A stretch of DNA of 43,593 nucleotides from Leptolyngbyaceae cyanobacterium M33_DOE_097 (GTDB lineage Bacteria > Cyanobacteriota > Cyanobacteriia > Leptolyngbyales > Leptolyngbyaceae). The first letter of the stretch is position 1. Every line of letters begins with the position of its first letter. Below, one piece after another: positions 1 to 43,593 of this stretch. The DNA lies in contig DVDV01000309.1 of the NCBI GenBank assembly GCA_015296075.1, positions 1 to 43,593 of the forward strand, written 5' to 3'. The notes beneath the pieces are model-generated. The model was not told where the DNA came from and did not search any database. It worked only from the letters and a program-made list of their open reading frames with translations. The position numbers were made by a program, and so were the translations under genes.

Positions 1-137
1 AGAATAATTCTCACAAAAATATTCATTTTGAACAGCTATCAATGGCTGGAATACCCATTCTGCCGTTCATAAAATTGAGCGCACAAGCCTTTAGAGGCTC
101 TGACTTCAGTACAAATGTTTCAAAATGAGAATTGCTG
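1..137. repeat. Left arm of a 137-bp perfect inverted terminal repeat
   Basis: These bases are identical, in reverse complement, to 43456-43592 at the other end of the window. The match stops abruptly after ATTGCTG at 137. Read inward, the arm has a frame that is open from the window edge and stops at TGA 126-128, about 10 bp before the inner boundary. Its two ends are imperfect inverted copies of each other, sharing AATTCTCA followed by ATTTTGAA(A)C. This suits the terminus of an insertion sequence or a small MITE. The family is not recognised. The arm may also mark where an assembly broke at a multicopy repeat. Confidence 0.9.
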
Positions 138-168
138 TCAGGTAAGGCACCACACGGTTTGAGACAAG

Positions 169-1437
169 TTACCGTAATGTACTTAAGTGATGAGCAATGC
201 GTTGAGCCGCCCCGGGTTTACCCATCCGTCGTTGCCCATTTTCACGAATTAGATGCAGTTGGTCTGGGTTTTGTAGCAACGTGCGAATTGCGCTGGGAAC
301 TTGCTTGGGTGTCGTAACTGGAGTGATTGAAGGCCCCAGCAAGCGTGCTTGCGCCTCGGCAAAATGAGGGGTGAACTGCGGCCCTTCTCCTGGAATTGTA
401 ATTGCGGGTTTACCACAGCCGATGAACTGTTCTGTAGCGGTGCCTGCCATTGCGATCGCCACTTCTGCCCGCTGCAAAAACTCAGCGAAGTGGTTTTGTC
501 CCAAGATTAAGTTTGCTTGCCGCTCACCGATACCGACAGTAAAACGATGGGCATCGAGCTGTTGCCAACGGTAACTTTGCAAAGCTTGTTGGAGGGGGGC
601 AAGCTCAATCGCAGGGGCGATCGCGGCTAAAAACACGAGCGGTCTGCCGATTTCGTTAATTAAGCAGTTGGCTGTCTCAAGTAAGACTTCCCAGTTGCGA
701 TAGGCTTCGGGTGGGCGTGAACCTGGTAGGAGCAGCAACGTCAGTGGCTCGGCGAGTGCTTCCGAAGTCAGGTTGATAGCAGGTGGGACTGTGGCTGAAG
801 TCTCTGTGCAGGCCAAACCATCCATCATCGGGTTGCCTAGATCGAAGGCCGTGATCCCCTTTTTTTGGAGGAAATGAGTCGTCAGGCGATCGCGCGGAAA
901 CACGGCTTTGCAGCGGGGTCGTTGCATTAACCAGCGTTCCCAGGGTAAGTAGATGCAATTGGTTTGTTTGGCTAGTAGGTCTTCAATCCACGGGCGAGGT
1001 AACCAGCCCTGCTCGTCACGCAGATAGTACTCTGACTTAGCGGTTCCCACAAAGGCGTAGTTAGCGCGGCTCAACCAGGCAAAAATCAAGGGCACAATAT
1101 CCCCAACCGCAAGAATTAACGAGTCATCCAGCGATTCGGGCTGAGCCGCGACCCAGTTGCGCATCGCTTGCAGTTGCCTGCGGGTCAATTGCACTAAACC
1201 CCCTTTCAAGTCACGGGCGAGCTGCCGCCCATCCATATAAATAAACCCGCCAGAAGGCATCGTTTTGACGGCTCCAATGAGAGGGATCTGGGCTTTTTGG
1301 TAGGCAAACCCTTCACCCACTAACGGCAGAGCGACAATCTCAAAGGTGGGTTGCTGGTGTTGCAATTCACGCAAAATGCGAACCGCAATTTCATCTTCAC
1401 CATGACCATTACTCAAGCACAGCAACCGCATTGGCAT
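169..1437 (-). CDS. Lipid-A-disaccharide synthase-related protein (cyanobacterial LpxB-like)
   Basis: This 422-residue protein belongs to the LpxB-related family of cyanobacteria and other oxygenic phototrophs, a GT-B fold whose acceptor is unknown. The N-terminal SNGHGEDEIA (residues 9-18) is the family hallmark. The C-terminal half has LLLLPGSRPPEAYRNW and a MAGTATEQ...GCGKPAITIPGEGPQF stretch that resembles the nucleotide-sugar site of LpxB and MurG. No lpxA, lpxC or lpxD lies nearby, so true lipid A synthesis is not implied. The start could be ATG 1437 or, two codons later, ATG 1431. It follows the DUF922 gene on the same strand after about 80 bp, and its stop lies 31 bp from the repeat at 1-137. 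Confidence 0.85.
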   Translation of the reverse strand: MPMRLLCLSNGHGEDEIAVRILRELQHQQPTFEIVALPLVGEGFAYQKAQIPLIGAVKTMPSGGFIYMDGRQLARDLKGGLVQLTRRQLQAMRNWVAAQPESLDDSLILAVGDIVPLIFAWLSRANYAFVGTAKSEYYLRDEQGWLPRPWIEDLLAKQTNCIYLPWERWLMQRPRCKAVFPRDRLTTHFLQKKGITAFDLGNPMMDGLACTETSATVPPAINLTSEALAEPLTLLLLPGSRPPEAYRNWEVLLETANCLINEIGRPLVFLAAIAPAIELAPLQQALQSYRWQQLDAHRFTVGIGERQANLILGQNHFAEFLQRAEVAIAMAGTATEQFIGCGKPAITIPGEGPQFTPHFAEAQARLLGPSITPVTTPKQVPSAIRTLLQNPDQLHLIRENGQRRMGKPGAAQRIAHHLSTLR

Positions 1438-1518
1438 TCACGCTAAATAGAAGGAGATAGCAGGTCAATCATATGACGACCCCACAGTATAGCGGTTTTG
1501 TCAGTCATCTGAGCCTGC

Positions 1519-2205
1519 TTAAGGAAAGACTGCCCCTTGGGTTCTACCATGCTGGGTCACGCGGTCATAGTCCTTGTCGCGCTGGGAATAGTACGAAATA
1601 ATGCGATCGCTCGTCTGCTTAAACTGTTGCGTCATGGCCGTGCAGCTAGAAAATCGACGTTGACCGAGTTGACGCAGGCTGCTGGTCAGTTCGCGTGCGG
1701 CTGCAACGCCATTGTCTCGATGACCGTTTTCATGGAGCTGCAGTGCCCTGATATAGCGCTGCCAACGCTGCCTGAGTTGAGTCTGGGCATTAGTCGGTGT
1801 CTGCCAACGGGGCATTGTAATGACGACGTTCAACGTAATTTGGGCATTGGTTAGCTGACACTGATTGGGGCGATTAGAGTAGCCATATTTCCAGCGAACA
1901 CGCCACTGGGTGGTGCCATCAAATCGTCTGCCTGTGCGCGAGATTGACCCTAACTGATTGAGTTGTTGGCGCAACTGTTGAGGCGAATTGCCCTGGACGG
2001 TGTAATAGTTGGTTTTGACGTTCACAACAGGAGCCGGAAAAGCGGCCTGAGTTGGTAGAGATGTCAGCAGTAAGGCAAAACAAGTCAACGCCGCTAGCAG
2101 CAAAAAACACCAGCGACGCTTGAACAAAGAAAAACGACTGACTTGATTGCGATTAGGGGACTTGCATACCCCGTTGCACGGCTGGACGTTCTTGGAGTTG
2201 GGCAT
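1519..2205 (-). CDS. Secreted DUF922 protein, putative Zn-dependent protease
   Basis: A hydrophobic segment ([19 protein letters not shown]) ending near TQAAF is a signal peptide, so the protein is exported. The mature part starts with a YYTVQGNS motif, continues through the DUF922 WRVRWKY region, and has HENGH (residues 158-162) followed by RDNG, matching the HExxH-like metal site of this putative protease family. The start is uncertain. The open frame extends to 2232 and overlaps the upstream glutathione transferase by 80 bp. ATG 2205 overlaps it by 53 bp. A TTG at 2127 would avoid overlap and give a compact signal peptide, but I see no clear ribosome binding site for it. Substrate unknown. 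Confidence 0.75.
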
Positions 2206-2755
2206 ACCAGCGTTTAAGGTGAGGATGACCATCCAAAGTTAACTCTTGAAAGTTGTAGATGGCGACCCAGGGGAAAGTGGCAACATCGGCAATCGAATAT
2301 TCACCGCAAATATACTCATGATTTGCCAACTGTCGGTCTAAGACTCCGTACAATCTCAACGTCTCATTTTCGTAACGCTCGATCGCATAGGTCAGTTTTT
2401 CCGGTGCAAATCGTTTGAAGTGATTGAGTTGTCCAAACATGGGGCCAATGCTTCCCATTTGGAACATAAGCCACTCGATCACGCGAAACCGATCGCGCTG
2501 ATTAACAGGCATTAATCGCTCAGTTTTCTCTGCTAAATAGATTAAAATCGCTCCAGACTCAAACACAGTGATATCGGTTTCGCGATCGATAATCGCTGGA
2601 ATTTTGCTGTTAGGGTTAATGGCAACAAATTCTGGGCTAAATTGTTCGCCTTTTGTGATATCAATCACATGAACGGTGTAAGGAAGTTCTACTTCCTCCA
2701 ACATGATGGAAGCTTTACGCCCATTTGGCGTACTAAAGGTGTAAAGGTCAATCAT
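2153..2755 (-). CDS. Glutathione S-transferase family protein, YfcG/Ure2-like (Nu class)
   Basis: This 200-residue, complete soluble protein has a thioredoxin-fold N-terminal domain followed by an all-helical C-terminal domain. The opening residues, with the T-P-N-G-(R/H)-K signature, closely resemble E. coli YfcG. The cis-proline is in NPNSKIPAI (P53), the glutathione-binding Glu-Ser pair in FESGAI (E66-S67), and the structural Asp of the second domain in [11 protein letters not shown]. Nu-class members act as glutathione-dependent disulfide reductases rather than classical conjugating enzymes. That role is inferred from the family. Its 3' end overlaps the likely start of the DUF922 gene. 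Confidence 0.9.
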
Positions 2756-3075
2756 AGATACTGATTCAGGTGAAATCTAACTTGGGTAGGATCAGAAGAA
2801 TCTGGCACGATTTTCATTTTCATCAGCTTACAAAGCTAAAAACAACTCCCACAACTTCTTAAGCAACAAATTAAGAAAGTTTATTACTAACCTGAGAGTT
2901 TTTTAGACGAAACAGTTTTAAGCAAAAAACTGTAATCTTAGTTCGTAATTCTCTAGCTTGCGAGATATTGAGAACAAATCAATTCCTAACAGTTTGATCA
3001 GCCAAAATGGCGGCTTTGCCAAAAGATATGGCTATCCGTCTGAAGTAATTGAGTAATGAACTTGAGTTGATCCGG
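2756..3075. other. Intergenic region upstream of the glutathione transferase gene
   Basis: This 320-bp AT-rich gap lies between the start of the minus-strand glutathione transferase gene and the end of the minus-strand GT2 gene. It must hold the transferase promoter and the GT2 3' end. A weak inverted repeat around 3002-3020 (GCC AAAATGGC GGC) is the only structure seen. No supported small ORF or RNA. Confidence 0.5.
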
Positions 3076-4266
3076 TTAACTGTTTTCTGATTTGAGCGAT
3101 CGCCCGCGCCATGTCCAACCCCAGCCAGTTTCGGTTTTGACAATCGACACCAAAACGAGAATGGCTGTGATCAATGAGCCGAGGCCTGTTAACCACCAAT
3201 AACGCAGAGGTAAACCTAGAATCCCCAGCAAGATTTTTCGCATTTGATAGTGCAGCGCAATCACCACCCCTGCGACAACTCCGGCTAACCCCTCCCAAAT
3301 GGATAGCGGCTGCCCTAACAGACGCATGGCTAGATAACCCAAGCCAAGCCAGGGCAAAACCCCTACCAAAAATGGAATCAAGGCTGAGAATAAGCTGGTG
3401 CCCAGGTCGCGACGGCTGCCAGCGTGCCAGTTTTTAGTCCAACCCTCCCATAAGCCCGACCAGGTGCGATACATGCGCACACTTGCCAGAGCTTGACCAG
3501 GGGCAAATTTTAAGCGAAGTCCTTTTGATTTAATCCGGCGAGCTAGTTCCACATCTTCAACGACTTCGGCAGCAACAGCTTGGTGGCCTCCTAGAGTGGT
3601 GTAAGCACTTTGCCGAAAAAACATAAAAGGACCTGCGGCAAAAGCCGCTTCGCTTGTGGGATTGTTGACCTCGCCAAAGTTAAACCCGGCTGTCAGCAGC
3701 CCCATAATCATCGGCTGCACCAGCCATTCGCCTAAAAAGCCGCACTCTACTTGGGGAATCAAAGTCAGCAGATCTAATGACTCGGCTTCGACGATGTGTG
3801 CTGCGGTTGCGATCGCGCCCGGTTTGAGTCGGACATCTGCATCAATGAATAATAAGTAGTCGCCCGTAGCCTGCTGTGCCCCTTGATGGCAGGCCCAGTT
3901 TTTGCCACGCCAGACTTCGCCGTTGGGTCGGGGTTGGCCTGTCAGAATGTGGAAGCGAGTATCCTGAAGTTCCGCTTGCAGGGCATGGGCGATCGCCAGG
4001 GTTGCATCATCGGATTGGTCATCAACAAACCAGACCTGAAGCTGGGGATCTGTTGCAGCGCTGTTGAGTACCGATAGCACACACTCTCGTACGTTGAGTG
4101 CTTCGTTGTACGCGGGAATAATGACGGATGTTGCTCTTGGGTGAGGCGATTCTGCAAGCAGCGGTTGGATGTCATCGGCGGCAGCTGCCGCTTGCTTTAA
4201 AGCGGTTAAGTAGCGGCTTATGCCGTATAACGCGATGAGCATTAGAGCAAACACAATCACAACCAA
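3076..4266 (-). CDS. Membrane-bound family 2 glycosyltransferase
   Basis: A GT-A glycosyltransferase of 396 residues. An N-terminal membrane anchor (residues 1-20) precedes the catalytic domain, with VIIPAYNEA (48-56), VDDQSDD (81-87), the metal-binding DAD (142-144) and the catalytic ED pair (237-238). Three or four hydrophobic helices near 283-375 close the protein. RGKNWACHQGA is shared with cyanobacterial GT2 proteins related to HpnB and carotenoid or hopanoid glycosyltransferases. It lacks the GWVGRPWALH motif I associate with CruG, so I do not assign that symbol. Acceptor unknown. The gene stands alone and diverges from rpaA across 346 bp. Confidence 0.85.
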   Translation of the reverse strand: MVVIVFALMLIALYGISRYLTALKQAAAAADDIQPLLAESPHPRATSVIIPAYNEALNVRECVLSVLNSAATDPQLQVWFVDDQSDDATLAIAHALQAELQDTRFHILTGQPRPNGEVWRGKNWACHQGAQQATGDYLLFIDADVRLKPGAIATAAHIVEAESLDLLTLIPQVECGFLGEWLVQPMIMGLLTAGFNFGEVNNPTSEAAFAAGPFMFFRQSAYTTLGGHQAVAAEVVEDVELARRIKSKGLRLKFAPGQALASVRMYRTWSGLWEGWTKNWHAGSRRDLGTSLFSALIPFLVGVLPWLGLGYLAMRLLGQPLSIWEGLAGVVAGVVIALHYQMRKILLGILGLPLRYWWLTGLGSLITAILVLVSIVKTETGWGWTWRGRSLKSENS

Positions 4267-4612
4267 ACCTCCGCACTTGCGTTAAACCAATCAAACCTCG
4301 GCTTTGCGGATCTTTTAAGTATCGTTTGCTCGAACTTTAAAGGACGCTAGCGTCGTTAATTTTCGACTTCTAACCTTAGACCAAAAGTGCGGAAATATTT
4401 TGAGTATTTATCGTGATCGTGCATTACAGCTTTTCTCAAGCAAGTGAATGATGTATAAAATTTAGTTAAATGTTATTTCGCCTGGATCGCTTACCTTACA
4501 AGTTGTCTCGGTTCTGTAAAGAAAGATGAAGCTAGATTTACTCACATAATATAGTGAATGTGAATCGAATCTTTCTACTCGTTTTGGACCTGTTCTTTAT
4601 TAGAAAACTCGC
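4267..4612. promoter_or_regulatory. Divergent intergenic region between the GT2 gene and rpaA
   Basis: The 346-bp gap separates two divergently transcribed genes and must carry both promoters. It is AT-rich toward rpaA, with ACATAATATAGTG near 4543-4555 as a possible -10 region. No clear operator, RNA or small ORF was recognised, and rpaA has no obvious Shine-Dalgarno sequence. Confidence 0.4.
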
Positions 4613-5356
4613 ATGATGCCTCGCATACTCGTCATTGACGACGACCCTGCCATTTCAGAATTGGTAGCCGTTAATTTAGAAATGGCTGGCTTTGAAGTCA
4701 GTCAGGCAAACGATGGGCAAAAGGGGCAGGCGTTGGCTTTTCAAATGCAGCCTGACCTGATCATGCTAGACCTGATGTTGCCTAGAGTTGACGGTTTTAC
4801 GATTTGTCAACGGCTGCGGCGAGATGAGCGCACGGCTGATATTCCTATCTTGATGCTGACTGCTTTGGGTCAAACTCAAAATAAGGTAGAAGGGTTTAAC
4901 GCAGGTGCGGATGATTACCTGGTTAAGCCGTTTGAAATTGAAGAAATGTTGGCGCGAGTGCGTGCCTTGTTGCGCCGGATTCGCACCGATCTGCCGCCTT
5001 CAGCCTCGCGTCCCAACGATATCCTGACCTACGGGCCTTTGACGATGGTGCCAGAGCGGTATGAAGCAATCTGGTTTAACAAGACGGTGCGCTTGACCCA
5101 TCTGGAATTTGAGTTGTTAAACTGCTTGCTGCAACGGCACGGTCAAACCGTTTCGCCGAGTGAAATTCTGCGCGAAGTTTGGGGCTACCCGGAAGACGAT
5201 GATATTGAAACCATTCGGGTGCATGTGCGGCACTTGCGCACAAAGTTGGAACCCGATCCACGGCGTCCACGCTATATCAAAACTGTCTATGGGGCAGGCT
5301 ACTGCCTTGAGTTGCCCGATGCGGCAGATTCAACGCAAAACAGCGTTGCTGGTTAA
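4613..5356 (+). CDS. rpaA: RpaA, circadian-output OmpR-type response regulator
   Basis: RpaA is the master transcription factor downstream of the KaiABC clock, phosphorylated by SasA in well-studied cyanobacteria. The receiver domain (about 4-120) has the acidic cluster D9-D11, phosphoacceptor D53 (LIMLDLMLP), T83 and K105. The winged-helix DNA-binding domain (about 140-240) has [11 protein letters not shown] and the [15 protein letters not shown]...[10 protein letters not shown] ending. The sequence is close to RpaA as known from Synechocystis and clearly distinct from RpaB. The first two codons are both ATG, and homologues begin MPRILI, so 4616 may be the real start. The gene is monocistronic; no kinase lies beside it. 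Confidence 0.93.
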
Positions 5357-5648
5357 ATAAGCCAATCCAAGTGGTATCACCGATACGGTTGTCAAGCCAG
5401 GTATGAGGCTTCAGCGTTAGCGCGTGATGCCACTTTTGCATTTTGGGATATAGCCATAGTCACCGTAGTTAGGACGAAAGCTGACTGGGTCGCATCCCAC
5501 ACTCCCAATCTCCTCAGTCACCTGGCGACAGCTATATTTCAATTAATCGGGTGGCTCGCTCACAGTTGGTGATGTCGGATTAAATGTGAGGGTTTCGCTG
5601 CATTTTCGATAGGATGGCTGAAGGATGATGGCACTGTGAGACGAACGC
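5357..5648. other. Non-coding gap after rpaA with potential RNA structure
   Basis: This 292-bp gap follows rpaA and precedes the acyltransferase. A small hairpin, GTATC-acc-GATAC, lies close to the rpaA stop. Further on, GTCGC near 5489 can pair with GCGAC near 5525, and the flanking AGCT/AGCT pairs after a 5-nt bulge, enclosing a pyrimidine-rich loop with ACTCCCAATCTCC. It may be an untranslated leader or small RNA. No ORF is supported. Confidence 0.3.
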
Positions 5649-6647
5649 TTGAGCATCGCTTCCCAACCCTATCGCTTAACCCGGTTTGATCGATTTTGCC
5701 TCTGGTACCCTCCGGCATGGCTGATTCTATTTAATCGACATTGGCAACATTACAAGCCTGACCCTGACGGGTGGAATGGGCTGGAATATTTTCTGTTTCT
5801 CCTCCCAGGTGGGTTTTACCTGGCGATGGGGTTACGTTGGCTGCGGTTAGGCGGGCGATCGCCCCACATGGCCCAGTCTGAATATGACCCTGACTACCAG
5901 CAAGCTCTGCGACAAGAGATCTTGACCCCGATTGTGCAACGCTACTTTCGTGGCACGCTAGAAAACGCTGAAATACTCCCCCAAAAAGGTCCCTTAATCA
6001 TCGCGATGAACCATGCTGGAATGTCGTTTCCCTGGGATTTGACCGGGATTGGAATTCTGCTCAGTCAGCACATTAGTGGGTCGATTCAACCGCTAGCCCA
6101 TACGATGTTTTTTGATCATCCCTGGCTCACGTGGTGGTTGCCTCCCGGCTGGATGCAGGTCGTGGGTGGTGTGCGAGCGGAACCCCAGGAATTTGAGCAG
6201 GCGATCGCGGCCAACATGATTTTGCTGTACGCGCCAGAAGGCATTCGGGGCATCAGTAAAGGATGGCAACAACGGTACCAACTGGCGACATTTGACCCCA
6301 GTTTTGTGCGTTTGAGCATTCGCCATAAAGTGCCGATTTTGCCAGTCGTCTGTGTGGGCAACGAGGGCTTACACCCCTGGGCGTTGAACCTGACTAAGAT
6401 TGCCCGTTGGTTTCGGTTGCCGATGTTTCCGGTGTCGCCGTTGATTCTGGTGTTTGCGCTCTTTCCGTCAATGGGGGTATGGGCGATGCGAACTCAGTTG
6501 CGCTACTATGTGCAGCCGCAATGGCAACCCTGGAAAGACATTACAACGAACCTATCGCACCGTCTAACTTACGAACAAGCTGAAAGCCTGCGATCGCAGA
6601 TGCAACAGATTTTGAATCAGCTGTGTAAACCCAAACCCAGGGGATGA
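5649..6647 (+). CDS. PlsC-type lysophospholipid/glycerophosphate acyltransferase
   Basis: A 332-residue member of the 1-acyl-glycerol-3-phosphate acyltransferase superfamily, likely acylating a lipid intermediate at the membrane. Motif I reads NHAGMSFPWD (121-130), so the catalytic pair is His122 and Asp130, spaced HX7D instead of the usual HX4D. Similar spacing variants occur in divergent family members. The substrate-binding motif is APEGIRG (PEG 196-198), and PILPVV follows as in the family. Hydrophobic segments lie near 45-65 and 262-280. The start is TTG 5649. It converges on the GGDEF gene with only 8 bp between stop codons. Acceptor specificity cannot be read from the sequence. Confidence 0.8.
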   Translation: MSIASQPYRLTRFDRFCLWYPPAWLILFNRHWQHYKPDPDGWNGLEYFLFLLPGGFYLAMGLRWLRLGGRSPHMAQSEYDPDYQQALRQEILTPIVQRYFRGTLENAEILPQKGPLIIAMNHAGMSFPWDLTGIGILLSQHISGSIQPLAHTMFFDHPWLTWWLPPGWMQVVGGVRAEPQEFEQAIAANMILLYAPEGIRGISKGWQQRYQLATFDPSFVRLSIRHKVPILPVVCVGNEGLHPWALNLTKIARWFRLPMFPVSPLILVFALFPSMGVWAMRTQLRYYVQPQWQPWKDITTNLSHRLTYEQAESLRSQMQQILNQLCKPKPRG

Positions 6648-6655
6648 CAGGCTGT

Positions 6656-8887
6656 TTAGGACGCATCCCGCGCATAAATCGACAATCCAGTTGTGGGAAT
6701 CTCGATGCCTGGGTCGTACACAAAGAACCTGCTCTTGCCTAGCTGTTTGGCCTGATACATAGCTGCATCTGATGCCTTAAGTAGGGTTTCTGTATCCTGG
6801 CCATGCTCAGGGTAGACGGTGACACCAATGCTGGAAGTTGTCTGAATGATTTGCCCTTGGAGGGCGAAGGGCTGCGACAAAGTTGTGAGAATTTTATCAG
6901 CAACTCGCGTGGCATCCTGGATCGAGGGAATCGCAGGCAAAATCACAGTGAACTCATCCCCTCCCAGGCGGGCAACCGTGTCACTGCCCCGCAAACAGCG
7001 AGTCAGTCGTTGGGCCACAGCTTTCAGCAGTAAGTCACCAGTGTCATGCCCATGGGTATCATTCACGAGTTTGAAGCTGTCGAGATCGAGAAACAATAGC
7101 GCAACTAACTGTTCGTTTTGTGAGGCCCAATCGAGTGCCTGTGCCAGCCGCTCTTGAAACAGTTGGCGGTTAGGCAAACCCGTTAAGGAATCGTGAGTCG
7201 CCTGATAGTGCAGTTGGGTCGCTGACTGTTGCAGTTGTTGGTTAGAGCGCACTAACTCCGCCGCAGTCCGTTTTAGTTCCTCTTCCATGTGCTTGCGCTC
7301 GGTGATGTCACGCATCACGCCAACCAAAAAGACGTTGCCAGCCGCATCCTTGTGGAGCGATCGCTTGGTGGCAATTTGCCGAGTGATACCAGATTGCACG
7401 GTAAATGAGGCTTCACTTTCTAATTCTTGGCTGGTCTCAAATACCAGTTGATCTTGCTCCCGTGTGATTGTGGCCTCCTCTAACGGCAAGGTGTCGTAAT
7501 CTAGCTTTTCAATTAAGTCTCTAGCGGAGCGACCTAAGAACCGACAAAATGCTTCGTTTACCACGATCCAGCGATGCTGTTGGTCTTTCACATAGATCGG
7601 GTCTGGAATGGTGTTAATCACGCCATTGAGAAATTCTTTGGAGCGCTTGAGTTCTTCTTCTAGAAAAGCGATGTGGGCAATAACCACGATCGCGGCGGTG
7701 ACAACCCCAATCGCGGCTGGCATAAGCGGGATCCACCAACCGACGAGAAAAGCCCCAAAAACGACACCCCCCAAACTGGCGATCGCCAGGAGAATAGCTG
7801 CTCCAGTCCTTACGGGTGCGCGTAATCGCCAACTAATCACAGCCCCCAGCCATGACCAACCAAAGATCCAGATCCATTCCAGAGGATCCTGCCAAACGCG
7901 AATCATCGCCCGATCATCAAGGGCACTACTGAGAATTTGGCTCAGAAAGTTGGCCTGCAGCTCGACCCCTGAAATTGGCTCTAACTCGTGGGAACCGGGT
8001 GCGCTGGTGCTATAGGAGGTGAGGAAGTAGTCTTTGAGGCTCTCGGCGGTTGAACCGATTAAGACGATGCGACCGCGAAAGAAGTCGGCTGGCACTTTGT
8101 TCGCTAGCACATCGGCTAGGGATACCTGGCGAAATCGATTGGCAGGGCCGCGCAAATTGGCTAGAAACTGATAGCCACCATCATCGGCTCGCACATAGCC
8201 GCCATCGTTGGGGCGAAACAACGGAAACACCGCCTTCCCTAAGCGGAGCTGGCTGGGAGTATCTTGAGTTCCTTGTGGGGTAATGCCTTCCTGCGCGAGA
8301 TACTTTAGAGCCAGTTTCAGGGCAAAACCTTCATAGTTGATGCCGTCTACTTCCCAATACAGCAAGCCACGCCGCACTTTGCTGTCGGGGTCATGTACCA
8401 GATTGTTAAACCCAACTTGATTGCGATCAATCAGAATGGGCGGGGGTGGCACTCCCTGGCTGCGCTGGTCTTGAATTTGCTGAATGCCAATCAGATTGGG
8501 CGTTGAGCGATAGATTGACAACAGTTCTTCGGTGCCTGGCTTGACGGGGAGATTTCGGTAAATGTCGAGGCCGATCGCGCGAGGTTCGTAACTCTTGAGC
8601 TTCTGCAACAACTCGGCTAAAACTGCATCAGGAATTGGAAACTTGCGGAGCTGCTGCAAATCCGACTCTTGAATGCCAACAATAACAATGCGATCGTCGG
8701 TTGGCTCAAGCGGGCGGAGGCGAAAACTTTGATCTAGAATCGCTAATTCCCAGACTTCCAACCATCCCAGCAGGCGTAACAAAATAATGCACCCGCTCAC
8801 TCCTGCTGAAGTTAGTAAGACGCGCTTACTGAACCGAAACCCCTGCCAGGTTTGTCGCATCAATGAAATCAGGTGCTTGCCTTGCAT
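6656..8887 (-). CDS. CHASE2-PAS-GGDEF diguanylate cyclase
   Basis: A membrane sensor that makes the second messenger cyclic di-GMP. Order: an N-terminal membrane helix (about 24-45); an extracytoplasmic CHASE2 sensor domain (about 50-325), including GRIVLIGSTAESLKD; three membrane helices (about 336-405); a PAS domain (about 415-530) ending in GVMRDITERK; a coiled linker (530-560); and the cyclase domain (560-730). The active site is an intact GGDEF (642-646). The product-inhibition I-site RGSD (633-636) sits the canonical five residues upstream, so feedback control is expected. DSLTGLPNR marks the start of the catalytic domain. No EAL domain. The CHASE2 ligand is unknown. Confidence 0.93.
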   Translation of the reverse strand: MQGKHLISLMRQTWQGFRFSKRVLLTSAGVSGCIILLRLLGWLEVWELAILDQSFRLRPLEPTDDRIVIVGIQESDLQQLRKFPIPDAVLAELLQKLKSYEPRAIGLDIYRNLPVKPGTEELLSIYRSTPNLIGIQQIQDQRSQGVPPPPILIDRNQVGFNNLVHDPDSKVRRGLLYWEVDGINYEGFALKLALKYLAQEGITPQGTQDTPSQLRLGKAVFPLFRPNDGGYVRADDGGYQFLANLRGPANRFRQVSLADVLANKVPADFFRGRIVLIGSTAESLKDYFLTSYSTSAPGSHELEPISGVELQANFLSQILSSALDDRAMIRVWQDPLEWIWIFGWSWLGAVISWRLRAPVRTGAAILLAIASLGGVVFGAFLVGWWIPLMPAAIGVVTAAIVVIAHIAFLEEELKRSKEFLNGVINTIPDPIYVKDQQHRWIVVNEAFCRFLGRSARDLIEKLDYDTLPLEEATITREQDQLVFETSQELESEASFTVQSGITRQIATKRSLHKDAAGNVFLVGVMRDITERKHMEEELKRTAAELVRSNQQLQQSATQLHYQATHDSLTGLPNRQLFQERLAQALDWASQNEQLVALLFLDLDSFKLVNDTHGHDTGDLLLKAVAQRLTRCLRGSDTVARLGGDEFTVILPAIPSIQDATRVADKILTTLSQPFALQGQIIQTTSSIGVTVYPEHGQDTETLLKASDAAMYQAKQLGKSRFFVYDPGIEIPTTGLSIYARDAS

Positions 8888-9008
8888 AACAACCAGGATG
8901 GGGAAGTAAACCTACTGTAGGTTGCCCATTTATTGACAAAGAATAACAAGCGCCCCTTGTGCAAAGGCGATATGCCAGGTTGAAATTGCAAAGTCTATAT
9001 ACGTTCAA

Positions 9009-9035
9009 TCCCCAAATTCATGAAAAATTTGGGGA
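9009..9035 (-). terminator. Hairpin downstream of ycf23 (possible terminator)
   Basis: A perfect 10-bp stem, TCCCCAAATT/AATTTGGGGA, with a 7-nt loop lies 33 bp past the stop of the minus-strand ycf23 gene. The 3' side lacks a long T-run on either strand, so a role as intrinsic terminator or mRNA stabiliser is only plausible. Confidence 0.45.
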
Positions 9036-9068
9036 TTTGGGAGAAAAACGCAGGATTAGAAGGCGCGA

Positions 9069-9818
9069 TTACACGGCCACGCGATCGCGACTGACGGTTG
9101 CCAATGCTTCAACCAGACTCCGCACAACGGCAATCATTTCGACTTCGCTGCTGAGCCGATTGATCGCAGAACCAACACCAATCCCTGCGGCACCCGCTGC
9201 GATCGCCATTGGTGCAGTGACGCTCGACAAACCGCTGGCGCACAATACTGGCACATTCACCGCGCGTGAAATTTCATAAGCCGCGGCCAGTGTGGGGGCT
9301 GCTTTCTCAATCAGACCCAGAGTGCCTGCATGGGTGGGTTGGCTGCTCGTGCCACCTTCGGTTTGAATGACGTTAGCACCTGCCGCAACCAATGCTTCTG
9401 CCAGTTGCACTTGCTGATCTAAAGGCAGAATATGAGGTACTGTGACCGACAACAAGATGTTCGGCAGTAAGGCGCGGGTTGCTTGGGTCAGAGCTAAGAC
9501 CTCTGGTGCTTCAAAGCGGCGACCTTGAGCGTAGAAGCTGTCAAAGTTACCAATTTCAATCAAGTCTGCGCCTGCTTCAACGGCGGTCACAAATAAGTCA
9601 GGTTCAACCGCCGACACACAAATCGGGAGATTAGTGAGCTGTTTAGCTTGACGCACCAGTGTAGGATCGGCCGCAATATCAACCAGGGTTGCGCCCCCTT
9701 TGTCAGCCGCACGAACGACGCTTGCAACGCGATCGCGGTCAAAATTATTGAGTCCACTAATTACCTTGAGGGCACGACCCTGCTCAAAAGCAGTCATTAA
9801 AGTTGCGTGAATGCTCAT
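9069..9818 (-). CDS. ycf23: Ycf23/DUF561 TIM-barrel-like protein
   Basis: A 249-residue protein of the DUF561 family, found in cyanobacteria and encoded as ycf23 in red-algal and related plastids. Conserved segments include ALKVISGLNNFD (17-28), ATLVDIAADP, LPICVSAVEP and LIEIGNFDSFY. The C-terminal half has the GxG phosphate-binding-like pattern AGAAGIGVGSAIN typical of TIM-barrel enzymes such as NanE and ThiG. The biochemical function is not established. Photosynthesis-linked regulation has been proposed from its distribution. The start is ATG 9818. It is followed downstream by a hairpin at 9009-9035. Confidence 0.9.
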   Translation of the reverse strand: MSIHATLMTAFEQGRALKVISGLNNFDRDRVASVVRAADKGGATLVDIAADPTLVRQAKQLTNLPICVSAVEPDLFVTAVEAGADLIEIGNFDSFYAQGRRFEAPEVLALTQATRALLPNILLSVTVPHILPLDQQVQLAEALVAAGANVIQTEGGTSSQPTHAGTLGLIEKAAPTLAAAYEISRAVNVPVLCASGLSSVTAPMAIAAGAAGIGVGSAINRLSSEVEMIAVVRSLVEALATVSRDRVAV

Positions 9819-9920
9819 GGTTCTATTCTTGTCGCCTAAAGTGTATAGACCATTCTTGCACTAAGTGGAAAAAGGTCAACGTCTGGCGATCGCATCAAAG
9901 GGATGAGTTGGAAAAACAAC

Positions 9921-10006
9921 GGAGAGGGGGGGATTCGAACCCCCGTTAGGTGTGACCCTAAACTTGATTTCGAGTCAAGCGCATTCAACCGCTCTGCCAC
10001 CTCTCC
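9921..10006 (-). tRNA. tRNA-Ser (anticodon CGA)
   Basis: The minus strand folds into an 86-nt class II tRNA. The acceptor stem pairs GGAGAGG with CCTCTCC. The anticodon arm is CTTGA-CTCGAAA-TCAAG, giving anticodon CGA. A long variable arm (TTTAGGGTCACACCTAA) is diagnostic of serine tRNAs. The T arm is GGGGG-TTCGAAT-CCCCC. The CCA end is not encoded. It reads UCG codons. Confidence 0.95.
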
Positions 10007-10084
10007 AGGGAATTTTTTTGGATTCGCTGCTATTCAGTTTCGTGTCTATTTAACTAGACAACCTGCATTTAGGCAATCTCTATT

Positions 10085-12334
10085 CTACAGGGCAACGGCA
10101 GAATTGTCTGATGATTCCATCATGGCATGAAAACCAGCTTGTGGAGTCCACTGAATTGCGCCATCAATGCCTGTTGTAAAGACCTGAGTGCCCGCCTTTT
10201 GCAGGTTTTGCTGAGCAACGGGGTGAACTTGACGACCAAATGCGATCGCCACCTCTGGATGTAAGGCATCGACGAGTTCAGGCAGCAGCCAACCGCCTGA
10301 CCAGCACAACACATCTGTCTGACCCAGCTTGGTTTTGAGCAAGTCGCGCTGCTGATCAGGAGAAAGTTTGCCGAACCAGAGCCAGGTTTGCCCGTCGAGT
10401 TGAAATTCTGCAGCCGTAGGGTTGGTGCTGAGCCAGCGCAGATCAAGTTGGTTGAGATGAATGAGTTGCTTTGGAGCCAGTACCTCTACCTGCGCCGCAA
10501 AGCCTGACAGTGTTTGGGGTTGACTCGGCAAGAAAAGCTGCCTGACCGGAACTTGCCGGATGAGTGCTTGCAATCCTGCATTGGGAGTCAAGCTTGATGT
10601 CTGTGCAAAGGCCCAATCGATCTGGTTGATGCCACTCTTTTGGAGAAAGGGCAGAACGGTGAATCCGGCGGTTTTAGCGTCACCTGTGTTAAGCAGCGCC
10701 ACCTTACCTGACATCTGGAAAACCATGATGGGTTCGCTGGTGCTAGCGAGGGCAGTCACACGCACTAACTGAGTTTGAGCCTGCCAGACCGGCACACAAA
10801 TTAGCAAACTGGCGAAACCCAATGCCACCCACGCATGTCGCCGCCACCAGGATTGCAACCAGGTGAGGCACAGCAGTCCATACAGCGAGATCGCGACCCA
10901 AACGGCAATGGTTCCAGTCGCGTAGGCATTCCCTGGCAGGCGGCTGGTGGTTTCGACAATGCCCAAAAGAACTTGAGTCGGGTAATTTAGCAGCCAGGCG
11001 ATCGCGCTGCCCGCCGGAGACCAGACCAGGCTTGCGAGAGCGCTCGCCATTCCTCCTAAGCTCAAGATGGAGATCAGAGGTGTCGTGACCAAATTAACTG
11101 GGATGCTGTAGGGCGAGACTACGCCAAACGCCTGGAGCTGCACTGGCAAAGTCCACAGGTAAGCCGCAACAGGGACGGCAACGAGGGGGGCGATCGCGCT
11201 GGGGAGCCAGTCGAGCCATTTCGTTAAGGGTGACACCGTGACTAATAAGCCCAAGGTGGCAAGAAAGCTGAGCTGAAAGCCCAGATCCCAGATCCATAAA
11301 GGATTCCAGACCAGCATCAGGGTGGCGACAACGAAGAGTGCGCCCAGAGGTTTAATGGTGCGATCGAGTAAGAGCGCGACTAAACCACCAAAGCCCATCA
11401 AGGCTGCTCTCAGAACGGCAGGCTGCGCCCCCGATAAGCCGATAAAGGTGAGCAGTGCTAAACAGCCTGCAGCAAACTTGACTTTGGCTGAGTACCGACT
11501 GAGCAGCGATAACACCACTCCCAAAATCAGCGATGTCTGAAATCCAGAAGCAGCCAGGGCATGGGCTAAGCCAACTCGCACAAACTGATCTTTCACATTG
11601 TAGGGCAGGTCAACTCCCCGTCCGCCCAACACCATCGCGCTAACCAGTGGCCCGGCGGGACTCCCCAACCACCGCATTTGCGATCGCACAATTCGCTGGC
11701 GCACCAGCCACCAGCCCCAGCCAGTATTCCGCACAATTTCTACCTGACTACCCCGCATCCCCGCGAAACTGCCTTCCTGCTGAAGATAGGCTTGAAAGTC
11801 AAACCCACCCGGATTAGTTGCCGGTTGAGGTCGATAGAGGGTGCCGCTGACCGCGATCGCCTGTCCGGGATGCAAACCCGTCGCTTGCAACAGCGGCACG
11901 GTGACGTAGAGCTTGCCCGACGCTCGTTGTGGGGAACTGTCACTTTGAGAAATCTGCTTTACCATCAGCCAAAACTGACCTTTTTGACTGCGAGTTACAC
12001 GCGGCAGGCTGTCTAACTTGCCCGCAACCTTCACCACCGTCTCGGTTGGGCGAATATCCGCTGTTGGCGCAAACCAACTCACATCCTGCGGGCCAGGTTG
12101 GGGCGATCGCACCTGAAACCAAAACGTGGCCAATAAGCTCAGGCAAGCTGCCACCACCCATACCCACCGCTTGGGCGATCGCCGCCAAAACCGCCGACTG
12201 ACTAAGGCCAGTAGCAGACAACCAATAAAAAGGACCCAACCACCAAACGGCAGCCGAGTCGCAAACAAACCTAAAAGGTAAGCAGCACACCAGAGAATAA
12301 AAGCGGTTGCTGTCATGATGCCCCTGATTTCCAA
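10085..12334 (-). CDS. comEC: ComEC/Rec2-family DNA uptake channel
   Basis: ComEC forms the inner-membrane channel that carries single-stranded DNA into the cytoplasm during natural transformation. The 749-residue protein has an N-terminal DUF4131 region with membrane helices (about 1-70) and an OB-like exported part (about 80-215). The competence domain with about nine helices follows (about 225-520, containing GLAHALAASGFQTSL and LSGAQPAVLRAALMG), then a C-terminal metallo-beta-lactamase-like domain (about 540-740). In that last domain the region expected to carry HxHxDH reads AFAQTSSLTPNAGLQ, so the metal ligands are missing. The start may be ATG 12334 or 12316. No other competence genes are nearby. 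Confidence 0.9.
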   Translation of the reverse strand: MEIRGIMTATAFILWCAAYLLGLFATRLPFGGWVLFIGCLLLALVSRRFWRRSPKRWVWVVAACLSLLATFWFQVRSPQPGPQDVSWFAPTADIRPTETVVKVAGKLDSLPRVTRSQKGQFWLMVKQISQSDSSPQRASGKLYVTVPLLQATGLHPGQAIAVSGTLYRPQPATNPGGFDFQAYLQQEGSFAGMRGSQVEIVRNTGWGWWLVRQRIVRSQMRWLGSPAGPLVSAMVLGGRGVDLPYNVKDQFVRVGLAHALAASGFQTSLILGVVLSLLSRYSAKVKFAAGCLALLTFIGLSGAQPAVLRAALMGFGGLVALLLDRTIKPLGALFVVATLMLVWNPLWIWDLGFQLSFLATLGLLVTVSPLTKWLDWLPSAIAPLVAVPVAAYLWTLPVQLQAFGVVSPYSIPVNLVTTPLISILSLGGMASALASLVWSPAGSAIAWLLNYPTQVLLGIVETTSRLPGNAYATGTIAVWVAISLYGLLCLTWLQSWWRRHAWVALGFASLLICVPVWQAQTQLVRVTALASTSEPIMVFQMSGKVALLNTGDAKTAGFTVLPFLQKSGINQIDWAFAQTSSLTPNAGLQALIRQVPVRQLFLPSQPQTLSGFAAQVEVLAPKQLIHLNQLDLRWLSTNPTAAEFQLDGQTWLWFGKLSPDQQRDLLKTKLGQTDVLCWSGGWLLPELVDALHPEVAIAFGRQVHPVAQQNLQKAGTQVFTTGIDGAIQWTPQAGFHAMMESSDNSAVAL

Positions 12335-12423
12335 AAATGGAAAGCACGGAATTGAGCAGTAAGCGATCTCTGCCGACTCCGATTGCTTATGTATTCAGGG
12401 TGCCCCCGCTTAATTGGGAATCA

Positions 12424-12909
12424 CTAGATCGACAAACCGAGCTTAATCCCAAGAGCGGTGTGAAGAATCAACAAGCCCATTGCCACAGTGCCCAAGTAAG
12501 CGTGGATCATGCGTAAACCGGGCTGCTTCACAAATAGCTTAGAGATGACGCTGTTGGAGAACAACAACAGCAAAGCAAACGAACCTGTCCAGAAGTGGGG
12601 GCTGGAGAGAATTGGTTGCTTTTGCATCACGAGAGACAAAATGCCCCCCGTGTAGCCCAGTGCTAAGAAGGTAAACATGAACGGTGCCAGTTGGCGATGG
12701 CTTTTCCGGTTTTTGATTGCCACTTCTTTATCAGCGGCCAATCGGCCCTGCCAACCCGAATAGGCAACGTAGCTACCCATCACAAAAATGACAATGCCCA
12801 TCATGGCAGGATGCCCCCAGTGGGTAATGGGTTCAGGAATGTTTAAGCTACGAAACCAGGCCGCTAACGGTTCTAATAAATCGCTTAAGTAAGCGCTGAA
12901 ACTTTCCAT
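12424..12909 (-). CDS. DUF4079 family membrane protein
   Basis: A 161-residue integral membrane protein of the DUF4079 family, common in cyanobacteria. ATG 12909 is preferred over the longer open frame (to 13029) because TGGAGAG lies 4 nt upstream. Four hydrophobic helices are visible. Histidines sit at their edges: THWGHPAMMG, KSHRQLAP, MIHAYLG and LILHTALG. This pattern recalls four-helix b-type cytochromes of the b561/ferric reductase kind, so heme binding is a reasonable inference but not proven. It is monocistronic and diverges from the PsiE-like gene across about 200 bp. Confidence 0.85.
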   Translation of the reverse strand: MESFSAYLSDLLEPLAAWFRSLNIPEPITHWGHPAMMGIVIFVMGSYVAYSGWQGRLAADKEVAIKNRKSHRQLAPFMFTFLALGYTGGILSLVMQKQPILSSPHFWTGSFALLLLFSNSVISKLFVKQPGLRMIHAYLGTVAMGLLILHTALGIKLGLSI

Positions 12910-13112
12910 ACGTCTCTCCAAAAGGTCGGGGAAATACCTACAAAGACTAGGATACGTGAATCCTGCCAATCTCTTTGATGCAGATAATACTGGGTTCGGC
13001 GCGATCGCATTGATAGAACCCAGACACAACCATCGAGAAAACCTAGTTCTTAGAACCGATTTGTACCCCCTAAATAAGGTATTCTCTCGACAGGAGAGCA
13101 GACACAGAGGGT

Positions 13113-13577
13113 ATGGTGCGCCGTCGAACCGTTTGGAGTAAATTCAGAAAAATCAGCAGCGACGATAGTTTCCTTCATGGTCTACATATCTTTGAGGGAT
13201 TTATCTCGCGAGTTTTGTCAGTCGCAATGGTGATCGTCATCTTTGCGGCGTTGTTTGATCTGGGGGTTGTTCTGTTTGAAGGTTTATTTGCAGACCCGGT
13301 TGGACGATTAACAACTTCTTTAACGCAAGTTTTCGGTTTATTTCTGAATGTATTAATTGCGCTCGAATTGCTGGAGAACATCACAGCTTACCTGAAGAAA
13401 CAGGTGGTACAAGTCGAACTGGTGATTGTGACTTCGTTAATTGCCGTATCTCGTAAGATTATTATTCTGGATTTAGAGAAGACGGCAGGCTTGAACCTGA
13501 TTGCTCTTGGCACCACAATTCTGGCGCTTTCAATTAGTTATTGGTTGATTCGTCGGGCCAATCGAGACGTTGATTAG
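13113..13577 (+). CDS. PsiE-like (phosphate-starvation-inducible) membrane protein
   Basis: A 154-residue protein with four hydrophobic helices, near 35-55, 75-90, 102-118 and 125-145. It fits the PsiE family: conserved ELLENITAYLK, VELVIVTSLIAVSRKIIILD and a small cytoplasmic N-terminus. In E. coli psiE is induced by phosphate starvation, and the molecular role is unknown. I see no convincing cyanobacterial Pho box upstream. The leader carries a short hairpin, CTCTC-gacag-GAGAG (13084-13098), just before the AGAGGG ribosome binding site, which could influence translation. Phosphate control here is family knowledge only. Confidence 0.85.
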   Translation: MVRRRTVWSKFRKISSDDSFLHGLHIFEGFISRVLSVAMVIVIFAALFDLGVVLFEGLFADPVGRLTTSLTQVFGLFLNVLIALELLENITAYLKKQVVQVELVIVTSLIAVSRKIIILDLEKTAGLNLIALGTTILALSISYWLIRRANRDVD

Positions 13578-13703
13578 TGAGGGTAGGCAAATTCTGCATT
13601 GCTCCTTTGCATGGGCCGATCCTTAGTTTTGAAGGCTAATGGCGATCGCTGGATTTAATTGATATGGAGCCGCTTCATTTGCTCACCTAGACCCTGAAGT
13701 TAC

Positions 13704-14156
13704 ATGAGTCATTTTTTTCAGTTTGAACAAGAATTTGTTGACTCACTCCGCTGCATTCCCATGCAAGTGCGCTACAACCTTGATACGTGTGGAGTGAAGC
13801 TCAAACTTGCCCAGTGGAATCATTTCTCGCTAGAGGAGCGGCAGCAACTTGCCGATCTGCCCTGCCAGACACCAACTCAGGTGGAGGCGTACCGTCACTT
13901 TCTGAACCAATTGATTCGCGATCGCACCCAGACCACGGCTAGCGTGCTAGAAGTTGACCCTGATCCGGCGTGGCTTAACCAGGAAGCGATTCCAGAAACA
14001 GTGCAAGTCAAGGCAACTGAGTTGGGTCGGGCGATCGCCCCTTCTGAATGGGCCAGTCTCACCCCACTCCAGCGCTTTGCCTTAATTAAGTTGAGCCGCT
14101 CAGGGCATGAAAATAGTAATTTTTTGCCCGCCATGCAGGAATTCCACTTGATCTAA
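13704..14156 (+). CDS. Nitrate reductase-associated protein
   Basis: A soluble 150-residue protein matching the family called nitrate reductase-associated protein, which often lies near the assimilatory narB or cyanate/nitrate genes in cyanobacteria. Diagnostic stretches are FQFEQEFVDSLRCIPMQVR near the N-terminus, LDTCGVKLKL, and WASLTPLQRFALIKLSR toward the end. The exact biochemical role is not known. No nitrate transport or reductase gene occurs in this window, and I found no NtcA-type GTA-N8-TAC site in the 126-bp upstream gap, so the association is by family name only. Start ATG 13704. Confidence 0.85.
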   Translation: MSHFFQFEQEFVDSLRCIPMQVRYNLDTCGVKLKLAQWNHFSLEERQQLADLPCQTPTQVEAYRHFLNQLIRDRTQTTASVLEVDPDPAWLNQEAIPETVQVKATELGRAIAPSEWASLTPLQRFALIKLSRSGHENSNFLPAMQEFHLI

Positions 14157-14203
14157 CTTCAATTCCAGAGTTAGGCATTTCAATAAAAATATTCCAATAA
14201 AAA

Positions 14204-14224
14204 CAGGAGTTTTCACAACTCCTG
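14204..14224 (-). terminator. Intrinsic terminator after the 32-codon ORF (minus strand)
   Basis: The 8-bp stem CAGGAGTT/AACTCCTG has a 5-nt loop. Read on the minus strand it is followed by TTTTTATTGG, a usable T-run. It lies 100 bp beyond the stop of the small ORF at 14324-14422 and implies a minus-strand transcript here. It could also act as the 3' end hairpin of the plus-strand gene ending at 14156. Confidence 0.6.
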
Positions 14225-14323
14225 CGTCAGTTTATGAGAGGACGAACCATCAGCAAAACAGCTAAAACATTAAGAAATTTTATTTTCTCTCAGCATCTCA
14301 GTTGTTGTAGCTCGTTGTCTAAG

Positions 14324-14422
14324 TTAAAACAGCGAAACCATACCAACAATACCCGCACATGACAAAACTAACAGAAGCGTCATTAAAACGGATTGTCCGA
14401 GATGTTTCTGAGAAGAATTCAT
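14324..14422 (-). CDS. Possible 32-residue single-span membrane protein
   Basis: This short frame opens with ATG 14422, preceded by GTAGG at 5 nt spacing. It encodes about 12 polar residues (MNSSQKHLGQSV) and then one hydrophobic span, LMTLLLVLSCAGIVGMVSLF, ending at TAA. A terminator-like hairpin with a T-run on the same strand lies 100 bp downstream. Its size and single span resemble the small subunits of photosynthetic complexes and other cyanobacterial microproteins, but it matches none that I know (PsbN, PetG, PetN, PsaM and PetM excluded by sequence). It could be chance in an otherwise empty 426-bp gap. Confidence 0.4.
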   Translation of the reverse strand: MNSSQKHLGQSVLMTLLLVLSCAGIVGMVSLF

Positions 14423-14533
14423 GACTGCCTACCATGTATTAGTGAATGTACTGACGATAACAAAGGGGCTTCGTTAACGATCGCGATCGCTTACGAAACG
14501 TTAATCTACTTCATCTTCCTTAATATGTTTCTC

Positions 14534-14560
14534 ATAAAAAAAGCCAGCGTAGGCTGGCTT
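14534..14560 (-). terminator. Rho-independent terminator of the RND efflux operon
   Basis: On the minus strand an 8-bp stem, AAGCCAGC/GCTGGCTT, with a 4-nt loop runs into seven T residues, 23 bp after the permease stop codon. This is a textbook intrinsic terminator for the efflux operon. Confidence 0.9.
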
Positions 14561-14582
14561 AGCAGAGACATTGCAAAGATGT

Positions 14583-17500
14583 TTAGGAGTTGCCGTCAGA
14601 AGTCGGCAAACTGCTGGATTGTGGCTGCCGACGCATTAAAAATCGTTCTCGCGCTCCCACAATGATGATGTAAAGAATTGGCACCACAAACAAACTCAAG
14701 AAGGTTGCCACAAGCATGCCACCGAAAACGGCAGTACCTAATGTTTGACGGCTACCCGCACCCGCACCTGTCGCAATCACCAGAGGAAAGATCCCAATCA
14801 AGGTTGAAAGTGCAGTCATCAAGATGGGACGTAACCGATCTTGGGAGGCTTCGACTGCTGCTTTCGTAATCGACAACCCCTGTTCTCGTAACTGGTTTGC
14901 AAACTCTACGATCAAAATTGAGTTTTTACTCGCCAAACCAATCAACATGACCAACCCAACCTGACAATAAACATCGTTGGGAAAGCCCCGTAAAAACTGC
15001 GCCAAGAGTGCCCCAAACACAGCCAGAGGCACAGCCAGCAAAATAATGAAGGGGTCAATAAAGTTTTCGTATTGGGCTGCCAAAACGAGAAACACAAACA
15101 CCAGACCTAAGCCGAAGATAATTGGGGCGAGTCCCCCCGACTCTAATTCTTCGTAAGAGGTGCCTGCCCAGGCATAACCAAAGCGAGGTGGCAAGACTTG
15201 TGCGGCTAACTGCTGCATTTTTTGAATTGCCTCACCAGAACTGGTGCCTGGTGCGGGTGAACCCGTAATTTCAATCGCACGGAACAAGTTGAAATGGTTA
15301 ATCGTTTGTGCGCCTGTGGTTGGGGTAATCGTAATCAGGTTATTCAGCGGAATCATTTGTCCCGTTTCAGAACGGACATAAAGCTGGTCAATGTCTTCTG
15401 GTTTAGAACGAAATTCTTCATCAGCCTGAACGTAGACCCGGTAACTGCGCTGCCCCAGGTTAAAGTCATTAACGTATTGCGACCCCAAGGCTGTCTGCAA
15501 TGTATTAAAAATGTCATCGATTGGAACTTGCAATGCTTTGGCGCGATCGCGGTTCACTTCCACATTAAATTGAGGTGTCGCCGCCGAAAATGTAGTGAAT
15601 ACCTGCTGTAAGCCGGAACCAGGCTGATTTGCCGCACCGATCAACTTGCCAGAGGTGGCTAGCAGAGAAGCGAGATCATTCACACCGCGCCGATCTTGCA
15701 GGTAGAAGGAAAAACCACCAAAAGTACCCAAACCTTGAACCGGGGGTGGGTTGAGTGGCAGAACCCGCGCTTCGGTGATGCCCATCACCTGGGGAAACAG
15801 CTTGCCAATAATGGCTTGAGCCGATTGACCGGGACCTTTCCGCTCATCCCACGGCTTTAAAGTCGTAAAGATGATGCCCTGGTTGGCAGTGCTACCACTA
15901 AAACCAAAACCACCCACTGCAAAAGTCGCTTGTACTTCCGGAAATTGATCCTTCTGCAATAAAATGTCTTCCACCTTATCCATTACATTACTCGTGTAGT
16001 TGAGCGAAACCCCTTCTGGAGCCTGCACAATCGTAATGAAATAACCCTGGTCTTCATCTGGTAAGAAAGCTTGTGGCACGATCGTAAACAGCCATGCAGT
16101 TGCCCCTAACGACACTACAAACAGGCCCAAGATCAGCATCTTAAACCGGGTCAAGGTCTGGAGTGAGTTGCGATAGCGGTTGCGGGTGTTGTCTAAGAAG
16201 CGGTTGAACCAGTTAAACGGGCGTGCTAGCCAACCAGGAATTTGAGGATTCGCCGTTAGCAACATGCCACAGAGCGATGGCGTTAACGAAAGCGCCAGAA
16301 AGGTTGAAATCAGAATCGAAAAAGCAATCGTCAGCGCAAACTGGTTGTAGAGTGCGCCGGTCGTTCCAGGAAAAAAGGCAACTGGCACAAACACTGCCAT
16401 CAGCACGAGGGAAGTAGCAATCACCGCGCCAAACAACTCGCGCATCGATTCGATCGCCGCCCGTACGGGACTCAGTCCTTTCTCAGTAATCAGACGGCTG
16501 ACGTTTTCAACCACCACGATCGCATCATCCACTACCATCCCGGTGGCAAGCGTCAAGCCAAACAGCGTCAAACTATTGATCGAAAAGTTAAAGACTCTAA
16601 CGAAGGCGAACGTGCCAATCAGCGCCAGCGGAATCGTAATCGACGGGATAATCGTCGTGCGCCAGTCTTGCAGAAAGACGAAGATGATCAGCACCACCAG
16701 CGCGATCGCCATAATCAGGGTGCTAACCACCTCGCTCATTGAGGCTTCAACGTAGTTCGTCGTGTCAAACGCGACCTCAAACTTCATCCCCGGTGGAAAG
16801 CTGGTTGACAGCCGCTGCATTTCTTCTTTGACAGCTTTGCCAACTTCCAGGGCGTTGCTGCCTGGCACCTGGATGATGCCCAGACCGACTGCATCTTTGC
16901 CGTTATAGCGCAAGAACGTGCTGTAGTTTTCAGCCCCTAATTCGGCGCGTCCCACATCGCGCAGCTTAATCAGCGCACCGCCTTCCTCCGTTTTGACCAC
17001 AATCTCGTCAAATTCGGCTGGCTCTCGCAACCGCCCAACCGCCTGTAAATCGATCTGATAGAGCTGTTCTGACGATGTGGGTTGTTGCCCCAGACGACCT
17101 GCCCCGACCTGCAAGTTTTGCTCGCGTAAGGCATCGACTACGTCCTGCACTGTCAGAGTACGGCTGGCCAAACGCTCTGGGTCAAGCCAGAGCCGCATCG
17201 AGTAACGTCTTTCGCCAAAGATTTGAACGTTACCAACCCCTGAGATCCGCTTAATCGCATCGGCGATGTAGAGGTCGGCATAGTTGCTGAGAAAAACACT
17301 GTCGTACTCGTCGTTTTCAGCGTAGAGTCCCATCCCCAAGAGAAAGTTCGCCGACTCTTTTGAAACCTGCACACCGGTGCGCTGAACCTGCTCTGGTAAT
17401 TGAGCTTCAGCGGCAGATACGCGGTTTTGCACATCTACAGCGGCAATGTCTTTGTTACGCGAGGCATCAAACGTCACGGTAATGCTAGAGGTGCCATCGT

Positions 17501-17753
17501 TACTGCTGCTAGATTGCATGTAACGCAGCCCTTCAACCCCGTTGATCTGCCGCTCCAAAATGGTTGTAACCGTGTTTTCAACCACTTCGGCACTGGCTCC
17601 ACTGTAGTTGGAAACTACTGTCACCTGAGTTGGGGCAATCTCAGGAAATTGAGCGATCGGCAGAGTGGGAATCGCGATTAGTCCCAGCAACAAAATAATC
17701 GTTGCAGCAACGATTGAGAAAACGGGGCGCTTGATAAAAAATTCAGAAAACAT
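14583..17753 (-). CDS. RND multidrug efflux permease (HAE1/AcrB-like)
   Basis: The 1056-residue inner-membrane proton-drug antiporter of a tripartite pump. The N-terminus FIKRPVFSIV is typical of HAE1 transporters. The proton relay is complete: GMVVDDAIVVVENVSR carries D409-D410, equivalent to AcrB D407-D408, and the TM10 lysine is in MLIGLASKNSILIVEFA. Two large periplasmic loops and twelve helices are present. It is the second gene of an operon with the adaptor at 17860, 106 bp upstream, and ends at a strong terminator. No TolC-type outer-membrane gene is present, so the pump must use one encoded elsewhere. Substrates unknown. Confidence 0.95.
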   Translation of the reverse strand: MFSEFFIKRPVFSIVAATIILLLGLIAIPTLPIAQFPEIAPTQVTVVSNYSGASAEVVENTVTTILERQINGVEGLRYMQSSSSNDGTSSITVTFDASRNKDIAAVDVQNRVSAAEAQLPEQVQRTGVQVSKESANFLLGMGLYAENDEYDSVFLSNYADLYIADAIKRISGVGNVQIFGERRYSMRLWLDPERLASRTLTVQDVVDALREQNLQVGAGRLGQQPTSSEQLYQIDLQAVGRLREPAEFDEIVVKTEEGGALIKLRDVGRAELGAENYSTFLRYNGKDAVGLGIIQVPGSNALEVGKAVKEEMQRLSTSFPPGMKFEVAFDTTNYVEASMSEVVSTLIMAIALVVLIIFVFLQDWRTTIIPSITIPLALIGTFAFVRVFNFSINSLTLFGLTLATGMVVDDAIVVVENVSRLITEKGLSPVRAAIESMRELFGAVIATSLVLMAVFVPVAFFPGTTGALYNQFALTIAFSILISTFLALSLTPSLCGMLLTANPQIPGWLARPFNWFNRFLDNTRNRYRNSLQTLTRFKMLILGLFVVSLGATAWLFTIVPQAFLPDEDQGYFITIVQAPEGVSLNYTSNVMDKVEDILLQKDQFPEVQATFAVGGFGFSGSTANQGIIFTTLKPWDERKGPGQSAQAIIGKLFPQVMGITEARVLPLNPPPVQGLGTFGGFSFYLQDRRGVNDLASLLATSGKLIGAANQPGSGLQQVFTTFSAATPQFNVEVNRDRAKALQVPIDDIFNTLQTALGSQYVNDFNLGQRSYRVYVQADEEFRSKPEDIDQLYVRSETGQMIPLNNLITITPTTGAQTINHFNLFRAIEITGSPAPGTSSGEAIQKMQQLAAQVLPPRFGYAWAGTSYEELESGGLAPIIFGLGLVFVFLVLAAQYENFIDPFIILLAVPLAVFGALLAQFLRGFPNDVYCQVGLVMLIGLASKNSILIVEFANQLREQGLSITKAAVEASQDRLRPILMTALSTLIGIFPLVIATGAGAGSRQTLGTAVFGGMLVATFLSLFVVPILYIIIVGARERFLMRRQPQSSSLPTSDGNS

Positions 17754-17859
17754 AGGTGAGACAGGGGGTGGAGAGACGAACTGACGTTTTCGATCAGGCA
17801 GCGTGGAGCAAATAAATCTCGCCTATGGCTGCAACGTTTAACCCAGGACTGATGTGGTT

Positions 17860-19338
17860 TTAACCGCCGATATTGACTCGATTGATTTGCGAGGTGCCAC
17901 TGCTGGGCGAGGTTGTTGGGGCGATCGCGGCGCACTCTGATAAGTTGAGCGTCCCTGTCGTAACGACCTGCTCGTTCGGTTTTAACCCCTCAAGAATTTG
18001 ATAGCGGTTGTCTTGAATTCTGCCGAGCTTAACGGGGCGTTGGCGTGCCACTAAATCTGGTGGGGGTGGCGCGGGTGCCCCCGGTGGGCCTGCTGGCGGG
18101 GCTTGACTTAAGATGGCTTTGCACTGGTCATCGAGGGGCTGAGCGATGTAAACAAAGGTTTCACCACCTAATCTTGAGATGGATGAGGTCGGCACTAACA
18201 CCCCTGGTTTTTCGCTCCAAATCAGTCGCGCTCGCACAAATTGTCCAGAGCGTAATTTGCCGTCGCGATTATCAAAGGTTGCTTTAGCTAACACACTTTG
18301 CACATTCGTCTCAACTTGGGGCGAGATGAAGGTAATGCGTCCAGCAGCCAGCAGTTTACCCGTATTGTCAAGTAACTCGACTCGCTGATTCGTCCGTAAC
18401 TCTGCCGATCGCTCCAGTGGCACAGACAGCCGCAACTCTAGCGACTCATTTTGGGTAATGGTTGTCAGCGTGTCACTGCTGCTCACAACTTGCCCCAGCT
18501 TGACTGGAATATCGCCCACAACCCCATCAAACGGAGCGCGGATCACGGTGTCGCTCAGTTCTTCAGTTGCAAGGTTGGCGTTTGCCTGAGTGCGAGATAG
18601 CTCAGACTCAGCATTGGCAAGACTGGCGGCCGATCCTTTGATCCGCTCGTCGATCGCCCGTAATTGAGCCACCGCATTGCTTCGAGCACTCTCAACCTGG
18701 TCTAAGTTTTGCCGTGGTAAAGCGCCCTCTGCCACCAAGTCAGAAATACGACGATATTCTTTGGCTTGCAGTTCTACATCGGCTTGACGAGCTAACCGCT
18801 CTTGCCGCAGGGCATCCAGTTGAAAGCGGGCATTGTCGCGAGCGGCGCGGGCTGATTGCACACTGGCCTGTACGCCTGCTAACTCGGCCAATCGCTTATC
18901 GGGCCGGAGTTGAACAATCGGCGTTCCAGCTTGGACACGAGCGCCAGAGTTGACATAGATGTTGCTGACGCGCCCCGCAATCTCAGGTCGCAGCGGTGCC
19001 GCCAACTTGGACTCTAAAGACCCAACAAAATCAGAAAACTCTAGCACTGACTGGGTTTTCGTCGTTTCTAGAGTAACAGGCAGACCCGCTGGCATGCCGC
19101 CACCGCCCATCCCAGCTTGGCTACTGGCTTGGCTTGCCATCCACCAGCGCCAACCAAAACCTAAACCCGCGATCGCCAAAAATAGCCCAACAAGACCCAA
19201 GACTTTCCTTGAGGTTAGTTTCAACCGAGGTGAGTTTGCGGTAGAAAAAGACTCTACAAGGGCTGGCTGGTCTGAGGGAGGTAACAAGGGGTCTGCTCCG
19301 CCCGAACCCGCGTGTTCAGAATGGTTAGAACCGGTCAT
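17860..19338 (-). CDS. RND efflux periplasmic adaptor (HlyD/AcrA family)
   Basis: The membrane-fusion subunit that bridges the permease to an outer-membrane channel. An N-terminal cytoplasmic stretch and one membrane anchor (about residues 44-64) are followed by a Gly/Met linker. Then come a split lipoyl domain (PEIAGRVSNIYVNSGARVQAGT ... VIRAPFDGVVGDIPVKLGQVV), an alpha-hairpin coiled coil between these halves, and beta-barrel and membrane-proximal domains. A proline-rich insert (PPAGPPGAPAPPPPD) lies near residue 425. ATG 19338 is chosen over the longer frame (to 19416) because AGGA lies 7 nt upstream. It is the first gene of the operon and diverges from the PadR gene. Confidence 0.93.
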   Translation of the reverse strand: MTGSNHSEHAGSGGADPLLPPSDQPALVESFSTANSPRLKLTSRKVLGLVGLFLAIAGLGFGWRWWMASQASSQAGMGGGGMPAGLPVTLETTKTQSVLEFSDFVGSLESKLAAPLRPEIAGRVSNIYVNSGARVQAGTPIVQLRPDKRLAELAGVQASVQSARAARDNARFQLDALRQERLARQADVELQAKEYRRISDLVAEGALPRQNLDQVESARSNAVAQLRAIDERIKGSAASLANAESELSRTQANANLATEELSDTVIRAPFDGVVGDIPVKLGQVVSSSDTLTTITQNESLELRLSVPLERSAELRTNQRVELLDNTGKLLAAGRITFISPQVETNVQSVLAKATFDNRDGKLRSGQFVRARLIWSEKPGVLVPTSSISRLGGETFVYIAQPLDDQCKAILSQAPPAGPPGAPAPPPPDLVARQRPVKLGRIQDNRYQILEGLKPNEQVVTTGTLNLSECAAIAPTTSPSSGTSQINRVNIGG

Positions 19339-19467
19339 TTGCATGTCCTGAATGAGATTAGAGGCATCGCGCACAGAGATATACGCAGCGTTCCGTCTGT
19401 CCAGCGATAGAGACAAAAGTTAAAAATCTCTTCGACAATCATAAACGTAACGGTATAGTTATTGCAA

Positions 19468-19487
19468 CAGTTTGATATATCAAACTG
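19468..19487. promoter_or_regulatory. 20-bp perfect palindrome, candidate PadR operator
   Basis: CAGTTTGATATATCAAACTG is a perfect inverted repeat in the 199-bp divergent promoter region, 51 bp before the PadR start and 130 bp before the adaptor start. A second, slightly offset pair, ATTGCA (19461-19466) and TGCAAT (19491-19496), encloses it. On the minus strand TTGATA inside the palindrome and TATACC about 20 bp later could form a promoter for the pump. A dimeric winged-helix regulator is the natural ligand. Confidence 0.7.
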
Positions 19488-19537
19488 ATATGCAATCTGC
19501 TGGAGTGTTAGAGTATACAAAATGTTAATTAAGTGAA

Positions 19538-20101
19538 ATGTTAGAACTTGCTGCTTTGGGGTTGCTGTATGGGCAACCTATGCATGGCTACCGCCTAAAA
19601 CAGCAACTAGAGCGGTTTATGGGTGGTTGTATTACAGTTAATTTTGGTGCGATCTATCCCTTGTTGAAGCGTTTAGAGTGCCAGGGCGCAGTGTCTGTTC
19701 GCGAAGAAGGGGGCGAAACAGGCTCTAATCGTAAGATTTATAGCCTGACGGATTATGGAAAAAAGCTCTGGCATCAATACATGCTTGAGCATCCCCAAGA
19801 AAGCTGGGTCAACTCGCGATCGCGTTTTATGATTAAGTTTTTCTTTTTTGGTCATTTAGAGCCGCAAGAACGGGTCAAATTGTTGCGACACCGCTTGATG
19901 CTGACGACTTTGCATCTCGACAATAAAGAATCGGTTTATCCAGAATGTACTGACGCTCACCAGACAGAGGTGTTTAGCTATATCAGCTCGATTCTGCGGA
20001 ATGAGATTGTCTGGCTACAGGCCCAACTCCTCAAGGAAGAAGCCTTGTTGGATGAAGTGCCGTCTTCATTGACGAGCAGCTTATTGGGACACAAACCTTA
20101 A
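19538..20101 (+). CDS. PadR-family transcriptional regulator
   Basis: A 187-residue regulator with an N-terminal winged helix (about 1-85: LLYGQPMHGYRLKQQLE, the recognition region GAIYPLLKRLECQGAV, and the wing RKIYSLTDYGK). A helical C-terminal domain (95-180) is of the kind used for dimerisation in PadR-s2 proteins. PadR proteins usually repress a neighbouring efflux or detoxification operon and release DNA on binding an aromatic or drug-like ligand. Divergence from the RND pump across a palindrome fits that scheme exactly. Start ATG 19538. The effector is unknown. Confidence 0.9.
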   Translation: MLELAALGLLYGQPMHGYRLKQQLERFMGGCITVNFGAIYPLLKRLECQGAVSVREEGGETGSNRKIYSLTDYGKKLWHQYMLEHPQESWVNSRSRFMIKFFFFGHLEPQERVKLLRHRLMLTTLHLDNKESVYPECTDAHQTEVFSYISSILRNEIVWLQAQLLKEEALLDEVPSSLTSSLLGHKP

Positions 20102-20177
20102 TTCAAAGCAAGCAACTCACTGAGGAAAAGCTTCACCTGTCTCATAGCGGCAGCGATCGCGTCTGGTTGAGATGTAC

Positions 20178-20513
20178 TTACCGGGCTTGCTTTTCTAACT
20201 TAGCAACGCGGTTTTCTAAGGCAGAGAGACGATCTTTTGCCTCGATCGCGAGCGTGGCTAAGCGATCTAAAAGTTGTCGGTCAGTTAACGTTTCAGCGCC
20301 TCTGGGGCGCGACGTTGGGGGAGGGGTTGGAGTGCGGCTCCCACTTTGCCGACTCAAGCTATTGATTTGCGCTCGAAGCTGGCTGACCTCAGACCTGAGT
20401 TGATAAATATCGGCTTGAAGGTTGGCGTTCGACTGTGCCAACACGACACCCCGCGTTGCCAAAACCAGGAACAACGCTGCTATCAGGGCGATCGCGAATC
20501 GTTTAAACACCAT
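20178..20513 (-). CDS. Small exported coiled-coil protein
   Basis: A 111-residue protein not recognised as a named family. A signal peptide (FAIALIAALFLVLATRGVVLA, cleavage after about residue 26) is followed by a heptad-rich coiled coil (NLQADIYQLRSEVSQLRAQI). A Pro/Thr/Arg-rich linker (RTPTPPPTSRPRG) and a second coiled coil (LLDRLATLAIEAKDRLSALENRVAKLEKQ) complete it. It is probably periplasmic or thylakoid-lumenal and oligomeric. It lies 63 bp downstream of another small exported protein on the same strand, so the two may be cotranscribed. Base composition matches the neighbours. Confidence 0.65.
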   Translation of the reverse strand: MVFKRFAIALIAALFLVLATRGVVLAQSNANLQADIYQLRSEVSQLRAQINSLSRQSGSRTPTPPPTSRPRGAETLTDRQLLDRLATLAIEAKDRLSALENRVAKLEKQAR

Positions 20514-20576
20514 ATCGCTTCAAAACTGGCTGATCTACCTTATATCTTGCCAATCCTTAAAGTGGCAGGCACCTCT

Positions 20577-20807
20577 CTAAAGGTCACTAATGACGGTTTG
20601 AACCTCAACTAGCAAGTCACTGGTTGAGCGAGGTACAACATCATTTTTCGCAGCTTCAGGAGTTGCGTCGTCAGAGTTATCAACCTGAAAAGAGGGCAAC
20701 GTCTCAATTGGCGATTGAAAAGCGGGGTAGGGAAGTGTGGCCGCGAGTAAGCCAGTGACGGTGACGCAAATTAGAGTGGGAATCAGTTTGGGATAGGTAA
20801 ATTTCAT
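20577..20807 (-). CDS. Small hypothetical exported protein
   Basis: A 76-residue protein with no recognised family. It starts MKFTYPKL and has one hydrophobic segment, LIPTLICVTVTGLLAATLPYPAF, which could be a signal peptide or anchor. An acidic, low-complexity tail (VDNSDDATPEAAKNDVV) follows. The ATG at 20807 is preferred over a TTG 12 codons upstream because AAGG precedes it closely. It probably forms a short transcription unit with the coiled-coil protein at 20178-20513. Evidence is limited to the start context and the hydrophobic profile. Confidence 0.5.
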   Translation of the reverse strand: MKFTYPKLIPTLICVTVTGLLAATLPYPAFQSPIETLPSFQVDNSDDATPEAAKNDVVPRSTSDLLVEVQTVISDL

Positions 20808-21490
20808 AACCTTGGCCTGAGTGGACGATGAATTTGAATTCAACTGTTTTCTGGTTGATTTCGGGTTTCCACCTAGACTTTTCCTTAGTGTTGCTCAAAC
20901 CCTTGACCGGAAACCTGCTCCAACTCCAAAGGAGTGAAAAATTGATTTCAAGAGTAGGAACCGTGTACGGGTATCAATGTAACAACTAGATTGCTCTAAT
21001 TTACGGAAAAGTAGACAGAATCTCAAAAGTCACATGAAAACTTGATGGTTCTGACCGCGATCGCGTTGAGAAAAAAAACTTTTACCTGTTCCGCATTTCG
21101 CTGTGTCTATTTGAGTTATAGCTGGAGTGCCTCTGCCAACCTTTGCTGGAAACTGCAAAGCCATTTTGTATTTCTGGCAAGAATGGGTATTGGGAACAAT
21201 CCGATTTTTTCTTTTCGCGGATTAAAACTTTGGTAGGTGCAGAATGGGTTTTAAAGCACGGATGAAACAATCCATTAAGCGGCAGGTATGTGTCCTTTTA
21301 TACTTGAAGCTGAAAAAGATGGACGGATAGACACTGAGGAAAGAGAGATTAAAAGTAGAACAAATGGTCTATCTGGCGGCGGAGGGGTGGCAGGTTTGGG
21401 CTGGGTGGGGTTCTCTCTGGCTGCGGTCGTCAAAGTGAACCCGGATGCGTATACTGAAAAGCGGTTCACCTCGGACGTTAAGGAATTTGC
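20808..21490. other. Long intergenic region upstream of the dienelactone hydrolase
   Basis: 683 bp without a supported gene, AT-rich and out of keeping with the tight spacing elsewhere. It holds a short hairpin, ACTCC-AAA-GGAGT (20925-20937), and an AATCCG/CGGATT pair around a T-rich loop (about 21199-21222). A 68-codon plus frame at 21288-21494 overlaps the hydrolase start by ATGA but has no recognisable content. It may hold promoters for both flanking units or an unannotated small RNA. Confidence 0.4.
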
Positions 21491-22360
21491 ATGAAAGGAT
21501 TTCTCGCATTCTTCGTCGCGCCAATTGTTTCATTGGTTGCGTTGACCGATGCTGCGATCGCCGCGGTCAAAACACAAGTCGTTGAGTATCAGCATGATGG
21601 CGTCGTACTTGAGGGATTTTTGGCTTACGATGACGCAAAAACAGGAAAGCGTCCTGGTGTGATGATTGTCCACGAGTGGACAGGCGTGGGTGACTACGTG
21701 AAGAACCGCGCGAAGCAATTGGCCGAGCTAGGCTATGTTGCTTTTGCGGCTGACATCTACGGCAAAGGCATTCGTCCCAACAATCCAACAGATGCAGGTA
21801 AAGAAGCGACCAAATATCGCTCAAACCGCCCGTTGCTGCGTAGCCGCGCCTTGGCTGGCTTGAAAGTGTTGCAGGCGAATCCGCTCACAAACCCGCAAAA
21901 GATTGCTGCGATCGGTTACTGCTTTGGTGGTGGTACTGTGCTGGAACTGGCGCGGAGTGGTGCTGATGTGGCGGGTGTGGTGAGCTTTCATGGCAACTTA
22001 GACACGCCTAACCCAGCCGATGCCCAAAACATTAAGGGGAAGGTGTTAGTGCTACATGGAGCTGTTGATCCTTATGTGCCACCTGAGCAGGTCAGTGCCT
22101 TTGAGAAGGAAATGAATGACGCCAAGGTTGATTGGCAACTGGTGTCTTATGGTGGTGTGGTTCACAGTTTTACCAATCCTGAAGCGGGCAATGACCCGTC
22201 GAAAGGGGCTGCTTACAATGCATTAGCCGATCAGCGATCGTTTGGTGCCATGCAACAGTTTTTCAATGAGCTCTTTGTCGATCGCGACGCGACGAAGCCT
22301 GCATTCAAAAAGCCATCCGACCAATTTAACCCACCTCGCAGGTCTGGGAGTGGACGCTAA
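21491..22360 (+). CDS. Exported dienelactone hydrolase family protein
   Basis: A 289-residue alpha/beta hydrolase. A signal peptide (residues 1 to about 25: GFLAFFVAPIVSLVALTDAAIAA) sends it to the periplasm, unlike the classical cytosolic carboxymethylenebutenolidase. The catalytic triad of the family is intact: nucleophile Cys144 in GYCFGGG, Asp193 in GAVDPYVPP and His225 in GGVVHSFTNP. VIVHEWTGVGDYVK is the oxyanion/entry region. AAGGA lies 6 nt before the ATG. A rho-independent terminator follows. No aromatic-degradation genes are nearby, so the physiological ester or lactone substrate is unknown. Confidence 0.9.
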   Translation: MKGFLAFFVAPIVSLVALTDAAIAAVKTQVVEYQHDGVVLEGFLAYDDAKTGKRPGVMIVHEWTGVGDYVKNRAKQLAELGYVAFAADIYGKGIRPNNPTDAGKEATKYRSNRPLLRSRALAGLKVLQANPLTNPQKIAAIGYCFGGGTVLELARSGADVAGVVSFHGNLDTPNPADAQNIKGKVLVLHGAVDPYVPPEQVSAFEKEMNDAKVDWQLVSYGGVVHSFTNPEAGNDPSKGAAYNALADQRSFGAMQQFFNELFVDRDATKPAFKKPSDQFNPPRRSGSGR

Positions 22361-22391
22361 AAACAGCGGCTAATTGGGATTCGGAATTGAG

Positions 22392-22424
22392 AGCAAGGGT
22401 TCATCGGGGACTCTTGCTTTTTTT
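22392..22424 (+). terminator. Rho-independent terminator after the dienelactone hydrolase gene
   Basis: AGCAAG pairs with CTTGCT across a 15-nt loop and runs into seven T residues, about 30 bp after the plus-strand stop codon. Confidence 0.8.
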
Positions 22425-22506
22425 GTCGCTCCAAAAGCGATAATGCTGTGCAGTTGCAGGATGGATCCGGGTTTACTAAGTCTGGAGGTGTGGTCAGGCT
22501 TCTCTT

Positions 22507-22989
22507 TTGCCGCTTAACCCGTGGAGATACGTGCTCGACTTTACTGATGTCGATTCATCGCATGAACCTGGCTTGCTAGGGGAGATTTTTGTGGCTGAGT
22601 GGCTGACGCAAGCGGGTTGGCAACCGATCGCCCATCGTTGGCATTGTCGGTGGGGTGAACTAGACCTGGTTGCCGTGCGTCGGGCTAATGAAACGTCTGC
22701 GATCGCTGCGATCGCCTTTGTGGAAGTCAAAACTCGCCGCCAACACAATTGGGATGCGCATGGGGCACTCGCCATTACAGCGAAAAAACAGTCAAAGTTA
22801 TGGCGAACAGCCCAGCTCTATCTGGTCGAAAATCCAGCTTTTGAAGCGCTACCTTGCCAGTTTGATGTGGCTCTTGTCACCTATCAACCCGTAGCAATCA
22901 CGCAGGGTATCCCTCAACATGCTACCCGTAAAGCAGACTGGCAGTTTTGGATGCAGACTTACATCCCCCATGCGTTCGCGCTTAATTAA
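22507..22989 (+). CDS. YraN/UPF0102 family putative endonuclease
   Basis: A protein of up to 160 residues with the restriction-endonuclease-like fold of YraN. Conserved elements are GLLGEIFVAEWL (the GE...A helix), WGELDLVAV (catalytic Asp) and FVEVKTRR (E-x-K). The family resembles Holliday-junction resolvases, but its role is not settled. The frame opens with TTG 22507; GTG 22531, with GGAGA just upstream, is a good alternative start. Its stop codon overlaps that of the convergent GT9 gene, so the two genes share 4 bp (TTAA). Confidence 0.85.
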   Translation: MPLNPWRYVLDFTDVDSSHEPGLLGEIFVAEWLTQAGWQPIAHRWHCRWGELDLVAVRRANETSAIAAIAFVEVKTRRQHNWDAHGALAITAKKQSKLWRTAQLYLVENPAFEALPCQFDVALVTYQPVAITQGIPQHATRKADWQFWMQTYIPHAFALN

Positions 22990-23936
22990 CCGCCCCACAC
23001 CTTCTCTAAAACAGTTTGGGGTGCAATGTCTGCCATCTTGCCACTGAGCGACTTAATCCCAATAAAGCGGTTGCTTTCGGGCAACATTTTCTTCGGCTCG
23101 TTGTCTCCAAAGAGGGCCAGGGTATAGGTCTGCACAGCAACAGCAAGTTGCATCGGGGCGCTGTCGGTACACAGCATTAAATTTGCTCCACCGATAATGG
23201 CGGCTAGTTTTCCAGTTGTGTCGGGTTGCGTCACTTTCAGGCTGGGATTAAGCTTGACCAGCGCATCAACGAGGGTGGCATTGTCTTCGTCTTTGACGAC
23301 CACCAGCATCAAGTCAGGTTGCTTCTGTTGAAAGTCTTGAATAATGCCATTCCAGCTCTCAACCGGATACGTCTTGCCGTTGTTGGTTGCGTCGGCGCTG
23401 CCGTAAACCAATACATACCCGGCTTGGCCGATGCCCAACCGCTTGCGCTCAGCGTCTGCCCAGTCTAAATCTTTAACTGGAATGCTGACGGCTAGAGCTG
23501 GACAGGGAGCTTGAAAGTTCAGGCTTTTCAGCAAATCGTAGTAGGCGGTTGCCCCATACTGGTTGGTGTTGCGGGGAACTGTGTGGGTGAAAAAATTAGC
23601 GCCAGGGGTTCCTTCGTAACCAATCCGGGTCGGAATCCCTGCTAGCCACAATAGGAAACTCACTGTCCAATTCTGCCCTGGAAAAACTGCGACTTCATAC
23701 TCACGCTCACGAATGTTGCCCAGCAGGTTGCCCCAATCTGCCAAGCTATTGCGTGATTCAAACTCAAAGGCGATCGCGTTATTGACTGATTTGCTGACCT
23801 GGTACGCGGCTTTCGCTGTCGGTTCGACAACCACATCAATCTGAGCATGGGGGTATGCCTGCTTCAAACCGTCAAGCGTGGGGAAGAAAAGAACTTGTTC
23901 GCCAACTCCACCAGGGATAAGGGCTACGATTCTCAT
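22986..23936 (-). CDS. Family 9 glycosyltransferase (heptosyltransferase-like)
   Basis: A 316-residue GT-B enzyme of the GT9 family, whose members transfer ADP-activated heptose or related sugars to lipopolysaccharide core. The N-terminus has IPGGVGEQVLFFPTLDGLKQAYP, the acceptor-side loop of the family. The C-terminal half has KTYPVESWNGIIQDF and the nucleotide-sugar region ANLMLCTDSAPMQLAVAVQTYTLALFGDNEP. Cyanobacterial LPS usually lacks heptose, so the donor may differ. The start is ATG 23936. It is convergent and overlapping with yraN. Confidence 0.85.
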   Translation of the reverse strand: MRIVALIPGGVGEQVLFFPTLDGLKQAYPHAQIDVVVEPTAKAAYQVSKSVNNAIAFEFESRNSLADWGNLLGNIREREYEVAVFPGQNWTVSFLLWLAGIPTRIGYEGTPGANFFTHTVPRNTNQYGATAYYDLLKSLNFQAPCPALAVSIPVKDLDWADAERKRLGIGQAGYVLVYGSADATNNGKTYPVESWNGIIQDFQQKQPDLMLVVVKDEDNATLVDALVKLNPSLKVTQPDTTGKLAAIIGGANLMLCTDSAPMQLAVAVQTYTLALFGDNEPKKMLPESNRFIGIKSLSGKMADIAPQTVLEKVWGG

Positions 23937-24406
23937 AAATTGGACTTCTCAAACTGGGATCGGTTTAATTGCCTCATCCAGTTTAGATGGATTCGGCTTT
24001 TCTAGAAAGTTCAAAAAACCACGCTTATGGAATTTTTCCACGCTGTCTACTACAAAATTGGCTTTCAGACGGGGTCGAACGGGTCAGAAAACAGCAGTCT
24101 CACCCCGAACTTTGAGGGGTTTTGCTGAGTCTCGTGGCGATCGCGATGGCAGGTGAAGGGATTATGAAACTGCTTAGGAATGGAAATTAAATCAGGGGCG
24201 GGTTTTGCCGTTCAATCCCTTGCAGGAATCAGATCGGTCTGCTAGACCCGTCCGTAGAGTGGGCGGATTAATTAAATTCGCCATCCTTAGTGCTGCTACG
24301 AAGCCCGAATACAGGCAGTAATCAACTCTTGCAAAATGGGCAAATTTTCCGGATGGCACGCTCGGTTTGTTAGTATCTTCGTCGGGCGTTTCAAATCAGA
24401 AATTAC
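23937..24406. other. Intergenic region upstream of truB
   Basis: This 470-bp gap separates two divergent genes. It contains a short hairpin GGTCT-GCT-AGACC (about 24235-24247), a G-rich segment GGGGCGGGTTTTG near 24195, and a HIP1-like site near 24138. The G-rich stretch and hairpin resemble dispersed intergenic repeats of filamentous cyanobacteria, but one copy cannot show that. No gene supported. Confidence 0.35.
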
Positions 24407-25303
24407 GTGGATGGCTTTCTCAATCTCAACAAACCACTTGGTTTTACTTCCCACGACTGCGTTGCCAAAGTCAGACGTTTGTTAAAGCTCAAGCGCGTGG
24501 GACATGCTGGCACGCTGGATCCAGCCGCTTCAGGCGTGTTGCCGATCGCCCTGGGGCGAGCCACTCGCTTACTTCAATTTCTTCCGGGTGACAAAGCCTA
24601 TCACGCCACGATTCGATTTGGAGTACAAACCACCACCGATGACCTCGAAGGGGAGGTTTTACAGAGCCAATCCGCTGCTCACCTGACTTTAGAGGGGGTT
24701 CAGCAAGTGCTACCCCAATTTCTCGGTCTGTTAGAGCAAATTCCCCCGGCTTACAGTGCAATTCAGGTGCAGGGCAAACGGCTCTACGACTTAGCACGCG
24801 CAGGGCAAACGGTAGAAGTCAAGCCGCGCTCAGTAGAAGTTTTCGCAATTGATGTGCGAGGCTGGCAGACCGGAGAGTTTCCTGAACTGGAGGTCGCGAT
24901 CGCCTGTGGCTCTGGCACGTATATCCGGGCGATCGCGCGGGATTTGGGAAATGTTCTTGGTGTCGGTGGTACTTTAGCAAAGCTGATTCGCACGCGGAGT
25001 AGTGGCTTTGACCTGTGTGATAGTCTCACCTTTGAAGCGCTCACCACTCAGGTAGAAGAACACCACTTTCAAGTGATTGCCCCTGAGCAAGTGTTGTCTC
25101 ACTTACCGGCCCTGGTGTTGCCCAATGAGATCGCCCGCCGCTGGTGCCAGGGACAAAAAATTTTGCACACTCCCACAACAGAGACACGAGAGCCGCAGTG
25201 CATTTATTCAGAAGCAGGCACCTTTTTAGGAATCGCCAACCAGGTTGATGAGCTGTTGTGTCCTCAAGTGGTGTTTGCTGACCCTGGAGCGATCGAGATT
25301 TAG
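24407..25303 (+). CDS. truB: tRNA pseudouridine-55 synthase
   Basis: TruB converts uridine 55 in the T loop of tRNAs to pseudouridine. The start codon is GTG 24407, giving the family N-terminus MDGFLNLNKP. The catalytic motif GHAGTLDPAASGVL contains the nucleophile Asp38. RLYDLARAGQTVE and the CGSGTYIRAIARDLG segment are the conserved tRNA-binding and active-site regions. A PUA-like C-terminal part (about 230-298) completes the protein. At 298 residues it is of standard length. It stands alone and converges on ebsA. Confidence 0.95.
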   Translation: MDGFLNLNKPLGFTSHDCVAKVRRLLKLKRVGHAGTLDPAASGVLPIALGRATRLLQFLPGDKAYHATIRFGVQTTTDDLEGEVLQSQSAAHLTLEGVQQVLPQFLGLLEQIPPAYSAIQVQGKRLYDLARAGQTVEVKPRSVEVFAIDVRGWQTGEFPELEVAIACGSGTYIRAIARDLGNVLGVGGTLAKLIRTRSSGFDLCDSLTFEALTTQVEEHHFQVIAPEQVLSHLPALVLPNEIARRWCQGQKILHTPTTETREPQCIYSEAGTFLGIANQVDELLCPQVVFADPGAIEI

Positions 25304-25424
25304 GTAATCGTTCAATTTCTTAAAGCGATACCCCACCAACTTCAGCGGGGCGATGAGGCAGGGCCTTTATTGGGCAAAGAGCTTGCATCAACAAAATCAA
25401 TGGTGTTCAGATTTTGCTGGGTGC

Positions 25425-25441
25425 TAGCCTAAAAAAGGCTA
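25425..25441. terminator. Hairpin between convergent truB and ebsA
   Basis: TAGCCT-aaaaa-AGGCTA forms a 6-bp stem in the 143-bp gap between the truB and ebsA stop codons. There is no T-tract after the stem on either strand, so it is a weak candidate for a shared bidirectional terminator. Confidence 0.35.
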
Positions 25442-25446
25442 TTGCG

Positions 25447-25824
25447 TTAGTCGTCATACCGCATGAGCTTGCGATAGAAATTTTGTGAGAAATCAGGCAG
25501 CTTTGTGCGCTTGAAATTGAAGATAACTTCAATCAAAAAATCAATAAACTCGAAATTTGCCATCATCAGCTCATAGCTGAGATCGGCATTGCCGTCAAAT
25601 TGTAAGCGGCAGCGAGTAATTTCTGAAGGCAGCGTTGAGACGTTCCACGTAGCAATAAAGGGAATGCTTGCACCCCCCTCAATTTTGCGTTGCCCCTCTA
25701 AAACTCCCTTTTGATATAGGCTAATAGCAAAGGGAAGCAATTGCTTTTTGGCTGCTTGTGGGTAGTAGGGCATGTAGACTCCAACCTGTTGGTTGGGAGC
25801 GGGTTGAAGCTGGTCCAACGACAT
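25447..25824 (-). CDS. ebsA: EbsA-like type IV pilus assembly/biofilm suppression protein
   Basis: A 125-residue soluble protein that I match to the cyanobacterial EbsA family. In Synechococcus elongatus EbsA interacts with the pilus motor proteins PilB and PilC and is needed for type IV pilus assembly and biofilm suppression. Family-typical stretches are VGVYMPYYPQA, LPFAISLYQKGVLEG, TWNVSTLPSEITRCRLQFDG and FPDFSQNFYRKLMRYDD-like ending. ATG 25824 gives the usual length; the longer frame to 25932 adds an unconserved extension. The match is from memory of the family, so confidence is moderate. No pil genes lie in the window. Confidence 0.65.
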   Translation of the reverse strand: MSLDQLQPAPNQQVGVYMPYYPQAAKKQLLPFAISLYQKGVLEGQRKIEGGASIPFIATWNVSTLPSEITRCRLQFDGNADLSYELMMANFEFIDFLIEVIFNFKRTKLPDFSQNFYRKLMRYDD

Positions 25825-26075
25825 AACCAATGGTCCTAATTCCGAGTTAATAATTGCATCAGCGACTAAGGAGACACAGTCAATATACTGGCAGATGTTG
25901 CTTTGTTTAGCATTCCCCAAAATAAGAATCAACCGAGCATCGATTCATCTATTTTGCTCTATCCATAGAAAGCACTACCCAACTGCGATTTGAAAATCTC
26001 GCCCTTATCTTGCTTGTCTTGATATACATCAAGATTTATTGTTAATTCATCCGAATAATTACTGCGTGTTACTTT

Positions 26076-27059
26076 ATGGCACCCCTGGTTGCAAATTATT
26101 ACTTAACCTACCGCTGCAATGCCCGGTGTCACTTTTGTGATATCTGGGCTTTGGAACCCAAAAAGGAGGCGGATTTTGCAACGATTCGCCAGAATCTTCA
26201 AGACTTGCGCCGCTTAGGAGTCAAGTATGTTGACTTCACGGGTGGTGAACCTCTACTGCGCCAAGATGTTCCTGAAATTTTTGCCGAAGCAAAGCGCCAG
26301 GGGTTCGTGACGAGTATGACGACCAACACGATTCTTTACCCAAAGCGTGCGAAAGAAATGCAAGGGTTGGTCGATTTTCTCAATTTTTCGCTCGACGGAC
26401 CAGATGCGGAAACGCATAATCAATCACGCGGCGTCAAAATCTTTGAAACGCTGGTTGAGTCGGTCCGTATTGCGCATGAATTAGGTGAGTTTCCTGTCTT
26501 AAACCACACGGTGACAGCTCAAAACTATGAGCGCATTGGAGAGGTGGCTGAGTTTGCCTACGAAGTAGGCGCACGCGTTTGGCTTAATCCCGCTTTTACG
26601 GCTCATAGCAACTACAACTCAAAGAAAAATCCGACTCCGGCGTTGGTGACGGCGATCGAAGAGATGGCCCGACGATACAACAACCTTGGTTACAATAAAG
26701 CTGCCCTCGAATTCATCAAGGCGGGTGGAAACGACATTAACAATCCGCGTTGTAAAGCCGTTGACGCGGTAATTGCGATTTCGCCCCACGATGAACTCTT
26801 GCTGCCCTGCTATCACTTTGCCCAATCGGCTCCTGCAATTAATGGGCGGCTTTATGAGCTTTACAAAGAGTCGGAGGAAGTTGATTCTTACCGCCGCTCT
26901 CAGGGAAAACTGGCTGTATGTGATGGTTGCACTGTCTGGTGCTACCTGATTCCCAGTTTCTTTATGGGTTTTGACAAATACTGGTTTCTAAATCAAGTGA
27001 CTTATGCCGGCGAATTCCTGGCGCGAAAGCGATTCCTTCAACGAGCTAGAACCGCTTAG
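26076..27059 (+). CDS. Radical SAM protein with C-terminal SPASM-like cysteines
   Basis: A 327-residue radical S-adenosylmethionine enzyme. The iron-sulfur cluster motif is C14-X3-C18-X2-C21 (RCNARCHFC), with the SAM-binding GGEP at 56-59. The C-terminal region adds C226, C245, C282, C285 and C289 (CDGCTVWC), a twitch/SPASM-like arrangement suggesting an auxiliary cluster. No start-proximal Shine-Dalgarno is seen. The last 56 bp overlap the glycosyltransferase at 27004, implying translational coupling. Reaction unknown. Radical SAM enzymes in such settings catalyse epimerisation, dehydrogenation or C-C bond formation. It is not closely like HpnH. Confidence 0.85.
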   Translation: MAPLVANYYLTYRCNARCHFCDIWALEPKKEADFATIRQNLQDLRRLGVKYVDFTGGEPLLRQDVPEIFAEAKRQGFVTSMTTNTILYPKRAKEMQGLVDFLNFSLDGPDAETHNQSRGVKIFETLVESVRIAHELGEFPVLNHTVTAQNYERIGEVAEFAYEVGARVWLNPAFTAHSNYNSKKNPTPALVTAIEEMARRYNNLGYNKAALEFIKAGGNDINNPRCKAVDAVIAISPHDELLLPCYHFAQSAPAINGRLYELYKESEEVDSYRRSQGKLAVCDGCTVWCYLIPSFFMGFDKYWFLNQVTYAGEFLARKRFLQRARTA

Positions 27060-28461
27060 TTCTTTACTGGCGGATATTTCTCAATTTACAGAAGCAGACG
27101 AAGAGACAACTCCAGTCCCTCCTCAGGATCGGCGGCGGCGTAAAGCTGCCATTCTGTTGATGGCAATTTGGAGCGGTACGATCGCGCTGCACTTAGTAGC
27201 CTGGGGTTACTGGTTTGTGATTGGGCTGACAACGCTCATGAGCATTCACGCAGTGCGGATCTTGTTGGCGCGTCCGGTGCCGATGCCGCAACCCCTGACT
27301 GATGACGAGTTAGCCGATGCTCCGACGGTTTCGTTGATGGTTGCAGCGAAAAATGAAGAGGCGGTGATTGGTCGGTTGATGAAGTTGCTTTGTGAGCTTG
27401 ACTATCCCCGCGATCGCTATGAAGTGTGGGCGATTGACGATAACAGCGATGACAACACTCCAGCGGTGTTAGCCAAACTGGCAGGTCAATACTCTAATCT
27501 GCGGGTTGTGCGGCGATCGCCCAATGCCGGAGGCGGCAAGTCAGGGGCACTCAACCAAGTGCTGCCACTGACAAAGGGTGAGTTGATTGCAGTCTTTGAT
27601 GCTGATGCTCAGGTTCCGGCTGACCTCTTGCGGCGGGTTGTGCCACTCTTCGATCGCGACTCTTTGGGTGCAGTGCAAGTGCGTAAAGCCATTTCAAATG
27701 TCTCGCGCAATGGCTGGATCCAGGGCCAAGTTGTAGAGATGGCGTTTGACACCTATATCCAACAGCAACGGATTGCGCTTGGCGGTATTGGTGAGCTGCG
27801 CGGTAATGGGCAGTTTGTCCGCCGAGAAGCTCTGGAGGACTGTGGCGGTTGGAACGAAGAAACGATCACCGACGATTTAGACTTGTCAATTCGCTTGCAT
27901 CTGCATAATTGGGATGTTGAAGTGACAACCGTGCCTGCTGTGCGAGAAGAAGGGGTGACACGGGCGATCGCGCTTTGGCACCAGCGAAACCGTTGGGCGG
28001 AAGGCGGTTATCAACGTTACCTCGACTATTGGCAACCCATTTTGCGAAACCGCATGGGCACCCGTAAAACGTTTGATCTCGTGCTGTTTTGGATTACGCA
28101 GTACATGCTGCCTTCTGCGGCAGTGCCGGATGCGTTGATGGCAGTGTTACGACATCAGCCAATGGTGTGGTCGCCGGTCGGGGGGCTGACGGTGCAACTG
28201 TCGCTCTTGGGCATGTTCTTTGGCTTACGCCGGATCCGTAAGCAAGAGCGAACTCTGCAAGCGGTGGAGCATCCTTCCCGAATGTCGGCTCAAAAACTGT
28301 TCAGAACGCTTCTGCAAGTTGTGTTTGGCACGCTTTACATGCTGCACTGGTTGCCTGTAATTGCCAGCACTGCGGCGCGAATCTCGGTTCGTCCGAAGCG
28401 GCTGAAGTGGGTTAAAACCGCGCATCATGGCAGCGATGTGCAACTGGATGTGACTGGTTAA
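27004..28461 (+). CDS. mgdA: Beta-monoglucosyldiacylglycerol synthase-like GT2 (MgdA)
   Basis: A 485-residue membrane glycosyltransferase. MgdA transfers glucose from UDP-glucose to diacylglycerol, the first step of galactolipid synthesis for thylakoids in cyanobacteria. The N-terminus is polar, followed by two helices (about 48-85). The GT-A catalytic core has AAKNEEAVIG (114-123), AIDDNSDDN, the metal-binding DAD (199-201), TDDLD (289-293) and the QRNRW motif (327-331). Further helices lie at about 360-380, 395-410 and 435-450. The GTIALHL...ARP region and length fit MgdA as I remember it, and a cellulose-synthase-like GT2 remains possible. It overlaps the radical SAM gene and ends 2 bp from the convergent dehydrogenase stop. 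Confidence 0.7.
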   Translation: MPANSWRESDSFNELEPLSSLLADISQFTEADEETTPVPPQDRRRRKAAILLMAIWSGTIALHLVAWGYWFVIGLTTLMSIHAVRILLARPVPMPQPLTDDELADAPTVSLMVAAKNEEAVIGRLMKLLCELDYPRDRYEVWAIDDNSDDNTPAVLAKLAGQYSNLRVVRRSPNAGGGKSGALNQVLPLTKGELIAVFDADAQVPADLLRRVVPLFDRDSLGAVQVRKAISNVSRNGWIQGQVVEMAFDTYIQQQRIALGGIGELRGNGQFVRREALEDCGGWNEETITDDLDLSIRLHLHNWDVEVTTVPAVREEGVTRAIALWHQRNRWAEGGYQRYLDYWQPILRNRMGTRKTFDLVLFWITQYMLPSAAVPDALMAVLRHQPMVWSPVGGLTVQLSLLGMFFGLRRIRKQERTLQAVEHPSRMSAQKLFRTLLQVVFGTLYMLHWLPVIASTAARISVRPKRLKWVKTAHHGSDVQLDVTG

Positions 28462-28463
28462 CC

Positions 28464-30119
28464 TTATCCTTTTAGGGAAGAAATCAGCGCAGGCAGCAGG
28501 TTCAACAGGTTGGGATGGGCTTGTAGGCGGGTGTAAGACCGGGCCGTTTGCAGCAGTGTGCGATGCCGAGGAAACCAGAGGGGTGTAAACGGTAGCCGAA
28601 AGGGTGCCCAAAGCACCGATTTCTGTGGGTGGTCAAACAAATAACCGTTGTGAACGACCCCAATTCCCGACTGGATATCGTCGGGAGTATTGCCCGGAAA
28701 AGCACCCCAGGTTAACCCCGGCACCCCAAATATGATCGCAGACCAGACGTTAACCGCAATTGCTCCATACCGAAGTTGGGCGATCGCAGAGTCCAGTTCG
28801 GCTTGGCAACACTTTTGTGTGGCTGGGTCAACCAGGATGCTGCAAGACAGGTTGCCCCAGATCTGTTCGTTGACAAAGGGGACTGCCTGCTGCAAAAAGT
28901 CGGCGCTCTCACTCACGGGTAAGCTGACCTCGGCTAACACGCCACAGAATGCCTCCTCATTTAAGGCATATGCATCGGCTTCTGGTGCGACATCCTGGAT
29001 CCATAGCCAGGGCAAATCGAGTTCTGGTTCGGGGCGATTGGGGTCGGGTGTACCCAGCGACTCCGCCTGAGAATAACGCTCAACAAATTGCTGATAGCGT
29101 TGGGTTGCCCCCGGATAGTAGGCTTTGCGGAGCGGAGTTTGGGCGAGTTCTTGTTTGAGATAGCTTAAAAAGCTGGCTCGTTGGGGCCAACCTTTCGCTG
29201 TGACAATCACTTTTGCCGCTGCACAATTAAAGCTGGCATTGTGAACGACCATTCCAGCAATTTGGCGGGCTTGATAAACCAGGTCAGCATCTGACCAATT
29301 GCCCGGTACGACTAGGATGGGAGTTACACAACCTAGCTCCGCCGTGATGGGTTTCAGTGTCGGCAAGCTCTGGGCGATCGCCTGGTAAGTGTACTGTGAC
29401 CCCGTGACATGAATTTGATCAACGAGCGAATGCTGGCACAGCGCGCGGCCTAACTCAGCCCCTCCGTAAACAATTTCGAGAAAACCCGCATCACAGAGTG
29501 GTTTCAATGCTTTTTCAAAAACGGCACCCAAATATTCGTTGACCGGGTTGAGCTTCAGCAGCACAACCGAGTTTTCAACAAAAAGCTTGTGGAGCGAGTC
29601 CATTGGGGCGATCGCAGAGATATTGCCTGCCCCCAGCACTAGCGTTAAGCTCCCTGTTTGGGATGCCTGACGGTAAATCTCGCCCTGGGTGGGTGGTTGC
29701 CCTGGCTCAAGCCACAACTCCCCCACAAAGCCGGAATAAAGCACCTTGTCGAGCCACTGATCGGGGAACACTTTGGCGATCCATTGCCCGTTTCGCTCGG
29801 TCAGAGACACGGGTTTCGGTTGTCCCCCAGCTTCAAGGGCATGGATTAATTGGCGCAGATTTCCTAAGACCCCGGCTGGGCCAACAATCCATTCTTCTCC
29901 GGCGAGCGGTGCAGTGGGGTCGATGCCTTTGGCTTGGCAGGCAAGCGTGGCCCATTCTTCAGCAACCGCTAAGGTCGCGTCAACACAGCCTTGTAGATAA
30001 TTTATTCGGTCTGAGCAACTAACGTTAACCCACTCCGTTTTTCGAGCGGCTAAGCGTTGGGCGATCGCATCTGCCATTTCTAGAGTCGTGGCGGGTGGGG
30101 CGACAAAGCTTTTCACCAT
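28464..30119 (-). CDS. Atypical aldehyde dehydrogenase family protein
   Basis: A 551-residue member of the NAD(P)-dependent aldehyde dehydrogenase superfamily, with divergent motifs. Numbered from ATG 30119, the catalytic cysteine is Cys299 (NASFNCAAAK) and the general base Glu261 (TAELGCVTP, in place of ELGG). The cofactor region is VLGAGNISAIAP, and VLLKLNP carries the nucleotide-binding lysine. HVTGSQYTYQAI replaces the usual FTGS. These departures suggest an acyl-CoA reductase-like or specialised aldehyde substrate. The frame stays open to 30236, but homologous sequence begins near MVKSFVAPPATT. It diverges from the ABC permease and abuts the mgdA stop. Confidence 0.8.
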   Translation of the reverse strand: MVKSFVAPPATTLEMADAIAQRLAARKTEWVNVSCSDRINYLQGCVDATLAVAEEWATLACQAKGIDPTAPLAGEEWIVGPAGVLGNLRQLIHALEAGGQPKPVSLTERNGQWIAKVFPDQWLDKVLYSGFVGELWLEPGQPPTQGEIYRQASQTGSLTLVLGAGNISAIAPMDSLHKLFVENSVVLLKLNPVNEYLGAVFEKALKPLCDAGFLEIVYGGAELGRALCQHSLVDQIHVTGSQYTYQAIAQSLPTLKPITAELGCVTPILVVPGNWSDADLVYQARQIAGMVVHNASFNCAAAKVIVTAKGWPQRASFLSYLKQELAQTPLRKAYYPGATQRYQQFVERYSQAESLGTPDPNRPEPELDLPWLWIQDVAPEADAYALNEEAFCGVLAEVSLPVSESADFLQQAVPFVNEQIWGNLSCSILVDPATQKCCQAELDSAIAQLRYGAIAVNVWSAIIFGVPGLTWGAFPGNTPDDIQSGIGVVHNGYLFDHPQKSVLWAPFRLPFTPLWFPRHRTLLQTARSYTRLQAHPNLLNLLPALISSLKG

Positions 30120-30323
30120 AACTGCACCGTGATGAATAAAAAAGTTTGGCAAAGCAGGCAACTGGGCGCTGCCCTCATAGGGGCTGCTGTTTTTCTGGCT
30201 TGACCGAGCGATCGCGGATTTGGATCCAGACAACAACCGCTCCTATGGATAGGTATCAGAACCGCTAAACTTGAGTCTGGTGTAATTTTGGATCAAGTTA
30301 AGCCGATTGACCAGTATGTGGTC

Positions 30324-31229
30324 ATGAATGCTCTGTCTGCGGCGATCTGCGTGGTATGTGAGGAGTCTGCTGTGCTGAGAAGTTTGAAACAGCCTTTTTC
30401 GAAAGTTGGGCATTTGGCTCGATTGCTGCCAGTGAGCGATCGCCAGTGGGCCAATCTTGATTTGCTCAGAACGTTAGTGCAACGCGATTTACGCGTCCGG
30501 TATGAAGGCTCAATGATTGGCAACTTGTGGGCGGTTGTGCATCAAGTGCTTCAGCTATTGATCTTTACCTACGTTTTTTCGGTTGTGCTACAGGTCAAGC
30601 TAAGCCTGAAAGGACTACCGGCCAATGATTTCACCTACGGGTTGTGGCTGTTTGCAGGGCTAGTTCCCTGGACAGCGCTGGTGATGGGGTTATCGCAAGC
30701 TGCGACTTCTGTAATTAACCAGCCAAACCTGGTCAAAAAAGTGGTTTTTCCGCTCAGCCTGCTGCCGTTAGTGCCGATTGTGTCAGCCTTTGTTGAAAGC
30801 TCCATTGGGCTGATGCTGTTAATTGCCATGTTGGCTTTCACGACAAAAACGTTACATGCCAGCCTGCTGCTGCTCCCTCTGGTGTGGATTCCCCAATTGC
30901 TTTTAACGGCAGGTTTAGGCTATCTCACGGCAGGGTTAACGGTTTTCATTCGGGATATTGCTCAAACAGTAGGGGTGGTCTTAAATCTTTGGTTCTACGT
31001 GACACCGATTATTTACCCGGCCAATATCGTGCCAGAGTTTTTGAGGTTTTGGGTTTTTCAATTTAATCCGTTCACGGCCATTGTTGAAACCTATCGGGAC
31101 CTCATCCTAGAAGGCAAGCTGGCACATGGGCCAGAACTTTTAACAGCTTATGGAGTTGCGATCGCGGTGTTTTTGCTGGGGTGGCTGATTTATAAGCGTC
31201 TGCGTCCGGCATTTGCCGATGTTTTGTAA
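30324..31229 (+). CDS. ABC-2 type permease, polysaccharide/O-antigen export type
   Basis: A 301-residue integral membrane permease (Wzm/TagG type) with about six helices. The N-terminal cytoplasmic segment NLDLLRTLVQRDLRVRYEGSMIGNLWAVVHQV is the hallmark of the family, as are GLVPWTALV and FNPFTAIVETYRDLILEG. Such permeases form a dimer with a separate ATPase (Wzt/TagH) to export undecaprenyl-linked glycans. No such ATPase is adjacent, since the next ABC gene is a fused exporter, so the partner must be elsewhere. The frame opens at TTG 30288; ATG 30324 is chosen as the more likely start, without a clear ribosome binding site for either. Confidence 0.85.
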   Translation: MNALSAAICVVCEESAVLRSLKQPFSKVGHLARLLPVSDRQWANLDLLRTLVQRDLRVRYEGSMIGNLWAVVHQVLQLLIFTYVFSVVLQVKLSLKGLPANDFTYGLWLFAGLVPWTALVMGLSQAATSVINQPNLVKKVVFPLSLLPLVPIVSAFVESSIGLMLLIAMLAFTTKTLHASLLLLPLVWIPQLLLTAGLGYLTAGLTVFIRDIAQTVGVVLNLWFYVTPIIYPANIVPEFLRFWVFQFNPFTAIVETYRDLILEGKLAHGPELLTAYGVAIAVFLLGWLIYKRLRPAFADVL

Positions 31230-31301
31230 TCGCACTTTCTGTCAGCAAGGCGTTGCAGCCAGTTGCTCGGCTCATCATTATTCACGGCAGGAGGAAAGGG
31301 A

Positions 31302-31763
31302 ATGAATATTTTATTTCGCGAGTTCGATCCGTTTAACGTGTGGCTATGGGTTGAGTTTTACACCGTGCCATCCGAGATCGAAAAACAATATTTTGAGGAA
31401 GTCCTCGACTCGTGGTTTTTTATTGGGAAGTTGGGTGGGTTCAACGCTGAGAATCTGCAAGTGCAGGACGTTGGCCTGGATATCAGCTACATGGAGTACG
31501 ACCCCGAAGTGGCTGAAGGTAGTTTACTGGCGTTGATGCACAACATGGGTGAGATTGAGTACGAAGGCGTTTGGGCGCGTTGTTGGTTTGATTTAGGGAC
31601 GAGTGACGCGATCGCCCTGGATGTTTTGGTCAATGCGTTGCGCCAATTTAGCCGCGATTATGTGAACATTGAAACCTTCATTGTGGGTGGCGAAAACCAC
31701 GACTGGCGGATTCCAGAGAACATGCGGCAGCAGGGCTTCGTCTCAGAAGACTCATGGAATTAA
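31302..31763 (+). CDS. DUF3531 family protein
   Basis: A 153-residue soluble acidic protein of the DUF3531 family, which is found in cyanobacteria and plastid-bearing eukaryotes. Its function is unknown. It starts MNILFREFDPFNVWLW, and the AGGAGG motif 7 nt upstream of ATG 31302 is one of the best Shine-Dalgarno sequences in the window, suggesting strong translation. The longer frame from 31263 is therefore rejected. Conserved-looking blocks are SWFFIGKLGGFNAENLQVQD, ISYMEYDP and EYEGVWARCWFDLGT. It lies 72 bp after the ABC permease and 72 bp before the ABC exporter, possibly in one transcript. Confidence 0.85.
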   Translation: MNILFREFDPFNVWLWVEFYTVPSEIEKQYFEEVLDSWFFIGKLGGFNAENLQVQDVGLDISYMEYDPEVAEGSLLALMHNMGEIEYEGVWARCWFDLGTSDAIALDVLVNALRQFSRDYVNIETFIVGGENHDWRIPENMRQQGFVSEDSWN

Positions 31764-31835
31764 GCTAGAGTAGGGAGGTCGCCGAAAACGTGCCTGCTCT
31801 CGTTTTGGGAATGGAACCTGTACTGACTTAAGTGT

Positions 31836-33650
31836 ATGACCCGTTCTGCCGCTCCCCCGACCGCTTCAACCCGCCCCCCTAAGGAAACGGACTGGCGCTT
31901 ATTTTTAAGACTGGCACCCTATGGGCTACGCAACAAAAATCTGCTGATCTTTTCCTTAATTTTGCTGGTGCCAGCCTCGATCGCGGGGGCTGTGCAGCCC
32001 ATCTTAATTGGGGAAGCCATCTCTTTCATTAGACAGGAACCAACCACCTGGGGCGTATTGCAAAAACTATCCCTACAAGCGGGAATTAATTTGCTCGCCG
32101 GATTGCTACTGCTGACGCTGGTTGTGCGGGGTGTGCTGGATGCGTGGCAGGGCTACCTGGTGCAGAAAGTCGGGCAAAACATTACGGCAGAAATCCGTGC
32201 GGATCTGTTTCACCATGTCACTTCACTTGCCGTTCGTTTTTTTGATCGCACTCCAGTTGGAAAGCTGATCACCCGACTCACCAGTGATGTAGAAGCGTTG
32301 GGAGATGTTTTCTCGACGGGGGCGATTGGCATCTTAGGCGATATCTTCTCAATTTTAATTTTGGCGATCGCGATGTTTTTGCGGCAATGGCAACTCGCCC
32401 TCTTGCTGGTCGTGATGCTGATTCCCGTCAGTTTTTTGATCATTTATTTCCAAAATCAGTTTCGCAAGGCCAACTACAAAGCCCGCGAAGAGTTGTCTCA
32501 ACTCAATGCCATGCTGCAAGAAAACATGGTGGGTGTTGGCGTTGTGCAGCTCTTTCGGCGTGAAGCGTTTAATGCCGATCTCTTTCGCACCGTCAACCAA
32601 CGCTATATCAAGGTTGTTGACCGCACGATCTTTCATGACTCGGCGATCTCCGCCACTCTGGAGTGGATTTCGCTGGTCGCGATCGCAGGTGTGCTGTGGT
32701 TGGGCGGCGGTTTAATCTTGGGCGATCGGCTTACCTTTGGACAGTTATCAGAGTTTATTCTGTTTGCTCAGCGATTGTTTGACCCCTTGCGCCAATTTGC
32801 TGAAAAGTTTACGGCGATTCAGGCTGGGTTAACAGCCGTTGAGCGGGTGAGCGACATCATGAATGAGCCAATCGAGATTCGTGATGTTGAAAATCCTAAA
32901 AATTTGAATTCGCGCGAATCGACAGGCGAGATTCGATTTGAGCATGTCTGGTTTGCGTACAAACAGGATGAATATGTGCTCAAAGACCTGGATTTTACAA
33001 TTCATCCCGGCGAGAAAGTCGCGCTTGTCGGCCCAACCGGGGCAGGCAAAAGTTCGATTATTCGGCTACTGAGTCGGTTGTATGAGCCAACCCAAGGGCG
33101 GATTATTGTAGATGGCATTGATACTCGCGAGTTACCTCAAACTGAGCTGCGCCGCCACATGGCCGTGATTTTGCAGGATGGCTTTGTTTTCGCTGGAGAT
33201 GTGAAAAGCAACATTACTCTAGGGGAGAGCTATAGCCTGAATGAAGTCCAGGAAGCGGCTCAGAGTACAAATGTTGCCGATCTAATTGAGCAACTACCAC
33301 AGGGCTATGACACCCCCTTACGGGAACGTGGCACCAACCTGTCGGCGGGGCAAAAGCAACTGCTTGCCTTTGCGCGGGCGGCGATTCGCGATCCAAAAAT
33401 TTTGGTGTTAGACGAGGCAACAGCCAGTCTCGATGTTGCAACCGAAGCGCGGATCCAGACGGCACTTGAACGCCTCTTAGAAGGTCGCACCGCGATTATC
33501 ATTGCCCACCGACTCTCCACCATTCGGAATGTCGATCGCATTTTGGTGTTGAAGCGGGGTGAGCTAGTCGAGTCGGGCACCCACGAGGAGTTGCTGAATC
33601 TGGGTGGGTTGTATGCCAGCCTGTACAAACTGCAAATGTTAGAGAGTTAA
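31836..33650 (+). CDS. ABC exporter with fused membrane and ATPase domains (MsbA/MdlB-like)
   Basis: A 604-residue half-transporter that would work as a dimer. The membrane domain has six helices (about 30-320) with the intracellular coupling motif FFDRTPVGKLITRLTSDVEAL. The ATPase domain (about 365-600) has Walker A GPTGAGKSS (399-407), signature LSAGQ (502-506), Walker B ILVLDE (522-527), D-loop SLD and the H-loop histidine in IIAHRLST. The family exports lipids, drugs or peptides, and substrate cannot be deduced. There is no peptidase C39 domain, so it is not a bacteriocin exporter of that type. It is the last gene of a plus-strand run. Confidence 0.93.
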   Translation: MTRSAAPPTASTRPPKETDWRLFLRLAPYGLRNKNLLIFSLILLVPASIAGAVQPILIGEAISFIRQEPTTWGVLQKLSLQAGINLLAGLLLLTLVVRGVLDAWQGYLVQKVGQNITAEIRADLFHHVTSLAVRFFDRTPVGKLITRLTSDVEALGDVFSTGAIGILGDIFSILILAIAMFLRQWQLALLLVVMLIPVSFLIIYFQNQFRKANYKAREELSQLNAMLQENMVGVGVVQLFRREAFNADLFRTVNQRYIKVVDRTIFHDSAISATLEWISLVAIAGVLWLGGGLILGDRLTFGQLSEFILFAQRLFDPLRQFAEKFTAIQAGLTAVERVSDIMNEPIEIRDVENPKNLNSRESTGEIRFEHVWFAYKQDEYVLKDLDFTIHPGEKVALVGPTGAGKSSIIRLLSRLYEPTQGRIIVDGIDTRELPQTELRRHMAVILQDGFVFAGDVKSNITLGESYSLNEVQEAAQSTNVADLIEQLPQGYDTPLRERGTNLSAGQKQLLAFARAAIRDPKILVLDEATASLDVATEARIQTALERLLEGRTAIIIAHRLSTIRNVDRILVLKRGELVESGTHEELLNLGGLYASLYKLQMLES

Positions 33651-33679
33651 GCAGCTCGTATCAGTTTTGCAAAGCAAAT

Positions 33680-33704
33680 GCCTGGGATCCTTCAGACTCC
33701 AGGC
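33680..33704. terminator. Hairpin between convergent ABC exporter and sppA
   Basis: GCCTGG and CCAGGC form a 6-bp stem around a 13-nt loop in the 76-bp gap between two convergent stop codons. No T-run follows on either strand, so it is only a candidate shared terminator. Confidence 0.35.
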
Positions 33705-33726
33705 CGCTTGATTGTCGATAAGATTT

Positions 33727-35532
33727 TTACTCAATCCACAAAGTGAAGGGCAAACGGGTGTAGATGCCGCGCGGGTCATTCAAGCTACGAAAGGCCGATA
33801 GTTCATTCTGAAGTTTAATTACTTCTTTTGTCAGCACATCTGCCTTCTCAGTGGGTTTGAGAAACGGGAGTTTTGCAAAAGCCTGGTCAGGCTGGTCGCC
33901 AAACAATCGCTCCTCTAAGCCACGAGGCTGCGGATACTCCTCAACTTGCCAGTCGTCGCCCAGCTTAGCTTGGGTCGCTGCCGCTTTGATGGCGGCTTCT
34001 AAGCCACCCAAATCATCGACCAGACCAATTTGCTTCGCCCGTGTTCCAGACCAGACCCGTCCCTGGGCAATTTCGGCAACTTTAGCTTTGTCTAACTTGC
34101 GAGACTTCGCCACCTTTGTCAGAAATTGATCGTAGATATTGTCAACCAACACTTGCACTTTCGCGAGTTCGGCAGGTGTCTTGGGTCGGGTGATCGTCTG
34201 GCTGTCAGCAAATTGCCCTGTCTTGACAGAATCCCAGGTGATGCCATTATTGTTCGCTAACTTCTGCACATTGGGTTGGATGCCAAACACGCCAATCGAT
34301 CCTGTAATCGTATTAGGTTCAGCAAAAATGCGATCGCTGTCCATCGCAATCCAGTAACCACCAGAGGCAGCAACAGACCCCATCGACACAATCACAGGTT
34401 TGGTTTTACGAATCAGGGCAATCTCTCGTTGGATCACTTCAGATGCAGTTGCACTGCCACCCGGACTGTTGACCCGTAAGACAACCGCTTTCACCTTGTC
34501 ATTGTGCCGAATTTTGCGGAGTTCTCTGGCAAAGCGATCGCCCCCGATTTCTCCGGCGTCTCCCTGCCCGTTGACAATATCACCCTCAGCATAAACAACC
34601 GCAACCTTGCGATTACTCTTCGTTTGTTTATTAATCGCGGTCTCTGCGACACTGGCATATTCTTTCAGGCTAATCTGACGAAAGGTACGACTCTTGGCAT
34701 CACTGCCCGTCAGTTTTTTCAACTCATCCAAAATTTCATCTTGGTAAGCTTGCCGATCAATCAAACCTTGCTTAGTGGCGCTATCAGCCAAGAGAATCAC
34801 CTGCTGATTGGCGATCGCCTGAAGCTGTGCGGGAGTACGCTTGCGGGCTTCTCCGGTTGCTCTGAGAAACTCACCCCAGACATCTTGCAACAACGTTTGA
34901 GTCTGTTGGCGGTTTTCAGGGCTGAGCCGATTGAGCAAAAATGGCTCAACGGCTGACTTATACTTACCAACTCGCGTTACTTGAACGTTAATGCCGTACT
35001 TATCTAAAAAGCCTTTCAGGAAAAGTGGTTGTGAACTAAGCCCATTAAACTCTAAAGACCCCATCGGGTTGATTGCGATCGTGTCAGCCACCGAAGCGAC
35101 ATAGTACTCGCGCTCGCTCCAATCGGTATTGTAAGCAATTACTCGCTTACCCGATGCTCTCACCCGTTGGAGCGCTTCCCTCATTTCTTTTAGGGTGGCA
35201 AACCCCGCTCCATTACTGGCACCACTGCTGTGGATGTAGACACCTGAGATGCGCTTATCAGTGGCTGCGTGATTCAGGGCTGTCAACACCGACCGCAGTT
35301 GCATCGAAGACGGCTCATTTGAAAGAGCCTGACTCAACGCCCCAACGGTACGCTTTCCATCTGTGATGGGTTGCGATAGATCGACGACCAGCACAGAACG
35401 GTTTCTCACTTGGGGTTCAACATCGCGGGTGGCTAATAGGAGAATTAGCCCAACGAGTGTACTAACACTTAAACCCAAAAAGATAAAAATTCCCAGAACT
35501 GTTGCCAGGACATTCTTTAAGAAATCACGCAT
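33727..35532 (-). CDS. sppA: Signal peptide peptidase SppA (long, two-domain form)
   Basis: A 601-residue membrane-anchored serine protease that degrades released signal peptides. The plant and cyanobacterial homologue is linked to light acclimation and thylakoid protein turnover. An N-terminal helix (about 10-34) anchors it. Two tandem S49 domains follow. The first supplies the catalytic Lys192 (VGKYKSAVEPF), the second the nucleophile Ser390 (MGSVAASGGYW), matching the Ser-Lys dyad spread over both halves in E. coli SppA. RVNSPGGSATASEVI and the GSIGVFG loop are also conserved. Length and order are those of the 67-kDa type. It appears monocistronic. Confidence 0.95.
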   Translation of the reverse strand: MRDFLKNVLATVLGIFIFLGLSVSTLVGLILLLATRDVEPQVRNRSVLVVDLSQPITDGKRTVGALSQALSNEPSSMQLRSVLTALNHAATDKRISGVYIHSSGASNGAGFATLKEMREALQRVRASGKRVIAYNTDWSEREYYVASVADTIAINPMGSLEFNGLSSQPLFLKGFLDKYGINVQVTRVGKYKSAVEPFLLNRLSPENRQQTQTLLQDVWGEFLRATGEARKRTPAQLQAIANQQVILLADSATKQGLIDRQAYQDEILDELKKLTGSDAKSRTFRQISLKEYASVAETAINKQTKSNRKVAVVYAEGDIVNGQGDAGEIGGDRFARELRKIRHNDKVKAVVLRVNSPGGSATASEVIQREIALIRKTKPVIVSMGSVAASGGYWIAMDSDRIFAEPNTITGSIGVFGIQPNVQKLANNNGITWDSVKTGQFADSQTITRPKTPAELAKVQVLVDNIYDQFLTKVAKSRKLDKAKVAEIAQGRVWSGTRAKQIGLVDDLGGLEAAIKAAATQAKLGDDWQVEEYPQPRGLEERLFGDQPDQAFAKLPFLKPTEKADVLTKEVIKLQNELSAFRSLNDPRGIYTRLPFTLWIE

Positions 35533-35632
35533 GCCGCCGACTCAAACCTTTGCTGATACAAATTCTGCTCTAGCCTAACACTGCTAAAGCAAAACCGGAG
35601 TCAGAGAAAAGCACAGTAACAAATGTTTTGAA

Positions 35633-35977
35633 CTAATTGCTACCAGTCAGAGTTTTTCCTTGAGTGGCCAACAACATTAACCGCTGTAGCTCAGTCCACA
35701 AGCGATCGCGCTGGTATAAGCCCTCAATGCGGTGAATCACTTTACCACTTTCAAAAAGTAATATCGTAGGCAGCGTTGTGATGCGATATTGACTTGAAAG
35801 TTGGAGGTTCTCGTCAGCATTGATACCGACTAACTTAAAGCATTGCCCCCATGTTGCTTGAAACCCATTAAGTAAAGGCTCAATCATCCGACAGGGACCA
35901 CACCAAGGGGCACCAAAATGAACAAGAACGGGGACGGATGATTCTAAAACCTCTTTTGTGAACTGTGGCTTACTCAT
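35633..35977 (-). CDS. Thioredoxin family protein
   Basis: A 114-residue thioredoxin fold with the active site W25-C26-G27-P28-C29 and the cis-proline in TLPTI. It would reduce disulfides in target proteins. It has a divergent C-terminal part and lacks the usual GA(L/V) ending of m-type thioredoxins. ATG 35977 (MSKPQFT) is favoured over the frame start at 36010, although no Shine-Dalgarno is obvious. It lies 53 bp downstream of the Z-ISO-like gene on the same strand and may be cotranscribed with the carotenoid genes. Which thioredoxin type it represents is not certain. Confidence 0.85.
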   Translation of the reverse strand: MSKPQFTKEVLESSVPVLVHFGAPWCGPCRMIEPLLNGFQATWGQCFKLVGINADENLQLSSQYRITTLPTILLFESGKVIHRIEGLYQRDRLWTELQRLMLLATQGKTLTGSN

Positions 35978-36030
35978 TGAAAGCTGTGATCCCCAGTGGT
36001 AAATTATCAATTTTTAGTATTTGAATCATC

Positions 36031-36741
36031 CTACCAGTGAACACGGCTTGTTGCATCTATTAAAACGGGATGTAGCCACCAAAAAATCAAAACAAATATT
36101 GCAATTCCCAAGTAAGAGGGGCGCAAAAATTCAACTAGATTTAAGGTTTGTTTACCCTGCGCGATCGCCTGAAAAGGAATCACCGATGTGCGCGCTTTAA
36201 CCGCCTCAAAGGCTTGCCCATATCGATTTGTGAGGCGGCGATCGCCATGCCAAACGCCAAATAAATGGTGAGCAATCAGGCCCAAGCAAGTGACGAGCAT
36301 AAAAGAGGTGCCAAGCCAGAGGCTGTGGGCAATACACCAGATAACTTGCCCCACCATTTGAGGATGTCGGGTAATGCGAATAATTCCGGTTTCGTAGAGG
36401 TGAACTTCTGGCTTTTGAATAGCAGCAATCTCTAACAAATTGAAGGTGGCCGGATATAAAAACAGAAACGAAATGGCAGACAACACCCAAATCAGGCTGG
36501 CAATGCCAGGAACCCCTTGGAGCTGCCAGAGTTGTGCCCCATCATAGCGATGATTAAAAAAATAAATAATCAGACAGGTTGCCAACGGTAGACTCACCAA
36601 CGCAAAAAAGACGCGGTAGAGACGTGCTCCGACAATTTTTTCGGCGCGGGGGCGAAGAGCTGCCAAACCACTATGGGCGATCGCGAAGGCAACGAGCAGA
36701 CCTAGCATGATGAAGTGGCTAGGCGTTAACCATTCAGGCAT
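36031..36741 (-). CDS. NnrU-domain protein, probable 15-cis-zeta-carotene isomerase (Z-ISO)
   Basis: A 236-residue membrane protein with six or more helices. NnrU-domain proteins include Z-ISO, the heme b enzyme that isomerises the 15-cis double bond of zeta-carotene between phytoene desaturation and CrtQ action. Candidate heme ligands are His23 (IAHSGLAALR) and His126 (RITRHPQMVGQ), with His139 nearby. The gene lies 100 bp downstream of crtQ on the same strand, which strongly favours the carotenoid role over the denitrification role from which NnrU takes its name. No denitrification genes are present. I infer the function; heme binding must be tested. Confidence 0.75.
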   Translation of the reverse strand: MPEWLTPSHFIMLGLLVAFAIAHSGLAALRPRAEKIVGARLYRVFFALVSLPLATCLIIYFFNHRYDGAQLWQLQGVPGIASLIWVLSAISFLFLYPATFNLLEIAAIQKPEVHLYETGIIRITRHPQMVGQVIWCIAHSLWLGTSFMLVTCLGLIAHHLFGVWHGDRRLTNRYGQAFEAVKARTSVIPFQAIAQGKQTLNLVEFLRPSYLGIAIFVLIFWWLHPVLIDATSRVHW

Positions 36742-36841
36742 AGAGTAGTCCTAAATCAGGTGGGTGAGAGGCATTGTGTGAGAGGCTTTTTTCCTGGTAA
36801 AGCCTCTCATAAAACCGAAATGGGTCTGGATAGAGTTTCAG

Positions 36842-38311
36842 TTAATAGCGGAATAAGCCTGTACCCTGCACTTTGTGGCCCGTAGGCTCCAAAATGGCCG
36901 CAGCCGCTTGCATCCCCGAAATAGTGGCTCCTTCCATACTGTCGATATAGTCTTGAGCGGTGTAACTGCCCGCTAAGAAGAAGTTAGAGACAGGCGTTTT
37001 CTGCTGCGGACGATAAGGATCCATACCGGGGGCTTCGCGATACAGGGACTGGGCCAACTTCACTACGTTGAACCAGGTCATGTTTAGTTCTCGCGAAGAG
37101 GGAAACAGATCATGAACTTGCTTTAGAGCGTGTTGAGCAATCTCTTCGTTGCTCATTTTGATGAATGGATCGCCAGGCGTCAGCACCACTTGCAGCAGCG
37201 AACCCTGGCCTTCGCGGTAGTAATCTTTGGGACTGCTGAGAGCTAAATCGGCAAAGCATGAGAAATCGGCATCGGTGCTATAGAGCAAATTATCGATGCC
37301 CGCCGCGTGGTCGAGTTGCTTGCGCTCAGCCTCGTCGTTTAACTCTGTGACCCAGCCATCAAACCGGAGTTGTACGGTGGCAACGGGCACTGCATCCAGT
37401 TTGTAGATGTTGTCAAACTCTGGCATACTGCGCCACTCAGCGGGGAGGAGGCGTTGAATCCCAGGAATGTCACAGGCCGCCAGGTAAACGTCAGCGGTAA
37501 TGGTTTCTTCGCGATCGCCACTGGCAACGACAATGCCCGTCACAGTTGTCTGGGTGCCCTCACCCTCAAACAAGATGCGGCGCGTTTGACGACGGGTGTA
37601 GAGTTTGGCTCCTTTCGCTTCCAGGTAATTGACGATGGGTTTGTGCAAGTACTCGTGGGGAGAACCGGCCAACAAATTGAGGCGAGACGCTTCGGTTTTG
37701 GCGGCAAACATCATAAAGATGGTGAGCATGCAGCGAGCCGAAATATGCTCAGTGTCAATAAAGCCAAGGGCCAGGGCGATCGCATCCCACATCCGTTTGA
37801 GGCTATTTTGCGAACCACCATGCTTGCGAAACCAGTCAGCAAAGCTGATCCCATCTAAGGCGCGAATTTGCTTCATCGCGAAGTTGTAGTTCAGCAGACC
37901 CGGCACGATGGGACTAGTGCCCAGGGCGATCGCGTTTTGCAGCTTATCTTGTGGCGTCAATTGCCCAGTGGTAAAAAATGCTTTGAGGCCATGAAACGGT
38001 GCGCCCAACAAAAAGCGAAAATCAAGGGCGGCTTTTTGCCCACCCCGGCTGATGAAGTTGTGAACATGCTCTTTCGGCAATAGCGCGTCGTAAGCACCCA
38101 CCTTTTTCATCAGTTCAAAGAGATTGGCGTAGTTGTTGAAGAAAACGTGCAACCCCATCTCAATATGGTTGCCGTCACCATCCACCCAGCTGCCAACCTT
38201 ACCCCCAATAAAGGGGCGTGCTTCAAAAATTTCGACCTCATGTCCTGCATCGACTAGCTCCACGGCTGCTGCCAAACCCGCTAGACCTGCTCCCACAATC
38301 GCGACTCGCAT
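36842..38311 (-). CDS. crtQ: Zeta-carotene desaturase (plant/cyanobacterial ZDS type)
   Basis: CrtQ introduces two double bonds into di-cis-zeta-carotene on the way to prolycopene, using a quinone acceptor at the membrane. The 489-residue protein begins with the FAD-binding dinucleotide fold [16 protein letters not shown] followed by the acidic FEARP strand. It has the ZDS signatures [32 protein letters not shown] and the C-terminal FAD motif [23 protein letters not shown]. These separate it from phytoene desaturase CrtP and the CrtI family. It heads a minus-strand group with the Z-ISO-like and thioredoxin genes. Confidence 0.95.
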
Positions 38312-38695
38312 ACTACTTCACCACCATGATTTTGACTGGCTTCTCAAACTGGAGAAAAACCGACTTTTGAAGCTTTTGAGCGATTGATGCTCCTCAACAT
38401 TTGCGTGGTAAATTTCTACCGACGACGTGTTGTTAAATTCTTAAACAATTGTAAAAGAAGCGGTAAACGAGTGGGCAAATGATTTTGAGATGTTGTTGGG
38501 GCAGAGTGAGAAGGCTGTGCGCCGGGGGAGGAGCGATCGCCAATTTTGTCTGCGTCGGCGAATTGAAAAAATTGAGCCTGGTTAAAACGAAAACAACACC
38601 CCAAACCTTTAACCCTGGTCGCCATTGCTAAAGATCTGGGGTGCTTATGGGTGAGTTGCAGTGAGAGAAGAACCCTTGGCCGCAACTTCGAGAAT
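38312..38695. other. Gap between ho1 and crtQ
   Basis: 384 bp between two same-strand genes. It holds the ho1 terminator candidate (38597-38643), a HIP1-like site near 38534 and, on its left side, the crtQ promoter region. An 89-codon minus frame here is rejected as chance. No RNA gene recognised. Confidence 0.5.
38597..38643 (-). terminator. Terminator candidate of ho1
   Basis: On the minus strand CACCCCA pairs with TGGGGTG. A second pair, TTTA/TAAA, extends the stem after an internal loop, and TTGTTTTCGTTTT follows. It lies 52 bp beyond the heme oxygenase stop codon. The imperfect stem makes it probable rather than certain. Confidence 0.55.
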
Positions 38696-39412
38696 TTACT
38701 CAGCGGTGGCTAGCTCGGCGTTGTTCCGGTTACGACGACGAGTCAAGCTGTTAAACAGCATGATGCCGATCGCCTTGATCAAGCTACCTTCGAGTTCTTT
38801 AAACATCTTCATGTTGAGGCCAAAAGCGTCGTTGGCTTCGTCAACAATGCGATCGGCAGTTGCGTCATCGACCGTCAAATTGTCGAGCGATTCGCGGTAC
38901 TTGCTCTTAAAGGCTTTCTCATCGGAGATCGTCTTGAACTCGTAGAAGTTGGTGCCTTCGCCTTCGGCCAGGTTCATGCCCCGAACGGCAATACCTTTGA
39001 GAATTTGGCCACCTGAGAGGTCACCCAGGTAACGCGTGTAGGAGTGAGCCACTAACAACTCAGGAGCGGTATTGGAGATTTCACGAATGCGGTTAACGTA
39101 AGCGGTTGCGGCTTCAGAAGGGGCCACTTCATTGCGCCAGTTAGACCCGTAATAGTAGGTCAGATCTTTTTCGAGCGCTTCTTTGCGGTTTAGCTCAGGG
39201 AAGTAGATACCAGAGACCACAGGATGGTTCTTGTGCTTCTCCATTTCCTCTTCCATTGCGGTATAGACAAAGTAGAGGTTTGAAACAAGTTTGCGATAAG
39301 ACGTTTTTTCAACGGTGCCCTTTAAAAAGCAGGCGACAAACCCAGTGTTTTCTGCCATCGTGTGGGACTTCTTGGTGCCCTCACGGAGCTTTGCTGCCAA
39401 ATTACTGCTCAT
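38696..39412 (-). CDS. ho1: Heme oxygenase 1 (biliverdin-producing)
   Basis: HO1 opens heme to biliverdin IX-alpha, CO and iron using reduced ferredoxin, the first step toward phycocyanobilin and phytochrome chromophores. The 238-residue soluble protein has the proximal heme ligand His17 (KKSHTMAEN), the distal-helix motif GDLSGGQILKGIA, and the KTSYRKLVSNLYFVYTAME segment of the family. Length is standard. It is monocistronic, with a terminator-like hairpin downstream and a small palindrome (39456-39468) upstream. No bilin reductase is adjacent. Confidence 0.95.
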   Translation of the reverse strand: MSSNLAAKLREGTKKSHTMAENTGFVACFLKGTVEKTSYRKLVSNLYFVYTAMEEEMEKHKNHPVVSGIYFPELNRKEALEKDLTYYYGSNWRNEVAPSEAATAYVNRIREISNTAPELLVAHSYTRYLGDLSGGQILKGIAVRGMNLAEGEGTNFYEFKTISDEKAFKSKYRESLDNLTVDDATADRIVDEANDAFGLNMKMFKELEGSLIKAIGIMLFNSLTRRRNRNNAELATAE

Positions 39413-39455
39413 GCTAAAACTACCAACCTTGAGTTGAGTGAGGATGAATGTGTGT

Positions 39456-39468
39456 TTTGCAATGCAAA
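39456..39468. promoter_or_regulatory. TTTGCA-A-TGCAAA palindrome upstream of ho1
   Basis: A perfect 6-1-6 inverted repeat lies 44 bp upstream of the ho1 start codon, in a position where a dimeric regulator or core promoter could act. No known cyanobacterial regulator site is matched with confidence. Confidence 0.35.
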
Positions 39469-39590
39469 CGAATCTATCTAATTTGTTACCCTAGACTGTT
39501 TTGATGAGTGTTTCTGTTAAAAATTCTAAAGCCCAGTCGGGGTTTGTGAGCGATCGCACCCTCTGGCAAATCCGTCTATTAGACTCTAAA

Positions 39591-39618
39591 TCGGGCAAAC
39601 ACTGAAGTGAATGCCCGA
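39591..39618 (-). terminator. Terminator candidate of ndhM
   Basis: TCGGGC pairs with GCCCGA, and an inner CACT/AGTG pair is separated by symmetric 3-nt loops. It lies 62 bp after the ndhM stop on the minus strand. The downstream side reads ATTTAG, so the T-run is weak. Confidence 0.5.
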
Positions 39619-39679
39619 CTTGATTGAGTCAAAATCTGAAAGATGACCCACCGACAATATTTACACTTCGCAATAAAGT

Positions 39680-40024
39680 TTAGGGGGTTGCTTCAGACTC
39701 AACCCGGGGCAGACCCATGCTGTAGTTCAACACACGCCCAGCCAAGTTGTAGGAAATCTCGCCTTTTTGCAGTAACCCACGAATGAAGTGTTCGAGGTCG
39801 GAGCCAATGCGACGCACGTTGTACTCCGTCAACTCTTGACCGTTGTAGGACTCGACCAAATCATCAAACTGACGGTAAACCTTTTGGAGTGACTCCTCTG
39901 ACCAGTTGAACTCGTTGTCAGGGTCAATATCCAACGTCAAAACGTTCTCACTGGGGACTAACTCGTTGTTCTCTACAGTGGCAGTAAAAATATGTACGTG
40001 CCGGGTGGTGGATTTGATGAGCAT
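39680..40024 (-). CDS. ndhM: NAD(P)H-quinone oxidoreductase subunit M (NDH-1M)
   Basis: NdhM is one of the oxygenic-photosynthesis-specific subunits of the thylakoid NDH-1 complex. It sits on the cytoplasmic arm near the ferredoxin-binding site and supports cyclic electron flow and CO2 uptake. The 114-residue protein matches the family closely: [49 protein letters not shown] and NYSMGLP. ATG 40024 gives the standard length. The frame extends to 40096, but the added 24 residues are unlike homologues. No other ndh gene is in the window, as is usual for this dispersed subunit. Confidence 0.93.
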
Positions 40025-40241
40025 AACGTTTGGTTTCAACCGTCGTTGTGGATCAGTCTTATTGTAAAAGGCGATGACCCGGAAACTGGAGGGCAAAATG
40101 ACATTTATGTTTTCTAATTTTCAAGGGTCAAAATTGGGGTTGCTCTATGCGTTAATGAAGTTGCAAACTAGCAGTCATTTACAGTAGGGTTCAGCGGTTA
40201 GAAATTCGCTTTAGCGTTCAAACTATTTTTATTAAAGAGTT

Positions 40242-40892
40242 ATGACCAGTCAGCGCCGCCTCTCTTCTCCGCCCCAGCGAATCATCGGTTTAACAGGTGG
40301 AATTGGGATGGGTAAAACAACCGTCTCAAATTATTTAGCCACTTCCCATCATTTAGCGGTGCTAGATGCTGACCTGTTTGCTAGAGAAGCTGTCGAACCA
40401 AATTCTCCGATTTTGTCAGCTATTTCTGAGCGGTATGGATCCGGCATTTTGTTGGCTGACGGTTCGCTAGACCGCAAGCGCCTGGGCGACATTGTGTTTA
40501 GTAGCCCAGCAGAGCGGTTATGGCTAGAGCAGCAGATTCACCCGTACGTGCGCGATCGCCTGGAACATGCGCTACACCTGCCCCCTTTGAACAACCCAGC
40601 TCTGCACCCAATTTTGGTGGTGGTGATTCCACTGTTGTTTGAGGCCCGCATGACCGATTTGGTGACTGAGACGTGGGTTGTGCAGTGCCCTGAAGCGCAA
40701 CAACTCGACCGCATTATGCAACGAGATGGGTTGACGCGAGAGCAAGCGCAAATGCGGCTCAGCAGCCAGATGTCAATTCAAAAAAAGGCGGCACGGGCAG
40801 ACGTTGTTTTAGATAACGCGGCTGACTTGATTGACCTTTATCAGCAGATTGACCGAGCCATTGCACAGCAACCCGCTCAGGTGCAAGGCTGA
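40242..40892 (+). CDS. coaE: Dephospho-CoA kinase
   Basis: CoaE phosphorylates dephospho-CoA on the ribose 3'-hydroxyl, the last step of coenzyme A synthesis. The 216-residue P-loop kinase has LTGGIGMGKTTVSNYL (Walker A at 19-27), VLDADLFAREAVEP with the catalytic-site Asp pair, and the LVVVIPLLFEARM strand. The lid segment QCPEAQQLDRIMQRDGLTREQAQMRLSSQM is also conserved. The start is ATG 40242, and an upstream AAAGAG is a weak ribosome binding site. It is probably a single-gene unit; the next gene starts 134 bp later. Confidence 0.95.
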   Translation: MTSQRRLSSPPQRIIGLTGGIGMGKTTVSNYLATSHHLAVLDADLFAREAVEPNSPILSAISERYGSGILLADGSLDRKRLGDIVFSSPAERLWLEQQIHPYVRDRLEHALHLPPLNNPALHPILVVVIPLLFEARMTDLVTETWVVQCPEAQQLDRIMQRDGLTREQAQMRLSSQMSIQKKAARADVVLDNAADLIDLYQQIDRAIAQQPAQVQG

Positions 40893-41025
40893 TAATCTCT
40901 GAGCCAAAAAATATTGTGCTCAAATCAGTGACTCTCCGGTATTCATGAGGGTCTGCCAGATAGCTGCCATGTTGGAATGATGGAGATGCGGCATAATAAC
41001 GGTGCTGTAAGTTTATCTATGACCA

Positions 41026-42795
41026 ATGAGCCAGTCCCGTTGGCGATCGCTGCTGCCCAGTTTGTTTACTCTGGTGCTTCTGTTTTGGCTTGGTTTTTCT
41101 ATCACTGTTTTATCTGCGCAGCGTCCCCAAGGTCTATTTCTGACGTATCCGCCAAACAACCATCAAACGGGCAGCGATCGCATTTTTTTGATTGGCTCCG
41201 CACCACCAACGGGAGCCGTAACCGTTAACGGACAGGCGATCAAGCGTAACGCAGCGGGCAATTTTGCGCCCAGCTTTCCGCTACAACTGGGTGAAAACCG
41301 CTTTACGCTGCAATATGGGCAACAGCAAATCAATCTTTTAGTGACACGGCTGGATCCGAGATCGCAGACTCCGACCGATTTAGCCTTTGGTCAGGATTCT
41401 TTAATACCACCTGCGGATGTGGCGCATCTGCCGAATGAGTGGGTGTGTTTTGCCGCGATCGCCCCGTCCAAAGCAGACGTGACAGTTCAGTTAGCGAATC
41501 AACGGATTAATCTTGCGCCAGAAGTAGCCGCAACCGAGCTACCGCCCAACTCCGCTGTATTAACGGCTCAAGAGCAACCCGCTACGGCTGCTAGTGGCTA
41601 TTACCGAGGCTGTACCCGCTTCATGCAACCAGGTGATTTAGGGCAGCCGGAGTACCGCTTGACCTTCAATAACAAAACCCTGCGCCAAACCGCACCCGGA
41701 CGCGTCAAGATTTTGGCTCCAGAAGACTTAACGGTTGCTGAAGTGACGGCTGATGTGGCGATCGCTCGAACGGGGCCTTCCACCGACTATTCACGGCTGA
41801 CACCACTGCCCAAAGGCGTCAAAGCGGCGATCACAGGCTATGAAGGCGATTGGATTCGTTTAGATTATGGTGCCTGGATCCGTAAATCGGAGGCGATGAT
41901 ACGAGCGGCAACGGTGCCCCCCACCACCACCATTCGGAGTGCGCGATCGCGCCGCACTGGTAACTGGACTGAAATCGTCTTTCCCTTACAGGTGCCTGTG
42001 CCTATCTCGATTCAGCAAGCGAGCGATCGCCTGATGCTGACCCTGCACAACACAACCGCTCAGACCGACACGATTCGCATGGATGATGATCCGCTAATTC
42101 AGCGGCTCGATTGGCAGCAAACCCAGGCGGGACAAGTACAGTACACCTTTCAGATGAAGTCTAAGCAACAATGGGGCTATCGAGTCCGCTATGAGGGGAG
42201 CAGCCTTGTGTTAAGGATTCGCCAACCACCTCAAGCCGTGAAAGACGCGAAGATTTTGCTTGACGCGGGGCATGGGGGGCCTGAAGATCTGGGTGCGCGT
42301 GGGCCAACAGGCTATCCCGAAAAGGATGTGACGTTGATCGTGTCAAAGCTGGTACGCGACGAACTGGTGCAAAAGGGGATCACAGTTGTGATGACTCGCG
42401 AGACTGACACGGATGTTGGTTTGGGCGATCGCGTTGCCCTGATCGAAAAAGAGCAACCAACCCTGGCTTTGAGCTTGCACTACAACGCTTTACCCGATAG
42501 TGGTGACGCTGAGAACACGCAAGGAGTCTCAGCATTTTGGTATCACCCACAGGCACAAGATTTTGCCGTCTTTCTGCACAACCATCTCGTTCGCACCCTC
42601 AATCGTTCTTCCTACGGAGTGTATTGGAACAACCTGGCGCTTACCCGTCCTACTGCGGCACCCAGCGTTTTGTTAGAGATGGGATTTATGATTCACCCGG
42701 ATGAGTTTGAGTGGATTGTGAATCCGGCGGAGCAAAAACGTCTGGCACGAGAAATTGCCGAGGCGATCGCCCTGTGGCTGGAGGCCAGGATCTAG
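41026..42795 (+). CDS. N-acetylmuramoyl-L-alanine amidase with SH3b and AMIN-like domains
   Basis: A 589-residue exported peptidoglycan hydrolase that cuts the bond between muramic acid and the stem peptide. A signal or anchor helix (about 10-31) is followed by a beta-rich region (35-110). An SH3b-like domain (about 233-293: VAEVTADVAIARTGPSTDYSRL) and an AMIN-like domain (about 312-400) come next. The C-terminal amidase_3 domain (407-589) has zinc ligands His416 (LLDAGHGG), Glu432 (GYPEKDV) and His485 (SLHYNA), plus catalytic Glu551 (LLEMGF). The domain order suggests septal or wall targeting during division. It is more elaborate than a typical AmiC. Confidence 0.92.
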   Translation: MSQSRWRSLLPSLFTLVLLFWLGFSITVLSAQRPQGLFLTYPPNNHQTGSDRIFLIGSAPPTGAVTVNGQAIKRNAAGNFAPSFPLQLGENRFTLQYGQQQINLLVTRLDPRSQTPTDLAFGQDSLIPPADVAHLPNEWVCFAAIAPSKADVTVQLANQRINLAPEVAATELPPNSAVLTAQEQPATAASGYYRGCTRFMQPGDLGQPEYRLTFNNKTLRQTAPGRVKILAPEDLTVAEVTADVAIARTGPSTDYSRLTPLPKGVKAAITGYEGDWIRLDYGAWIRKSEAMIRAATVPPTTTIRSARSRRTGNWTEIVFPLQVPVPISIQQASDRLMLTLHNTTAQTDTIRMDDDPLIQRLDWQQTQAGQVQYTFQMKSKQQWGYRVRYEGSSLVLRIRQPPQAVKDAKILLDAGHGGPEDLGARGPTGYPEKDVTLIVSKLVRDELVQKGITVVMTRETDTDVGLGDRVALIEKEQPTLALSLHYNALPDSGDAENTQGVSAFWYHPQAQDFAVFLHNHLVRTLNRSSYGVYWNNLALTRPTAAPSVLLEMGFMIHPDEFEWIVNPAEQKRLAREIAEAIALWLEARI

Positions 42796-42824
42796 GGCTG
42801 GGTAAAGATTTGGTGGCTCTTTGA

Positions 42825-42887
42825 GGGAGTTGGGAGTCGGGAGTCGGGAGTTGGAAGTCGGGGGTTGGGAGTTGGGTAGGTAGGTAG
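42825..42887. repeat. Short tandem heptanucleotide repeats (STRR-like)
   Basis: Seven head-to-tail copies of GGGAGTY (variants GGAAGTC and GGGGGTT) run from 42825 to 42873. GGGTAGGTAGGTAG then follows, a 4-bp repeat. Degenerate heptamers of this kind are the short tandemly repeated repetitive sequences known from intergenic regions of filamentous cyanobacteria. The array lies between the amidase stop and the truncated gene, and copy number may vary between strains. Confidence 0.85.
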
Positions 42888-42925
42888 ATCTGCACTGATG
42901 CCGACTAATTCGCTTGCTTAGAGAG

Positions 42926-43468
42926 TTAGGTATCAGTACTTTCTGCCCTACGGATCATTTGTGCAACATCCTGATTAGCATTTAGGCTCATGACTTGCAT
43001 TTCTGGATGTTGTCTTTTGAAAACCCGAAAAACTTCATCTGAAAATGCTTGTCCTATTGAATCTACTCCAGCAAAATCAAAGACCACTACTCTAAATTTA
43101 TCAACACCAGCTAGTAATCTTTTTGCTTGGGAGCGCGAGACTAATTTTTCATCCCCATATTGAGCTAGACGAACAGGTACTACGGTTTTTGTGAAAGCAT
43201 AGTCATCACCTGAAGAAAAACTATCAAATACTTGTTTAGAAGTCCTCGAAGTATTATTTTTCAGCTTCATGAAAACAGTTGTTCCAGATTGAAAACCATC
43301 TCTCTCTACGATCCAATCTTCTGCCTTATTAAACTCATGTGAAAAATAGATACTTCCAGAAAGTATCGCAAATTCATCAAACATACGCGACGTAAAAAAT
43401 ATTCCTTGACCAGTATGACGGTCTGGATCAGTCGTCAACTTACCCTTTGCTAATTCAGCAATTCTCAT
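42926..43468 (-). pseudogene. 5'-truncated ATP-binding/STAS-like DUF4325 protein
   Basis: The 180-codon frame holds only the C-terminal part of a two-domain family. Residues 5-75 are the end of a histidine-kinase-type ATPase domain, whose G2 box is GQGIFFTSRMFDEF (20-33). The N box and most of the ATP site are missing. Residues about 90-170 form the STAS-like DUF4325 domain (LVSRSQAKRLL, VVVFDFAGVDSIGQAFSDEVFRVF). The residues MRIA are encoded by the inverted repeat, and TGA precedes in frame seven codons before the ATG. The repeat therefore replaces the native 5' end, most likely by insertion. Whole homologues resemble anti-sigma-factor-like regulators. AT-richer than its neighbours. Confidence 0.7.
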
Positions 43469-43592
43469 TTTGAAACATTTGTACTGAAGTCAGAGCCTCT
43501 AAAGGCTTGTGCGCTCAATTTTATGAACGGCAGAATGGGTATTCCAGCCATTGATAGCTGTTCAAAATGAATATTTTTGTGAGAATTATTCT
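43456..43592. repeat. Right arm of the 137-bp perfect inverted terminal repeat
   Basis: Reverse complement of 1-137 without mismatch. The inner boundary falls inside the fifth codon of the truncated DUF4325 frame. The outer edge ends in the palindrome GAGAATTATTCTC (43581-43593). The same candidate transposase tail frame stops at TGA 43467-43465 on the minus strand. Confidence 0.9.
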
Positions 43593-43593
43593 C

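Follow-up and report, generated by a model that had tools for sequence, protein, structure and literature searches.

A radical SAM gene overlapping an MgdA-like synthase gene is a candidate alternative glucolipid epimerase gene, 'mgdX', in cyanobacteria

In the 43,593-nucleotide stretch of DNA from Leptolyngbyaceae cyanobacterium M33_DOE_097 that we analysed (the window), a gene for a 327-residue radical SAM (rSAM) protein (26076 to 27059, plus strand, ATG start) runs into a gene for a 485-residue GT2 glycosyltransferase (27004 to 28461, plus strand, ATG start) that resembles MgdA, the monoglucosyldiacylglycerol (GlcDG) synthase. We observe directly that the two genes share 56 nt (27004 to 27059, plus strand), read in different frames, as a sequence-only reading of the window had stated and as the open reading frame coordinates agree. 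The divergent neighbour on the other side is ebsA (25447 to 25932, minus strand), a type IV pilus biogenesis gene recognised by NCBIfam NF045587 (9.4e-55) and by synteny, which we do not count among the genes of the glycolipid pathway. On the basis of its Radical_SAM match and its complementary distribution with the known epimerase MgdE, we refer to the rSAM gene as a candidate GlcDG 4-epimerase gene, 'mgdX'.

The rSAM protein belongs to the radical SAM superfamily (Pfam Radical_SAM PF04055, E=4.8e-23), and Radical_SAM and Fer4_12 are its only Pfam matches. Its CX3CX2C motif (C14, C18 and C21; 26115 to 26138, plus strand), which is predicted to carry the SAM-binding [4Fe-4S] cluster, is invariant in an alignment of 38 relatives ranging from Leptolyngbya to Gloeobacterales, and so are five cysteines of the C-terminal region (C226, C245, C282, C285 and C289; 26751 to 26942, plus strand). 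The sequence-only reading had noted five extra cysteines in a SPASM-like layout; the cysteines are indeed there, but their spacing, C-X18-C-X36-C-X2-C-X3-C, differs from the seven-cysteine SPASM motif as quoted in PMC6231123 and appears nearer to that of a one-cluster Twitch domain with one cysteine to spare. We therefore infer that this region holds an auxiliary cluster and that the additional cysteine is a candidate hydrogen-atom donor, the ligand roles being assigned by the same reasoning. A structure model of moderate confidence (mean pLDDT 75.7, pTM 0.80, with the cluster-motif loop and residues 293-297 poorly modelled) has a predicted fold that matches the Twitch/SPASM-like enzymes, its relatives by fold including PqqE, SuiB, BlsE and MoaA (Z about 20-22), BtrN (Z 16.6) and SpeY. 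Such a fold does not by itself fix the reaction; Twitch/SPASM enzymes dehydrogenate, decarboxylate, cyclise and epimerise. We also considered a simple amphipathic C-terminal membrane helix, for which the helical moment is low, and membrane binding is thus unsupported by that measure.

The proposal that the GT2 protein is MgdA holds up on indirect evidence. The protein matches Glyco_tranf_2_3 (E=4.5e-28) as well as PF00535 and PF13641, and contains the motifs DAD, TDDLD and QRNRW. In MgdA the GT2 domain stands between two membrane helices on its N-terminal side and three on its C-terminal side (PMC3916417), and hydropathy peaks of the window protein at 48-66, 71-89, 388-408 and 436-454 compare with published helices at 46-66, 68-88, 389-409 and 435-455; at the threshold used there is no peak for the helix at 361-381, so that four of the five helices are matched. 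An ortholog is nearly universal in Cyanobacteriia, and in several genomes the MgdA-like gene adjoins a gene of the FA_hydroxylase-SDR (MgdE) type, in parallel with the adjacency, judged by locus number, of sll1377 and sll1376. We regard the identification of this GT2 protein as MgdA as supported, not proven.

The pairing of the two genes is not peculiar to this genome. We scanned the genomes of about 85,000 prokaryote species, with a reach limited to close relatives of the rSAM protein and short of distant homologs, and found 64 loci (69-86% identity), all of them cyanobacterial, in hosts that include Leptolyngbya, Thermosynechococcus, Acaryochloris, Richelia and two Gloeobacterales-type genomes. 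All 60 linked loci that could be scored have an overlap, 47-116 nt long, with the ATG of the GT2 gene at rSAM position +928, which rules out a chance overlap or a one-genome pairing; conservation of the pair across cyanobacteria, at about 60 loci, means that one way in which the sequence-only reading could have failed, a pairing unique to this genome, does not apply. That ATG is partly dictated by the codon for an invariant rSAM residue, Tyr310, yet the codon is TAT every time and never TAC, and GT2 N-termini similar to that of the window protein persist in genomes that have no rSAM gene, and the start is therefore probably real. The rSAM protein is the more conserved of the two (about 68-85% identity to the window protein, against 43-68% for GT2). 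Only in Gloeobacterales are the genes unlinked. There (L057:4096-10192 and L058:4103-10188) the rSAM gene is flanked on one side by a nucleotidyltransferase-like gene and on the other by ldpA-, AAA protein- and clpR-like genes, and is downstream of a sugar-nucleotide SDR gene, all of these names having been given by eye.

The known GlcDG epimerase, MgdE (Sll1376) of Synechocystis, was identified through expression in E. coli, and Synechocystis PCC 6803 without sll1376 has GlcDG instead of galactolipids. MgdE is a member of the bifunctional sterol desaturase/SDR family (PMC4742570). No mgdE gene was found in G. violaceus, T. elongatus or A. marina, which nevertheless contain GlcDG, and labelling showed that GlcDG is converted to monogalactosyldiacylglycerol (MGDG) in G. 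violaceus (PMC4742570); another epimerase, the hypothetical 'mgdX', may therefore exist (PMC4742570), and the expectation in the literature was that it would be another SDR family member. We find that members of all three groups without mgdE (Gloeobacterales, Thermosynechococcus and Acaryochloris) carry the rSAM gene. To call MgdE we relied on architecture (NF005653), neighbourhood and distribution and not on comparison with the Sll1376 sequence itself, using a profile of four proteins (63-66% identical to the first), one of which scores 715 bits with NF005653 against a cut-off of 336. This profile was searched over the same 386 genomes as the rSAM protein, 189 of them Cyanobacteriia, and found MgdE in 174 of the 189. 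MgdE is missing from all 12 Cyanobacteriia with an intact rSAM gene and present in 174 of the 177 without one (Fisher p=1.5e-16, a value that ignores relatedness and is inflated because the genomes are related). One MgdE-containing genome (G024) was not counted as having an intact rSAM gene, its match being a 47% fragment with stops. MgdE was also absent from 63 of 63 further rSAM-containing host genomes, searched with positive controls alongside, some of which repeat the first 12 (the GT2 proteins of G283 and of the host of L007, for instance, are identical), and from five more that are relatives of Gloeobacter; it was found in none of about 80 rSAM-containing genome records. Around Gloeobacter, none of the seven genomes with the rSAM gene has MgdE, whereas 12 of 13 relatives without the rSAM gene do, the thirteenth (G458) having no MgdA-like gene either. 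The source genome of the window, where a check for MgdE had been suggested, gave no match at E<=1e-25 and conforms to the mutual exclusion seen in the genomes tested. Absence of MgdE as an artefact of the search can be set aside, since the same alignment detects it in the 174 Cyanobacteriia and positive genomes were searched alongside negative ones; the weak profile matches in rSAM-containing genomes are generic SDR stretches with E no better than 8.7e-7.

Three genomes have appeared to lack both genes. In one (G091) mgdA lies 171 bp from a contig end, where congeners have mgdE, and another (G149) is in 1110 contigs with mgdA broken. The third (G046), a single contig of 3.8 Mb, has mgdA but no rSAM gene and no MgdE; synteny searches for the block that stands beside mgdE in the congener G227 gave only repeats or nothing, and loss, an assembly gap or a third epimerase are possible explanations. 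We note several further features of the distribution of MgdE. In two genomes MgdE lies near a second, paralogous MgdA-like GT2 gene whose product is 43-47% identical to the window GT2 (L149:1606-4968 in G054, and G191:C44:22688-25394), the ortholog of the window GT2 being located apart from both, and it may be that MgdE was passed on together with a glycosyltransferase of its own. Matches to the SDR half only occur in families f23, f26 and f29 (G164, G187, G276, G280 and G340), besides the small-genome family f19, and several lineages seem able to do without the hydroxylase-like domain. Two loci of Richelia intracellularis (L033 and L054), one from a 3.2 Mb genome, have an intact rSAM gene; in family f7, MgdE is present in nearly all of the members sampled.

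The two states also alternate among related genomes. Both occur within five families (f1, f3, f4, f7 and f18) and within one genus (g3). On a tree of GT2 proteins the label changes 11 times, and five independent pairs on well-supported branches show opposite directions for rSAM and MgdE (sign test p=0.06), a result that is supporting evidence only, because the tree has long branches and was built from a linked gene. In about 16 MgdE-containing genomes we find decayed remnants of the rSAM gene upstream of mgdA, on the same strand and collinear with it, counted outside the overlap region; 10 are strong (E<1e-8; G024, G062, G161, G272, G334, G019, G040, G185, G370 and G119) and the others weaker, and a reversed rSAM query used as a control for relics gave no matches. 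The gene order ebsA, rSAM, mgdA is conserved across families, also where the rSAM gene is missing or decayed: G024 has ebsA, an rSAM relic and mgdA, and in G290 and G207 ebsA stands beside mgdA with the rSAM gene gone. Relics, and ebsA next to mgdA with nothing between, are as predicted if MgdE displaced the rSAM gene, which then decayed.

Taken together, the genomes provide strong evidence that the rSAM protein functionally replaces MgdE, and we put at roughly 85% the probability that it is an alternative GlcDG epimerase that inverts C4 of GlcDG to give MGDG. The suggestion that it shares a function with the glucolipid synthase and is linked to the epimerisation of glucolipid to galactolipid is supported by the pairing and by the exclusion of MgdE, and of the three substrates that had been offered, a glycolipid, a sugar nucleotide or the synthase itself, the data favour the first. 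MgdA would make GlcDG from UDP-glucose and diacylglycerol, and the rSAM enzyme would then invert C4 of the lipid-bound glucose to yield MGDG. The cluster at C14, C18 and C21 would cleave SAM, the resulting 5'-deoxyadenosyl radical would abstract the C4 hydrogen, and the sugar radical would receive a hydrogen on its opposite face from a cysteine of the protein, either C289, a guess made from spacing, or another of the C-terminal cysteines, the remainder of which would hold the Twitch-type auxiliary cluster. This abstraction and return of hydrogen is proposed by analogy with the rSAM epimerases NeoN and EpeE, both of which are considered to quench the substrate radical with a cysteine, Cys223 in EpeE (PMC8326336). 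That the rSAM protein catalyses the whole epimerisation, like its substrate, reaction and hydrogen donor, we infer from the comparative evidence. Counting against an epimerase are the separation of the rSAM gene from mgdA in Gloeobacterales, the lack of both genes in G046, a fold that would suit several reactions and the expectation in the literature of an SDR protein.

It is conceivable, if unlikely, that the rSAM enzyme performs half of the reaction, a BtrN-like oxidation of GlcDG C4 to a ketone, and that a second enzyme, a reductase, puts the hydroxyl back on the opposite face. BtrN and SpeY, both Twitch-type dehydrogenases, are among the fold matches, and in BtrN-type enzymes the auxiliary cluster is believed to accept an electron (PMC9012708); however, no conserved reductase gene stands beside the rSAM gene in the neighbourhoods compared, and the fifth invariant cysteine of the C-terminal region is in keeping with a hydrogen donor within the protein. 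We consider it decidedly improbable that the protein acts on another feature of the glycolipid or on MgdA itself, with the true epimerase elsewhere, since the overlap with mgdA, which by itself would suit any MgdA-linked function, would be accounted for but the exclusion of MgdE and the decay of the rSAM gene in MgdE-containing genomes would not. There is very little likelihood that the exclusion is a phylogenetic accident and that compact gene packing produced the overlap by chance: relatedness does inflate the Fisher p-value and leaves about five independent pairs (p=0.06), but both states recur in the five families and the one genus, relics lie in MgdE-containing relatives, and the overlap is retained in every linked locus scored. 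Epimerisation of sugar nucleotides is common chemistry. We can give almost no credence to the idea that the rSAM protein works at that level and MgdA adds galactose directly, given the GlcDG of T. elongatus, A. marina and G. violaceus and its conversion to MGDG in the last (PMC4742570), and given that nucleotide epimerisation is normally carried out by GalE (PMC8227023).

If the rSAM protein is the GlcDG epimerase, its gene was probably displaced several times by the unrelated MgdE and then decayed in place. We see about even odds that it was the original galactolipid epimerase of the cyanobacterial common ancestor, with MgdE a later and repeatedly acquired replacement that left rSAM pseudogenes behind, a history suggested by the relics and by the finding that each Gloeobacter-like genome examined has the rSAM gene. 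Galactolipids make up the bulk of the lipid in photosynthetic membranes, and Thermosynechococcus is the source of many photosystem II structures. How MGDG is made without MgdE in Gloeobacter, Thermosynechococcus and Acaryochloris has been an open question, for which the hypothetical 'mgdX' was proposed in 2016 (PMC4742570) and for which one strong candidate gene can now be named. A literature search of openly accessible journal papers returned no published link of a radical SAM protein with MGDG, mgdX or GlcDG, though an earlier description may exist in subscription papers or preprints; two radical SAM proteins mentioned in a study of the Spirulina proteome have no connection with the GlcDG to MGDG step. 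An epimerase of this kind would bring radical SAM chemistry into the making of bulk membrane lipids and change the picture of how galactolipid synthesis evolved in cyanobacteria, and, were it ancestral, radical chemistry would have built the first galactolipid photosynthetic membranes.

Lastly, we compare the rSAM protein with the systems closest to it. Its best NCBIfam match, over residues 2-297, is TIGR03961 (PTO1314 family radical SAM protein), a hypothetical equivalog to which it does not belong, scoring 120.5 bits against a cut-off of 306. Its best PDB sequence match (7vob; E=5.9e-20 by profile) is BlsE, a cytosylglucuronate decarboxylase that carries out radical chemistry on a glucoside ring (PMC3715490). 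The BlsE fold aligns over rSAM residues 1-314 (Z 20.9) while sequence similarity covers only 13-173, and BlsE removes a carboxyl group; the rSAM protein scores 66 bits against the 400-bit NCBIfam cut-off for that family. MgdE catalyses the same proposed step, GlcDG to MGDG after MgdA, and its gene likewise adjoins an MgdA-like gene in several genomes, but it consists of FA_hydroxylase-like and SDR Rossmann domains with no radical SAM domain and is unrelated to the rSAM protein, which has none of the MgdE domains and would therefore be a non-homologous replacement and not a member of the MgdE family. The proposed chemistry resembles that of NeoN of neomycin biosynthesis, an rSAM epimerase that inverts one sugar carbon of an already assembled glycoside, the hydrogen coming from a cysteine, Cys249 (PMC10991966); NeoN acts on an antibiotic and at a C5-type position, and the rSAM protein is likened to it by proposed function, not by sequence.
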